From Nitrospirota bacterium (GTDB taxonomy: Bacteria; Nitrospirota; Thermodesulfovibrionia; Thermodesulfovibrionales; SM23-35), in the NCBI GenBank assembly GCA_013388455.1, contig JACAFF010000023.1, positions 1-51,415 on the forward strand: a stretch of DNA of 51,415 bases, given 5' to 3'. The position numbers and the translations under genes were made by a program. The notes under the pieces are model-generated. The model worked only from the letters and a program-made list of their open reading frames with translations, was not told the origin of the DNA and did not search any database. Positions 1 through 51,415 of this stretch are shown in pieces (the stretch's first letter is position 1; each line of letters opens with the position of its first letter).

Positions 1-96
1 GAAGGTCTGTGGTAGACTACCACGTTGATAGGCTGGAGGTGTAAGTGCAGTAATGCATTGAGCTGACCAGTACTAATAGACCGTGCGACTTGACCC
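1..96 (+). rRNA. 23S ribosomal RNA, 3' end (partial)
   Basis: The first ~96 bases match the conserved 3' end of bacterial 23S rRNA: the segment around 25-95 reads like the terminal domain, including GTTGATAGGC, GAGCTGACC and GTACTAATAGACCGTG, and it closes with GACTTGACCC. The gene begins before the window. The exact 3' boundary is an estimate, because the 5' end it pairs with is not visible. No 5S rRNA gene is seen between this point and rpoD. Confidence 0.93.
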
Positions 97-128
97 TTAT
101 TAACTCCCTCCTGTTGTCAGAGAAAAAT

Positions 129-155
129 AAGGGCCTATAAAAGGGCCCTAATTTT
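129..155 (+). terminator. Rho-independent terminator after 23S rRNA
   Basis: An AGGGCC / GGCCCT inverted repeat (130-135 and 144-149) with an 8-nt loop is followed by AATTTT. It lies between the 23S gene and rpoD and most likely ends the rRNA transcript. Confidence 0.7.
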
Positions 156-179
156 GTGTTTACTGAGGGGTATTAAATA

Positions 180-1607
180 ATGAGAGAAAGAGACATATTT
201 GAAGAAATAATAGATATAGGTAAAAGGCGAGGAACTTTAACCTATGATGAGATAAATGATGCATTACCATCAGAATTCTTTTCCCCTGATGAAATAGAAG
301 ACCTTATGGATATTCTTCAAGATATGGGAGTAAAGGTAGTAGATCATGAAGAGGTGCTTCCTTCAGATGAAGAAATGGAAGAAGAGGCAGATGAGTATGA
401 AAAGACTGAGGATTTAGTACAAGCATATTTTTACTCAATGGGTGATATATCAATCCTTACAAAAGATGAGGAAACAGAGCTTGCTAAAAGATTGGAGGAA
501 GGCAAGACAATAATTAGAGAGTTGGTAACAGAGATGCCTTTATATAAGAAATTAGAAGCAAGCTTAAATGGACACGAAGAAGATCTCAATTCAGAAGACG
601 ACAAGCCAGATGAGGCACTTAATATGAGTGTTGAGATCATTGAAGAGCTTATGAATGAGATTGATGAGAAGGATAGTAAAATTACAAAATTTGGTTCATT
701 GAAGAGTCTTAAGAATGCTATTCGAGAAAAGAAGAAAAAAAATATTGATACAAAAAAATTGGAATTAATAGCCAAAGAGATAGAGAAGACATATAAAAGA
801 GTTGAATCTGAAGTTGGAATAAAGGTTGACCAATTGAAATCAATGTGGGTTCGAATTCAGAAGGCAAAGACATTGATAACTACTGCAAAAAATGAGCTAA
901 TAACCCGTAATCTGCGGTTAGTTGTTAATATAGCAAAAAATTATGTGGGAAGAGGTCTGCCTCTTCTTGATCTGATACAGGAAGGTAATATAGGCCTGAT
1001 GAAGGCAGTTGATAAATTTAAATATGAAAAGGGTTTTAAATTCAGCACATATGCAACATGGTGGATCAGGCAAGCTATCACCCGTGCATTGATAGATCAG
1101 ACAAAGACAATAAGAGTCCCTGTGCACATGATGGAATTTTATAATAGGGTCACTAAAGCATCAAGAGAGCTAACTCAGCAGCTTGGAAGAGAGCCTACTA
1201 ATGAAGAAATTGCGCAAAAGCTTATAGTTCCGACAAGAAAAGTAGAAGAGGTATTCAGGGCCATACAGGACCCTATAGCTTTACAAACTCCTGTAGGAGA
1301 TGAAGATACAGAACTCGAAGATTTTATAGGTGATAAGAACAGTCCTTCTCCTTATTCAGATGCAGAAAAGATTGAAACTTCTGAACAGATACAGAAGGTT
1401 TTGAAAACATTAACTCCAAAAGAAGAAATGGTCATAAGAATGAGATTTGGAATTGGAGCTGAAAGAGATCATACCCTTGAGGAGGTAGGTAGACATCTTT
1501 CTATTACAAGAGAAAGAGTTAGGCAAATAGAAGCTAAGGCTTTAAGAAAACTTAAGCATCCGAGCAGACTAAAAGCCTTGAAGAGATTGACTTCTACTCC
1601 TGCATAA
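180..1607 (+). CDS. rpoD: RNA polymerase primary sigma factor RpoD (sigma-70)
   Basis: This is the housekeeping sigma factor that directs RNA polymerase to -35/-10 promoters. The 475-residue product has an acidic N-terminal region (region 1.1-like). Region 2 lies around residues 237-316 and contains the [12 protein letters not shown] and [16 protein letters not shown] signatures. A region 3 follows, and a region 4 helix-turn-helix lies near residues 437-468 (TLEEVG...[20 protein letters not shown]). Length and order fit group 1 sigma factors. The ATG start is preceded by GAGGGG about 8 nt upstream. The 3' end overlaps the convergent LysM gene by 14 bp. Confidence 0.97.
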
Positions 1608-2577
1608 CCTTAGTTACCGGATCTCCTTTTAAAATCTCTGAATCACTTTTTCTTACAATAACGGTAGATGTTGATTCTTTGAGATTGATAACTTGTATGA
1701 GTCCGTTAAATATCGTGTGTTTACTTTGAACAAGTGTTGCAAGGATATCTCCGACCTGAAGGCCATCTTTTTTTCCTCTATCAATATATGCTACATCATA
1801 CGGCACATTTATTAAATGTGAGTGTTTTGTTGCAATAATGTATCCATTTATATCTGGTTTCCTTGGGTTTTCAGGAGCTAAAGGAGGTTCGATTTCATAG
1901 TAGGTGTCGAGGAGATTTCCTGTAGTAACTTCCCAATAGGATTCTTTTATAATTATTTTCGGGTCTTCTTCATCTATTACTTCTGCAATACCTATAACCT
2001 CAATGAGATATCCTATTTTACGGCCGGTTTTGGGGTGCTTTACTTTTTCCATGGGTTTAATAATGTAAAACTTATCACCCTTCTTTATAGGAATCTGTGT
2101 TTGAATATATGCAGAATCCCCTTTGCCCAGAACAGTCTTGCCAGTTGGAGTTTCAATAATCTTACCAACGCTATGTATTTCATCAACTATATAACCACTT
2201 GAAATCAATAGAGTTTTATTAACGAGATAGGGTTTTATCAGAGGCTCAATTTTTATTTCTTCAGGTTTTTTTATTTCTTCAGGTTTTGCTTCGACTTTGG
2301 GTTCGAGAGTTATTTCTTTTTGTAACAAGTAGAGAGGAATCCTGATCTTTTGGTTTGGATAGATTCTATCAGGGTTTTCTATTTCAGGATTTTCCTTCCA
2401 GACCTTTGGCCAGAGAAAAGGATCTTGCAATTCCTTATTAGTTATATCCCAGAGGGTATCACCTCTCATAATAATGTAATCTTTATATTCCTGCATTTCT
2501 GCTGAGATAATGGAAGGTAGAATCAATATTACACAAAAAAACAATGTCTTTAATAATATATATTTTTTCCTATGCAT
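1594..2577 (-). CDS. LysM domain envelope protein
   Basis: The 327-residue protein has an N-terminal hydrophobic signal peptide (residues ~6-26, ending near ISAE). A LysM peptidoglycan-binding repeat follows at about 33-82, with RGDTLWDIT near its start and [14 protein letters not shown] near its end. A short lysine/glutamate/proline-rich spacer leads to a ~200-residue C-terminal region rich in beta-strand-like sequence, without a recognised enzymatic domain. LysM binds glycan strands, so a periplasmic or outer-membrane-associated role is likely. The ATG start has a good AAGGAGT ribosome site. No enzyme function can be assigned. Confidence 0.85.
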
Positions 2578-2705
2578 AATGTTACTCCTTATATAAAAGT
2601 TTTACTTTACATAAAATAGCGAAGTTACTGAAAAGTGTCAAGTATATTGTTAAAATAAGCTTAACCCAAATAATGCATACATTGCTCGAAAATTTTTTTA
2701 GCTCG

Positions 2706-2740
2706 ATGTAATTATTAAATTATCCATATTTTAATTACAT
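2706..2740. repeat. 9-bp inverted repeat in the divergent LysM / M16 promoter region
   Basis: ATGTAATTA (2706-2714) and TAATTACAT (2732-2740) are a perfect inverted repeat separated by 17 bp, followed by a short T-run. They sit in the AT-rich gap between the divergent LysM gene and the M16 peptidase gene. They could be an operator or a weak hairpin. No regulator is assigned. Confidence 0.4.
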
Positions 2741-2796
2741 TTTTCAGGTTTAAAAGTATAGTTCCATTGTTTTTACATTTTTTGTTATATTTAATA

Positions 2797-4119
2797 ATGA
2801 AATACATTAGACCATTAAGCGTTCTTCTTTTTTTATTATTTTCAATTAATAGCTTCGCCTCTGAAATCAAAGAATATCAACTTAAAAACGGTCTCAAGGT
2901 AATTATTATTGAAGAACATAAGGCGCCTGTGGCCACATTCCAGGTCTGGTATAAAGTTGGCGCAAGAAATGAACCTGAAGGAAAATCAGGATTAAGCCAT
3001 TTACTTGAACATATGATGTTTAAAGGAACAGATCGATATGGCCCTTCTGAATTTTCGAGAATTATTCAAAAAAATGGTGGAACAGATAATGCATATACTA
3101 CAAAAGATTATACCGTTTATTTCGAGATTTTACCCTCAGATAAAATATCACTTGCTATTGATCTTGAGTCAGATAGAATGCAAAACCTTAAAATTATTAA
3201 AGAAGAATTTATATCGGAAAGGGATGTGGTTATAGAGGAGAGAAGACTTCGCTATGAGGATGATCCACAGAATGCACTTTTTGAAGAGATTATAGCAGCG
3301 GCATTTAAATCGCATCCATATCAGAGGCCTGTTATTGGTTGGATGTCTGATATTGAATCTATAGAAACAGATGATCTTCTTTCATATTACAAAGCGGGGT
3401 ATTCTCCTCAAAATGCTGTCGTTGTCATTGTGGGAGATGTAAAGTCAGATGAAATTATAAAAAAAGTCAGAGATGCTTTTGAGAACATTCCTTCTGAAAA
3501 TTCAGTAAAACTAAAAAAATACAATGAACCAGAACAAAAAGGGGAACGTAAAGTCTATCTTAAAAAGGAAGCAGAACTTCCCTATATTCTTTTAGCTTAT
3601 CATACCCCGAGTTTCCCTCATGAAGACAGCTACGCGCTTGATGTTCTGAGCATGATACTTTCAGATGGAAAAAGTTCAAGACTTTATCGGTCTCTCGTTT
3701 ATGAGAAAAAGATTGCTTTGGAGGTATCTGCAGATTACAGCGGTTTTAATAAAGATCCATATCTTTTTTTTCTTTCGGCAACAGTTTCTCCTGGAATTGA
3801 CATAACAGAGGTAGAAAAATCAATATATTCAGAAATAAAAAAGGTTATGGATGGAGATCTGTCTGAACGTGAACTTCAAAAGGTAAAAAACCAGATAGAA
3901 GCATCTTTTATTATGGATCAGGACTCTATCTTTTTGCAGGCTATGAATTATGGAATTTTTGAGATGCTCGGTGATTGGAGGCTCATTGATAAATATTTAG
4001 AAGGTATAAGAAAGGTGACTTCTGAAGATATTGTAAGGGTTATAAAAAAATATTTACACGAAGATAATAAGACAGTAGGGATTCTGATACCAACTAAGAA
4101 AGTGAAGAATGAACAGTGA
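2797..4119 (+). CDS. M16 family zinc metallopeptidase, catalytic subunit
   Basis: This is a pitrilysin/processing-peptidase-like zinc protease of about 440 residues. The inverted zinc motif HLLEH lies near residues 68-72, and the downstream glutamate ligand lies in VVIEERR about 75 residues later. A YSPQNAVVVIVGDV segment typical of M16 follows. The protein starts with a signal peptide (MKYIRPLSVLLFLLF, ending near SFA), so it is exported. I prefer the ATG at 2797 to the in-frame TTG at 2767 because it gives a normal signal peptide; no strong ribosome site precedes either. It overlaps the next gene by 4 bp and probably forms a heterodimer with its product. Confidence 0.92.
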   Translation: MKYIRPLSVLLFLLFSINSFASEIKEYQLKNGLKVIIIEEHKAPVATFQVWYKVGARNEPEGKSGLSHLLEHMMFKGTDRYGPSEFSRIIQKNGGTDNAYTTKDYTVYFEILPSDKISLAIDLESDRMQNLKIIKEEFISERDVVIEERRLRYEDDPQNALFEEIIAAAFKSHPYQRPVIGWMSDIESIETDDLLSYYKAGYSPQNAVVVIVGDVKSDEIIKKVRDAFENIPSENSVKLKKYNEPEQKGERKVYLKKEAELPYILLAYHTPSFPHEDSYALDVLSMILSDGKSSRLYRSLVYEKKIALEVSADYSGFNKDPYLFFLSATVSPGIDITEVEKSIYSEIKKVMDGDLSERELQKVKNQIEASFIMDQDSIFLQAMNYGIFEMLGDWRLIDKYLEGIRKVTSEDIVRVIKKYLHEDNKTVGILIPTKKVKNEQ

Positions 4120-5465
4120 AAAATCAACAGCTTAAAAAATATTTGATCTTTTTATTTTTATCACTATTTACTATTAACTATTTACTATCTTCAGAGGTTT
4201 TTGCCCTCGATATAAAAAGAACAGAGTTATCTAATGGTCTTATAGTTCTCAATTCTGAATATAAAAGTCTACCGATTGTTATGGTGACTCTTGTTATAAA
4301 AGCAGGAAGTATTAATGAATCGGCAGAAAAATCAGGTCTTGCAAATCTAGTAGCGGAGCTTCTTACAGAAGGAACAAAAAATCGAACATCAAGAGAGATT
4401 AGCGAAGAAATTGACTTTATTGGAGCATCTCTGAACGCGACCGCAAGTGCTGATTACACAATGGTTACACTGTCTATATTGAAAAAAGATTTACAAAAGG
4501 GTTTTGAAATATTTTCTGATATTCTACTAAACCCAGTTTTTCCTGAAAATGAAATATTGAGAAAAAAAGAACATATAAAAGGATTTCTGAGACAACTCGA
4601 AGAAGACCCTTCTTTCCTTGCTAATCGAGCTCTAAAAAAGCAAATATTTGGTGAACATCCTTATGGAAGGATATTAGAAGGCTCAGTTAATACAATCGAT
4701 AAGATAGGTAGAGCGGATATAATTGCATTCTATTCATCTTATTATTCGCCGAATAATAGTATTTTATCAGTAGTTGGTGATATTTCAGCTGATGAGTTGA
4801 ACAATTTGATAGAGAAATATCTGAATGGATGGAAGAAAGTTGAGGTCCCTTCATCAGATATATTGTATCCTTTTTTTAATAAACCAGAAAAAAAGGTTAT
4901 AAAGATAAATAAAGACTTAACACAGGCAAATATTGTTTTTGGTAGTTCTGGTATAAGCAGAAATAATCCCGATTATTATGCTTTTTTTGTAATGAACTAT
5001 ATACTTGGAGGAGGAGGTTTTTCATCAAGACTGACGCAAACAATAAGAGAGGATATGGGACTTGCATATGATATCCATAGTTTTCTATCAGCTTATAAAG
5101 CAGGGGGAATTTTTCAGATCGAGGTGCAGACTAAAAATGAGTCAGCCAACATTGTTATTGATGAAATATTAAAACAGATTAAAAATGTAAGAGAAGAATA
5201 TGTTTTAGAAAATGAACTCCAGGAAGCTAAATCCTATCTAATTGGAAGTTTTAAAAGGAGGCTTGACACGAGCAGAAAGATTGCTGACTTTCTTGCGATT
5301 GCAGAATTTTTTGATCTCGGGACTGATTACGTAGAAAAATATCCTCTTTATATAGATGCTATAACCAAAGATGATATTTTAAAAGTTGCTCAGAGATATC
5401 TCTCATCTGAAGATTTTGTGTTGGTTGTTGTTGCGAATCACAATAAAGCAGAATTGAAATATTAG
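4116..5465 (+). CDS. M16 family peptidase-like protein, non-catalytic subunit
   Basis: This 449-residue M16 paralogue has an N-terminal signal peptide. The position of the zinc motif reads ANLVAELLTEG, so the two histidines of HxxEH are missing. The C-terminal half keeps GGGGFSSRLTQTIRE and GLAYD, which belong to the substrate-binding half of M16B pairs. In such pairs one subunit is catalytic and the other is a structural partner, which fits the GTGA overlap with the upstream catalytic gene. The start is GTG. The signal-peptide region is encoded by a run of 7-bp repeats (see the repeat at 4162-4190). Confidence 0.9.
   Translation: MKNQQLKKYLIFLFLSLFTINYLLSSEVFALDIKRTELSNGLIVLNSEYKSLPIVMVTLVIKAGSINESAEKSGLANLVAELLTEGTKNRTSREISEEIDFIGASLNATASADYTMVTLSILKKDLQKGFEIFSDILLNPVFPENEILRKKEHIKGFLRQLEEDPSFLANRALKKQIFGEHPYGRILEGSVNTIDKIGRADIIAFYSSYYSPNNSILSVVGDISADELNNLIEKYLNGWKKVEVPSSDILYPFFNKPEKKVIKINKDLTQANIVFGSSGISRNNPDYYAFFVMNYILGGGGFSSRLTQTIREDMGLAYDIHSFLSAYKAGGIFQIEVQTKNESANIVIDEILKQIKNVREEYVLENELQEAKSYLIGSFKRRLDTSRKIADFLAIAEFFDLGTDYVEKYPLYIDAITKDDILKVAQRYLSSEDFVLVVVANHNKAELKY
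4162..4190. repeat. Tandem 7-bp repeat (NACTATT) inside a signal peptide
   Basis: Four consecutive heptamers read CACTATT, TACTATT, AACTATT and TACTATC. They encode part of the hydrophobic core of the signal peptide of the second M16 protein (LFTINYLLS). The reverse complement of the unit (AATAGTN) recurs inside dsrN at 23006-23075. Confidence 0.8.
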
Positions 5466-5511
5466 ACCTGCCAAATGATATCTGTTCTATTAAGCTTTTT
5501 ATGACTTCATG

Positions 5512-5542
5512 CCTGTAGGACTAAAAGTTCAGGTGTTTTTTT
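5512..5542 (+). terminator. Possible weak terminator after the M16 pair
   Basis: CCTG (5512-5515) and CAGG (5530-5533) can pair, with GAC/GTT extending the stem across a small bulge around a TAAAA loop. A run of T follows. The stem is imperfect, so this is tentative. Confidence 0.35.
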
Positions 5543-5585
5543 AGGTTGAAACTTTCGGATAATTCATTAATAATCAGTTGTAAAT

Positions 5586-7541
5586 ATGGATGTCCATAAG
5601 AAGACAGGCAGGCGTATATTTTTATTCTGTATATTTTCTTCGGTATTATTTATTGCTTTTTTAATCTGGAGGCCTGATTCCTTAGAAGAGCGAGCTGAGA
5701 CGCTCACCCTTGACTACAGATTTTATGCGAGGAATTTCATCTCACGCCCGCTGCTGACAGGTGAAGTAGTTATTGTAGCTATTGATGAAAGAAGTCTGCA
5801 GGAATATGGACGATGGCCATGGAGCAGGACAATACAGGCTGAACTGGTAAAAAAAATAGTAGCATTAAATCCAAAGGTTCTTGCAGTAGATATTTTTTAT
5901 ACAGAAACGGAAAACGAACAGGCGGATAAATTTCTTGGCGAAGCACTCCAGCAGGCAGAAGGCAAGATCGTGCTTGCATCCGTTTTTGACGTCTGGGTGG
6001 CGAAAAAGGATTTGCAAAAAGGGGATATCCCTGAGCAGATGTTTAATTCTGCTTTTTTGAAGCTTGAAGAGCAGAAGCAGATACGTGCTATTGAAGCCCA
6101 TGATTTGATGGTTGATATAGAGCCAATTTTACGCAATAACATTAGTGGTCATGCTTACTCCCATCCGGATCGTGACGGTAAACTACGGTGGGAGATCCTG
6201 TATCTGAAATACCAGGATGAATTCTTCCCTTCTTTTGCATTGCAGACAGCTCGTTTGGCGCTCGGTTTACAATTGGATGATCTGATTATAGCAGGAAACA
6301 GGGGTGTGAAACTCGGGAATAATCTTTTTATTCCGACAGATCTTCATGGAAGGCTGGTAATCAACTATTATGGTAAGGAAAGGACATTCAAATATATATC
6401 GGCTGCTGAAATTTTACACGGAAATGTCCAGCGGAAAGAGATTGAAAACCATATTATTTTTCTTGGAACATCAGCTATTGCAACTTATGATCTAAAGAAT
6501 ACCCCTTTTTCAGGAAATATGCCTGGTGTTGAAAAGAATGCAACAGTTGTTGAAAATATTATTACCAGCAATTTTCTGAAGAAAAGTAGCGGCTATCTTG
6601 AGATTATCTTTGTATGTTTATCGGGCCTTTTATCGGGAATTTTTCTGCCACGAATGAGTGCGATAAAGGGAGCGATACTGTCATTTGGTTTTTTTAGTGG
6701 CTATATTGTAGTTTCACTATTTGTTTTTTCATTCATGAATTTATGGGTCAATCTCATTTATCCAGCCACAAATATGATATTTATTGCTATAGTTGTGACA
6801 GTGACAAAATACTTTTTTGAGGAAAGGAAAGCTAAAGAGATTAGAAAGATGTTTTCGAGCTATGTGTCGCCAAAAATTGTCGAACAATTAATCAGCAATC
6901 CTGATAAAGCAAAATTAGGAGGGGATAGAAAGACGGTAACAATACTTTTTTCGGATATTATTGGATTTACAACCCTTTCAGAAAAAACATCACCTGAAAA
7001 GGTTGTTGAATTACTGAATGAATACTTCGAAAAAATGTCAGGCATAATTTTTAAATGGGATGGAACATTGGACAAGTTTGTTGGTGATGAAATAATGGTA
7101 TTCTGGGGTGCACCTGCTGACCAGCCGAACCATACTGAACTTGCTATAAGATGTGCATTGCATATGGTTACAGGACTTGAGGAATTGCATAAAAAATGGA
7201 TAAGTGAGGGGAAACCAATACTCGATTGCGGTATCGGAATAAATACAGGTGAGGTTGTAATAGGGAATATCGGTGCGGCAGGTAAAAAGATGGACTACAC
7301 AGTTATTGGAGACCACGTGAATCTTGCTGCACGTGCTGAAAAACTGACAAGAGACTATAATGCTAAAATTATTATTACTGAATTTACCCTCAAACATATA
7401 ATGCCTCTACTTGATAAAAAATTATTAGGACATATAGAAATCAATGAACTCGACAGAGTGAAGGTAAAAGGGAGAGAGCAAGAAGTCAAAATCTTCGAAT
7501 TGAAAAATTTGAAGGTTGGGGGGGGGACCCTAAATGTCTAA
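5586..7541 (+). CDS. CHASE2-domain class III adenylate cyclase
   Basis: The 651-residue membrane protein probably makes cyclic AMP. An N-terminal transmembrane helix (residues ~10-28) precedes a periplasmic CHASE2 sensor domain (about 30-330, with VVIVAIDERSL and GRWPWSR). Three transmembrane helices follow, then a cytoplasmic cyclase domain from about residue 440. Metal-binding aspartates are visible in ILFSDIIGFT and FVGDEIMVFWG. The adenine-specifying lysine (DKFVGD) and aspartate (MDYTVIGD), and the transition-state asparagine and arginine (NLAARAE), are all present, so it looks active and adenylate-specific. The last residues (VGGGTLNV) are encoded by a poly-G tract that may extend the natural C-terminus. 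A Yip1-type gene follows 30 bp downstream. Confidence 0.93.
   Translation: MDVHKKTGRRIFLFCIFSSVLFIAFLIWRPDSLEERAETLTLDYRFYARNFISRPLLTGEVVIVAIDERSLQEYGRWPWSRTIQAELVKKIVALNPKVLAVDIFYTETENEQADKFLGEALQQAEGKIVLASVFDVWVAKKDLQKGDIPEQMFNSAFLKLEEQKQIRAIEAHDLMVDIEPILRNNISGHAYSHPDRDGKLRWEILYLKYQDEFFPSFALQTARLALGLQLDDLIIAGNRGVKLGNNLFIPTDLHGRLVINYYGKERTFKYISAAEILHGNVQRKEIENHIIFLGTSAIATYDLKNTPFSGNMPGVEKNATVVENIITSNFLKKSSGYLEIIFVCLSGLLSGIFLPRMSAIKGAILSFGFFSGYIVVSLFVFSFMNLWVNLIYPATNMIFIAIVVTVTKYFFEERKAKEIRKMFSSYVSPKIVEQLISNPDKAKLGGDRKTVTILFSDIIGFTTLSEKTSPEKVVELLNEYFEKMSGIIFKWDGTLDKFVGDEIMVFWGAPADQPNHTELAIRCALHMVTGLEELHKKWISEGKPILDCGIGINTGEVVIGNIGAAGKKMDYTVIGDHVNLAARAEKLTRDYNAKIIITEFTLKHIMPLLDKKLLGHIEINELDRVKVKGREQEVKIFELKNLKVGGGTLNV
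7518..7537. repeat. G9-ACCC-TAAATG motif, copy 1
   Basis: Nine consecutive G (7518-7526) are followed by ACCC and TAAATG, at the last codons of the cyclase gene. A related G7-ACCCC-ATTTAG motif lies at 42915-42932 upstream of rsfS. Both are preceded by TTTGAAG or TTTTGAAG. Length errors or slippage at such a tract would change the cyclase C-terminus. Confidence 0.7.
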
Positions 7542-7571
7542 ACCAAAAGCGAACGTATCAAGGAGGCAGAT

Positions 7572-8102
7572 ATGGTTAATTTTAATAATCGTATGATACG
7601 TGCTGCAAAGTTAGATGTGCATTTGTATGAAGAAGTTGAAAATGATCCCGATGCATTAAAGCAGGCCATGTTTGTTGTAATAATTTCGAGCGTTGCTGCT
7701 GGTATTGGTACGTTTCGGTATGGAGGTTTAAGCGGTATATTTATTGGAACTATGGGAGCATTAATCGGATGGTTTGTATGGGCATATTTAACCTACTTCA
7801 TCGGGACCAGATTCCTGCCGGAGCAGCAGACGAATGCAACTCCTGGGGAATTATTGCGTACTGTTGGTTTTTCAAGCTCACCCGGTATAATCCGTGTATT
7901 GGGAATCATCCCCGGAATCACGGGAATTGTTTCATTCGTAGCATCTGTATGGATGCTTATAGCCATGGTAATTGCTGTGAGACAGGCACTGGATTATAAG
8001 AGCACATTTCGTGCTGTTGGAGTATGCCTAATTGGCTGGATAATCCAGATATTATTCATCGCACTCTTATTTTTTCTATTTGGTGTAAGAATGCGGTTAT
8101 AA
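7572..8102 (+). CDS. Yip1 family integral membrane protein
   Basis: The 176-residue protein has about five hydrophobic segments after a short cytoplasmic N-terminus. The pattern fits the bacterial Yip1 domain: AKLDVHLYEEVENDP at the start, then membrane segments with GELLRTVGFSSSPG between them. Such proteins have no settled biochemical role in bacteria. The ATG is preceded by AGGAGG with good spacing. It lies 30 bp behind the adenylate cyclase gene and converges with lpxI 5 bp downstream, so it is probably co-transcribed with the cyclase. Confidence 0.8.
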   Translation: MVNFNNRMIRAAKLDVHLYEEVENDPDALKQAMFVVIISSVAAGIGTFRYGGLSGIFIGTMGALIGWFVWAYLTYFIGTRFLPEQQTNATPGELLRTVGFSSSPGIIRVLGIIPGITGIVSFVASVWMLIAMVIAVRQALDYKSTFRAVGVCLIGWIIQILFIALLFFLFGVRMRL

Positions 8103-8107
8103 AAATA

Positions 8108-8941
8108 CTAAGCACCTGAGTAACCTACAATTGTGATTTTTGCTTTATTGGCTTCTTCGATTAGCGCAGCTTTCTGAAGGATAATGCATTTATTTGCTTC
8201 TAAGGCAAGGATTCTTGCGCGGACCTCTTTCATAACTTGCAAAGTATGTAAACCTACTGTCGGCACATCGAACCGCATATCCTGATCGGGTTTGCTAACC
8301 TTAACGATCACAGCCCCTTCACCTGCCAGTAAACCTCCTCTTCGTATTGCTTCATCAGTGCCTTCAATAGCTTCTAAAGCCATGACAGCCCGTTGTTTTA
8401 CAACAACAGTCTGCCCGATATCCAGCCTGCCGATTTCCTTTGCGACCTTCCAGCCGAACTCTATGTCTTTCCATTCAGTATCAGTCGGGGTTTTTTTGGT
8501 ATGAACCCCTTCAGGTATCAGTAGAGAACCACTAAACCGTGTGATTTCAAGGAGACGGATGCCTTCATCTTCGAGTTCCCTTGTTATTGAAAGAAGTATG
8601 GAATCGTCTTTTCTGTCTTTAAGAGATAATAAAAGTTTCACAGCCCTCAAATCCGGTGTGATCTTGCTTTTATAAAGCAGGGTCTTGGAGACTTTTCCTG
8701 CCATCACAGCTTCACTTATCCCACGTTTTTTCAGGGCATTGATGAGCTTTCCGAATTTGCCAACATTTACCCATTCTACTTCGTCAGCATACATAGAGAT
8801 ACGCTTATCTGTTAAAGGTTCAAGCGCTATAGCGATTACTTTATGACCTTGTTCCCGTGCTTCAGTTGCTATTGCTATGGGAAGTTCGCCTGCGCCTGCT
8901 ATGAGGCCTATTTTTTTGGGTGTGTGCTGAGATTTTATCAA
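8108..8941 (-). CDS. lpxI: UDP-2,3-diacylglucosamine diphosphatase LpxI
   Basis: LpxI hydrolyses UDP-2,3-diacylglucosamine to lipid X and UMP in lipid A synthesis, replacing LpxH in many bacteria. The 277-residue product has the N-terminal GLIAGAGELPIAIA segment, the VGKFGKLINALKKRGI region and the C-terminal DVPTVGLHTLQ segment typical of the LpxI (DUF1009) family. Length is normal. The apparent start is TTG after a TGGAG site. It is the last gene of the bamA-to-lpxI block and is separated from lpxA by 220 bp. That gap shows no other gene, only a short hairpin near 9062-9081. Confidence 0.93.
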   Translation of the reverse strand: MIKSQHTPKKIGLIAGAGELPIAIATEAREQGHKVIAIALEPLTDKRISMYADEVEWVNVGKFGKLINALKKRGISEAVMAGKVSKTLLYKSKITPDLRAVKLLLSLKDRKDDSILLSITRELEDEGIRLLEITRFSGSLLIPEGVHTKKTPTDTEWKDIEFGWKVAKEIGRLDIGQTVVVKQRAVMALEAIEGTDEAIRRGGLLAGEGAVIVKVSKPDQDMRFDVPTVGLHTLQVMKEVRARILALEANKCIILQKAALIEEANKAKITIVGYSGA

Positions 8942-9077
8942 ATAATCTCCAGATAAAGAATCAAGTTAAATTTAGCAAATAACAAGTATCAATCAAGAAT
9001 ACATATGGAGATTAATACGTTATTTCTCGAATTTTTAATTTTACATTGATAACCGTTCATTGCTGATTGATTTTTTA

Positions 9078-9857
9078 TCAGCGGCAGATTCCTCTTTTAT
9101 TTTTTTGTATGAACTCAATGAGGTGCTTTATCTCGTCTGTGTAAGGGAGTTCTTCCTGTATCTTCTTTATTGCATCCTTCAAAGTTCTTTTTTCTCTGAA
9201 AAGTATCTTATATGCTTTTTTTAGTTCATTTATTGTGATGTTTGAAAAGCCATGTCGTTTTAGTCCGACAGTATTAACTCCAAAGAGCTTTGCTCTTGCA
9301 CCGGATGCGATCATGTATGGTGGAATATCCTGACCTACCCCACTGAATCCGCCAACCATTGCATGGGTCCCGATTCTTGTGAACTGGTGTATTGCAACAA
9401 GTCCTCCTATAACTGCATAATCTTCAACAGACACATGCCCTGCAAGTGTAGCAACATTTGCCATTATTACATGGTTGCCTATTTTGCAATCATGTGCAAT
9501 ATGAACATATGCCATTAAAAAATTATTGTCACCAATTGTTGTGAATCCATCTCCACTTACTGAGGCTCTATGAATTGTAATATATTCACGTATGGTGTTA
9601 TTTTTACCTATTTTTACTCCGGTATTTTCACCTTTATATTTCATATCCTGAGGTGGTAGCCCGATAGTAGTGAAAGGATATATTACACAGTTTTCACCAA
9701 TTTCGGTGTTGCCTTCTATTATTACATTCGAAATAAGACGTGTGCCATTTTTTATATAAACTCCTCTTTTCAAAATACAGAATGGTCCGATATGTGCGTC
9801 TTTTTCAATCTGAACATCAGATTCAATAATAGCCGTTGGATGAATGTTATTGCTCAT
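9078..9857 (-). CDS. lpxA: UDP-N-acetylglucosamine acyltransferase LpxA
   Basis: LpxA transfers a 3-hydroxyacyl chain from acyl-ACP to UDP-GlcNAc, the first step of lipid A synthesis. The 259-residue product is a left-handed parallel beta-helix protein with many hexapeptide repeats. It contains HIAHDCKIGNHVIMAN with the catalytic-type histidine, and NTVGLKRHGF near the C-terminal helical part. I place the start at the ATG at 9857, 4 nt after the fabZ stop, because MSNNIHPTAIIESD is the usual N-terminus; the longer frame to 9923 overlaps fabZ. Confidence 0.96.
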   Translation of the reverse strand: MSNNIHPTAIIESDVQIEKDAHIGPFCILKRGVYIKNGTRLISNVIIEGNTEIGENCVIYPFTTIGLPPQDMKYKGENTGVKIGKNNTIREYITIHRASVSGDGFTTIGDNNFLMAYVHIAHDCKIGNHVIMANVATLAGHVSVEDYAVIGGLVAIHQFTRIGTHAMVGGFSGVGQDIPPYMIASGARAKLFGVNTVGLKRHGFSNITINELKKAYKILFREKRTLKDAIKKIQEELPYTDEIKHLIEFIQKNKRGICR

Positions 9858-9861
9858 ATTT

Positions 9862-10296
9862 TTATATCTCTTTCTCAGAAACCATCGCAGTAAATTCTGC
9901 TTCTGCGGTAACCTTATCATCAACTATAGCATGACCTGAAAATTTCCATACATTGCCTCTGTGTTGTATAACACTTACCTCTAATTTAAGCTGATCTCCA
10001 GGAACAACAGGCTTTCGAAATTTTGCCTTTTCTATGCTCATGAAATAAACAGATTTCCCGATTGTTGCACCTGAACGGAAAGCTAAAATGCCTGCTACCT
10101 GAGCCATTGCTTCAATAATTAAAACTCCAGGCATTATCGGATAACCAGGGAAATGTCCCTGAAAGAACTCCTCATTTATTGTTACATTCTTTATGCCTGT
10201 AATTTTTACTCCTGGCTCCATATCAAGGATTCTGTCAACTAAAAGGAAAGGATATCTATGAGGTAAGAGTTTCTGTATCTCTTTTATATCGATCAT
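9862..10296 (-). CDS. fabZ: 3-hydroxyacyl-ACP dehydratase FabZ
   Basis: FabZ dehydrates (3R)-hydroxyacyl-ACP during fatty acid elongation. The 144-residue product has the [14 protein letters not shown] start, the catalytic [19 protein letters not shown] helix region with its active-site histidine and glutamate, and a hot-dog-fold length. The start codon overlaps the lpxD stop as ATGA. Location between lpxD and lpxA is the common arrangement and balances hydroxyacyl-ACP use between phospholipid and lipid A. Confidence 0.97.
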
Positions 10297-11315
10297 GTAA
10301 TATTCCTCCTTTCAAGTTTTTTTATTTTCTCCTCGAGTTTTTTTATTATTTTATAAAGCTCAGGGAGTTTTGCTATAATTACCGAGCTTTTTAACCAATC
10401 TTTATGAGGTAATACAGGTGTTCCTGAATATATACCCTTGCTGATGTGTCCCATAACACCAGATTGAGCAGCAATCATTGTGCCGGAGTCTATTTTTGCA
10501 TGATCTGATATCCCTACCTGACCTCCTATTGTGACAGAGTCCCCGATTTCTGTGCTACCTCCTATGCCAACCTGTGCTATTATAATAGAGTTTCTTCCGA
10601 TTTTAACATTATGAGCAATCTGTGCAAGGTTATCTATTTTTGTTCCTCTCCCAATTATTGTATTACCAGTTGTTGCTCTATCAATAGATACGTTTGACCC
10701 AATCTCTACATCATCTTCGATTATTACACCACCAACCTGGGGTATCTTATGATAAGTCCCTTGATCAAAAACATAACCGAAACCGTCAGAACCTATTACT
10801 GAACTGGAATGGATTATTACCCTATTACCTATCTTAACACCCTCTCTAAGCGTAACATTAGAATAAATGAGACAATCCTCACCAATCTTTGTGTTTTCAC
10901 CTATGTAAACATGTGGATATACTATTGTTCCCTTGCCGATTGAAACACCATCTGATATATATACAAAAGGATATATAGTGACATCCTTATTAATTTTGGC
11001 TTTTTCAGATACAATCGCTTCTTCACTTATACCGGAAGGTCTCTGTTTTTTTACGTAGAATAATTCAAGCAGTTTTGCAAAGGCAAGATGGGGATTAGAT
11101 ACCTTGAGCTGTGTAATATGGATATCAGTTAATGGTTCTTTTACAATTACACATGAAGCTTTGCATTTTTTTAGATATTTCAGGTAGCTCTTTGAAGCTA
11201 TAAATGTGATATGCCCCTCCTGAGCTTCTTGAATTCCAGAAACCCCGTTTATCTCAATATTATTGTCCCCTAAAATTTCACCATTAATTAAAGATGCAAG
11301 TTCTTTAAGTTTCAC
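10293..11315 (-). CDS. lpxD: UDP-3-O-acylglucosamine N-acyltransferase LpxD
   Basis: LpxD adds the second, N-linked hydroxyacyl chain in lipid A synthesis. The 340-residue product has the N-terminal uridine-binding domain (residues ~1-100). A long left-handed beta-helix of hexapeptide repeats follows, including [20 protein letters not shown] with the catalytic-type histidine, then a short C-terminal coiled helix ([17 protein letters not shown]). It overlaps both neighbours by 4 bp, so the operon is translationally coupled. Confidence 0.96.
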
Positions 11316-11857
11316 TCTTTCTTTTTTGCCTTTGATTCATTGTATTTCTTCAAGATGGTATCAGTGATGTCAATATTTTTATTTGAAAATATAATCATGC
11401 CCTTTTCAATAATTAGCGTATATCCTTCTGTTTCTCCAATCTTACTTACTATTTCCTGAATTTCCCTCAAAATTATATCCGTTAAATCGCTTTCTTTCTT
11501 TTTTATTTCTGCCTGAGAATCCTGAACAGTTCGTTGATATTCCCTTATCAATTTCTCCAACTCCTCTTCCTTGTTTTTTCTTGCATCAGCAGAAAGAACG
11601 GATGACTGTTTCTCTATTTCACTTTTCAGTTTTTCTATAGCTTTGCCTTTTTCATCAATTATACTCTGTTTAGATCTTATCAAAGTTTCAAGATTGGATT
11701 TTGCCTTCTTTCCTTCTTCCGATTCATTTAAAACTTTCTGAATATCTATTACACCAATTTTTACCTGGTCAGATGCGATTGAAGAAATTGGTAAACAATA
11801 GATAACGAATAGCAGAAAACTTAGTATGCAAAATTTTTTGAAAAAAGATATTCTCAT
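11312..11857 (-). CDS. skp: Periplasmic OmpH/Skp-like chaperone
   Basis: Skp holds unfolded outer-membrane proteins in the periplasm on the way to the BAM complex. From the ATG at 11857 the product is 181 residues: a signal peptide ([24 protein letters not shown]), a small beta region ([21 protein letters not shown]), and a long charged coiled coil ending in the [25 protein letters not shown] return segment. The chosen ATG has a strong AGGAGG site; the longer frame to 11917 overlaps bamA and adds no recognisable sequence. It lies between bamA and lpxD, as usual. Confidence 0.93.
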
Positions 11858-11888
11858 ATATTTTCCTCCTGATAATTTTCCGTTTATT

Positions 11889-14138
11889 TTAAAAGAATGT
11901 GCCAAATGCAAACTCAAATCTACTGGAGCTTTCGCCAGGTTTTCTGTCGAGATTATATCCCCACTCGATTCTTACAGGGCCGATAGGGGAAATCCAACGC
12001 ACTCCCAATCCTGTAGTATATCTTAATTCTCCAAAATTGTTAAATTCTTCATAGGAATTTCCTGCGTCAAAGAAAATTAAACCTTTTAGACGAATATCAC
12101 TTATTAATGGAAAGATATATTCTACATTGAAAATGAGTTGTTCGGTGCCACCTATTTCGTCTCCAGTTTCTTCGTCTCTTGGACCAGCTTCCCCATAATC
12201 CAAACCTCGAACAGTATAAATACCTCCAACATAAAACCTTTCGTATAATGGCAACTCTTCACCGCCAATTCCTGTGGCATAACCAAATCTTCCTCTTAAC
12301 ATTACAGAGGTGCTTTTTATAGGTATGAACCATGCAGAATCTAACTCTCCTTTTAAGAATTTGTTTGTGCCGCCGAGGCCGGCAAAGGTAACAGAAAGAG
12401 AATTCCTTGAGCCTCTTGATGGGTCAAGGAAATTGTCTCGTGAATCCCTTACAAGTGAGGGGGTAATACTGCTTGTGACACTTGTCCCTTCCTGATCCTT
12501 TATAATAGTCGGTGCATCATCTGTAACATCGTATATTTCTGCATCCTCAAAATTATATGCTATGTTACCCCATACATATTCAGTAAACCTTTTACCAAAC
12601 GCAATTTCAAAACCTGTTGCTTTTTTATTATATTCAATATATTCCCTTGTAGTTTTATATAGACTGGTAGAAAAAGTTAGTGGTTTATCAAGAAACCATG
12701 GGTCCTTATAAGATATATCATATAATGTAGTTCTTCCACCTAATTCTCCCCGTAGTTTGATGAACTGACCCTTACCGAATAGATTTCCCTGAGTTAGTTC
12801 AGCCATGAATATGAAATTTTCTACTGAACTATAACCACCTCCAATGCTGAAAAATCCAGTTGCTCTCTCTTTTACTTTTATTTCAATATCAACAAGTTTT
12901 TCCTCAGGTCTGGGTTTTGGTATCAATTCAACTGTTTCGAAAAAATTAAGATTGTTAATCCTCTCGTAACTTCTTTTTATTAAGGCGCTGTTGTATATAT
13001 CACCTTCATCGAGTTTAACCTCTCTGCGTATAACTTTGTCTCTTGTTTTTGTATTGCCTGAAATTTCTATCCTGCCTATTTTATATTGTTCACCTTCATC
13101 AATCTTCAAAGAAACGCTGACAAGTTTATTATCTTGATCAGGTGACAGATCAGGAGTGACTGAAATTGCAGCGTATCCGTTCTGTGAGTAAAGATCAGAT
13201 ATCGAAAATATATCTTTACGCAGTTTCTCCTTGCTGAATAGTTCTCCTTTAGACATGGTAATCTTTTCTCTGATTTTATTCTCGTCAAAAACTTTATTCC
13301 CAGATAATTCTATCGAAGAAATTTTAAACTGTTCGCCCTCTGAGATTGGGATAGAAATTATCATGCCTTCTTTATCTTCAGTAAGCTTTATTGTTGGTTC
13401 TCCTACAACAACTTTGATAAATCCATTATTAAAGTAGAGATCTTTAATTTTTTCTATATCTGAATCTATACGAACTTTTTGATAATAACCAGATGAAGTA
13501 ATGAAAGAGAATAACCACCATTCTTTAGTTTCCATTACTTTTTTTATCTTGCCTGATGATATAGCTTTATTACCTTCAAATATTATCTTTTTTATCCTAA
13601 TCTTCTGCCCCTCTTCGATCTGATATGTCAAACTGACTTCATCCTCTCCTATTCTTCTAATTACGGGAACTATGTGTGATAACCAGTATCCTTCCTCTTC
13701 ATAAAGCATCCTTAGATTATTAGCATTGTCCTGTATTAATACAGCATCAGCAATAGCTCCGGTAGTTATGGTTAGTTTTTCTCTAAGCTTTGAATCCTCA
13801 ATTTCGTCATTCCCCTGCAAATCAATTTTTATGATAGTGGGTTTTTCTTTTACAATATATATGAGTTTTACCCCGCCTTCGAAAGGTTCAATCTCTGCTC
13901 TTACATCATCGAAATACCCCATTTTGAAAATTGCCTTGATATCCTCATTCGTTTTTTCCTGTGAAATTGTTTCACCTCGTTTCTGAACAATCTTTGATTT
14001 GATAGCGCTTTCTTCAATACGTTTCAATCCTTGTATTTCTATTGCATTGATAATAGGAAATTCCTCAGCGTAAGTTGAACTTACGGAGAAAAGTATTATT
14101 AGACTCAAAAAAATTAAAATAAATTTCAATTGAGACAT
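11889..14138 (-). CDS. bamA: Outer membrane protein assembly factor BamA
   Basis: BamA is the core of the machine that inserts beta-barrel proteins into the outer membrane. The ~749-residue product has a signal peptide (ending near STYA), five POTRA domains (about residues 25-420) and a C-terminal 16-strand barrel domain. The barrel carries the VRGLDYGEAGPRDE-type VRGF/Y loop signature and ends in phenylalanine. The ATG at 14138 has an AAGGA site and yields a clean signal peptide, so I prefer it to the frame start at 14174. It heads the envelope operon. Confidence 0.97.
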   Translation of the reverse strand: MSQLKFILIFLSLIILFSVSSTYAEEFPIINAIEIQGLKRIEESAIKSKIVQKRGETISQEKTNEDIKAIFKMGYFDDVRAEIEPFEGGVKLIYIVKEKPTIIKIDLQGNDEIEDSKLREKLTITTGAIADAVLIQDNANNLRMLYEEEGYWLSHIVPVIRRIGEDEVSLTYQIEEGQKIRIKKIIFEGNKAISSGKIKKVMETKEWWLFSFITSSGYYQKVRIDSDIEKIKDLYFNNGFIKVVVGEPTIKLTEDKEGMIISIPISEGEQFKISSIELSGNKVFDENKIREKITMSKGELFSKEKLRKDIFSISDLYSQNGYAAISVTPDLSPDQDNKLVSVSLKIDEGEQYKIGRIEISGNTKTRDKVIRREVKLDEGDIYNSALIKRSYERINNLNFFETVELIPKPRPEEKLVDIEIKVKERATGFFSIGGGYSSVENFIFMAELTQGNLFGKGQFIKLRGELGGRTTLYDISYKDPWFLDKPLTFSTSLYKTTREYIEYNKKATGFEIAFGKRFTEYVWGNIAYNFEDAEIYDVTDDAPTIIKDQEGTSVTSSITPSLVRDSRDNFLDPSRGSRNSLSVTFAGLGGTNKFLKGELDSAWFIPIKSTSVMLRGRFGYATGIGGEELPLYERFYVGGIYTVRGLDYGEAGPRDEETGDEIGGTEQLIFNVEYIFPLISDIRLKGLIFFDAGNSYEEFNNFGELRYTTGLGVRWISPIGPVRIEWGYNLDRKPGESSSRFEFAFGTFF

Positions 14139-14164
14139 AAAATTCCTTATAAATTCAGTCTGTA

Positions 14165-14195
14165 AGTATAGCACTCTTAAAGGGGTGGATGTAAA
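14165..14195 (-). promoter_or_regulatory. Candidate sigma-70 promoter for the bamA operon
   Basis: On the minus strand TTTACA (14195-14190) is followed after 19 bp by TATACT (14170-14165), preceded by TGC to give an extended -10 (TGCTATACT). It would place the transcript start ~20 nt before the bamA ATG. The spacer is long, which an extended -10 can tolerate. Confidence 0.5.
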
Positions 14196-14415
14196 TAGAA
14201 ATTACATTAAGGTAAGTATTACCCTTTCGGGGTTTGTAATGCTACACTTTAGGAATGCGTTAAGGAATTAGTGATGTTTACTTCATTAAGAAACAAAAAT
14301 TGATAACAAAAAGTTTGATATTGTGTAAAAATATAACAAATTGATGCTGTCCAAAATATTTTTAATAACAGATTGGAGATTGAGCATTTTGATAGATTCT
14401 GCTTAAGCTATAAAA

Positions 14416-15072
14416 ATGAACAAATCTGAAAAACAACAATTTGAAACCCTTTTGAAAAAAAGAGATTTTGATAGTCTTCTTTTTTTATATAAAAAAGATA
14501 GAAAGATTTGGCAGAAAATCCGCACGAGTCTTTATGCCATTGACGAGACAATAAGATGGCCTGCTATCGAAGCAGTTGGTTTTATAATGAAAAGTTGGTG
14601 GGAATCAGGGCATGAAGAAAAGGTGAGAAATTACATAAGAACCCTTTTCTGGTCAATTACAGATGAATCAGGAGGTATTGGCTGGAGCTCCCCTCAGACA
14701 ATAGCAGAAATCATTTGCAATATACCAGAATTAATAGACCCTTACGGAAGTATGATGATAGCATATGCAATAGATGAGCCGCCCCTCATAAAAGGATGCC
14801 TCTGGGGGATTGGGCGATTGGGGGATAAAATAACTGATTCTGTTGATTTTTTTAAAGAAAAAATATTAATGGTCTTTCAAACTGATGATATTGAAATCTT
14901 TGGTCTTGCAGCATGGGCTATGGGAGAAGTTTGTTTTAAGCCAGCGCTACCCTTTCTGGAAAAATTAAAAGAAATAGAAACCCCTGTTAAGATTTATGTT
15001 AAGGGTGAATTCCGTGAAGAACCTTTATCATCATGGGTATATAGAGCGGTCGCTAAAATTGAGATAAAATAA
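14416..15072 (+). CDS. HEAT-repeat-like protein upstream of dsrAB (DVU0298-like)
   Basis: The 218-residue soluble, helix-rich protein has HEAT-like repeats. Distinctive segments are IRWPAIEAVGFIM, GGIGWSSPQTIAEIICNIPEL, CLWGIGRLGDK, FGLAAWAMGEVCF and KIYVKGEFREEPLSSWVYRAVAKI. It resembles the uncharacterised DVU0298 family of sulfate reducers, recalled rather than searched. The C-terminal half of the protein at 20860-21933 carries matching motifs in the same order (ASAWGSLETIGTII, ETTWAIGKIA, GYAAWALGSIGF, KIYIWLDGEMKEI), so the two look paralogous. It is oriented toward dsrA but has its own 257-bp gap before it. Function is unknown; a scaffold or assembly role for sulfite reductase is inference only. 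Confidence 0.75.
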   Translation: MNKSEKQQFETLLKKRDFDSLLFLYKKDRKIWQKIRTSLYAIDETIRWPAIEAVGFIMKSWWESGHEEKVRNYIRTLFWSITDESGGIGWSSPQTIAEIICNIPELIDPYGSMMIAYAIDEPPLIKGCLWGIGRLGDKITDSVDFFKEKILMVFQTDDIEIFGLAAWAMGEVCFKPALPFLEKLKEIETPVKIYVKGEFREEPLSSWVYRAVAKIEIK

Positions 15073-15147
15073 TAATTATAATTTTGCATTATCTAAATAT
15101 AACCTTTTACAATCAAAACATCTAATCTTTTAATAAATAATCCTTAC

Positions 15148-15181
15148 TTGACAAAAGAAAAATAGTTGTATATCATTATAC
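15148..15181 (+). promoter_or_regulatory. Candidate dsrAB promoter with an overlapping dyad
   Basis: TTGACA (15148-15153) is followed after 17 bp by TATCAT (15171-15176), a near-consensus sigma-70 promoter. GTATA-TCAT-TATAC (15168-15181) is an inverted repeat lying over the -10 element and could be an operator. The 5' leader to dsrA would be ~145 nt, in which I see no known riboswitch. Confidence 0.6.
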
Positions 15182-15329
15182 ACCTTTAACACCTTTCATT
15201 AATTAAAAAGGTTGCTTATCAACTAATGTTTTTTATTGTAAACGTAGAGGAAGGGGGTGAAGAGTAGTTCTAAAAGTTTACTTTTATTTGCCTGCATCTT
15301 ACTAAAAACTCACCAGAAGGAGGTATAAC

Positions 15330-16766
15330 ATGGGAATCCCAGGACAAGAGAAGTTATGGGATAAAGAAGAGAAAGAGCATAGGAAATATGAAGATGTGCG
15401 AATTTTTACTGATGAGCAGTTGAAAAATTACACAGAAGACGAGCTAAAAAGCTTCAAGCCAAAACATGCTACCCCAATGTTAAATGAGCTGGAAAAAGGT
15501 CCGTGGCCAAGCTTTGTGAGTGATATTAAGAGAGAAGCATTACATAGGAGAAAACTCGGACAGGATAATTTGATGATACCTTTAGAGGTGTGTGAAGACT
15601 TACTTGGTGTAGTAGAGCTCTCTTATAAAGAAGGTGAAACACACTGGAAACATGGCGGTATTGTCGGTGTTCTTGGTTATGGAGGAGGCGTTATCGGTCG
15701 TTATTGTGACCAGCAAGAAAAATTCCCTGCGGTCGCTCATTTCCATACTGTCAGAATCAATCAGACAGGTGGTAAGTTTTACAATAGCGATTATTTAAGA
15801 CTTGTTTGTGATATCTGTGAGTATCGGGGAAGCGGTATAATGAATTTACATGGTTCTACTGGTGACATGGTTATGCTTGGGACAACTACTGAACAATTAG
15901 AACCTATTTTCTTTGATTTAACCCACGATCTCGGATGTGATATAGGAGGTTCTGGTTCAAACCTTAGAACACCATCCGACTGCATAGGCCCTGCGAGATG
16001 TGAATTTGCATGTTACGATACACTCGACTTATGTTATGACATGACGATGACATTCCAGGATGAATTACACAGACCTGCATTTCCTTATAAATACAAATTT
16101 AAATTTGATGGATGTCCAAATTGTTGCGTTGCATCAGTTGCTCGCTCAGATACAGCTTTTATAGGAACCTGGAAGGACGATATACGGATTAATCAGGATG
16201 CTGTAAAAGCATATGTGGCTGGAGAAATCCCTCGCGATGGTGGTGGAATGGCTGGCGCAAATTGGGGTCCGTTTAACATTCAAGAAGAGGTAATTGATCT
16301 TTGTCCTACTCAGTGTATGCAATGGGATGGTAAAAAATTAACTATTAATAATGCAGAATGTAATCGGTGTATGCATTGCATCAATGTAATGCCAGAAGCA
16401 CTAAGAGTTGGTAAGGATACAGGTTTGAGCATGCTTTTTGGAGCAAAGGCTCCTATTCTCGAAGGTGCTCAAATGGCTGTTTTGACGATTCCATTCATTT
16501 ATGCCAAAAGCCCATATGATAGTATTAAAGAAGTTCAAAGAAAGGTCTTTGACTGGTGGATTGAAGAAGGTAAAAACAGAGAGCGTCTTGGTGAGTTAAT
16601 ACAGCGTATGGGATTAAAGACATTTATCGAAGTTATAGGAATTCCGGCAATGCCACAAATGGTCAAAGAACCTCGTTCAAACCCATATGTTTTCTTTAAG
16701 GAGGAGGAAGTCCCCGGTGGATGGAAGAGAGATATTAACGATTATAGAAGCAGACATCCAAGATAA
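15330..16766 (+). CDS. dsrA: Dissimilatory sulfite reductase subunit alpha
   Basis: DsrA is the alpha subunit of the siroheme/[4Fe-4S] enzyme that reduces sulfite in the cytoplasm. The 478-residue product has the siroheme-cluster cysteines as C218-x5-C224 and C262-x3-C266. An inserted ferredoxin domain has cysteines at about 325/329, 344, 347 and 350 (CNRCMHC). The THWKHGGIVGVLGYGGGVIG and GSGSNLRTPSDC segments are DsrA hallmarks. It is longer than many DsrA proteins (~440 residues), with an extended charged N-terminus. AAGGAGG precedes the ATG. dsrB follows after 18 bp. Confidence 0.98.
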   Translation: MGIPGQEKLWDKEEKEHRKYEDVRIFTDEQLKNYTEDELKSFKPKHATPMLNELEKGPWPSFVSDIKREALHRRKLGQDNLMIPLEVCEDLLGVVELSYKEGETHWKHGGIVGVLGYGGGVIGRYCDQQEKFPAVAHFHTVRINQTGGKFYNSDYLRLVCDICEYRGSGIMNLHGSTGDMVMLGTTTEQLEPIFFDLTHDLGCDIGGSGSNLRTPSDCIGPARCEFACYDTLDLCYDMTMTFQDELHRPAFPYKYKFKFDGCPNCCVASVARSDTAFIGTWKDDIRINQDAVKAYVAGEIPRDGGGMAGANWGPFNIQEEVIDLCPTQCMQWDGKKLTINNAECNRCMHCINVMPEALRVGKDTGLSMLFGAKAPILEGAQMAVLTIPFIYAKSPYDSIKEVQRKVFDWWIEEGKNRERLGELIQRMGLKTFIEVIGIPAMPQMVKEPRSNPYVFFKEEEVPGGWKRDINDYRSRHPR

Positions 16767-16784
16767 TTATAAAGGAGGGATATT

Positions 16785-17966
16785 ATGTCGAAAGGTAGAT
16801 TAGGATATTACAATCCCCAAAAGCCACAAGAAGGCAGGATTACTGATATTGGTCCAGCACATTACAAACAATTAATGCCACCTGTTTTAAGAAAGAATTA
16901 TGGAAAGTGGGTTTCTCACAGAATATTAGAGCCTGGCTTACTGATGCATGTATCTGAAACAGGAGATAAAGCATATACAGTGAGAGCGGGGGCTCCAAGA
17001 GTAATGTCAGTTGAGCATGTTCGTGAAATCTGTGACATAGCAGATAAATATACAGGTGGATATGTAAGATGGACAACAAGAAATAACATAGAATTTATAA
17101 CTGATAGTGAAGATAAAGCTCGAGCATTAAAGAAAGAATTGGATAGCAGAAAGCACGTCGGAGGCTCTTTTAAATTCCCAACAGGTGGCACAGGGAATTC
17201 TATAACAAACATTGTTCATACTCAAGGCTGGGTTCATTGCCATACTCCAGCAACTGATGCTTCTGGTCTCGTAAAATCTGTTGCTGATGCCCTATTTGAG
17301 GATTTTAAAACCATGAGACTGCCAGCAAAACTAAGGGTTTCTATGGCATGTTGTCTAAATATGTGCGGTGCAGTCCACTGTTCTGATATAGCCCTTTTAG
17401 GGTATCACAGAAAACCACCAGCAATTGACCACGATGTTCTTATGAAAGTGTGTGAGATCCCACTTGTTGTTGCAGCATGTCCTCTTTATGCAATTAAGCC
17501 AATTACACTGGAAGATGGGAAAACTAAAAGCGTTCAGGTTAATGTTGAGAAATGTATGTATTGTGGTAATTGCTATACTATGTGTATGGCATTGCCACTT
17601 GCTGACAAAGCGGGTGACGGTGTAGCTATACTTGCGGGTGGTAAGATTTCTAACCGTATTAGCATGCCTAAATTCTCAAAGGTGGTTGTGCCTTGGTTAC
17701 CTAATAATATGCCTCGCTGGCCTGAAGTGGTTGAAACAGTGAAAAAGATTGTAGAAGCTTATGCAAAAGATGCAAGGAAATATGAAAGACTCGGCGATTG
17801 GGCAGAAAGGATTGGTTGGGAAAGGTTCTTTGAAAAGACAGGGTTGGAATTCTCATGGCATATACTTGACGATTATCGGTTAGCATATGATACTTTCAGA
17901 ACTTCGACTCAATTTAAGTATACAGACCATGCATGGGCTGTATCTAAAGCAGTAAGTGGCATATAG
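16785..17966 (+). CDS. dsrB: Dissimilatory sulfite reductase subunit beta
   Basis: DsrB pairs with DsrA to form the alpha2-beta2 core and supplies the surface that binds DsrC. The 393-residue product has the [14 protein letters not shown] segment with C152, the [15 protein letters not shown] segment with C189/C190/C194, and a ferredoxin domain with cysteines at about 232, 257, 260, 263 and 267 ([11 protein letters not shown]). AAAGGAGGG precedes the ATG. It is co-transcribed with dsrA and dsrD. Confidence 0.98.
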
Positions 17967-18033
17967 TTGATATTACAGTGTCTAAATATATATAATTTTG
18001 TTAGACACAATAGGAGAAAGAGGAGACAATAGT

Positions 18034-18291
18034 ATGGGAAGAGAAGAAGACATTAGACAGGCCATTCTTGATTACGGTTCAAAAGGAGCAAAAAGCAAGT
18101 TTTATTTTAAAGATATGCTTGCTGGGGTGAAAAAAGTTATCCCTGACACTGGAGCTTCTGAAGTCAAGAATGTAGCTTCAAAAATGGTAGCCGAAGGTGT
18201 ATTGGAGTATTTCTCTACTGGAAGTTCAACTATGTATGGAGTAAAAGGTAGAGGGGTATCTCCTGAAAAAGCTGGTGACACTGGCGGCTAA
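18034..18291 (+). CDS. dsrD: DsrD, winged-helix partner of sulfite reductase
   Basis: DsrD is a small protein found with dsrAB in sulfate-reducing organisms and reported to stimulate DsrAB activity. From the ATG at 18034 the product is 85 residues, with the winged-helix sequence SKFYFKDMLAGVKKVIPDTG ... VKNVASKMVAEGVLEYFSTGSSTMYGVKG. The chosen ATG has an AGGAG site 10 nt upstream and matches the usual length; an in-frame TTG at 17998 would add 12 residues. Its presence supports a reductive rather than a sulfur-oxidising Dsr pathway. Confidence 0.95.
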   Translation: MGREEDIRQAILDYGSKGAKSKFYFKDMLAGVKKVIPDTGASEVKNVASKMVAEGVLEYFSTGSSTMYGVKGRGVSPEKAGDTGG

Positions 18292-18325
18292 ATAAAAGCA
18301 AATAAAAATTTTATTTTTAAGTTAA

Positions 18326-18365
18326 ATCATACGGGTAGCTTTAAAGGCTATCCGTATGATTTTTT
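18326..18365 (+). terminator. Strong terminator after dsrABD
   Basis: ATCATACGGGTAGC and GGCTATCCGTATGAT form a long stem with one G-U pair and a short loop, followed by six T. This ends the dsrABD transcript and separates it from the TPR gene. Confidence 0.9.
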
Positions 18366-18406
18366 CTGTTTTTACACAGATTATTTTCTGGGTGTTATTA
18401 TAAATT

Positions 18407-19123
18407 ATGGAAGATCCAAAAGATATAGAGCGATTTATTTATGAACAGAAGATGAGATTGGCCGAAAAGCCAGAGTGTGCTACTTCTCTTTATAACCTTG
18501 GAGTTGCATATATGGTTCAGGGCGACTTCGATAAGGCGATTGAAGCATTTGAAGAATCTATTGATGTGGGTGTTAGGATGTTTGAGGCTTATGTGAATCT
18601 TGGATATATTTATTTCAAAGAAGGGGATCTTGAGAAGGTTGTTAAAGCTAATCTACGTGCTATTGAGATAGAACCTCGTTATGCAAGGGGATATTCAAAT
18701 CTCGGGTTTGCATATCTTCAGATGGGTAAAACAGATAAGGCTATAGAAGCACTGGAAAAAGCATTAGAATTAAATCCTGAAATAGTCCAGGCAATGTGTA
18801 ATCTTGCAAATGCATATTTGCAGAAAGGTGATATTGAAAAGAGTCTTACAATAAATAAAAAAATGATTGAGCTTGCACCGAATTTTGCACTCGGGCATAA
18901 TAATCTTGCTAATGTATTTTACTTAATGGGAGAATTTGATAAAGCAGTCGAACATTGTAAGAAAGCCCAATCCCTGGGTTTTGAGGTTCATCCTGATTTG
19001 CTTAAGCTTCTTGAGCCGTACAGAAAAAGAACAAAGAAACAGATAGTCGATAGTAAGAATAACAAAAAGAAAATTTCAGCTAAGAATAAAGAGAAGTTAA
19101 AGAAAATTAAACATAAAGAATGA
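18407..19123 (+). CDS. TPR repeat protein between dsrABD and dsrN
   Basis: The 238-residue soluble protein has five consecutive tetratricopeptide repeats from about residue 22 to 195 (for example NLGVAYMVQGDFDKAIEAFE, NLGFAYLQMGKTDKAIEALE). A strongly basic tail of ~30 residues follows (KNNKKKISAKNKEKLKKIKHKE). TPRs mediate protein-protein contacts, so it is probably an adaptor. No signal peptide is seen. Its stop overlaps the start of the YkgJ-type gene as ATGA, which suggests coupled synthesis. A role in sulfite reductase assembly is suggested only by position. Confidence 0.85.
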   Translation: MEDPKDIERFIYEQKMRLAEKPECATSLYNLGVAYMVQGDFDKAIEAFEESIDVGVRMFEAYVNLGYIYFKEGDLEKVVKANLRAIEIEPRYARGYSNLGFAYLQMGKTDKAIEALEKALELNPEIVQAMCNLANAYLQKGDIEKSLTINKKMIELAPNFALGHNNLANVFYLMGEFDKAVEHCKKAQSLGFEVHPDLLKLLEPYRKRTKKQIVDSKNNKKKISAKNKEKLKKIKHKE

Positions 19124-19767
19124 TTGAAGAGCTTTTTTCGCAGTATACTGCATTAGCACGAAAAGCAGAGATCCTTTTTAAAACAATTCAAGAAAAATAT
19201 CCTGATAGTGTTCGCTGTCGAATACGTTGCAGTGGTTGTTGTTATGCAATTTTTGGTTTATTCCCTGTCGAGGCTGCTTATATTAATATGCATTTCAACC
19301 GTCTTGAAAGAAAGAAAAGGAGAGATATACTCAGACGGGCTGAGAAGGCAGAGGTTGAAATGCTCAAAGCAAAAGAGACCCTTAAAATTTTCGATCAAGA
19401 TCAAAAAATGAAGGTTTATGGACTGGGAAAACAAAAAGTGAGATGCCCTTTCCTAAGCGACAGAGATGAGTGTGTTTTTTACGAAAAACGGCCTATTATC
19501 TGTCGTGTTTATGGAGTGCCATATAGTGTTGAAAAAGATAAAAAGGAACATTCTTATGTCTGCGGACTTTCTGCATTTGAAGAAAAAGCTTCATATCCGA
19601 CCGTTAAACTTAACAGAATATATGATCAGCTATGCAAACTTTCACAGGATCTTCTTGTCGAAGGAAAAACCCTCCATCCTGAAAGAAAAGCAACCCTTAT
19701 GATTCCCCTCGCAAGAGTTCTCAGGATGTCCTTTGAAGACATAGTCAAAGGGAATTTCGAAGAGTAG
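19120..19767 (+). CDS. YkgJ family cysteine-cluster protein
   Basis: The 215-residue protein carries the cysteine pattern of the YkgJ/FliB-like metal-binding family: C-R-C-SGCC near residues 31-41, then CPFLSDRDECVFYEKRPIICRVYG (four cysteines) around 109-132, and a later single cysteine (YVCGL). These cysteines probably bind zinc or an Fe-S cluster. It overlaps the TPR gene by 4 bp at its start. Its 3' end overlaps the convergent kinase-like gene by 23 bp. Biochemical function is unknown. Confidence 0.85.
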   Translation: MIEELFSQYTALARKAEILFKTIQEKYPDSVRCRIRCSGCCYAIFGLFPVEAAYINMHFNRLERKKRRDILRRAEKAEVEMLKAKETLKIFDQDQKMKVYGLGKQKVRCPFLSDRDECVFYEKRPIICRVYGVPYSVEKDKKEHSYVCGLSAFEEKASYPTVKLNRIYDQLCKLSQDLLVEGKTLHPERKATLMIPLARVLRMSFEDIVKGNFEE

Positions 19768-20863
19768 AATAAATATTTCCTATGTGTTGTTTTAAATTTT
19801 GATTGATAATTGGAAAGTCCTTTGTCTGTTCATATTGTTTGACAAGCGGATTTATTATTTTTATGAGTTCCTTTTTGCTGAAAGATTTCAATAATTGAAT
19901 AAATTCTTCTGTTGAATGAAAGTAATTCCTGAAATCTGTTTTTAAATTAAGCCCCTGAAAAAAACCTTTGATTGTTGCATCAACGCAGAAATCATCTGCC
20001 CATACTATTTTATTCAAACCATCTATTTTATCAATCCGCATTTGAATGGAGAGAAAAAGGAGAAAATAAACAAGAGCTATTTTAGGATTAGATATCCTCT
20101 GATCATCAAAGCCCATAAAAGATTGGTAGCCACGTGCTGTTGTCAATCGGACATCTATTTTCTTGTCCAAAAATCCCTCTATCTTTACTACAAAATCACC
20201 TGCTGCATGATGCCATGGAAAAATCAATCTGAAACTCTCAATATCATAGTAGAGAGTTAAAATCATTGCAGCTTGTCGGTAAATTTCAAAAGCTTCTTCA
20301 TTTGTAAGAAAGCGATTTCCTTTGCCATATTCCCAGAGTTTTAATCTTTTCTTGCCATCCTTTGTGTTTGAGATATGAAATTCATGATAGCCCTCAAACC
20401 ATTCTTCGAGGAGAAATACCATAGAATTTAGTTCATCTATATAATAAGGTTTTGGAATGTATGGTAAATTGAATTTATTATGAAGCATTTTGAGTATACA
20501 AAATTCATCCATCAGTGCATGTTTGCCTTTTTCAGTAATAGCGACATTCAATCCAAATTTGATTCTCTTCCCATCGACCAGTAGTTCGATACTTGCAGGA
20601 TGATAAAGAGCACCATGTTTTTCAGCGCGAATGACAATTTCTCTCGGATAGTCGATACTTGTCTGGATTTGGAGATTTTCTTTGATTGCCTGAAAAAGGG
20701 GTATGCAATTTTCTTTTGTAAGAAAATCAGTGATAGCAGAAAAATAAACCCTATAGGAGGTTTTTAGAGGGTCTTTTTCCAGAGGAAAGTCAAGTTTATT
20801 AATGTCTGCAGGAATATCCCCAGTTGGTGATGCAACAAGATACCGTATCACTGTTTTTTTCAT
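19745..20863 (-). CDS. Unrecognised protein with protein-kinase-like features, dsr-linked
   Basis: I do not recognise this 372-residue soluble protein. Parts of it resemble a phosphotransferase fold. VDGKRIKFGLNVAITEKGKH could be the N-lobe strands with the nucleotide lysine. ALMDEFCILKMLHNKF could be helix C, and FLLEEWFEGYHEFH a hinge. FPWHHAAGDFVVK sits where a catalytic-loop HxD-type motif would fall, with IVWADDFCVDA further on. There is no signal peptide or membrane helix. Its ATG overlaps the stop of the upstream zinc-ribbon/HEAT gene (ATGA), so the two are coupled. Placement between dsrABD and dsrN suggests a sulfite-reductase-linked role; the kinase resemblance is inference. Confidence 0.6.
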   Translation of the reverse strand: MKKTVIRYLVASPTGDIPADINKLDFPLEKDPLKTSYRVYFSAITDFLTKENCIPLFQAIKENLQIQTSIDYPREIVIRAEKHGALYHPASIELLVDGKRIKFGLNVAITEKGKHALMDEFCILKMLHNKFNLPYIPKPYYIDELNSMVFLLEEWFEGYHEFHISNTKDGKKRLKLWEYGKGNRFLTNEEAFEIYRQAAMILTLYYDIESFRLIFPWHHAAGDFVVKIEGFLDKKIDVRLTTARGYQSFMGFDDQRISNPKIALVYFLLFLSIQMRIDKIDGLNKIVWADDFCVDATIKGFFQGLNLKTDFRNYFHSTEEFIQLLKSFSKKELIKIINPLVKQYEQTKDFPIINQNLKQHIGNIYSTLRNSL

Positions 20864-21933
20864 TGATTGATTTTTTTGATTGCTTCTTTTGCTAACTCAC
20901 CAACTGTTATTTCTTTCATTTCTCCATCAAGCCAAATGTATATTTTATTATTATCGTTTTCAAGATTTTTCAGTTTGTCTAATACATCATTAAATCCAAT
21001 GCTTCCCAGTGCCCAGGCAGCATATCCACGAAGAAAAGCATCAGTATCATCAAGAAAAGACGAAAGAATACGAAAGGCAAATTTGGTCAGGTCGGGTTTT
21101 GTTGTCGCAATTTTTCCGATAGCCCATGTGGTTTCCCTTTTCAGATTTTGTTGAGCTATAAAAGAAGCAAGAGGCTTGACGAATTCTCCGAAAAGGTTAG
21201 GATTTTTACTTATAATAGTGCCAATAGTTTCCAAAGAACCCCATGCTGAAGCGCCTGGATATGATGCGTTCTGTAAGAGATTATTTATTAGTTTGCTAAT
21301 TATATCAGGCCGTTTCTCTGCTACTCTCGCACTAACATCGCCAAGAATGTCAATTATATACCAGCGTGCATGTTCATCTGGTGTATAAAGCATTCGCTGT
21401 AACTCATTGATTACTCTTGAATCCTCTTCTGCAAGAGATAAAAGTTCTACAAGATTATTCTCTGAAACATATTGACGAACTTTTTCTTTAGAGAATTTAT
21501 CTGAACGCAGTTTGTTTTTCTTTATGGGAGTTGTATACTTTAGTTTTTCTTTTACTTTCTCCTCTGTAGCTTCATGAAACTCTCCAAATAGTTTTACGAA
21601 AACAAGCGAACCTCGAACATACCGATCATTGAATATTTTGTCAGGTAAAACACGATGAGTAATAATATCATAATTCCCTATTACAGCATCTGTATAATCA
21701 TCCCCGTAAGAAAGAGAGAAGGCTAAATAGTCATCTTCATTGCAAGCAAAGAGGAGTGCTTCAATAAATGCAGCTCCCAGATTATGTCCTGTCACATCAT
21801 ATGCATATACAGCACCGCAATGTGTGCAAGCTCCTATAGGGAACTCTATTACTTTTCGTTTAGGTAATTCTCTTGGTTGTTCGATTAGGTAATAACAAAA
21901 AGGACAGCGAGGTTCTTCAGATTTAGTTGCCAT
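20860..21933 (-). CDS. Zinc-ribbon plus HEAT-repeat protein (DVU0298-like), dsr-linked
   Basis: The 357-residue protein has an N-terminal zinc ribbon (CPFCYYL near residue 10 and CTHCGAVYAYD near 36). A linker with DDYTDAVIGNYDIITHRVLPDKIFNDRYVRG follows, then a C-terminal array of HEAT-like repeats (residues ~165-357). Motifs in that array (ASAWGSLETIGTII, ETTWAIGKIA, GYAAWALGSIGF, WLDGEMKEITVGELAKEAI) match in order those of the 218-residue protein at 14416. It is therefore a paralogue with an added metal-binding head. A good AGGAG site precedes the ATG. It forms a two-gene unit with the kinase-like gene downstream. Function is unknown. Confidence 0.7.
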   Translation of the reverse strand: MATKSEEPRCPFCYYLIEQPRELPKRKVIEFPIGACTHCGAVYAYDVTGHNLGAAFIEALLFACNEDDYLAFSLSYGDDYTDAVIGNYDIITHRVLPDKIFNDRYVRGSLVFVKLFGEFHEATEEKVKEKLKYTTPIKKNKLRSDKFSKEKVRQYVSENNLVELLSLAEEDSRVINELQRMLYTPDEHARWYIIDILGDVSARVAEKRPDIISKLINNLLQNASYPGASAWGSLETIGTIISKNPNLFGEFVKPLASFIAQQNLKRETTWAIGKIATTKPDLTKFAFRILSSFLDDTDAFLRGYAAWALGSIGFNDVLDKLKNLENDNNKIYIWLDGEMKEITVGELAKEAIKKINQ

Positions 21934-22071
21934 TAAGTTCTCCTTATTTTTTAATCAATTGGTCCTTCAAAGATTTAGTGTAGATAATTCATTATAATAA
22001 AACTCTTAGAAGGATAATTTATGATATTATAAGTCATTGTTCTAAATTTTTTTTGAAAAGGAGGGAAACCC

Positions 22072-22311
22072 ATGCCCATATATGAATTCAGGTGTATTGG
22101 TTGCGGACATATCTTTGAGCTTTTAAAATTGAAAAAGGAGGATGGAAAGTCAGGAATGAAGTGCCCAAAGTGTGGCTGTGAGGAAGTGGAAAGAGTTTTG
22201 AGTACGATAAATGTAGGAACATCAAGTAGTGGCAGAAAAGCAAAACAGACAATTAAAAGTTGTGGTGGTGGTAGCTGTGCCACCTTTGAAATCCCGGGCC
22301 CAAAGAGATGA
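22072..22311 (+). CDS. FmdB family zinc ribbon protein
   Basis: The 79-residue protein begins MPIYEFRCIGCGHIFE and has a second CPKCG knuckle, giving the CxxC...CxxC zinc ribbon of the FmdB (CxxC_CxxC_SSSS) family. The tail is rich in serine, glycine and cysteine (SCGGGSCATF). The original FmdB was proposed as a regulator of formamidase genes, but most members are uncharacterised. AAAGGAGGG precedes the ATG, and the stop overlaps the dsrN start as ATGA, so it is tightly coupled to dsrN. Confidence 0.9.
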   Translation: MPIYEFRCIGCGHIFELLKLKKEDGKSGMKCPKCGCEEVERVLSTINVGTSSSGRKAKQTIKSCGGGSCATFEIPGPKR

Positions 22312-23816
22312 TTCAATATCCGAGGCTTATAATATCAGGCCTCGGTGGAGATAATGGCAAGACAGCCATTAGCACAGGTTTATGTCGTTTATGGCATAAA
22401 GAGTCAAAGAAAGTCATTCCTTTTAAAAAAGGTCCTGACTACATTGATATGGCCTGGTTGAGTTATGCCGCAAAACATCCCTGTTATAATCTCGATCTTT
22501 TTTTAATGAGTAAAGATGATGTTAAATTCTCTTTCAGCCATTATGCAAAAAATTCAGATATTTCGGTTATTGAAGGAAATCGCGGTCTTTACGACGGAAT
22601 GGATGAAGCTGGGAGTGTGAGTACTGCTGAAATAGCCAAGCTACTTCATTCACCTGTCATTATTGTTGTAGATTGCACGAAGGTTACAAGGACTGTAGCT
22701 GCACTAATACTCGGATGTAAGATGTTAGATCCGGATGTTTCCATAAAAGGAGTAATTCTCAATAAATTAGCCGGACACCGGCATGAATCAATTATCCGTA
22801 AGAGTATAGAATTTAATTGTGGTCTATCAGTTTGTGGAGCAATCCCGCGTTTGACGAATATAATATTTCCTGGAAGGCACCTTGGTTTGGTGCCGCCTCA
22901 GGAACACCCGGAGGCTGAAGAGGCGATTGAAAATGCTGCATCTATAGCTAAGAAATACCTTGACCTGGAGAAATTGTGGGAGATCGCCCACGATGCACAC
23001 CCATTATTAGTCAATAGTCAACGGTTATTAAAACAGTCAATTGTCAATAGTCATTCGTTATTGGTAAAGCACAGTGACAAGTTTCAGGTCGCCAATGACC
23101 AACTCAGGGTTGGCGTTATCAGGGATTCAGCGTTTCAATTTTATTATCAGGAAAATCTTGATGCCTTAAAAAAAGAAGGGGTGGAACTTATTGAGTTCAG
23201 CTCGTTAACAGATGACCTCCCATCTGATATTGATGCACTATATATTGGTGGTGGCTTCCCTGAAACACATGCAGAGCAGTTGTCTTCCAATGTAAAATTA
23301 AGACACGCAATCAAAATAGCTGCTGAGGAAGGATTACCAATCTATGCTGAATGTGGAGGACTGATTTATCTTAGCGAAAAGTTAATCTATGGAGGTAAAT
23401 CATATGATATGACAGGTGTTTTACCTATCGTTATGGGAGTAAGCAAGAAACCTGCGGGGCATGGTTATACAGTGATAGAAGTAGAATCACCCAATCCATT
23501 TTTTAAAATTGGACTTATTCTTCATGGGCATGAGTTCCATTATTCGCACGTCCTAAACCTGGAGGAAATCAGTCAGATAGAAAAGGGATACAATGTGGAA
23601 CTCGAAAGTGGAATGCAGATGGGATTATCGACTCTAAAGGATAGTATTTATTTTGCATTTAAAATGAATAAAGGCGTGGGGATAATGAATAGAAAAGATG
23701 GACTTTGTTATAAGAATGTGCTTGCGACTTACACACATTTACATGCACTTGGAGCAAAAGAGTGGGTAGAGGCAATGATACAAGTTGCACTCGTAAACAA
23801 AAAAACAAGCAATTAA
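22308..23816 (+). CDS. dsrN: DsrN, siroheme amidase (cobyrinate a,c-diamide synthase family)
   Basis: DsrN amidates the siroheme of dissimilatory sulfite reductase using glutamine and ATP. The 502-residue product has an N-terminal dethiobiotin-synthetase-like ATP domain (SGLGGDNGKTAISTGL P-loop, KKGPDYIDMAWL, VIEGNRGLYDGMD). A C-terminal class I glutamine amidotransferase domain has the LYIGGGFPE strand and the nucleophile in PIYAECGGLIYL. The linker (residues ~233-266) is unusually long and serine-rich and is encoded by AATAGTC-type repeats. Linkage to dsr genes and to fmdB favours DsrN over a cobalamin CbiA role; no cobalamin pathway gene is nearby. Confidence 0.92.
   Translation: MIQYPRLIISGLGGDNGKTAISTGLCRLWHKESKKVIPFKKGPDYIDMAWLSYAAKHPCYNLDLFLMSKDDVKFSFSHYAKNSDISVIEGNRGLYDGMDEAGSVSTAEIAKLLHSPVIIVVDCTKVTRTVAALILGCKMLDPDVSIKGVILNKLAGHRHESIIRKSIEFNCGLSVCGAIPRLTNIIFPGRHLGLVPPQEHPEAEEAIENAASIAKKYLDLEKLWEIAHDAHPLLVNSQRLLKQSIVNSHSLLVKHSDKFQVANDQLRVGVIRDSAFQFYYQENLDALKKEGVELIEFSSLTDDLPSDIDALYIGGGFPETHAEQLSSNVKLRHAIKIAAEEGLPIYAECGGLIYLSEKLIYGGKSYDMTGVLPIVMGVSKKPAGHGYTVIEVESPNPFFKIGLILHGHEFHYSHVLNLEEISQIEKGYNVELESGMQMGLSTLKDSIYFAFKMNKGVGIMNRKDGLCYKNVLATYTHLHALGAKEWVEAMIQVALVNKKTSN
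23006..23075. repeat. AATAGTN heptamer repeats within the dsrN linker
   Basis: Degenerate, partly overlapping copies of AGTCAAT, AGTCAAC, TGTCAAT and AGTCATT occur across 23006-23075. They stay in frame and encode the low-complexity linker between the two DsrN domains. The unit is the reverse complement of the NACTATT heptamers at 4162-4190. Confidence 0.7.
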
Positions 23817-24129
23817 TATATTATATAAAATCAGAAATTGATATTGACTTTTATTAATAGCTGGTGTAGTTTAGAACAATGTTTTTAAAAACATTGTAGA
23901 TATAAATTATCATTCTGAAAAGTTTAATTTTAAAAAGATTTATTTTTAAATAAAATTTTTTTATTTGACCATGATTATATCTTTGTATTACTTTTTATAA
24001 CCCGTTTCATTATTAATTTTATTATATTGTAATAAAAATTTTACCATGCTAATATATCGATGCTCGAAATTGATGGGAGAAATCTTCTATCAAAAAACTT
24101 AAATTTAAATAAACAAAGGAGGTAGTCAG
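23817..24129 (+). other. 313-bp dsrN-dsrC intergenic leader
   Basis: No open reading frame is supported here. The stretch is very AT-rich. It holds a TTGACT (23844-23849), a perfect palindrome at 23876-23897 and a TTGACC (23965-23970) with only weak -10 partners. An AAAGGAGGT ribosome site just before dsrC closes it. dsrC is probably transcribed from a promoter in this region, but I cannot fix which one. Confidence 0.6.
23876..23897. promoter_or_regulatory. Perfect 22-bp palindrome upstream of dsrC
   Basis: ACAATGTTTTT is followed directly by its exact reverse complement AAAAACATTGT. There is no T-run after it, so it is not a standard terminator for dsrN. It lies ~230 bp before dsrC, just downstream of a possible TTGACT -35 element, and could be an operator for a dimeric regulator. 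Confidence 0.6.
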
Positions 24130-24465
24130 ATGCCGTATTTGGAATTTGAAGGAAAACAGTATGAGATTGATGAGGATGGTTATTTACAGGACTGGCAGGC
24201 TTGGCAGCCTGGGATAGCAGAATTAATGGCAAAAGAAGATGGGATTACCCTTACGCAAGAACACTGGGAAATCATTAATTTCTTAAGAGATTACTTTGTA
24301 AAGTTCCAGATTGCTCCAATGATTAAAATACTTGTTAAAGAAATTGGTAAGGTTATGGGTCCCGAGAAAGGTAATACTAAATATCTGTATCAGCTTTTCC
24401 CAGCTGGACCTGCAAAGCAGGCTTGTAGATATGCTGGACTCCCTAAACCAACTGGTTGTGTGTAA
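24130..24465 (+). CDS. dsrC: DsrC, sulfur-carrying substrate of sulfite reductase
   Basis: DsrC binds DsrAB and leaves as a trisulfide, which DsrMKJOP then reduces. The 111-residue product has the conserved C-terminal arm ACRYAGLPKPTGCV with both redox cysteines, C99 and C110, separated by ten residues, so it is a full DsrC rather than a TusE-like protein with only the last cysteine. An AAAGGAGG site precedes the ATG. It stands alone between a long leader and a hairpin, consistent with separate, strong expression. Confidence 0.97.
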   Translation: MPYLEFEGKQYEIDEDGYLQDWQAWQPGIAELMAKEDGITLTQEHWEIINFLRDYFVKFQIAPMIKILVKEIGKVMGPEKGNTKYLYQLFPAGPAKQACRYAGLPKPTGCV

Positions 24466-24493
24466 TTTATATATTTATTTTTAAATTATTTAA

Positions 24494-24527
24494 GAGCAAG
24501 AAGTAAGTATGTTCTTGCTTCTTGCTC
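24494..24527 (+). terminator. Hairpin terminator after dsrC
   Basis: GAGCAAGAAG (24494-24503) pairs perfectly with CTTCTTGCTC (24518-24527), and TAAG/CTTG extends the stem inward. The following sequence is AT-rich but lacks a long uninterrupted T-run. Confidence 0.65.
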
Positions 24528-24630
24528 AAGAATTTTCAATTTTATTGCTTAATTGATAGAGCTGTAGAAAATAAATTTATTACGTAGAGATATAAATTTA
24601 AAAACCAAAAGGAGATCTGCATACTATATT

Positions 24631-25191
24631 ATGAGTCTGAGAGACCTCCTCGCAGAAAAGAGAACATCTGTTATAAAAAAATGGTTTGACTTAATCATTG
24701 ATAATTTTCCATCTGATTCTTCTAATTTCCTTAAAAATCAAAAAGATCGTTTTCTAAATCCATTAGGGCATACAATTTCTGAAAACATTCAAGGTCTTTT
24801 TGATGAACTTATTCATGATACCGAATCTGAGAAGATTTTTCTCTATCTTAATGACATTATGAAAATCAACGCCGTTCAGGATTTTTCTCCATCAAAAGCT
24901 GTCTCAATTATTTACCTGTTAAAACAAGTTATTAAGGATGAATTGGATGATATAGAAAAAAATAAATTCTCAGAAGACTTAAAGTTTCTTGAAACAAAAA
25001 TTGACAATCTCACCTTTCTGTCTTTTGATATTTACATGAAATTTAAAGAAAGGATTTTTGATCTCAGAGTTAATGAAATAAGGAACATGACATTCGGGCT
25101 TTTAAAAAGAGCTAATCTAATTTCTGAGATAGAAGATTGCGAATCAGATATTAAAGTAGAAACAGTATTAACTCGAAACATAAAGGGGTAA
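24631..25191 (+). CDS. RsbRD_N-like protein heading the dsrMKJOP operon
   Basis: The 186-residue helical protein begins MSLRDLLAEKRTSVIKKWFDLIIDNFP and contains KDRFLNPLGHTISENIQGLFDEL, both typical of the RsbRD N-terminal domain seen in stressosome-type sensors. It has no STAS domain, so only the sensor-like half is present. It ends 5 bp before dsrM and so is part of the operon. Its GGAG site is about 16 nt before the ATG, which is unusually far. A regulatory or sensing role for the membrane complex is inferred from position; proteins of this type next to dsrM are known to me from other sulfate reducers. Confidence 0.75.
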   Translation: MSLRDLLAEKRTSVIKKWFDLIIDNFPSDSSNFLKNQKDRFLNPLGHTISENIQGLFDELIHDTESEKIFLYLNDIMKINAVQDFSPSKAVSIIYLLKQVIKDELDDIEKNKFSEDLKFLETKIDNLTFLSFDIYMKFKERIFDLRVNEIRNMTFGLLKRANLISEIEDCESDIKVETVLTRNIKG

Positions 25192-25196
25192 GAAAA

Positions 25197-26189
25197 ATGG
25201 GAATTTTATTTTCGTTCTTCGCAGTTATAGCTCTCATTGTGATAGTATTCATAGGAGTTAAAGGAGCCGGTCTACATTACTTTTTCGTTGTTATTATTCC
25301 CTATGCAGCTTTCTTAACATTCGTTATCGGGGTTATCTATCGTGTTATCAAATGGGGACGAATACCTGTGCCTTTTCGTATACCAACGACTGCAGGACAA
25401 GAAAAATCGTTCCCATGGATAAAACAAAATAAAATTGATAACCCCTCAAGTTCGCTCGGTGTAATCATAAGAATGGCGTTTGAGGTGCTCCTTTTCCGTT
25501 CTCTTTTCAGGAATATGAGAACTGAATTAAGAGATGGACCTAAACTTTCTTATGCATCTACCAAATGGCTCTGGTTAGGTGGTTTAGCCTTTCACTGGAC
25601 TTTTTTTATAATACTAACAAGGCATCTAAGGTTATTTTTTGAGCCAGTGCCTTTTTTCGTTGAAATTTTAGAATCTCTTGATGGTTTTTTCCAGGTAGGT
25701 GCTCCAGTGCTCTATGTAACGGATATAATATTTCTTGGTGCTGTAACGTTCCTTTTCCTTAGAAGGGTAATAATCCCTCAAGTCCGTTATATCTCACTTG
25801 CGTCTGATTATTTCCCCATTTTTCTGATATTTTCAATAGGTCTTACAGGAGTTCTTATGCGGTATTTCCTTAAAACAGATGTTGTAGGCATCAAGCAAAT
25901 TACAATGGGGCTAATTACATTCAAGCCTGTTGTTCCAGAAGGCATAGGTATTATCTTCTATATTCATCTTTTCCTTGTAAGTGCATTGTTTGCTTATTTT
26001 CCTATGAGCAAGTTAATGCATATGGCAGGTGTGTTTTTAAGTCCTACGAGAAATTTGGCTAACAACAACCGTGAGGTAATGCATGTAAATCCATGGAATT
26101 ACCCTGTAAAAGTTCATACATATGAAGAATATGAAGATGATTATAGAGAATTTATGAAACAGGCTGGATTACCAGTAGAAAAGGAGTAG
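25197..26189 (+). CDS. dsrM: DsrM, membrane cytochrome b subunit of DsrMKJOP
   Basis: DsrM is the diheme cytochrome b subunit that exchanges electrons with menaquinone and passes them to DsrK. The 330-residue product has about six hydrophobic segments and belongs to the nitrate reductase gamma (NarI) family. Candidate heme histidines occur in FHWTFFIILTRHLRLF and in YIHLFLVSALFAYFPMSKLMHMAG. The C-terminal ~50 residues are soluble and charged. It lies 5 bp after the RsbRD_N-like gene and 4 bp before dsrK. Confidence 0.95.
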   Translation: MGILFSFFAVIALIVIVFIGVKGAGLHYFFVVIIPYAAFLTFVIGVIYRVIKWGRIPVPFRIPTTAGQEKSFPWIKQNKIDNPSSSLGVIIRMAFEVLLFRSLFRNMRTELRDGPKLSYASTKWLWLGGLAFHWTFFIILTRHLRLFFEPVPFFVEILESLDGFFQVGAPVLYVTDIIFLGAVTFLFLRRVIIPQVRYISLASDYFPIFLIFSIGLTGVLMRYFLKTDVVGIKQITMGLITFKPVVPEGIGIIFYIHLFLVSALFAYFPMSKLMHMAGVFLSPTRNLANNNREVMHVNPWNYPVKVHTYEEYEDDYREFMKQAGLPVEKE

Positions 26190-26193
26190 AATT

Positions 26194-27798
26194 ATGGCAA
26201 TACAAAAACCTGAAGAACTTTCAAAGATCAATTATAAGCCACCAAAGACAGCATGGTTTGATACACCGACTGAGATTAAAAAAGGTTTTTTCTGCTGGGG
26301 TAACAAAGAAAAAAGCCTTAAAGCAGTTGGATTCCCTAATATAAGGCAATGGTCGGTAGCTGATGAAGACTGGAAACTTCCTGAAAACTGGAAAGAGATA
26401 TTTATCGAAGGTTTAAGGGAAAGGGTCAACAAGTATCGCTCTTTTAGACTTTTTTTAGATATCTGCGTGAGATGTGGTGCATGTGCTGATAAGTGCCATT
26501 TCTTTATAGGAGGTGGTGACCCTAAAAATATGCCTGTTCTCAGAGCAGAGCTTCTCAGGTCAATCTACAGAAAATACTGCACGACATCTGGAAAGATTAT
26601 GGGTAAAATTGCCGGTGCAAGAGACCTTAATGTTAATGTGCTCAAAGAATTGTGGTATTATGCATACCAGTGCACTGAATGTCGCAGATGTTCTCTTTTC
26701 TGCCCTTATGGAATTGATACTGCTGAAATTACCATTTTAGCAAGGGAATTATTGAATCTTCTCGGATTAAATATTGAATGGATTGCCGGTCCCGTAGCAA
26801 ACTGTTATATGACAGGAAATCATATGGGACTTCTTCCCCATACAATTATGGATATTGTTAATGAATTTAAAGAATCAATTTATCAAGTTACAGGGATAAA
26901 TGTTGATCCATCATACAATAGAAAGGGAGCAGAAATTCTTTTTGTGCATCCTTCTGGTGAATATTTTGATCCAAATGGGAATATTACTTTTCTGGGGTAC
27001 TTAATGTTATTCCATGAGCTTGGGCTTGATATAACTTTAAGCACTTATTGTTCAGAAGGAGGAAACTTCGGTTTCTTCACATCTAATGAGATGGCAAAAA
27101 GACTCCATTCAAAGATATATGCAGAGGCAAAAAGGTTGAAAGTGAAATGGATACTCGGCGGAGAATGTGGACATATGTGGAGGGTATGGCATCAATATCA
27201 TAATACATGGTTTGGACCTATTGACTTTCTTGAAGAGCCTGTTTCACCAATAACAGGCACTAAATTTGAGAATGCAAAATCAAACAAGATAGTTCATATC
27301 ACTGAATTTACTGCTGATCTTATAAAGCATGGTAAACTTAATCTGGACCCAAGTAGGAATGACAACTATATTGTGACATTTCATGACTCCTGCAATCCTG
27401 CAAGAGCAATGGGACTGCTTGAAGAACCTCGGTATATTATTAAAAATATATGCAATCATTTCTATGAGATGCCACCTCAAACTATAAGGGAAAATACTTT
27501 CTGTTGTGGGTCTGGCTCAGGATTGAACGCATCAGAAAATATGGAGCTCAGATTGAGAGGTGCTTTACCAAGGGCAAATGCACTGAAACACGTTAATGAA
27601 AAATTTGGGGTAAACACTCTGGCAAATATATGTCAGATTGACAGGGCTACTTTACAAACACTGGTGGATTATTGGGTTCCTGGAGTAGCTGTACGTGGAG
27701 TCCATGAAATGGTTGGTAATGCTCTTGTCATGAAGGGAGAAAAAGAAAGGACAACCGATTTACGAGGTGACCCACTTCCAGGAAAGGAGGGTGGATAA
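26194..27798 (+). CDS. dsrK: DsrK, HdrD-like Fe-S subunit of DsrMKJOP
   Basis: DsrK is the cytoplasmic catalytic subunit thought to reduce the DsrC trisulfide or disulfide. The 534-residue product has two [4Fe-4S] motifs (C91-x2-C94-x2-C97-x3-C101 and C160-x2-C163-x2-C166-x3-C170). An HdrD-like special cluster site is formed by residues including C286, C324, C400 (HDSCNPARAMG) and the CCG pair C437-C438. Length is normal. It is directly followed by the dsrJ ATG with no gap. Confidence 0.97.
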   Translation: MAIQKPEELSKINYKPPKTAWFDTPTEIKKGFFCWGNKEKSLKAVGFPNIRQWSVADEDWKLPENWKEIFIEGLRERVNKYRSFRLFLDICVRCGACADKCHFFIGGGDPKNMPVLRAELLRSIYRKYCTTSGKIMGKIAGARDLNVNVLKELWYYAYQCTECRRCSLFCPYGIDTAEITILARELLNLLGLNIEWIAGPVANCYMTGNHMGLLPHTIMDIVNEFKESIYQVTGINVDPSYNRKGAEILFVHPSGEYFDPNGNITFLGYLMLFHELGLDITLSTYCSEGGNFGFFTSNEMAKRLHSKIYAEAKRLKVKWILGGECGHMWRVWHQYHNTWFGPIDFLEEPVSPITGTKFENAKSNKIVHITEFTADLIKHGKLNLDPSRNDNYIVTFHDSCNPARAMGLLEEPRYIIKNICNHFYEMPPQTIRENTFCCGSGSGLNASENMELRLRGALPRANALKHVNEKFGVNTLANICQIDRATLQTLVDYWVPGVAVRGVHEMVGNALVMKGEKERTTDLRGDPLPGKEGG

Positions 27799-28200
27799 AT
27801 GTATAACGGAGGGAAAATAATAATTGGACTTTTAATATTTGTTGGGTTGGTGATAACGCCTTTTCTCTTTAGCGGTGAAAAGGCAACTGCTAAACCAGAC
27901 CCAAAAGTTAATACTCCAGAAATTCTGAAATTGCCTGAAAGCGAGAGAAAATGTATAGAATCTAAAGAATATATGAGAAGCGAACACATGAAATTGCTTA
28001 ATCAATGGAGGGATTGGGTAGTGCGTGATGCGAATGCACTTTACACAAGTACCACTGGTAAGCAATATAAAATGAGTCTTCAAAATACATGTATGAAATG
28101 CCACTCAAATAAAAAGGATTTTTGTGACCAGTGTCATAATTATACAGCCGTAAAACCTTATTGCTGGGATTGTCATATAGAGCCGAAGGAGGAGAGCTAA
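27799..28200 (+). CDS. dsrJ: DsrJ, triheme cytochrome c subunit
   Basis: DsrJ is the periplasmic cytochrome of the complex. The 133-residue product has an N-terminal membrane anchor or signal (residues ~5-25) and three CxxCH heme sites: C98/C101/H102, C109/C112/H113 and C122/C125/H126. The conserved upstream cysteine, C52 in RKCIES, matches the position of the unusual His/Cys heme ligand described for DsrJ. It starts immediately after the dsrK stop. Confidence 0.95.
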   Translation: MYNGGKIIIGLLIFVGLVITPFLFSGEKATAKPDPKVNTPEILKLPESERKCIESKEYMRSEHMKLLNQWRDWVVRDANALYTSTTGKQYKMSLQNTCMKCHSNKKDFCDQCHNYTAVKPYCWDCHIEPKEES

Positions 28201-28202
28201 CT

Positions 28203-28979
28203 ATGAGTACTAGCAGAAGACAATTCTTAAAGATGATAGGTGCCTCTGCCGTAATAGGATTAGGAGGTATATCTGCATTTGAAATTTTACAGCCAGGACA
28301 ATTTGAAGCATCACAACTCTCGAAAAACCCAGAAGCTTTAGTTGGGAAAAGATGGGGTATGGTTATAGATATGAAAAAGTTGGATAACGAGACGATGCAA
28401 AAGTGTATAGACGCCTGCCATCGTATTCACAATGTCCCTAATATAGACAATCCAAAAGAAGAAATTAAATGGATATGGCCAGAGACTTTTGAGCACGCCT
28501 TTCCTGGCATGGAAAGCAAATATATGTCAGAAGAAATTGAACATATGCAATTTTTAGTTCTTTGCAATCAATGTGATAATCCTCCCTGCGTTAGGGTATG
28601 CCCGACAAAGGCTACATTTAAGAGAGCAGATGGGATTGTTATGATGGACATGCACCGTTGTATTGGATGCAGGTTCTGCATGGCTGCCTGTCCATTTGGA
28701 GCAAGGAGTTTTAACTGGAGAAATCCAAGGCCTTTTATCAAAGAAGAAAATAGGGAGTATCCAACAAGGATGAAAGGCGTTGTTGAGAAGTGCACTCTTT
28801 GTTATGAGAGGCTTGCAAAAGGGCTTAAACCTGCATGCGTAGAAGAATCAAATGGTGCTTTGATCTTTGGAGACCTGGATGACCCTAATTCGGAGATAAG
28901 GAAGGTTCTTCGTGAGCATTACACTATCCGGCGTAAATCCGAACTTGGAACAGAGCCCAGTATTTATTACATAATTTAG
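28203..28979 (+). CDS. dsrO: DsrO, periplasmic Fe-S subunit with a Tat signal
   Basis: DsrO is the ferredoxin-like subunit that links DsrJ and DsrP outside the membrane. From the ATG at 28203 it is 258 residues and starts with a twin-arginine signal (SRRQFLKMIG). Cysteine groups lie at 121/124/129/133 (CNQCDNPPCVRVC) and 153/156/159/163 (CIGCRFCMAAC), with more at 68, 72, 197, 200 and 212, enough for several [4Fe-4S] clusters. The chosen start has an AAGGAGGAG site and places the Tat motif at the N-terminus; the longer frame from 28161 overlaps dsrJ. Confidence 0.96.
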   Translation: MSTSRRQFLKMIGASAVIGLGGISAFEILQPGQFEASQLSKNPEALVGKRWGMVIDMKKLDNETMQKCIDACHRIHNVPNIDNPKEEIKWIWPETFEHAFPGMESKYMSEEIEHMQFLVLCNQCDNPPCVRVCPTKATFKRADGIVMMDMHRCIGCRFCMAACPFGARSFNWRNPRPFIKEENREYPTRMKGVVEKCTLCYERLAKGLKPACVEESNGALIFGDLDDPNSEIRKVLREHYTIRRKSELGTEPSIYYII

Positions 28980-28991
28980 GAGGGAATATTT

Positions 28992-30182
28992 ATGCTTGAA
29001 TTAGCTATAAAAGGAAGTCGAAGATACTGGAGTTGGGTAATCTTTTTACTGGCTATTATAAGTACTGGCGTAATTTCATACCTTTACCAGTTTCGAGTTG
29101 GTCTTGGAATAACAGGCATGAGCAGGGATGTCTCATGGGGACTTTATATAGGTCAATTTACTTACCTTGTAGGTGTTGCAGCCTCAGCAGTTACAATAGT
29201 CCTGCCTTATTATCTCCATAATTACAAGAAATATGGAAGAATTGCTATATTGGGTGAATTTGTTGCGGTCCCCAGCGTAATTATGTGTATGCTCTTTATT
29301 TTTGTTGATCTTGGTCAGCCACTCCGGGTTCTGAATGTTTTACTCCATCCAACTCCTAACTCGGTCATGTTCTTTGATATGATTGTTCTTAGCGGTTATC
29401 TTTTTCTTAATATTTTATGTGGCTGGTATGTATTGGGAGCAGAACGGAAGGGAGTACCGCCAGCGGCTTGGATAAAGCCATTCATAATTATTGCAATATG
29501 CTGGGCACCCTCTATTCATATTGTTACAGCATTTCTCTATCAAGGTCTACCTGGAAGGCATTATTGGTTGACCGCTATTATGGCTGCTAAGTTTCTTTCC
29601 TCAGCATTTGCATCCGGTCCATCACTTCTGATAATAATATCTTTAATTTTAAGAAAATTTACCAGATTTGATGCAGGCTGGGATGCCATACAGACAATGG
29701 CGAAAACAGCCGCTTACTTTTTAATAGCAACTATAGCCTTTTATTTATTTGAGGTTTTTACTGCATTCTACAGCAATATACCAGGTCATATGCATCCCAT
29801 TAAGTATCTTTTTGTCGGTATTCATGGGCACACAAAACTTGTACCTGTAATGTGGACATGTACTCTTCTCTTAGCAATTGCACTTCCAATATTGATTATT
29901 CCTAAGGCAAGAAAGAATGAGAAAGCATTAGGTTTTGCTGCTGTAGCAACATTTATAGCTTTATGGTTAGAGAAAGGTATCAGCCTTGTTGTGGGCGGAT
30001 TTGTGCCTAATCCGTTTGAAAAGGTTGTTGAGTACTGGCCTACGTTGCCTGAAGTTTTAATTGCCCTCGGCGTATGGGGAATTGGATTTTTTATACTTAC
30101 CATACTTTATAAGGTAGCTATTTCTGTCAAAGAAGAAGTTATTTTCGATAAGTATGGAGAAAGGCAGATAAGAGCAGAATAG
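28992..30182 (+). CDS. dsrP: DsrP, NrfD-like membrane subunit
   Basis: DsrP is the second quinone-interacting membrane subunit of the complex, of the NrfD/PsrC type. The 396-residue product has about ten hydrophobic segments, including GMSRDVSWGLYIGQFTYLVG near the N-terminus and WLEKGISLVVGGFVPNPF near the C-terminus. AGGAGGG precedes the ATG, 12 bp after dsrO. It completes the M-K-J-O-P order. Confidence 0.95.
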   Translation: MLELAIKGSRRYWSWVIFLLAIISTGVISYLYQFRVGLGITGMSRDVSWGLYIGQFTYLVGVAASAVTIVLPYYLHNYKKYGRIAILGEFVAVPSVIMCMLFIFVDLGQPLRVLNVLLHPTPNSVMFFDMIVLSGYLFLNILCGWYVLGAERKGVPPAAWIKPFIIIAICWAPSIHIVTAFLYQGLPGRHYWLTAIMAAKFLSSAFASGPSLLIIISLILRKFTRFDAGWDAIQTMAKTAAYFLIATIAFYLFEVFTAFYSNIPGHMHPIKYLFVGIHGHTKLVPVMWTCTLLLAIALPILIIPKARKNEKALGFAAVATFIALWLEKGISLVVGGFVPNPFEKVVEYWPTLPEVLIALGVWGIGFFILTILYKVAISVKEEVIFDKYGERQIRAE

Positions 30183-30226
30183 AAGTTGAATAGATTTTTG
30201 AAATATTGGCAAGGAGGTGAAAGAGA

Positions 30227-30415
30227 GTGGGAGTTATTCCAGTAGTGGATTTAAGTAAATGTGAAGGCTGTGAGGAATGTGTCAATAATTGTCCTGTTGG
30301 AGTTTTCCAGATGAAAGATGGAAAATCAGATCCTTATCAGGCTGATTTGTGCGAAGGTTGTGAAACATGTGTCAGTGTTTGTACCACTGGTGCTATAACT
30401 CTTAAAGAGCAATAG
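30227..30415 (+). CDS. Small 2[4Fe-4S] ferredoxin after dsrP
   Basis: The 62-residue protein has two classical motifs, CEGCEECVNNCPVG and CEGCETCVSVCTTG, each CxxCxxCxxxC, so it is a bacterial 2[4Fe-4S] ferredoxin. The start is GTG with a perfect AAGGAGGTG site 9 nt upstream. It lies 44 bp after dsrP and before the operon terminator, so it is probably co-transcribed. It could carry electrons for DsrAB, but its partner is not shown by the sequence. Confidence 0.92.
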   Translation: MGVIPVVDLSKCEGCEECVNNCPVGVFQMKDGKSDPYQADLCEGCETCVSVCTTGAITLKEQ

Positions 30416-30431
30416 AGATTTTCTTAAAATA

Positions 30432-30478
30432 AAAAGGGGATACTCTCGAGAAGGTAAAGTATCCCTTTTTTATTTTTT
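30432..30478 (+). terminator. Terminator of the dsrMKJOP-ferredoxin operon
   Basis: AAGGGGATACT and AGTATCCCTTTT form a long stem around a loop that contains CTCGAG. A T-rich stretch follows. The A-rich left side would also allow it to work on the opposite strand for the TusA-like gene. Confidence 0.85.
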
Positions 30479-30595
30479 AGGATATTTTTTGGAGCAACCT
30501 TTGTGAATATTATTAGATGTTGAATATTTATTATGATATGAGCAGTATTTGCAATATGGTTTCCTGTCATTGTTTTTTTCAGAAACAAATCAGAG

Positions 30596-30847
30596 TCAGG
30601 TTTTTAGTATATAAAGTTCCCAGCAACCTTTATCTTCTATTCTTACAATTTCAAGTTGATAACCATGTTTTTCACAGTATCTTGGAATGGTATCTTCAAT
30701 CATTGTTGTGGAATCACAGAGTATCTTAAGAATCGCACCAGCTGGTAATTTTTCCATCTCTTTTTTAGTCAGTACTATTGGATATGGACATACCTGCCCA
30801 AGGAGGTCAAGTGTTGTTGCTGGTATCTTTGATTTCAGATCAGTCAT
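30596..30847 (-). CDS. TusA/SirA family sulfur carrier-like protein
   Basis: The 83-residue protein has the TusA hallmark near residue 19: LDLLGQVCPYPIVLTKKEMEKLPAG, where the cysteine of CPxP can carry a persulfide. Two more cysteines (ILCDST and YCEKHGY) and one near the end (GCWEL) are extra to the E. coli form. The ATG has an AAGGAG site. Position beside the dsr operon suggests a role in cytoplasmic sulfur transfer, as seen for TusA homologues in Dsr-linked contexts. It may instead serve tRNA thiolation or molybdenum cofactor sulfuration. Confidence 0.9.
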   Translation of the reverse strand: MTDLKSKIPATTLDLLGQVCPYPIVLTKKEMEKLPAGAILKILCDSTTMIEDTIPRYCEKHGYQLEIVRIEDKGCWELYILKT

Positions 30848-31057
30848 CCTATATAATCTCCTTTTTTCAATTAAATTAGATGAAAATGAGATATGATAAG
30901 TTTAAATTTGCTTAAAATTTATAACTGTTTTTTAAACTGATGTCAATACATTTTTTCTTAAATGAATGAATTCAGAGATATTAACATAGATATATAGATA
31001 TCAAAATCTTTATAAAGTAGAGTCTAACTATTTTTTAAATTTACAAGGAGTAAAGTA

Positions 31058-31399
31058 ATGAGATGCATTTTTTGTGAAATTGCAGAAAAGAAAAAGCCTG
31101 CAAGAATTTTATATGAAGATGAATATGTTATTGCCTTCGATGACATTAATCCTCAAGCACCGGTTCATGTCCTTGTGATTCCGAAAAAACATATACCGAC
31201 AACACTTCACATACAGGAAGAAGATAGCTATCTTGTTGCACATATTTTCAAAATTGCAAACAAGATAGCTCGTGATAAGAAAATTGATGGACGTGGATTC
31301 CGACTTGTCATGAACTGCAATTTAGAAGCAGGGCAGACAGTTTATCATCTTCATATGCATTTACTCGGAGGGAGATTGATGCATTGGCCACCTGGATAG
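31058..31399 (+). CDS. HIT family nucleotide-binding protein (HINT type)
   Basis: The 113-residue protein starts CIFCEIAEKKKPARILYEDEYVIAFDDINPQAP and ends with the histidine triad HLHMHLLGGR, typical of the HINT branch of HIT hydrolases, which cleave AMP-linked phosphoramidates. The N-terminal CxxC (CIFC) may bind zinc. AAGGAG precedes the ATG. It is a single gene with a divergent TusA-like neighbour. The 210-bp gap between them holds a GTTTAAA/TTTAAAC inverted repeat (30900-30938) of unknown meaning. Confidence 0.95.
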   Translation: MRCIFCEIAEKKKPARILYEDEYVIAFDDINPQAPVHVLVIPKKHIPTTLHIQEEDSYLVAHIFKIANKIARDKKIDGRGFRLVMNCNLEAGQTVYHLHMHLLGGRLMHWPPG

Positions 31400-31409
31400 A
31401 AATGCCAAT

Positions 31410-33095
31410 TTAAGAAACACCTATTTTACTCTTGCAGATTGTGGAGAATTCAATTGCTTCCTTTGACTCCGGAAACTTTTGAAAGCACTTTAATGCTTCT
31501 TCATATTTTTTTAAATTCATATATGTGATACCGAGACACATAGTTAAAGACTCGCTTTGAGGAAAATATTTTATTCCTTCAGAAAGTATTCTGGAAGATT
31601 CCATAAAATTTCCTTTCTTTTGCCAGATTATCCCTAATCCAAGATAAGCTCTGTGGTTTGGATAATATAACAATGATCTCTCATAAAGCTTTTGAGCAAT
31701 TTTTTCTTTTTGTGGTATTGCTTCAATTGTCGCATAATCTCCGTGGCTGAAAGTCATTGCCAGCCTTGATAGAAAATCAGCATGGTGTTCATAAAGATCT
31801 TTCAGATCTAAGAGCTGGATTGCATCTGTAAACTCTGGAAGATGATTGTAATAATAGGTTCTGAGCTTCTTACCAAAAGAAAGTATCACGTCTTTCGATA
31901 ATCGAGGGTCTGTTTCAAAATACATAATATCTTCTATCCTTTGCAACCAGATATCATCTCCTATTTTCATTCTTCGTTTAAAGTCATCATATAATGCTGT
32001 GCCTGGAAATATATCAAGAATATAAAATATTGTACTAAGAGGCTTAATCTCGTGAATTAAATTTAAAGACTCCTCTATGGTTTCCCAGCTTTCTCCTGGT
32101 GAACCATAAATAAAATAGGCACGGGCAAGAATTCCGAATTTTGTGGTTAAATCAAAAGCGTTTTTGATATCCTCTGTTCGTATATTTTTATTCAAAACTT
32201 TTCTAATTTTTTCAGAGCCACTTTCTACACCGTAGCTGATTTGAACGCAGCCTGCCTTTCTCATCCAGTAGAGAATCTCTTCATTTATAAAATTAACCCG
32301 TGAGATTGCAAACCAGTTGATTTTCAGGTCTTTCTCAATAATTCTTTTACAGATCTGAATAACCCGATCTTTTCTCATGGTAAATGTATCATCTGAAAAA
32401 TAAAAGAACGTAATCCCTCTTTGATAGAGTAAATCTATCTGCTTTATAAAATATTCTGGAGAGTGAAATCTGACTTTGTGTCCCCAGAACTTGGGAGAGC
32501 CGCAGAATGTGCAGTTGGAAGGACATCCTCGCGAAGAAGAGAGGTGTTGAAAATCAAAATATTTCGCAGGCATGGGAATTTGATCAATGTCCTGTATCAT
32601 ATCCGCATCAAGTGTCTTGGTTACTTTTTTACCTTCACGATATGCGATTCCTTTTATTTGATGGATACCTTCTAAATCTTTACTTTCGAGACACTTAATC
32701 AGATTGAGAAAACTTATTTCTCCCTCACCGAGAACAGCATAATCAATTTCTTTAAAATTTGTAAGCAGATGCTTCCAGAGAAAAGTTGTTCCAATTCCAC
32801 CAAATACAATTTTTACATCAGGAAGAATTTGTTTTGCAATTCTACTAATATCTATCCCCCCCCAACGGTTAGCATTAACAATAGAAAATCCTATAACATC
32901 AGGTTTTTTCTCTTTGAGGGTTTCTTCTATTTTATGAGGTGCTTTATGAATATTGTGCCAGTTTAGTATTTCTACATCGTATGAATTTTCTTTTAAAACT
33001 GCGCCAATGTAATATAAACCGATTGGTATAATTCCAACATCCTCTGCGTGAATTCTTTCATCAAGAAAATAAGGATAAATAAGGAGTATTTTCAA
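31410..33095 (-). CDS. B12-binding radical SAM protein with C-terminal TPR repeats
   Basis: The 561-residue protein has an N-terminal cobalamin-binding-like domain (residues ~1-140, with GIIPIGLYYIGAVLKENSYDVEILN). A radical SAM domain follows with C191-x3-C195-x2-C198 (GCPSNCTFCGS), and then a region with YGVESGSEKIRKVLNK and YFIYGSPGESWETIEESL. The last ~110 residues look like two or three TPRs. The classical DxHxxG B12 motif is not visible, as in many members of this class. Substrate is unknown; related enzymes methylate or rearrange lipids, hopanoids or natural products. A run of eight G in the coding strand (32856-32863) is a possible slippage site. Confidence 0.88.
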   Translation of the reverse strand: MKILLIYPYFLDERIHAEDVGIIPIGLYYIGAVLKENSYDVEILNWHNIHKAPHKIEETLKEKKPDVIGFSIVNANRWGGIDISRIAKQILPDVKIVFGGIGTTFLWKHLLTNFKEIDYAVLGEGEISFLNLIKCLESKDLEGIHQIKGIAYREGKKVTKTLDADMIQDIDQIPMPAKYFDFQHLSSSRGCPSNCTFCGSPKFWGHKVRFHSPEYFIKQIDLLYQRGITFFYFSDDTFTMRKDRVIQICKRIIEKDLKINWFAISRVNFINEEILYWMRKAGCVQISYGVESGSEKIRKVLNKNIRTEDIKNAFDLTTKFGILARAYFIYGSPGESWETIEESLNLIHEIKPLSTIFYILDIFPGTALYDDFKRRMKIGDDIWLQRIEDIMYFETDPRLSKDVILSFGKKLRTYYYNHLPEFTDAIQLLDLKDLYEHHADFLSRLAMTFSHGDYATIEAIPQKEKIAQKLYERSLLYYPNHRAYLGLGIIWQKKGNFMESSRILSEGIKYFPQSESLTMCLGITYMNLKKYEEALKCFQKFPESKEAIEFSTICKSKIGVS

Positions 33096-33204
33096 AAAAT
33101 TACCTCATCATTTCTTTTAAGAGAGGGTTAAATAACTTTAACTTAAATATTTTAACAGGTTGATACACATTGATATTAAAACAGGATCGAACCCCTAAAT
33201 TTTA

Positions 33205-33290
33205 TGGTGCCGAAGGCGGGATTTGAACCCGCATGGGTTACCCCACACGCCCCTCAAACGTGCGTGTCTACCAGATTCCACCACTTCGGC
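33205..33290 (-). tRNA. tRNA-Leu (anticodon GAG)
   Basis: On the minus strand the gene starts GCCGAAG and ends CTTCGGC-A-CCA, a perfect 7-bp acceptor stem with encoded CCA. It has a D-arm with TGGTAGAC and a 5-bp anticodon stem around TTGAGGG, giving anticodon GAG. It also has the long variable arm of class II tRNAs and a T-arm GCGGG-TTCAAAT-CCCGC. It decodes CUC and CUU. Confidence 0.97.
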
Positions 33291-33297
33291 ATAGAAT

Positions 33298-33327
33298 ATG
33301 CTACAATAAAAAACAGATAGGTTTCAA
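33298..33327 (-). promoter_or_regulatory. Candidate promoter for tRNA-Leu
   Basis: On the minus strand TTGAAA (33327-33322) and TAGCAT (33303-33298) are separated by 18 bp. The -10 element ends 7 bp before the tRNA 5' end, the expected distance for a start at or just before the mature end. Confidence 0.45.
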
Positions 33328-33423
33328 GAGATTGTAATTATTTTAGAGGATTATATTACTTGAAATAAAATATGATATTTGCAAAAATATTAATCAATTG
33401 ATAAATATGGAGTATTTATTATT

Positions 33424-33936
33424 TTGAAAATTTCCTTTGATGCAAATCTGAATATTATAAAACTTGAAGGTGCATTGGTATCCCTTCACTGTCATCATTA
33501 TAATTGTGGCTTGCTTAAGGCACTTGAAGATATGAAAGTTGTTGAAGCGAAGGATATTCTTATCCAGGCATCAGCAGAAGAATTTAATCTAAATTTTTCA
33601 GAATATATAAAAAAATACTTGATAAATAAGACAGTAAGCGAAATATTAGATACAGCAGAAGATTTATATCGCTTTATGGGTTTAGGTAGAATCTATCTTG
33701 CAGAATTGAATGAAAATGGTGGATTTGCATATGCTGATTCCTCATATTATGTTGTTGGATGGTTAGCAAAATATGGAAGGCGTAATACGCCGGTTTGTTA
33801 TCTGACGTGTGGTTTTTTAAAGGGAATTCTTTCAGCGATCTATTCAAGGCCAGTTAATGATTATAAGGTTATTGAGAAACATTGTATGATAACAGGACAC
33901 AAACAGTGTGAATTTTCTGTCTCGGTGAATGAATAA
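33424..33936 (+). CDS. V4R-like small-molecule-binding protein, first copy
   Basis: The 170-residue protein resembles the V4R (4-vinyl reductase-like) sensor domain. Its C-terminal part reads CYLTCGFLKGILSAIYSRPV followed by KHCMITGHKQCEFSV, the typical Cys-rich end of that domain. The fold binds small hydrophobic or aromatic ligands and is often found in signal sensors. The apparent start is TTG with a GGAG site. Its stop overlaps the next gene by a base or two, and the kinase follows, so the three genes are probably one sensory unit. Confidence 0.75.
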   Translation: MKISFDANLNIIKLEGALVSLHCHHYNCGLLKALEDMKVVEAKDILIQASAEEFNLNFSEYIKKYLINKTVSEILDTAEDLYRFMGLGRIYLAELNENGGFAYADSSYYVVGWLAKYGRRNTPVCYLTCGFLKGILSAIYSRPVNDYKVIEKHCMITGHKQCEFSVSVNE

Positions 33937-34541
33937 TGGCTATAGATATCAAGAGAGTTATTGAGATTGCATCACGTTTGCCAGTAGAGAGTAATGAAAA
34001 GGGTATTATGGCAGCCTTTGGCGTATATGCTGCATTGAATTACAATGAATTTTATTTTAAAGTCGTTTCTCGACTTATACAGCATGTAGATATTGAAACA
34101 GCTCAGCTCGTCCAGAGGAAATTATATGATGCGGTGCTTGAATGCGGATATCATACCTTTCATGGGGTGCGAACATCTATGCACTGGAGAGAATATATCT
34201 TTCCAATGATTAAATCTTCTGAGGATGAAGTGCATGCTCTTGTGGCTTATACGAATATTTTTGGTATTGGTTACATCGAGATTGAAGAACTGCTGCCTGG
34301 AGAGAAATTAGTTACTATTGTAAAAAATGCTTACGACCCAGGACGCTATTTGGAAGAATATGGCCCCCAGCCTTATAGCCGTTGTTATATGTTTAGTGCT
34401 TGTACTGCTTCGTATATGGATCTTGTTTACGGGCTACCTTATCCTAAAGGGATGGGAACATTTATTGCAAATGAGGTTTCATGCCGTTCTAAGGGAGATT
34501 ATATATGCAAATTTATTGCTGAACTTAAAGGCAGGGAATGA
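33936..34541 (+). CDS. V4R-like small-molecule-binding protein, second copy
   Basis: The 201-residue protein carries a V4R-like C-terminus: YSRCYMFSACTASYMDLVYGLPYPKGMGTFIANEVSCRSKGDYICKF, with cysteines placed as in its upstream neighbour. The N-terminal ~100 residues are helical and distinct from the first copy. No membrane segment is seen. The stop overlaps the histidine kinase start as ATGA, suggesting direct partnership with the kinase. The ligand is unknown. Confidence 0.75.
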   Translation: MAIDIKRVIEIASRLPVESNEKGIMAAFGVYAALNYNEFYFKVVSRLIQHVDIETAQLVQRKLYDAVLECGYHTFHGVRTSMHWREYIFPMIKSSEDEVHALVAYTNIFGIGYIEIEELLPGEKLVTIVKNAYDPGRYLEEYGPQPYSRCYMFSACTASYMDLVYGLPYPKGMGTFIANEVSCRSKGDYICKFIAELKGRE

Positions 34542-36211
34542 CTTATTTAGATACAGATATAAGAAAATTAACAGGGTGGCCAAAAGAATTAGGTGCAACA
34601 GATATTCTTCTTTCAATGCCTGATGCAATATTTCTTACAGATTCTCAGATGAGAATTGTTTTTTTTAATCTGGCTGCAGAAAAAATCACAGAATTTAGAT
34701 CATTTGAAGCTCAGGGGATGTATTGCAAGGATGTGCTAAAAACCAGTATTTGTGAGACTGAATGTGTTGTAAAGCGAGCTCTTGACGCGGACCAGAATAT
34801 TTTCAATATTGAAACCACTATTACGACGGCGAATGGGAAAACAATTCCTGCTCTTGTAAGTGCTTCGTTGATTAAGAATAAAGAAGGACGGATTATAGGA
34901 TATCTATATTCCTTCCGTGATATATCACTTTTAAAAAAGATTATGACAGATCTTGAAATTTCCCGTATGGAATTAACTGAGAGAAATGTTGAGCTTCATG
35001 AAGCTCTTAAGGAGCTTAAATTAACCCATGAGCAACTATTACAAGCGCAGAAAATGGAGGCTCTGGGTACACTTGCTGGAGGGGTTGCCCATGATTTTAA
35101 TAATATTTTGACCGGCATTCTTGGATTTGCATCTCTTGCAAAAACAGAAATTTCCACAAGTAGTCCTGTTTATAAATATATGGAGCATATCGAAAAATCA
35201 GTAATACGTGCATCAGAGCTTACTTCCAAAATTCTGACATTTGCACGCCGAAGTTTCTTTGAAATCAAGACTGTCGATCTCAACAGGTTAATTATTGATA
35301 TATCACAAATTTTAGAGCGGACCACAAAACGTAGTATTAATATTAAAAATGATCTAACATCTTTTTTGTGTTATGTTGACATAGATGAATCAAAAATGGA
35401 ACAGGCAATTATGAATATTTGTATAAATGCAATTGAAGCTATGCCTGATGGTGGCACATTAACAATTAAGACAGAAGTGATTAATCCTGAATTTAACATA
35501 TTCAATGATTATTTTCACCAATCTCAGCAACAAGAATATGTAAAGCTTTCTATTATCGACAATGGAATCGGGATGGATGAAGAAACGCGCAGTAGAATAT
35601 TTGATCCTTTCTTTACTACAAAAGGTAAAACCGGCGGAACAGGACTCGGCCTCGCAATGGTGTACGGAATAATTAAGGAATTCAATGGACATATAGAAGT
35701 TGAAAGCAAAATAGGATTTGGTACTCAGTTTCATTGTTTTTTGCCACTTTCTAAGGAGTGTAAACAGAGATTAATTTCCATTGATAAGGAAGTTGCCATA
35801 GACATCCCTAAAGGAGCTGGAGAGACGATTCTCCTTGTAGACGATGATAAGATGATACTTGAAATGGGAAACAATATTCTGAAACACCTTAGATATAAAG
35901 TATTATTAGCAGAAGATGGATTAACTGCATTAGAGCTATATAAAGAAAAACAGAAAGAAATCGACGTCGTAGTCCTTGATTTAATAATGCCGAAATTGAG
36001 CGGGAAAGAGGTTTTCGACAGAATACGACTAATAGATCCATATGCGAAGATTATTTTTTCGACTGGATATGCTAAAGAGGAAATGTTACAGCCACTTTCA
36101 GATAGACAGGCAAATGGATTTTTAAAAAAGCCTTATAAAATAAAAGAGATGGCAGAGTGTATACAGCATGTTATAAAAATGAAACGTGGGGATACAACTC
36201 GTAATTTATGA
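34538..36211 (+). CDS. Cytosolic hybrid histidine kinase (PAS-HisKA-HATPase-REC)
   Basis: The 557-residue protein has a PAS domain (about 25-135, DAIFLTDSQMRIVFFNLAAEKITEF). A coiled linker leads to the H-box GTLAGGVAHDFNNILTGI near residue 181, then an ATPase domain with N, G1 and G2 boxes (NAIEAMPDGG, DNGIGMDEE, GGTGLGLAMVYGI). A C-terminal receiver (about 430-550) has the phospho-acceptor in VVVLDLIMPKLSG. It lacks membrane helices, so it senses a cytoplasmic signal, probably through the two coupled V4R-like proteins. It has no output domain, so phosphate likely passes to another regulator outside the window. Confidence 0.93.
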   Translation: MTYLDTDIRKLTGWPKELGATDILLSMPDAIFLTDSQMRIVFFNLAAEKITEFRSFEAQGMYCKDVLKTSICETECVVKRALDADQNIFNIETTITTANGKTIPALVSASLIKNKEGRIIGYLYSFRDISLLKKIMTDLEISRMELTERNVELHEALKELKLTHEQLLQAQKMEALGTLAGGVAHDFNNILTGILGFASLAKTEISTSSPVYKYMEHIEKSVIRASELTSKILTFARRSFFEIKTVDLNRLIIDISQILERTTKRSINIKNDLTSFLCYVDIDESKMEQAIMNICINAIEAMPDGGTLTIKTEVINPEFNIFNDYFHQSQQQEYVKLSIIDNGIGMDEETRSRIFDPFFTTKGKTGGTGLGLAMVYGIIKEFNGHIEVESKIGFGTQFHCFLPLSKECKQRLISIDKEVAIDIPKGAGETILLVDDDKMILEMGNNILKHLRYKVLLAEDGLTALELYKEKQKEIDVVVLDLIMPKLSGKEVFDRIRLIDPYAKIIFSTGYAKEEMLQPLSDRQANGFLKKPYKIKEMAECIQHVIKMKRGDTTRNL

Positions 36212-36880
36212 AATAAGGTCTTTATTGATTTTGATTTTCATCTGTCTTTTTAAACCTGCTATATATGACTCTATTACTTTATCCTTTTCTTCATTAAAGG
36301 CTGTTTGTCTAAGCATCATAGATAGTTGAGCATTTTCTGAAGCTTGTGGTATATCGATATCAAGATTGGGCATTTCTACAGAAAGTTCTATAAAACGTTT
36401 CATCTTTGTTAAAACGAGCTCCTGACGTTTTGAGGCTTCAAAGATCTCGGGGGTTATTCTGTTGAGTCTGAGTCTATTTGCATATATGTCTTTATCAAAT
36501 ACACCATTTTTGAGAAATGCTGGTTCACTTTCAATGGCCTCACGCAACTCTTGGTCGCTTACCGTAATACCGACTTCTTTTGAAACTAAAAGGAGTATGC
36601 GTTCATTAATCATGGAATCAAGAACCTTATCTCTAAGGTTTAGTTTTTTTTCCATTTCTTCATCTAACTTATCCTTATAAATTTCTTTGTAAAAGCGATA
36701 GACATTATCATAAGTTCGCCAGTAGTCTTCAGTAGTAATTTTATAGTTTCCAATCTCTGCAATAATCTCGATGCTATTTGTCTTATCTACTGTACCCACA
36801 CCCCAGAATATGAAAGTTATTATTACGATGAAAAATAGAAAATAGAAATATCTTGCATGTTTCCGCATTATCTTGAGCAT
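36206..36880 (-). CDS. SurA/PpiD N-terminal-domain protein without a PPIase domain
   Basis: The 224-residue protein has one N-terminal membrane anchor (FYFLFFIVIITFIFWGVGT) and then a SurA-N-like chaperone region (AEIGNYKITTEDYWRTYDNVYRFYKE ... DSMINERILLLVSKEVGITVSDQELREAI). PpiD proteins are about 600 residues and SurA about 430; the parvulin domain and the second half are absent. The sequence ends with an ordinary stop and no PPIase-like remnant was noticed, so it is either a minimal chaperone or an old truncation. It follows the Nudix gene closely. Confidence 0.8.
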   Translation of the reverse strand: MLKIMRKHARYFYFLFFIVIITFIFWGVGTVDKTNSIEIIAEIGNYKITTEDYWRTYDNVYRFYKEIYKDKLDEEMEKKLNLRDKVLDSMINERILLLVSKEVGITVSDQELREAIESEPAFLKNGVFDKDIYANRLRLNRITPEIFEASKRQELVLTKMKRFIELSVEMPNLDIDIPQASENAQLSMMLRQTAFNEEKDKVIESYIAGLKRQMKIKINKDLIS

Positions 36881-36883
36881 TTA

Positions 36884-37291
36884 CTAATACCTCCCTGAAA
36901 AATAATCTTTGAGGATGTCTCTATGGTCAAAAGCAATTTGATCTGGCAGATTGTCTTTATTAAAAACGCCGACCTCTTTTGCATCGTCACCAGCCTTTGT
37001 TTCACCTTCTGCTTTTGCAATAAAAACTGTAGAAATAGTATGAGTTCGTGGATCTCTTGTTGGTTCTGAATATGTGTGGAACTGGCGGATCAATTTAACA
37101 TTAAGTCCAGTCTCTTCTTTTGCTTCTCTAATAGCTGCACCCTCAAGGCTTTCACCATAATCTACAAAACCACCTGGAAGTGCCCATCCTTCAGGTGGAT
37201 TTTTTCTTTTTATTAAAATGATCCCCTCATCCATCTCTATGATAAGGTCTACAGTGGGAATAGGATTTTTAATAGCACCCCTATTCTTCAA
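36884..37291 (-). CDS. Nudix hydrolase
   Basis: The 135-residue protein has the Nudix box [24 protein letters not shown], matching GX5EX7REUXEEXGU. It hydrolyses a nucleoside diphosphate linked to another moiety. The segment [20 protein letters not shown] after the box resembles ADP-ribose-pyrophosphatase-like members, but the substrate is not certain. The apparent start is TTG and overlaps the hfq 3' end by 11 bp, so the genes are coupled. Confidence 0.93.
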
Positions 37292-37514
37292 ATCCTATCT
37301 CTATCTCTTTTTCAGGAATTATTGTTGATATAGCATGCTTATAAATAAGTGAATAAGTATTTTCCTTTAGAAGAATTACGAAATTATCGAATCCTTTGAT
37401 AATACCCTTTAATCTAACTCCATTAGTAAGATAAACAACGACAGAAGTCCTCTGCTTTCTGAGCAGATTTAGATATGTATCTTGCAGATTCAATGTCTTT
37501 ATATTATTTGTCAT
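37281..37514 (-). CDS. hfq: RNA chaperone Hfq
   Basis: Hfq forms a hexameric ring that pairs small RNAs with mRNAs. The 77-residue product has the Sm1 motif ([29 protein letters not shown] with FDNFVILL) and the Sm2 motif [10 protein letters not shown]. The C-terminal tail is short. It lies 136 bp downstream of miaA, the order seen in many bacteria. Its presence indicates base-pairing small RNA regulation in this organism. Confidence 0.97.
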
Positions 37515-37650
37515 AATTTATTATTACCTTTAGTATAATCTAAGTATTTTTTTTTGACAAATAAATATTCTTTCTCTATCTGCTTTTCTCTATTGATGTC
37601 TGATTCTGAAGGGACAAACCTTGCGAAAATTACAGTTCATCTACATATCA

Positions 37651-38610
37651 TCAACTTTTCTGGAGATGATCCAAATATTTTTTTAGTAAACCATAAACAA
37701 TCAAATATGCTTTGTAGTTATCATATATTCCTGTTATATCTGCCCAGTGAATTGCTTCTTCTTTTTTAAACCATGTAAATTGCCTTTTTGCATATCTCTT
37801 CGTTCCTTTTTTAATAATTCTGACAGCTTCAGCATGCGTAATATTCCCATGAAGATACATAGCTATCTCTTTGTACCCAATTGCCTGCATTGAGGGAAAC
37901 TGTGAAACATTTTCAGACATAGCATTTTCTATCAATTTTGTTACAGTCTTTACTTCTTCTATAAGTCCTGCCTTAAACATATTGTCAACCCTGTTTTCAA
38001 TCAGACTGTAAAGTTCTTTCCTATCCCTTGTAATACCGATCTTGATGAAGTCGTATGGGAGTGGTTTGGTGAATTTTTCTTGCATATCTGAAATTCCTGT
38101 GTTGCTTTGGATACAGACCTCCAATGCCCTTATAATCCTACGTGTGTCTTTAGGCGTTATTTTTACTGCAGCCATTGGGTCTAATTCTTTCAGGTATTTA
38201 TAAAGAGATCCTTCTTCTTCTTTTTCCAGAGAGAGAAGATTTTCTCTCAGAGTCCAGTCAGCAGATGGACCGCTAAAGATGCCCCTTGTCATTGCTTTGA
38301 TATAAAGACCTGTTCCACCGACGATAATGGGTATTTTCCCATTTCGGTGAATTGATTCGATTATCGGTACAACCATTGAAATATATTTTCCTGTACTGAA
38401 AGACTCCCACGGCTCAACAATATCAATCATGTGATGTTTAATCATAGTCCTTTCTTCCGGAGATGGCTTGGCTGTTCCAATATCCATGTGCCTATAAATC
38501 TGCATTGAATCGGCACTGATAATTTCGGTATTCAGTGCTTTCGCAAGTAGAATCGAAACACCTGTCTTTCCAACAGCGGTCGGGCCAAGTAGGATGATAA
38601 CTTTATTCAT
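37651..38610 (-). CDS. miaA: tRNA dimethylallyltransferase MiaA
   Basis: MiaA adds dimethylallyl to A37 of tRNAs that read UNN codons. From the ATG at 38610 the product is 319 residues. It has the P-loop LLGPTAVGKTGVS, the SADSMQIYRHMDIGTAKPS segment, the IIVGGTGLYIKA strand and the C-terminal KRYAKRQFTWFKKE region. The frame extends upstream to 38676, but the start at MNKVIILLG matches the family and lies 7 nt after the stop of the hsdM remnant. Confidence 0.95.
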   Translation of the reverse strand: MNKVIILLGPTAVGKTGVSILLAKALNTEIISADSMQIYRHMDIGTAKPSPEERTMIKHHMIDIVEPWESFSTGKYISMVVPIIESIHRNGKIPIIVGGTGLYIKAMTRGIFSGPSADWTLRENLLSLEKEEEGSLYKYLKELDPMAAVKITPKDTRRIIRALEVCIQSNTGISDMQEKFTKPLPYDFIKIGITRDRKELYSLIENRVDNMFKAGLIEEVKTVTKLIENAMSENVSQFPSMQAIGYKEIAMYLHGNITHAEAVRIIKKGTKRYAKRQFTWFKKEEAIHWADITGIYDNYKAYLIVYGLLKKYLDHLQKS

Positions 38611-38617
38611 TTCTCTG

Positions 38618-38803
38618 TCAGTCAAGATTTTTTGGAATGCTTGAAGGTTTATTAAAAGGAGGTTTTGTCTGCTCATCTGCCATCTTCAAGAACAAGAGAT
38701 AGGTCAACTGCTCTACATAATCGCCATGGCTTACTCCGTCATCACGTAGGACATTGCAGTAATTCCATAGGCGTTGTTCAATAGCTGAAGATTCATTAGC
38801 CAT
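38618..38803 (-). pseudogene. hsdM: Remnant of type I restriction-modification methylase HsdM (N-terminus only)
   Basis: The 61-residue frame reads MANESSAIEQRLWNYCNVLR then GDYVEQLTYLLFLKMADEQT and PPFNKPSSIPK. I recognise this as the conserved N-terminal end of HsdM, the ~500-residue methylase subunit. It stops after PSSIPKNLD, and no downstream hsdM, hsdS or hsdR sequence is seen; miaA starts 7 bp later. The start codon keeps an AAAGGAG ribosome site, so the fragment may still be translated within the mutL-miaA transcript. Confidence 0.85.
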
Positions 38804-38885
38804 GCTTAACTCCTTTTAGCTGAATTTGAGTTAATGAATTTAAAAAGTAATCCATATTTTCTTCTACCTCTGGCTTCATCCCAAC

Positions 38886-40574
38886 TTATTTCCTCTTAAA
38901 CATTTTCTTCAGATCATCGAGTGAAATAAATATCCTTGTGGGTCTTCCATGGGGACATTGATCAGGATTTTCTGTATGCTCAAGATCGCTGATGAGTCTT
39001 GAGAGTTCTTCATGAGTTAAGATTTCTTTTCCCCTGATGGAGCTATGGCATGCAATCTTTGCTGCGATGGATTCCTTTAGAGATTTATCAGGAGCAGTCC
39101 CTTCAATTATGCATGAGGCGATATCTGAGAGAATACCTTCTATATCAGAGTTTTTCAAATCATCTGGTAATGAGCGGACAATAACAGTGTTATGACCAAA
39201 ATCGTCTGTATCTATGCCGAAATCTGCAAGTACCTGTAAATTCTCAAGAATAATCTGATATTCTTTTGGTGAAAGTTTTATGTGCTTTGGAAATAGCAAA
39301 CGAGTAGAGTTAAGATTTATTCCCTTTATAAATTTCTCAAAAAGTATCCTCTCATGTGCTGCATGATGGTCTATAAGTGTCAATCCGCCCTTTCCTCCCA
39401 TAGCAACAAAGGTTTCTCCAAGATAAAGATGTGGTAATTCAGGTCTATATGTCAATTCAATATTTTCTGATATTGCAGATATCTCTGAATCAATTCGGAG
39501 ATTTGGGATAGAAGGTATCCCTTTAAATTGAGCAGCTAATGTATTTTTATCAGGAAAAGGTGGTATCATGAATGATTCTATGAATTCCCTTCGCTGTTTC
39601 TTTATCGTCTCTCTTATGCTTTCAAGCACAAATCTATAAACAATTTCTCGGTTTTCAAATCTAACTTCGCGTTTTGTTGGATGAACATTAACATCTATTT
39701 TTGCTGGATCGATATTAAGAAAAAGAAAAAAACATGGATGTTTTTCACGCGGCAGAATACCTTCAAATCCACTGTAAATTGCTGAAGAGATAAAAGGCTC
39801 TTTTACCGGCCGTCTGTTGATAAAGATGAACTGATGGGATCTTGTTTTCCTGAAATTATCAATTTTTGATACATATGCATGCAATGCAATTCCTTCTGTT
39901 TTATTGGTTATTTCCAATAAACTACTTAGAAATTCTTCACCATAGACCTGCATTAATCGTTCTTTTATGCCAGATGATAAAGATAGATCCATAGTTTCAT
40001 GATTATCGCAAGTCAGTTTGAAAGCAATTTCTGGATGAGAAAGGGCTTCTCTGGTAACAATATCTATGATATGAAATAGCTCTGTGCTGTTCGATTTTAA
40101 AAATTTTTTTCTTGCTGGTGTATTGAAAAATAAGTCTTGCACCTCGATGGTCGTGCCGATTGAGAGAAAATCTCTTATTTCTTTGACTTCACCTCCATAT
40201 AGTTCAATATATACTCCTATTGAATCTCTCGTACCTGTCATCAGTCTAACTTTTGAAACTGATGCAATAGATGAAAGTGCTTCTCCCCTGAATCCCATAG
40301 TCTGAATATTGAAAAGGTCTTCTTCTTTGAGAAGTTTGCTTGTAGCATAACGTTCGAAACAAAGTAGGGCATCTTCTTTTTGCATTCCTACTCCATTATC
40401 AGATACTTTAATAAGACGCTTTCCTCCATAAAGAATATCCACTTTTATTTCGGTGGCATCGGCATCAATTGAATTTTCAATCAGTTCTTTAACAACAGAT
40501 ACAGGCCTTTCTATTACTTCTCCAGCGGCAATTTTGTTCCGTAAATAGATAGGAAGAATGTTGATTTTTGGCAT
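38886..40574 (-). CDS. mutL: DNA mismatch repair protein MutL (endonuclease type)
   Basis: MutL couples mismatch recognition by MutS to strand incision. The 562-residue product has the GHKL ATPase motifs: ENSIDADAT, KVSDNGVGM and GFRGEALSSIASVSK. Its C-terminal domain carries the endonuclease metal motif DHHAAHERILFE, with ACHSSIRG and CPHGRPTRI further on, so it is the nicking type used where MutH is absent. The ATG start is followed by the conserved INILPIYLRNKIAAGEVIERP. No mutS is in the window. Confidence 0.96.
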   Translation of the reverse strand: MPKINILPIYLRNKIAAGEVIERPVSVVKELIENSIDADATEIKVDILYGGKRLIKVSDNGVGMQKEDALLCFERYATSKLLKEEDLFNIQTMGFRGEALSSIASVSKVRLMTGTRDSIGVYIELYGGEVKEIRDFLSIGTTIEVQDLFFNTPARKKFLKSNSTELFHIIDIVTREALSHPEIAFKLTCDNHETMDLSLSSGIKERLMQVYGEEFLSSLLEITNKTEGIALHAYVSKIDNFRKTRSHQFIFINRRPVKEPFISSAIYSGFEGILPREKHPCFFLFLNIDPAKIDVNVHPTKREVRFENREIVYRFVLESIRETIKKQRREFIESFMIPPFPDKNTLAAQFKGIPSIPNLRIDSEISAISENIELTYRPELPHLYLGETFVAMGGKGGLTLIDHHAAHERILFEKFIKGINLNSTRLLFPKHIKLSPKEYQIILENLQVLADFGIDTDDFGHNTVIVRSLPDDLKNSDIEGILSDIASCIIEGTAPDKSLKESIAAKIACHSSIRGKEILTHEELSRLISDLEHTENPDQCPHGRPTRIFISLDDLKKMFKRK

Positions 40575-40927
40575 GAAACATTTTAACTCACATTATTTCT
40601 AAAATGCATCTACATAAAATTATCGAGAAGAAAGTGTTAAGAATGACAAGCTGTATGGGATATTAATAAAGATATCTCTGAGGTTGAGAAATGGGTTGCT
40701 TTAAAGACTTTTATTGGAAAATGCAGAAAAATCATATTTAATGTATAATGAGGGTGTTCAATAATTAACCCGAAAAAGGCGATTAAAATAATGCAGATGT
40801 TGTGAGAAAATTTATTTTTCGATACCTTAGTGCACCTTTAACTGATGGTTTTACGAATATTTTTATAGAACCTTGATTTTCAAGGTATTGTAAGATTTTC
40901 AACAGGCTTTATTAAGGAGGGAATTTT
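40575..40927 (+). other. 353-bp mutL-proA divergent intergenic region
   Basis: No gene is supported here. I see a TATAAT (40744-40749) without a good -35 partner, a perfect short dyad CCTTGA-TTT-TCAAGG (40871-40885), and degenerate inverted arms GCAGATGTTGTGAGAAAAT (near 40793) and ATTTTCAACAGGCTTT (40895-40910). AAGGAGGG precedes the proA ATG. Confidence 0.55.
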
Positions 40928-42184
40928 ATGGATATAAAGGAATTTGTTGTTAATAAAGCACTTGAGGCTAAGGAAGGAGCAAAGTCGCTCGCAAAGGCAT
41001 CATCTAAACAAAAAAATGATGCTCTTTTTGCTATGGCAGAAGTATTACAGAAACGCTCAAAAGAACTTATATCAGAAAACAAGAAAGATTTAAATTTTGC
41101 TCAGGAAAAGGGACTTTCTAAATCGTTGATAGACAGATTGGCTTTAAATGAAAAGCGCATAAATGAGATGGCACATGGACTAAGGGAGGTAGCGACACTG
41201 CCTGACCCTGTAGGTGAGGTTCTAAATATGTGGCAGAGGCCCAATGGAATGACAGTAGGAAGAATGCGTGTGCCTATTGGAGTTATTGGGATTATCTATG
41301 AATCAAGGCCTAATGTAACAGCAGATGCTGCAAGTCTATGTTTGAAGGCGGGCAATGCTGTAATACTACGGGGTGGCTCAGAGGCTATAAATTCAAATAG
41401 AGCTATTGTAAAAGTTTTAAAAGAGGCAGCAGGAAAACATGGCCTGCACGAAGGTGCAGTGACCTTTATTGACATCCCAGATAGAGAAGCAATAATGGAA
41501 ATGCTGAAACTTGAAGGAATAGTTGATTTAATTATACCAAGAGGTGGTGAGTCACTTATAAGGACTGTTACAGAAAATTCAAGAATACCTGTCCTGAAGC
41601 ATTATAAAGGGGTATGTCATGTATTTGTTGACAGAGATGCTGATCTGAAAATGGCTGAAGATATTTGTTTTAATGCAAAAGTGCAGAGACCTGGGACATG
41701 TAACGCAATGGAGACAATGCTTGTTGACAAAAAGATTGCAAAAGTTTTTCTGCCTGACATGATAAAAAGATTTAAAAAGGCTAATGTGAAATTGAAAGGA
41801 TGTCCTTTGACCAGAAAAATTGATAATTCGCTTGAAAGACTTGAAGAAGCTGATTTTTTCAAGGAATATCTTGATTTAATTCTGAATGTTAAAATAGTTG
41901 AAAATATTGATGATGCAATGACACATATTTCCAAATATAGTTCTTCACATTCTGATGCCATAGTTACAAAGGATTATGGGAAAGCTATGAGATTTCTCAG
42001 GGAAGTTGATTCATCAGCAGTCTTTGTAAATGCCTCAACCAGGTTAAACGATGGCTTTCAGTTTGGCCTTGGAGCTGAAATAGGTATTTCTACAGATAAG
42101 ATTCATGCAAGAGGGCCTATGGGACTTGAGGAACTCACATGTACAAAGTTTATAGTTTTAGGTAATGGGCAGTTAAGAGAATAA
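40928..42184 (+). CDS. proA: Glutamate-5-semialdehyde dehydrogenase (gamma-glutamyl phosphate reductase)
   Basis: ProA reduces gamma-glutamyl phosphate to glutamate-5-semialdehyde in proline synthesis, using NADPH. The 418-residue product has IGVIGIIYESRPNVTADAASLCLKAGN, the NAVILRGGSEAINSN nucleotide region, the catalytic cysteine in RPGTCNAMETMLVD, and the C-terminal HARGPMGLEELTCTKF. A strong AAGGAGGG site precedes the ATG. No proB is adjacent. nadD follows after 9 bp. Confidence 0.97.
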   Translation: MDIKEFVVNKALEAKEGAKSLAKASSKQKNDALFAMAEVLQKRSKELISENKKDLNFAQEKGLSKSLIDRLALNEKRINEMAHGLREVATLPDPVGEVLNMWQRPNGMTVGRMRVPIGVIGIIYESRPNVTADAASLCLKAGNAVILRGGSEAINSNRAIVKVLKEAAGKHGLHEGAVTFIDIPDREAIMEMLKLEGIVDLIIPRGGESLIRTVTENSRIPVLKHYKGVCHVFVDRDADLKMAEDICFNAKVQRPGTCNAMETMLVDKKIAKVFLPDMIKRFKKANVKLKGCPLTRKIDNSLERLEEADFFKEYLDLILNVKIVENIDDAMTHISKYSSSHSDAIVTKDYGKAMRFLREVDSSAVFVNASTRLNDGFQFGLGAEIGISTDKIHARGPMGLEELTCTKFIVLGNGQLRE

Positions 42185-42193
42185 AATTTAATT

Positions 42194-42856
42194 ATGAAGA
42201 TAGGTATCTTCGGCGGAACATTTAATCCTGTTCACTATGGACATCTAAGGGCTGCTGAGGAAGTGAGGGAAAGACTCAATCTGAACAGGATTCTCTTTAT
42301 CCCATCTAAAGAACCTCCTTTGAAAACAAAAGGAATAGCTGAAGCAAAGCATAGATATGAAATGTTAAAAATTGCGCTGCTTGATAACAGTTATTTTGAA
42401 CTTTCAGACATAGAATTCAGACTGAAAGGGAAGTCTTATTCTGTAAAAACAATTGAAGTGCTAAAGAAATCTAATCCAGAAAAAGATTTTTCAATGATAC
42501 TGGGTATAGATACCTTCCTTGAAATTCCGAAATGGTGGCACCCGGAAAAGCTTGTGAGCCTTATAGATTTTATTATTATTTCCCGTCCTAACTTTAAATT
42601 TCTCGACTTGCAAGCTTCTCCGTATATTAAGATTAAGAAAAAGTTCCTGAAGGAACTTGATGAGGCGAAGATCGAGCTTTATGAAACTGAGCTGCCCACT
42701 GGCGTTAAGGCCAGATTGCTTCGACTTACCCCAATTGGTATATCCTCAACAGAGATAAGAAATTTGCTAACACATGGAAAAAGCGTAAAATATCTGTTGC
42801 CAGCAGATGTTAAATCTTATATAATTTTTAATAAGATATATAAATTCAAAAATTAA
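42194..42856 (+). CDS. nadD: Nicotinate-nucleotide adenylyltransferase NadD
   Basis: NadD joins nicotinate mononucleotide with ATP to make deamido-NAD. The 220-residue product has the GIFGGTFNPVHYGHLRAAEE nucleotidyltransferase motif with its HxGH, and the C-terminal ISSTEIRNLL motif. The proA-nadD-rsfS order is common in bacteria and supports the call. No strong ribosome site is seen; the short gap suggests coupling to proA. Confidence 0.96.
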   Translation: MKIGIFGGTFNPVHYGHLRAAEEVRERLNLNRILFIPSKEPPLKTKGIAEAKHRYEMLKIALLDNSYFELSDIEFRLKGKSYSVKTIEVLKKSNPEKDFSMILGIDTFLEIPKWWHPEKLVSLIDFIIISRPNFKFLDLQASPYIKIKKKFLKELDEAKIELYETELPTGVKARLLRLTPIGISSTEIRNLLTHGKSVKYLLPADVKSYIIFNKIYKFKN

Positions 42857-42914
42857 GTATGTAAAAAGAAATGTTCTATATTTACATAAATTCTCAAAAA
42901 AAGTATATTTTGAA

Positions 42915-42932
42915 GGGGGGGACCCCATTTAG
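42915..42932. repeat. G7-ACCCC-ATTTAG motif, copy 2 (at the rsfS start)
   Basis: Seven G (42915-42921) are followed by ACCCC and ATTTAG. The motif resembles the one at 7518-7537. CATTTAG here is the exact reverse complement of CTAAATG there. It lies at the expected start of rsfS, where the frame has no normal start codon. Confidence 0.7.
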
Positions 42933-43285
42933 AAAGTAAAAATAAGGCTATCGAAGCAGCAAGAGCAGCATTCGATAAGAAAGCAAAAGACATTATTATC
43001 CTCGATTTAAAGGGCCTGACTACTATAGCAGATTATTTTGTAATCTGTTCAGGAGAAAGTACCACACAGGTTAAAGCAATTACAGAGAAGATTGAGGAGG
43101 TATTTAATGTCTTCAATATTAAACCTTTAGGAATTGAAGGATTAAGTTATAGCCACTGGGTGCTTATGGATTATGGAGACGTAATAGTGCATATTTTTGA
43201 AGAAGAAACCCGGTCTTTTTATGAACTCGAGAAACTCTGGATTGATGCTATCAGACTTCCGATAGAAGAATATCAAGATTTATGA
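42929..43285 (+). CDS. rsfS: Ribosomal silencing factor RsfS, start codon unresolved
   Basis: RsfS binds ribosomal protein L14 and blocks subunit joining when nutrients are short. The frame translates to the full family sequence: LESKNKAIEAARAAFDKKAK, then DIIILDLKGLTTIADYFVIC, GLSYSHWVLMDYGDVIVHIF and FYELEKLWIDA. It is missing from simple ORF calls because the frame opens after a TGA at 42911-42913 and contains no ATG, GTG or TTG before the conserved region; the first family residue is encoded by TTA. If the G7 tract were six or nine G, the TTG at 42910 would be in frame and give M-K-G-G-P-H-L-E-S-K. It overlaps the next gene by 4 bp (ATGA). Confidence 0.85.
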   Translation, partial: LESKNKAIEAARAAFDKKAKDIIILDLKGLTTIADYFVICSGESTTQVKAITEKIEEVFNVFNIKPLGIEGLSYSHWVLMDYGDVIVHIFEEETRSFYELEKLWIDAIRLPIEEYQDL

Positions 43286-44592
43286 GTAAGTTGGGTGTAT
43301 TTATTTTTATTTTATTCCTTGGAGCAATAGCTCTTCTTGCAATTTTCAACCAAGAATCTACAATAGTAAGAATCCCTTTTGGAAAGACATATGAAACGCC
43401 TACTATTGCACTTCTTCTCCTATCTGGGGCGGTCGGAGCATTTGCAATGCTTTTTGTCTTTATCATAAGGGATACTAAGAGATTTATTGACACCTGGCAA
43501 TATCAGAAAAAACAGAAGAGAGAGGAAAAAGTTCAGGAGTTATATTCAAAGGCTCTGAATTATTTATTTTCTTATCATAAGTTACAAGAGGCAAAGAAGG
43601 CATTACAGCAAGTTCTCTCTGAAGACCCCGAACATGTTAATGCATTGCTCCAGTTAGGAAACATAGCCGCTTCTGAAGAGGATTATCAAACTGCAAGGGA
43701 ATATTATCAAAAAGTTCGTGATCTAAATCCGAGAAATATTGAAGTGTTATTCGCACTTGTCCGCTTGTTGGAAAAAACAGATAGATTAACAGAAGCACTC
43801 AGAAACATAGATGAAATTCTCGAAATAGATGACGGAAATTTGAATGCACTATATAAGAAAAGAGAGATTCTTGAAAAGCTGGAAAGGTGGCAAGAACTTG
43901 TATATGTTCAGAAAATAATACTAAAAAACGAATATTCAGAAAAGGACAAACTTCTTGCGAGGGAAGACCTTATAGGATATAAATATGAATATGGAAGAAA
44001 CTGTCTTGAAAATGGTGAACTTGAAAAGGCAAAGAAGGCATTCAGGATAGTATTGCGGCTTGAAAAAAATTTTATCCCTGCTACCTTAGGTCTTGCAGAG
44101 GTGCTTTTGAGAGAAAATGAAGTTGAAAAAGCAATAGAAATTCTCGAAACAAATTATGAACAAACTTCATCTTTGATAGTCCTTTTAAGGCTGGAGGATT
44201 TACTTATTAGTGTTGGAGAACCTTCGAAACTCATAAGGATTTACAATAACAACATTTCAAAAAATCCTCAGAAGATGGTGACTAAGTTTTTTCTTGGAAG
44301 ACTATTTTACCGTCTTGAAATGATAGATGATGCTTTTGAAACTCTTCTTTCTATAGATACAGGAGGAATTGTTTATCCCGAGTTGCATCAACTACTGGGT
44401 AATCTTTATATGAAGAGAAACCAAATTGATAAGGCTGTCCTTGAATATAAGAAAGCCTTAGAGTCTCATAAATGTGCATTTAGTATATCCTATGGTTGTA
44501 ACAACTGTGGTTATATATCTTCAGAGTGGGCAGGAAGATGCTCCAATTGTAAAAAATGGAGTACATATCAACTGAATCTTCTTCACTCATAG
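43282..44592 (+). CDS. LapA-LapB-like fusion: membrane anchor, TPR array and rubredoxin-type zinc ribbon
   Basis: The 436-residue protein starts with two membrane helices separated by QESTIVRIPFGKTYETP, the pattern of the LapA (DUF1049) domain. A cytoplasmic TPR array follows (about 80-400), and a C-terminal rubredoxin-like zinc ribbon CNNCGYISSEWAGRCSNCKKW. TPR plus rubredoxin domain is the layout of LapB/YciM, which controls lipopolysaccharide synthesis through LpxC turnover in E. coli. LapA and LapB are usually separate genes; here they look fused. The envelope genes elsewhere in the window fit a lipopolysaccharide role, which is inference. Confidence 0.82.
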   Translation: MSKLGVFIFILFLGAIALLAIFNQESTIVRIPFGKTYETPTIALLLLSGAVGAFAMLFVFIIRDTKRFIDTWQYQKKQKREEKVQELYSKALNYLFSYHKLQEAKKALQQVLSEDPEHVNALLQLGNIAASEEDYQTAREYYQKVRDLNPRNIEVLFALVRLLEKTDRLTEALRNIDEILEIDDGNLNALYKKREILEKLERWQELVYVQKIILKNEYSEKDKLLAREDLIGYKYEYGRNCLENGELEKAKKAFRIVLRLEKNFIPATLGLAEVLLRENEVEKAIEILETNYEQTSSLIVLLRLEDLLISVGEPSKLIRIYNNNISKNPQKMVTKFFLGRLFYRLEMIDDAFETLLSIDTGGIVYPELHQLLGNLYMKRNQIDKAVLEYKKALESHKCAFSISYGCNNCGYISSEWAGRCSNCKKWSTYQLNLLHS

Positions 44593-44775
44593 ACCATCCC
44601 CTAAGCTAAAACATTTTTTTGTTATAATAACGTTCGTAAACATTTTATATATGTCTTATAATTTTTAGCAGGATGTTGAGAAAATGTCTTTTTATGTTAC
44701 CCAGAACAAGTCAATAAATTTTGATTTTGTTGATTTTTTTCAGGATGTTATAACTGGTTATAGGAGGACATAATA

Positions 44776-47247
44776 GTGAAAGAAAGATATGATCCTAAAA
44801 ATATAGAACTTAAATGGCAGAAATTCTGGGAGGACAATAATATATATAAAACAAAAGCGAATCCGACTGGGAAAAAATTTTACTGCCTTGAGATGTTTCC
44901 TTATCCTTCCGGTGAAATACACATGGGGCATGTGAGAAATTATTCTATAGGAGATGTTATTGCAAGATATAAAAGAATGAGGGGTTATGATGTTTTACAC
45001 CCCATGGGATGGGATGCATTTGGTCTCCCAGCAGAAAATGCAGCAATTAAACATGGGATACATCCTTCAGAATGGACATATAATAACATTAAGCATATGA
45101 AACAACAGCTTATACGGATGGGACTCGGCTATGACTGGGAAAGGGAAGTCACAACATGCAAAGCAGAATACTATAAATGGAATCAGTGGTTTTTTCTGAA
45201 AATGATGGAGAAAGGTCTTGTATATAAAAAATTTTCTTATGTTAATTGGTGCTCTTCGTGTTCAACTGTTCTTGCTAATGAACAGGTTATTGATGATAAA
45301 TGCTGGAGATGTGATAACAATGTCGTACAGAAAAAACTCGAACAGTGGTTTTTTCGTATTACTAATTATGCAGAAGAACTGCTTCAGGGTTGTGAAGAAT
45401 TAAGCGGATGGCCTGAAAGAGTTGTTATAATGCAGAAAAACTGGATTGGAAAAGGCGAAGGCGTTGAAGTTGATTTTCCTATTGAAGGTATGAAAGAAAA
45501 GCTGAGGATATTTACTACAAGGCCTGATACATTATTCGGCGTTACTTTCATGTGTATTGCCCCTGAACATCCTTTAGCTGAACAGATGGTGAGGCAAAAA
45601 ACCAGACTTGACGAGATAAAAGCAAAATATGGGAAAGAGGATGAGAAGATAGGTATCCCTACAGGTTATTATGCAATTAACCCTTTGAATGAAGAGAGAA
45701 TACCGATTTATGTAGCTAATTTTGTAATCATGGAATATGGAACTGGTGCGATTATGTCTGTCCCGGCACATGATCAGCGAGACTTTGATTTTGCAAAGAA
45801 GTATAATTTGCCCATAAAAGTTGTTATTACTCCCTTCAATTATTCTTCCTTGTCACTTTCAGAATTATCAGAAGCTTATGAAGGTGAAGGTTTGCTTGTT
45901 GATTCAGGCATATTTACAGGCATGAAGAGTGATGTTGCTAAAAATGAAATTATAAAATTTATAGAAGAAAAGGGAATAGGGAAAGGTGTAGTGAATTATA
46001 AATTGAGAGATTGGGGCATATCGAGGCAGAGATACTGGGGAACGCCAATACCCATTATTTATTGTGAACAATGCGGTATGGTCCCAGTTCCTGAAAGTGA
46101 TTTGCCGGTAATTCTTCCAGAAGACGTTAGATTTACAGGGAAGGGCGGTTCACCTCTTGCAGAATCTGAAAAATTTTTAAAAACTGACTGTCCTAAATGC
46201 GGTGGAAAAGCGAGGCGTGAAACAGATACCATGGATACATTCGTCGATTCATCATGGTATTTTATACGTTATTGTTTTAACAAGGGCGATATTAACCTTT
46301 TAACTGAACTTCGTGCCGAAGACTCTGAATTCAAATACTGGATGCCTGTTGACCAGTATATCGGTGGGGTTGAACATGCAGTCCTGCATCTCCTATATTC
46401 CAGGTTTTTTACAAGGGTCTTACGCGACCTTGGGCTTATCAATATTAGTGAGCCTTTTCAGAATTTACTTACTCAGGGCATGGTTATTAAAGATGGTGCA
46501 AAAATGTCCAAATCAAAAGGGAATGTTGTTGATCCAAATTATCTTATTGAACGATATGGCGCTGATACCTCACGTTTATTCGCTCTATTCGCAGCTCCTC
46601 CTGAGAAAGATCTTGATTGGTCGGATAAGGGAGTAGAAGGTGCATACAGGTTTTTACACAAGTTATGGGGTATAGTGTATAAGTTTATAAATTATAGCTT
46701 AGAATTCAAAAATCAGAAAATAGGACAAAACTTCTCAGAATTTACATTTGATGCCCGGCGCCTTTATCGTAAGACACACCAGACTATTAAAAAAGTTACG
46801 CATGATATAGAACGTGAATATCATTTCAATACAGCTATTGCTGGATTAATGGAACTCGTCAATGAGATAGCTTCATTTCAACCTGAATCTGAAGACGATA
46901 TGATGGCAATCAGATTTTCAATAGAAAAAACATTGCTTCTGCTATCTCCATTTTCTCCACACATCGCGGAAGAACTGTGGGAAGCAATAGGTAACAAACC
47001 CAGTATATTTGATCAAAAATGGCCTGAATGGAATGAAGATGAGGCACGTGAAGATTTATTAGAATTTGTGATTCAAGTCAATGGCAAAGTAAGGTCAAAG
47101 ATTATGGTCCCATATGGTCTTACTGAAGACGTTTTAAAAAAGGTAGCTTTGGATGACGCAAAGATCAGGAAGATTATTGAGAAAAAAACAATAAAGAAAA
47201 TTATTGTTGTAAGAGGAAAATTAGTAAATATTGTTGTTGGTGAATAA
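44776..47247 (+). CDS. leuS: Leucine-tRNA ligase
   Basis: LeuRS charges tRNA-Leu. The 823-residue product has the class I motifs HMGHVRNYSIGD (HIGH-like) and KMSKSKGNVVDP (KMSKS). It has an editing domain with TTRPDTLFGVTFMCIAPEHPLA and GTGAIMSVPAHDQRDFDFA, a zinc-type knuckle near CEQCG and CPKCGG, and the C-terminal VQVNGKVRSKI-like segment. The start is GTG after AGGAGG. The 183-bp leader holds a TATAAT-like site (44623-44628) and two CAGGATGTT copies; I see no T-box signature in it. lptE overlaps its 3' region. Confidence 0.97.
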   Translation: MKERYDPKNIELKWQKFWEDNNIYKTKANPTGKKFYCLEMFPYPSGEIHMGHVRNYSIGDVIARYKRMRGYDVLHPMGWDAFGLPAENAAIKHGIHPSEWTYNNIKHMKQQLIRMGLGYDWEREVTTCKAEYYKWNQWFFLKMMEKGLVYKKFSYVNWCSSCSTVLANEQVIDDKCWRCDNNVVQKKLEQWFFRITNYAEELLQGCEELSGWPERVVIMQKNWIGKGEGVEVDFPIEGMKEKLRIFTTRPDTLFGVTFMCIAPEHPLAEQMVRQKTRLDEIKAKYGKEDEKIGIPTGYYAINPLNEERIPIYVANFVIMEYGTGAIMSVPAHDQRDFDFAKKYNLPIKVVITPFNYSSLSLSELSEAYEGEGLLVDSGIFTGMKSDVAKNEIIKFIEEKGIGKGVVNYKLRDWGISRQRYWGTPIPIIYCEQCGMVPVPESDLPVILPEDVRFTGKGGSPLAESEKFLKTDCPKCGGKARRETDTMDTFVDSSWYFIRYCFNKGDINLLTELRAEDSEFKYWMPVDQYIGGVEHAVLHLLYSRFFTRVLRDLGLINISEPFQNLLTQGMVIKDGAKMSKSKGNVVDPNYLIERYGADTSRLFALFAAPPEKDLDWSDKGVEGAYRFLHKLWGIVYKFINYSLEFKNQKIGQNFSEFTFDARRLYRKTHQTIKKVTHDIEREYHFNTAIAGLMELVNEIASFQPESEDDMMAIRFSIEKTLLLLSPFSPHIAEELWEAIGNKPSIFDQKWPEWNEDEAREDLLEFVIQVNGKVRSKIMVPYGLTEDVLKKVALDDAKIRKIIEKKTIKKIIVVRGKLVNIVVGE

Positions 47248-47302
47248 AAATCCTTTAAATAAAATAGTGGCTTATTACTCTCCGAAAGAAAGGTATGTTC
47301 TG

Positions 47303-47815
47303 GTGAAAATGCTATTTTCAGTTATTTTTTTATTCACCATGTACTTTTTGCTGTTAACTTTGTCTGGATGTGGATATAAATTGTATGGAAAAGTTTCTTT
47401 GCCATTTAATTCAATTAAAATCGATAAGATCGAAAATAGAACTTTTGAACCTAAACTTCAGGACAGGCTTTACAAGGCATTAGTGAAAGAGTTTCTGAAA
47501 CATGGGGTAGAAGTAAGGCAAGATGCAGAATTGAAACTGAGCGGGGTAATTAATACATTTGAAATGCGTATACTTTCAGAAAAGTCTGATATCGCATCAG
47601 AATATGAAGTTATTATAAAGGGTGATTTTACACTTCAAAGTCCTTCAGAGAGTAGCAGGGAGTATAAGGATATTGGTTCTCCTTTTATTTTGTCTTTTTC
47701 GGGATCCGGCCGACTTGAAGAGCTTGTTGCATCAAAAGAGATTGCTTCAGAAAAGGCGATAGAAGATATGGCGATGGAGATTACTGGTATTCTTTTTTAT
47801 AGCAAAAAGGAATAG
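47303..47815 (+). CDS. lptE: LPS assembly lipoprotein LptE
   Basis: LptE plugs the LptD barrel that delivers lipopolysaccharide to the cell surface. From the GTG at 47303 the product is about 170 residues, with a lipoprotein signal peptide ending in the lipobox LSGC, followed by GYKLYG and IKIDKIENRTFEPKLQDRLYKALVKEF, typical of LptE. The leuS-lptE-holA order is common and supports the call. The frame extends back to 47231 within leuS; I chose 47303 (or the ATG at 47309) because it gives a normal lipoprotein signal. Confidence 0.9.
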   Translation: MKMLFSVIFLFTMYFLLLTLSGCGYKLYGKVSLPFNSIKIDKIENRTFEPKLQDRLYKALVKEFLKHGVEVRQDAELKLSGVINTFEMRILSEKSDIASEYEVIIKGDFTLQSPSESSREYKDIGSPFILSFSGSGRLEELVASKEIASEKAIEDMAMEITGILFYSKKE

Positions 47816-47833
47816 CATTAAATAATCATTAAG

Positions 47834-48733
47834 ATGAGTTATAAGACATTTTTAAAAGAGATAGAAAAAGGTCTATTAGAATCTGTATATGTGATATATA
47901 CTTCTGAGTCATTTCTTCAGAGGGAAGCTATAGAGGCAATAAAAAGGATTTTGCCTGAGGATGAACGTGATTTTAATCTCCATATCTTTAATTTTATTTC
48001 TGATGATGAACAAAGGCATACTCTTGATGATCTTTTGAATGTTTTAAATACTCACTCTTTTTTTGGACGAAGAAGGTTTACGATCTCATTAATGAATTTC
48101 CAGAAACTGTCTAAAAAAGATTTTGAGAAATTAAATGCTTACATGAATAATCCAATGCAGGATTCGGTTTTTATTATTGTCCATAATGGAATACTTAAGA
48201 GAGAGCTCAGAGAGAGAATCAATATTTTCAAATCTATATCTCTTGATATAAAAGAAAATGAAATTCCATTCTGGATAAAACAGAAAGCAAAGATTAACAG
48301 AATAGAAATATCTGATGAAGCTATTGATTATCTTATCGGTATTATTGGGCAAGACCTTGGTCTTCTATCAGCAGAGATAGAAAAAATTTCTATGCTGGGT
48401 AAAGAAATAATACATATAGATGATATTTCTGATATTATTGCTGGAGGAAGGACGTATAATGTTTTTAACCTAATTGATGCAATAAAGAATAAGGATACGG
48501 AAAAGGTTTTTAATATATATAGAACACTTAAATATATGATCGATGATTACAACCTCATCGGTGCATTGAACTGGCACTACGGGCTTCAAGTACAAGATTC
48601 AGGCGGAACAAAAAATAATGAATACTTTGTGAGGGCATTCGAAATCCTCAACAAAGTAGATATTGATATTAAAAGTTCAGGAAGAAATTTTCCTATGGAG
48701 TATCTTTTTGTTAAGCTGCTCCAGCTTCAGTAA
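47834..48733 (+). CDS. holA: DNA polymerase III subunit delta
   Basis: The delta subunit opens the sliding clamp in the clamp loader. The 299-residue product has the family start YKTFLKEIEKGLLESVYVIYTSESFLQREAIEAI and central segments including DYLIGIIGQDLGLLSAEIEKIS and NVFNLIDAIKNKD. It is somewhat shorter than the usual ~340 residues at the C-terminus. Order after leuS and lptE, and a convergent rpsT, match a layout common in bacteria. The 3' end overlaps rpsT by 23 bp on the opposite strand. Confidence 0.92.
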   Translation: MSYKTFLKEIEKGLLESVYVIYTSESFLQREAIEAIKRILPEDERDFNLHIFNFISDDEQRHTLDDLLNVLNTHSFFGRRRFTISLMNFQKLSKKDFEKLNAYMNNPMQDSVFIIVHNGILKRELRERINIFKSISLDIKENEIPFWIKQKAKINRIEISDEAIDYLIGIIGQDLGLLSAEIEKISMLGKEIIHIDDISDIIAGGRTYNVFNLIDAIKNKDTEKVFNIYRTLKYMIDDYNLIGALNWHYGLQVQDSGGTKNNEYFVRAFEILNKVDIDIKSSGRNFPMEYLFVKLLQLQ

Positions 48734-49007
48734 GAGCATTTACTTTTCTGGTAAGCCTTGATATTTTTCTGGAAGCAGTATTTTTATGTATCACACCTTT
48801 TGATGCAGCACTTTTCAATTTTTTTATAGCTTCAATAAGTGCTTTCCTTGCGTCATCCCTTTTACCAGTAGATACTGATGCTTCGATCTTCTTAATAGCG
48901 GTTTTAATAGAACTACGCACTGTTCTGTTTCGGAGAGCGCGTTTTTCAGCCTGCCTTGCCCTTTTCATAGCAGAAAGATTCTTTTTCACTTTTGATTTAG
49001 CTGGCAC
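48711..49007 (-). CDS. rpsT: 30S ribosomal protein S20
   Basis: S20 binds 16S rRNA in the small subunit. The product (about 98 residues) is highly basic and helical, with KKNLSAMKRARQAEKRALRNR and KGVIHKNTASRKISRLTRKVN. I choose the GTG at 49007, giving the usual PAKSKVKK N-terminus, because the AGGAGG at 49015-49020 is 7 nt upstream. The in-frame TTG at 49013 lies too close to that site. Confidence 0.96.
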   Translation of the reverse strand: MPAKSKVKKNLSAMKRARQAEKRALRNRTVRSSIKTAIKKIEASVSTGKRDDARKALIEAIKKLKSAASKGVIHKNTASRKISRLTRKVNALTEAGAA

Positions 49008-49080
49008 TATCAATCCTCCTAAAAAATGATTATAAAATTACCATAAAAATACTAAAAAAAGCAATATAAATGAGGTATAT

Positions 49081-49572
49081 TTAAATTTGGGCTTCAATAC
49101 TGAAAAGCCAATATACATCAGGATTTTGCTTTATTTCCTCCTTTAATTCCATAGAAATCCAGTGGGAATCTTCTTCAAGATTATAAAAATAGGTATCGAT
49201 TCCGAAAAAACCATCAACAATATGTGTGATTGTGTGTAGCATACTGGATTTATAACCCTGTGGCATTGTCGCCAGATCTTTTATTGTAACGATACCTTCT
49301 CCCTCGAGTTCTTTAATAAGTTCATTTAATATGTGATGATTTTTGTGAATAGCTTTTTCGATCTTTTCCCAAAAATCTGGATGTGTAGGTTGTAAAGATT
49401 CTCTTATAGAAATTCGAGAATACTTGACAAGCTGATACTTTTGAAAAAATTGTAAAGTTTTTTCTTTGGAGGAATATGAATCTGAACCTTTTATGAGAAT
49501 CACATGATAAAATTTCGAGTGGCCGATATTTTTTGTGCCAACAATAAAATTATAATTTGTACCTTTAGACAT
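49081..49572 (-). CDS. Conserved-looking protein of unknown function
   Basis: I do not recognise this 163-residue soluble protein. It has YHVILIKGSDSYSSKEKTLQFF near the start, a mixed helical middle (DFWEKIEKAIHKNHHILNELIKELEGEGIVTIKDL), and a C-terminal part with MPQGYKSSMLHTITHIVDGFFGIDTYFYNLEEDSHWIS. The histidines in that last segment could bind metal, but there is no known motif. It has no signal peptide or membrane helix. It stands alone between rpsT and the deoxyhypusine-synthase-like gene. Codon use looks like its neighbours. Confidence 0.7.
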   Translation of the reverse strand: MSKGTNYNFIVGTKNIGHSKFYHVILIKGSDSYSSKEKTLQFFQKYQLVKYSRISIRESLQPTHPDFWEKIEKAIHKNHHILNELIKELEGEGIVTIKDLATMPQGYKSSMLHTITHIVDGFFGIDTYFYNLEEDSHWISMELKEEIKQNPDVYWLFSIEAQI

Positions 49573-49659
49573 ATATATACATTATAAGTATTCGCCATGA
49601 TATTTCAATTATTATGTTTTTTCATGTGCACAGGAATTTTTTATGGTAATATGTAATTG

Positions 49660-50610
49660 ATGAAAAAATATGAAATTCTCTCTTTAAAGGAAGTAAACAC
49701 CTCCTCATTATTTAAAAGAAAGAGCAAGGTTTCAATTGATTCTTTCGCGAGACTTCATTCAAAAGGGGATACTTTCGCAAAATTTATTGCAAATCTTCCA
49801 GATTATCTTGCTGCGAGAAATTTTAAGGACGTTGTCAAAGCAATCGTTAGAGCTAATAACGAAAAAAGGCCGGTTATTCTGGGAATGGGAGCGCATCCTA
49901 TTAAAGTAGGTCTTTCACCATTGATTATAGATCTTATGCATAGAGGGATCATAACTGCTTTGGCAACAAACGGTGCATGTATTATTCATGATTTTGAACT
50001 TGCATTTGTCGGGCATACTTCAGAAGATGTAGAAAAGGAATTGTGTAAAGGAATGTTCGGTATGTCAGAAGAGACTGGAAAATATCTAAATAAGGCTATA
50101 AGAGAAGGATATAAAAAAGGAGAAGGGATCGGGAGATCCGTTGGTAGGATGATATATAAAAGCAAATTGCAATATAAGGAAAAAAGTATTTTTGCCAGTG
50201 CCTATGCTATTAACATTCCAGCGACCGTACATGTTGCAATTGGTACAGATATCATTCATATGCATCCCGAAGCTTATGGTGCAGCGATAGGTGAAACAAG
50301 TTTCAGGGACTTCAAACTTTTTACTTCTGTTATAACAGACCTTGAAGGAGGGGTATATATAAATTTTGGCTCCTCAGTCATTATGCCAGAAGTTTTTTTA
50401 AAAGCACTTAATATCGCAAGAAATCTTGGATATAAGATAGAAAATATTACTACAGTAAATATGGATTTTATCCAGCATTATAGACCGCGAGAGAATATTC
50501 TAAGAAGGCCCACTCTTAAAAAAGGTGCAGCTTATGCATTAACAGGTCATCATGAGATTATGTTTCCCCTATTAGCTGCAGCGATTATTGAAGAGATTGA
50601 GAAGTGTTAA
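49660..50610 (+). CDS. Deoxyhypusine-synthase-like conserved protein
   Basis: The ~316-residue soluble protein has segments that resemble the NAD-binding fold of deoxyhypusine synthase: RPVILGMGAHPIKVGLSPLI, GIITALATNGACIIHDFELAF and INFGSSVIMPEVFLKAL. Deoxyhypusine synthase modifies archaeal/eukaryotic initiation factor 5A, which bacteria lack, so bacterial relatives do something else, in some cases in polyamine metabolism. The assignment rests on memory of similar annotated proteins and is moderate at best. The ATG at 49660 directly follows an in-frame TTG at 49657; no strong ribosome site is seen. Confidence 0.5.
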   Translation: MKKYEILSLKEVNTSSLFKRKSKVSIDSFARLHSKGDTFAKFIANLPDYLAARNFKDVVKAIVRANNEKRPVILGMGAHPIKVGLSPLIIDLMHRGIITALATNGACIIHDFELAFVGHTSEDVEKELCKGMFGMSEETGKYLNKAIREGYKKGEGIGRSVGRMIYKSKLQYKEKSIFASAYAINIPATVHVAIGTDIIHMHPEAYGAAIGETSFRDFKLFTSVITDLEGGVYINFGSSVIMPEVFLKALNIARNLGYKIENITTVNMDFIQHYRPRENILRRPTLKKGAAYALTGHHEIMFPLLAAAIIEEIEKC

Positions 50611-50629
50611 CTTTATAATTAATATCTAA

Positions 50630-51238
50630 CTAAATAATTTTTATAAAAGATTTTGCCCTTTTGGCATAATTCCCCATTGAAATAGTAGTTAGAACGGTAT
50701 AATCACCTTTTGGTATATCATCGGGCACAATGAACTTTATTTTTAATATATGCTCACCTTCCGATCTTACAACTTCACGATTTACCACTTCCATTTCTTT
50801 AGTAGTGTTTAAAAGTGTTAACTTTTCAGTAATTGTAATATGCTCGGCTGGTGTAAGAACATATACAGAATATCTAACATTAGCTTCTATGAAAGAGCCA
50901 TTTTTTACTTTTTGTGGTTCAACTATCAATTCTTCTATAAAGAGCTTAGCAGCCCTTTGTATTTTTTCTTTTTTTCTTGCTTCTTCTTCAATATCAATCG
51001 GTTCTGCAGGTTTTTCTTTATGTTTAATGAAAAGTTCAAGAACAACATCTCCCACAAAAGCTCCAGCAATAGCGCCCATAGTATTTCCTTCAACCAGAAC
51101 GCCAATAACACCTCCTGTAAAAGTGCGTAATGCTGTATTTTTTTCATTATTATTGAGGTTGTTTGTTGTAGTAGCACAATTCACAAGGGAAAAGGATAAA
51201 ACACAACAGAGAATAGCAATAGAAATGATTCTCCTCAT
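50630..51238 (-). CDS. Lipoprotein with a glycine-zipper segment
   Basis: From the ATG at 51238 the ~202-residue protein has a lipoprotein signal (CVLSFSLVNC, cysteine near residue 21). A short asparagine-rich stretch follows, then a glycine-zipper-like hydrophobic segment (TFTGGVIGVLVEGNTMGAIAGAFVGDVVLE) and a C-terminal beta-rich domain (VRYSVYVLTPAEHITITEKL ... DIPKGDYTVLTTISMGNYAKRAK). The pattern suggests an outer-membrane-anchored envelope protein. Function is unknown. The in-frame TTG at 51244 could be used instead. Confidence 0.75.
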   Translation of the reverse strand: MRRIISIAILCCVLSFSLVNCATTTNNLNNNEKNTALRTFTGGVIGVLVEGNTMGAIAGAFVGDVVLELFIKHKEKPAEPIDIEEEARKKEKIQRAAKLFIEELIVEPQKVKNGSFIEANVRYSVYVLTPAEHITITEKLTLLNTTKEMEVVNREVVRSEGEHILKIKFIVPDDIPKGDYTVLTTISMGNYAKRAKSFIKII

Positions 51239-51288
51239 AGCCAACCCTTTGTTTTTTAATAGTAATCTACTATCTTTTTAAAACAATG

Positions 51289-51415
51289 TCAATGGATTGT
51301 ATAAGTTAAAGACTTTTGCGACATTTCTCCATTTTCAATCAAATACTCTACAGGGCTTTTTAATCCCAAAGACTTATGTGGTCTCTGAGTATTATAAAAG
51401 ATCATATAATCAGCA
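51289..51415 (-). mobile_element. Transposase / integrase-core C-terminus (partial, runs off the window)
   Basis: Read on the minus strand from the window edge, the frame gives ADYMIFYNTQRPHKSLGLKS then PVEYLIENGEMSQKS and stops at 51289-51291. The YNTQRPHKSLGLKSPVEYL segment is the typical end of DDE integrase-core transposases of the IS3/IS481 type. Only ~41 residues are in the window, so the family, completeness and terminal repeats cannot be judged. Confidence 0.85.

Follow-up and report, generated by a model that had tools for sequence, protein, structure and literature searches.

A four-gene cassette co-inherited with one DsrAB clade, a candidate accessory module of dissimilatory sulfite reductase

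The window (the whole 51,415-nucleotide stretch of Nitrospirota DNA analysed here) carries a dsr locus built around DsrAB, the central enzyme of sulfate respiration. On the plus strand, dsrA (15330-16766), which is of Desulfobacterota type and laterally acquired, is followed by dsrB (16785-17966) and by the dsrD ORF (17998-18291, PF08679), whose true start is probably the ATG near 18034. Upstream of dsrA, the same strand encodes a HEAT paralogue (14416-15072) that matches the NCBIfam 'DVU0298 family' profile (NF045662) over the whole protein, with 139 bits for a cut-off of 75. A terminator-like hairpin on the plus strand (18324-18362; 18-pair stem, 3-nt loop, T-rich tail) separates dsrD from the four-gene cassette described below, so the cassette is probably transcribed separately from dsrABD. 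Beyond the cassette, a divergent intergenic region of 138 bp (21934-22071) lies between its minus-strand genes and a plus-strand pair overlapping by 4 bp, an FmdB-family zinc ribbon (22072-22311) and dsrN (22308-23816). The latter encodes a CbiA-like siroheme amidase whose sequence groups with Desulfobacterota, as does that of dsrAB.

All four cassette ORFs were verified in the window. The plus strand encodes a tetratricopeptide (TPR) protein of 238 residues (18407-19123) and a YkgJ-like CxxCxxCC protein of 215 residues (19120-19767), while the minus strand encodes a zinc-ribbon/HEAT protein of 357 residues (Zn-HEAT, 20860-21933) and a kinase-like protein of 372 residues (KIN, 19745-20863). 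The TPR and YkgJ genes share the ATGA at 19120-19123 (4 bp), the Zn-HEAT and KIN genes overlap by 4 bp (20860-20863), and the two pairs converge in a 3'-3' overlap of 23 bp (19745-19767). The antiparallel cassette with overlaps of 4, 23 and 4 bp, as given in the preliminary description, is thus borne out at its exact coordinates. This gene order, with almost identical overlaps, is shared by the 14 cassette-bearing genomes of the window's family (15 loci, with a second copy in G009), and the layout is therefore not a product of chance. It is also kept in Desulfobacterota, including the constant phase of the 3'-3' overlap: among the 17 Desulfobacterota and Bacillota loci in which YkgJ and KIN are convergent neighbours, the overlap measures 20-62 bp in 16 and is always 2 mod 3.

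Three of the four products are recognised by profile searches. The TPR protein matches PF00515 (TPR_1) above cut-off in five stretches, its five repeats, with 158.5 bits. The YkgJ-like protein matches PF03692 (27.3 bits, cut-off 23), and its eight cysteines (C33, C37, C40, C41, C109, C118, C128 and C148) are invariant across phyla in 25 sequences. Zn-HEAT has a HEAT_2 match and, in its C-terminal part, belongs to the DVU0298 family (173 bits, cut-off 75); Foldseek returns chiefly armadillo/HEAT repeats, both designed and natural. Its N-terminus harbors two cysteine pairs (C10, C13, C36 and C39), invariant in 29 sequences, that are predicted to form a zinc ribbon; no Pfam zinc-ribbon profile passes its cut-off there in the domain search.

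KIN has no match in the Pfam domain search, kinase families included, and its sequence has no detectable similarity to solved kinases or to any other solved structure. Its AlphaFold2 model (pLDDT 86.1, pTM 0.87) nevertheless adopts a two-lobed protein-kinase-like fold, matched to kinases by Foldseek with an E value of 2e-5. The best structural match is PsiK (Z 13.5, rmsd 4.7 over 255 residues), followed by NahK and APH(2''). A W217-H-H-A-A-G-D-F motif, located between the helix 188-205 and the strand 224-229, is nearly invariant in 78 sequences, and the loop E81-K82-H83-G84 is strongly conserved. With the register taken from secondary structure rather than coordinates, the aspartate of the HxD catalytic loop is absent from its expected place, and the metal-binding aspartate of the DFG/DxD motif is likewise missing after strand 8, where the segment L240-T-T-A-R244 is found. 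For want of a recognisable catalytic aspartate, the reading as an ordinary kinase is rejected, and KIN is probably a pseudokinase. The possible phosphotransferase proposed beforehand therefore stands as to its kinase-like fold but not as to its catalytic motifs, which are unrecognisable. KIN is also ruled out as the core of the module, as it is missing in 15 Desulfotomaculales loci that retain TPR and Zn-HEAT; it is the most dispensable member of the cassette.

The cassette genes occur at dsr in several arrangements: as convergent pairs downstream of dsrD (e.g., loci L074, L084 and L085), as TPR-KIN upstream of dsrA (e.g., L091, L102 and L127), or, in some Desulfobacterota, as KIN-TPR-ZnHEAT behind dsrP in the dsrMKJOP cluster (L078 and L082). 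The cassette belongs to the Desulfobacterota-type DsrAB and moved with that enzyme into Nitrospirota and Bacillota. The DsrAB of the window's Nitrospirota family nests inside Desulfobacterota, and two genomes of this same family that kept the native DsrAB (G001 and G005) have no cassette beside it. Within Desulfotomaculales, TPR and Zn-HEAT accompany the acquired dsrAB in 17/17 cases and the native one in 0/17; native dsr loci of both Nitrospirota and Desulfotomaculales are devoid of TPR and YkgJ. DsrC and DsrK of the window's family remain closest to their native relatives, which indicates that dsrA to dsrN travelled as a block and that DsrMKJOP was not co-transferred with the cassette. Linkage is not absolute, as G353 retains an intact cassette ~225 kb away from dsrABD and several lineages with Desulfobacterota-type DsrAB have lost or unlinked YkgJ and KIN. 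Laterally acquired dsrAB have already been published for Desulfotomaculum and for the Nitrospirota family SM23-35 (PMC10591310), and the transfer in the window's family is very probably the latter event. In the open-licence full texts searched, neither the cassette nor the DsrA extension presented below is described or reported as accompanying this transfer, and DVU0298 appears as a single table entry, in a gene list of a review on CO as electron donor.

A census of 198 Desulfobacterota and 296 Nitrospirota genomes scored the KIN, YkgJ and HEAT families against dsrA. Among Desulfobacterota, dsrA is present in 28/29 carriers of KIN (p 7e-9), 46/47 carriers of YkgJ (p 4e-16) and 83/88 carriers of the DVU0298 HEAT family (p 1e-32), and among Nitrospirota in 119/123 carriers of the HEAT family (p 1e-60), all p values ignoring shared ancestry. 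In the sampled genomes, the three families are thus confined almost wholly to dsr-bearing organisms, rather than being equally frequent away from dsr. The converse does not hold. KIN is missing from 71/99 Desulfobacterota and 125/133 Nitrospirota that possess dsrA; together with the native loci devoid of TPR and YkgJ, this excludes a universal machine for siroheme/Fe-S insertion, and the part in siroheme/Fe-S maturation envisaged beforehand is a putative role. The HEAT family itself is absent from 16/99 dsrA-positive Desulfobacterota, and DsrAB can therefore form without it. The cassette is not general among sulfate reducers.

The DsrA of the cassette-bearing clade possesses a conserved N-terminal extension of ~45 residues, KYEDVRIFTDEQLKNYTEDELKSFKPKH, encoded in the window at 15330-15467 on the plus strand (about residues 1-46). 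It harbors the acidic, tandem motif 'YTDEELxNYTEEELKNFK' and is limited to this clade: profile scores are bimodal (≥29 or ≤2.6), and the carriers form a single clade. Codon-position differences in the extension are 0.23/0.12/0.57. Of the 39 loci that encode an extended DsrA, 38 have TPR adjacent to dsr. The tie to KIN is weak (22/39 against 29/86) and was set aside. TPR and KIN also occur with an extension-less DsrA, and the tie to Zn-HEAT is one-way, since full-length Zn-HEAT-like frames exist in genomes with an extension-less DsrA too. As the extension has a single origin, its association with the module rests on that one origin and two transfers rather than on a multitude of separate events.

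The link between the cassette genes and Dsr is strongly supported: the KIN, YkgJ and HEAT families follow dsrA, and the cassette moved between phyla with DsrAB, as expected of more than an accidental neighbour. Across three phyla, the cassette very probably helps to build or run its branch of DsrAB. At roughly even chances, judging from sequence and distribution, it would be a Dsr-dedicated accessory module, for assembly or holding, co-inherited with one DsrAB clade. Zn-HEAT and TPR, as helical-repeat peptide binders, would recognise newly made DsrA, plausibly through the tandem motif of its extension, and hold it during DsrAB assembly. YkgJ, with its eight invariant cysteines, may supply or guard a metal or Fe-S centre. 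The pseudokinase-like KIN, the most easily lost part, could be a scaffold or a nucleotide-sensing regulator, and DsrN, from the same transferred block, would complete the siroheme. A bolder version, put forward tentatively and of rather low probability, sees the extension as a client tag read by TPR and Zn-HEAT, and the cassette as the first dedicated chaperone/assembly system of dissimilatory sulfite reductase, in which the pseudokinase would be the subunit that senses nucleotides or a cofactor.

The repeat proteins might instead act on the mature enzyme, tethering DsrAB via the extension to DsrC, DsrMKJOP or others and tuning electron or sulfur flow. The acidic tandem motif does resemble a docking peptide, and in some Desulfobacterota the cassette genes lie behind dsrP, within the dsrMKJOP cluster. 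However, DsrC and DsrMKJOP stayed untransferred in the window's family, which makes a partner specific to a foreign DsrMK unlikely, and TPR and HEAT folds are not decisive by themselves; this reading is judged rather unlikely. Regulatory phosphotransfer, with KIN as an active atypical kinase acting on DsrAB, DsrD or a partner and the TPR and HEAT proteins as adaptors, appears distinctly unlikely: the sites corresponding to HRD and DFG lack their aspartates, and KIN is the member most often absent where TPR and Zn-HEAT stay. Its fold, with PsiK, NahK and APH(2'') as structural neighbours, and its two conserved motifs speak for such an activity, and among atypical kinase-like (PKL) enzymes, SelO and UbiB, for example, do function despite altered motifs.

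Still less probable is a metal or thiol redox role centred on YkgJ and separate from DsrAB assembly, for example protection of sulfite reducers against sulfite, sulfide or oxygen. The invariant cysteines and the annotation of the CxxCxxCC family as putative Zn/Fe chelating fit this role, which leaves unexplained why the cassette follows a type of DsrAB rather than sulfite reduction in general. Passive hitch-hiking, in which location alone links the cassette to dsr and carries it along in transfers, could draw on the single main DsrAB clade and on a gene order that may be frozen. It is disfavoured and very improbable, as arrangements differ between lineages, G353 retains the module at a distance from dsr, and co-occurrence holds when linkage is lost: in 29/46 dsrA-positive carriers, YkgJ is separated from dsrA by over 10 kb or sits on a different contig.

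Little is known of how DsrAB obtains its coupled siroheme/Fe-S centres, and four uncharacterised families are now concrete candidates for a part in this process; one of them, the DVU0298 family, has almost the same distribution as dsrA in two phyla. Two natural transfers to other phyla already allow DsrAB accompanied by the module to be compared with DsrAB that lacks it, and if the module is indeed an assembly system, it would provide a genetic handle on Dsr maturation.

Several known systems illustrate what is shared and what is distinct in the cassette. The DVU0298 family comprises the C-terminal HEAT part of Zn-HEAT and all of the paralogue upstream of dsrA, whereas the cassette copy is fused to a zinc-ribbon domain and coupled to a probable pseudokinase. 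UbiB/COQ8 and SelO are atypical PKL proteins that work beside a metabolic enzyme complex; KIN resembles them in its PKL fold and altered active site and differs in its lack of detectable sequence similarity to solved kinases or Pfam kinase families. Redox-enzyme chaperones of the TorD/NarJ type are enzyme-specific accessories whose client has a conserved N-terminal peptide, a role that the DsrA extension might play by analogy, although the cassette folds are TPR and HEAT and no twin-arginine signal is seen in the extension. Finally, the known Dsr accessory proteins, namely the allosteric activator DsrD (PMC10591310) and the siroheme amidase DsrN (PMC10504309), also represent a small gene set at the dsrAB locus that is mostly limited to Dsr organisms; the cassette is unrelated to them in sequence, less widespread, and follows a subtype of DsrAB.

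The four-gene cassette between dsrABD and fmdB-dsrN is a Dsr-dedicated module that moves with the DsrAB subtype carrying a special DsrA tail. It comprises genes for a TPR protein (18407-19123) and a YkgJ protein (19120-19767) on the plus strand, converging on those for a kinase-like protein (KIN, 19745-20863) and a Zn-ribbon/HEAT protein (Zn-HEAT, 20860-21933) on the minus strand. ORF calling returned the genes and overlaps exactly as placed in the preliminary description, and domain searches upheld its TPR, YkgJ (CxxCxxCC) and HEAT assignments; a Pfam search with KIN gave no match. The HEAT part belongs to the NCBIfam "DVU0298 family" (NF045662), a family without an assigned function, another member of which (14416-15072) is encoded immediately upstream of dsrA (15330-16766).

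The two DVU0298-family paralogues (14416-15072 and 20860-21933) bracket dsrABD, and a long terminator-like hairpin sets dsrD and TPR apart. The dsrD ORF (17998-18291) begins with TTG; the conserved domain suggests an ATG near 18034 as the true start. An RsbRD N-terminal-domain protein (24631-25191, plus strand) lies immediately 5' of dsrM, a position kept in many loci. A B12-binding radical SAM protein with a C-terminal TPR (31410-33095, minus strand), whose homologues (64-67% identical) adjoin dsrN/dsrC in the Desulfobacterota loci L073, L074 and L075, is a possible further Dsr-linked gene.

The KIN model (AF2, pLDDT 86) matches kinases in Foldseek, and VIA-align gives a Z of 13.5 to PsiK, with NahK and APH(2'') slightly lower. 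Invariant or near-invariant residues among 78 sequences include E81 K82 H83 G84, H88, E120, W155, E161, H163, W177, W217 H218 H219 A A G D223 F, R244, R276, D278 and H360. The kinase-like label given earlier holds for the fold, while the catalytic Asp residues that the possible phosphotransferase would need could not be recognised: neither the HRD nor the DFG Asp was found by secondary-structure register, and KIN is therefore a probable pseudokinase. The Zn-HEAT model (pLDDT 90) is armadillo/HEAT-like with four invariant Cys; YkgJ has eight.

KIN occurs in 9/296 Nitrospirota genomes, all of the window's family (SM23-35), to which it is confined among 41 relatives searched; dsrA is present in 133/296. 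The order dsrA-dsrB-dsrD-TPR-YkgJ, convergent with KIN-ZnHEAT, is kept across family genomes, usually followed by fmdB-dsrN and dsrC-dsrMKJOP. The YkgJ/KIN overlap spans 20-32 bp and is 2 mod 3 without exception; Zn-HEAT and KIN overlap by 4 bp in most genomes, and in a few, gaps open at the TPR/YkgJ and Zn-HEAT/KIN junctions. Two family genomes (G001, G005) possess a divergent DsrAB (~52% identity to the window's) with no cassette beside it. A second, more diverged dsrD-TPR-YkgJ/KIN-ZnHEAT-fmdB-dsrN block (L024; KIN 48% identical to the window's) sits on a different contig of G009, where it may represent an additional dsr locus or else a contaminant.

When dsrA-positive and dsrA-negative genomes are compared, as proposed earlier, the KIN, YkgJ and DVU0298 families lie almost entirely in the former. 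Among 198 Desulfobacterota (99 with dsrA), KIN is found in 29 (28 dsrA-positive), cassette-type YkgJ (E below 1e-40) in 47 (46) and the DVU0298 family in 88 (83); the latter also occurs in 123/296 Nitrospirota (119 dsrA-positive) and is nearly coextensive with dsrA in both phyla. Fisher p-values for the four tables (KIN, YkgJ and two for DVU0298) range from 7e-9 to 1e-60 and are descriptive, since genomes are non-independent. For a Desulfobacterota KIN carrier in which no dsrA was found (L194, G411), the absence possibly reflects an assembly gap. In 21 of the 28 dsrA-positive carriers, KIN and dsrA are no more than ~10 kb apart, whereas YkgJ is close to dsrA in just 17 of 46, so that YkgJ-dsrA co-occurrence is more than linkage. 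One genome (G353) retains an intact cassette ~225 kb from dsrABD.

A GTDB genome scan yielded 257 KIN relatives, the best 80 belonging to the window's family, Desulfobacterota-type MAGs and two Bacillota. Outside the family, 65 loci were compared: the fetched stretch contains dsrA in 48 and TPR in 55, several of the remaining loci being on short contigs. Gene orders vary: convergent pairs 3' of dsrD, TPR-KIN immediately 5' of dsrA, or KIN-TPR-ZnHEAT behind dsrP. Among 100 Desulfotomaculales, 73 have dsrA and two KIN. Where DsrAB is Desulfobacterota-like (DsrA 66-70% identical to the window's), TPR and Zn-HEAT are present at each of the 15 KIN-less loci sampled and at the two KIN-bearing ones (17/17), and YkgJ at 10 of these 17. 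Where DsrAB is native (DsrA 49-54% identical), none of the four genes was found at any of the 17 loci sampled. TPR and Zn-HEAT are the module core, as both stay while KIN and sometimes YkgJ are missing.

Cassette-type DsrA carries ~45 additional N-terminal residues (15330-15467), closing with a motif like 'KYDELRIYTDEELNNYTEEELKNFKIKH', which are restricted to one DsrAB clade and were found in no other DsrA sampled. A profile trained on the window's family alone splits loci cleanly (at least 29 bits versus at most 2.6). Differences of 0.23/0.12/0.57 per codon at the three codon positions indicate protein-level selection on the extension. TPR is adjacent in 38/39 extension-bearing loci and full-length Zn-HEAT in 35/39, against 30/86 and 2/86 without the extension, some absences being contig ends. 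In a tree made without the extension columns, the extension has a single origin (99% SH-aLRT); its link to the module is therefore a clade-level association, which is strengthened by two inter-phylum transfers.

The SM23-35 family is reported to have acquired dsrAB laterally (PMC10591310), and we infer that the window's dsrAB belongs to that transfer. In the DsrAB tree, the family falls inside Desulfobacterota, next to a Desulfofervidaceae sequence and distant from the DsrAB of other members of its order as well as from that of G001 and G005; DsrN also groups with Desulfobacterota. The nearest relatives of DsrC and DsrK are native Nitrospirota, a pattern with which the less clear DsrM tree is consistent. 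Because of these differing placements, and because omp85 adjoins dsrA at replaced and native loci alike, the dsrA-to-dsrN block, with the cassette inside it, probably displaced the native genes at their original position.

Judged from sequence and gene context, the likeliest reading, held at about even confidence, is that the cassette would assemble or hold DsrAB. The helical-repeat adaptors, the Cys-rich putative metal binder, the co-transfer of DsrN and the lability of the kinase-like part argue for such an accessory or chaperone role over signalling; the main rival is that the cassette would dock DsrAB to partners. Dsr accessory genes already known are dsrD and dsrN; the open literature searched held no report of the module, the DVU0298-Dsr tie or the DsrA extension.
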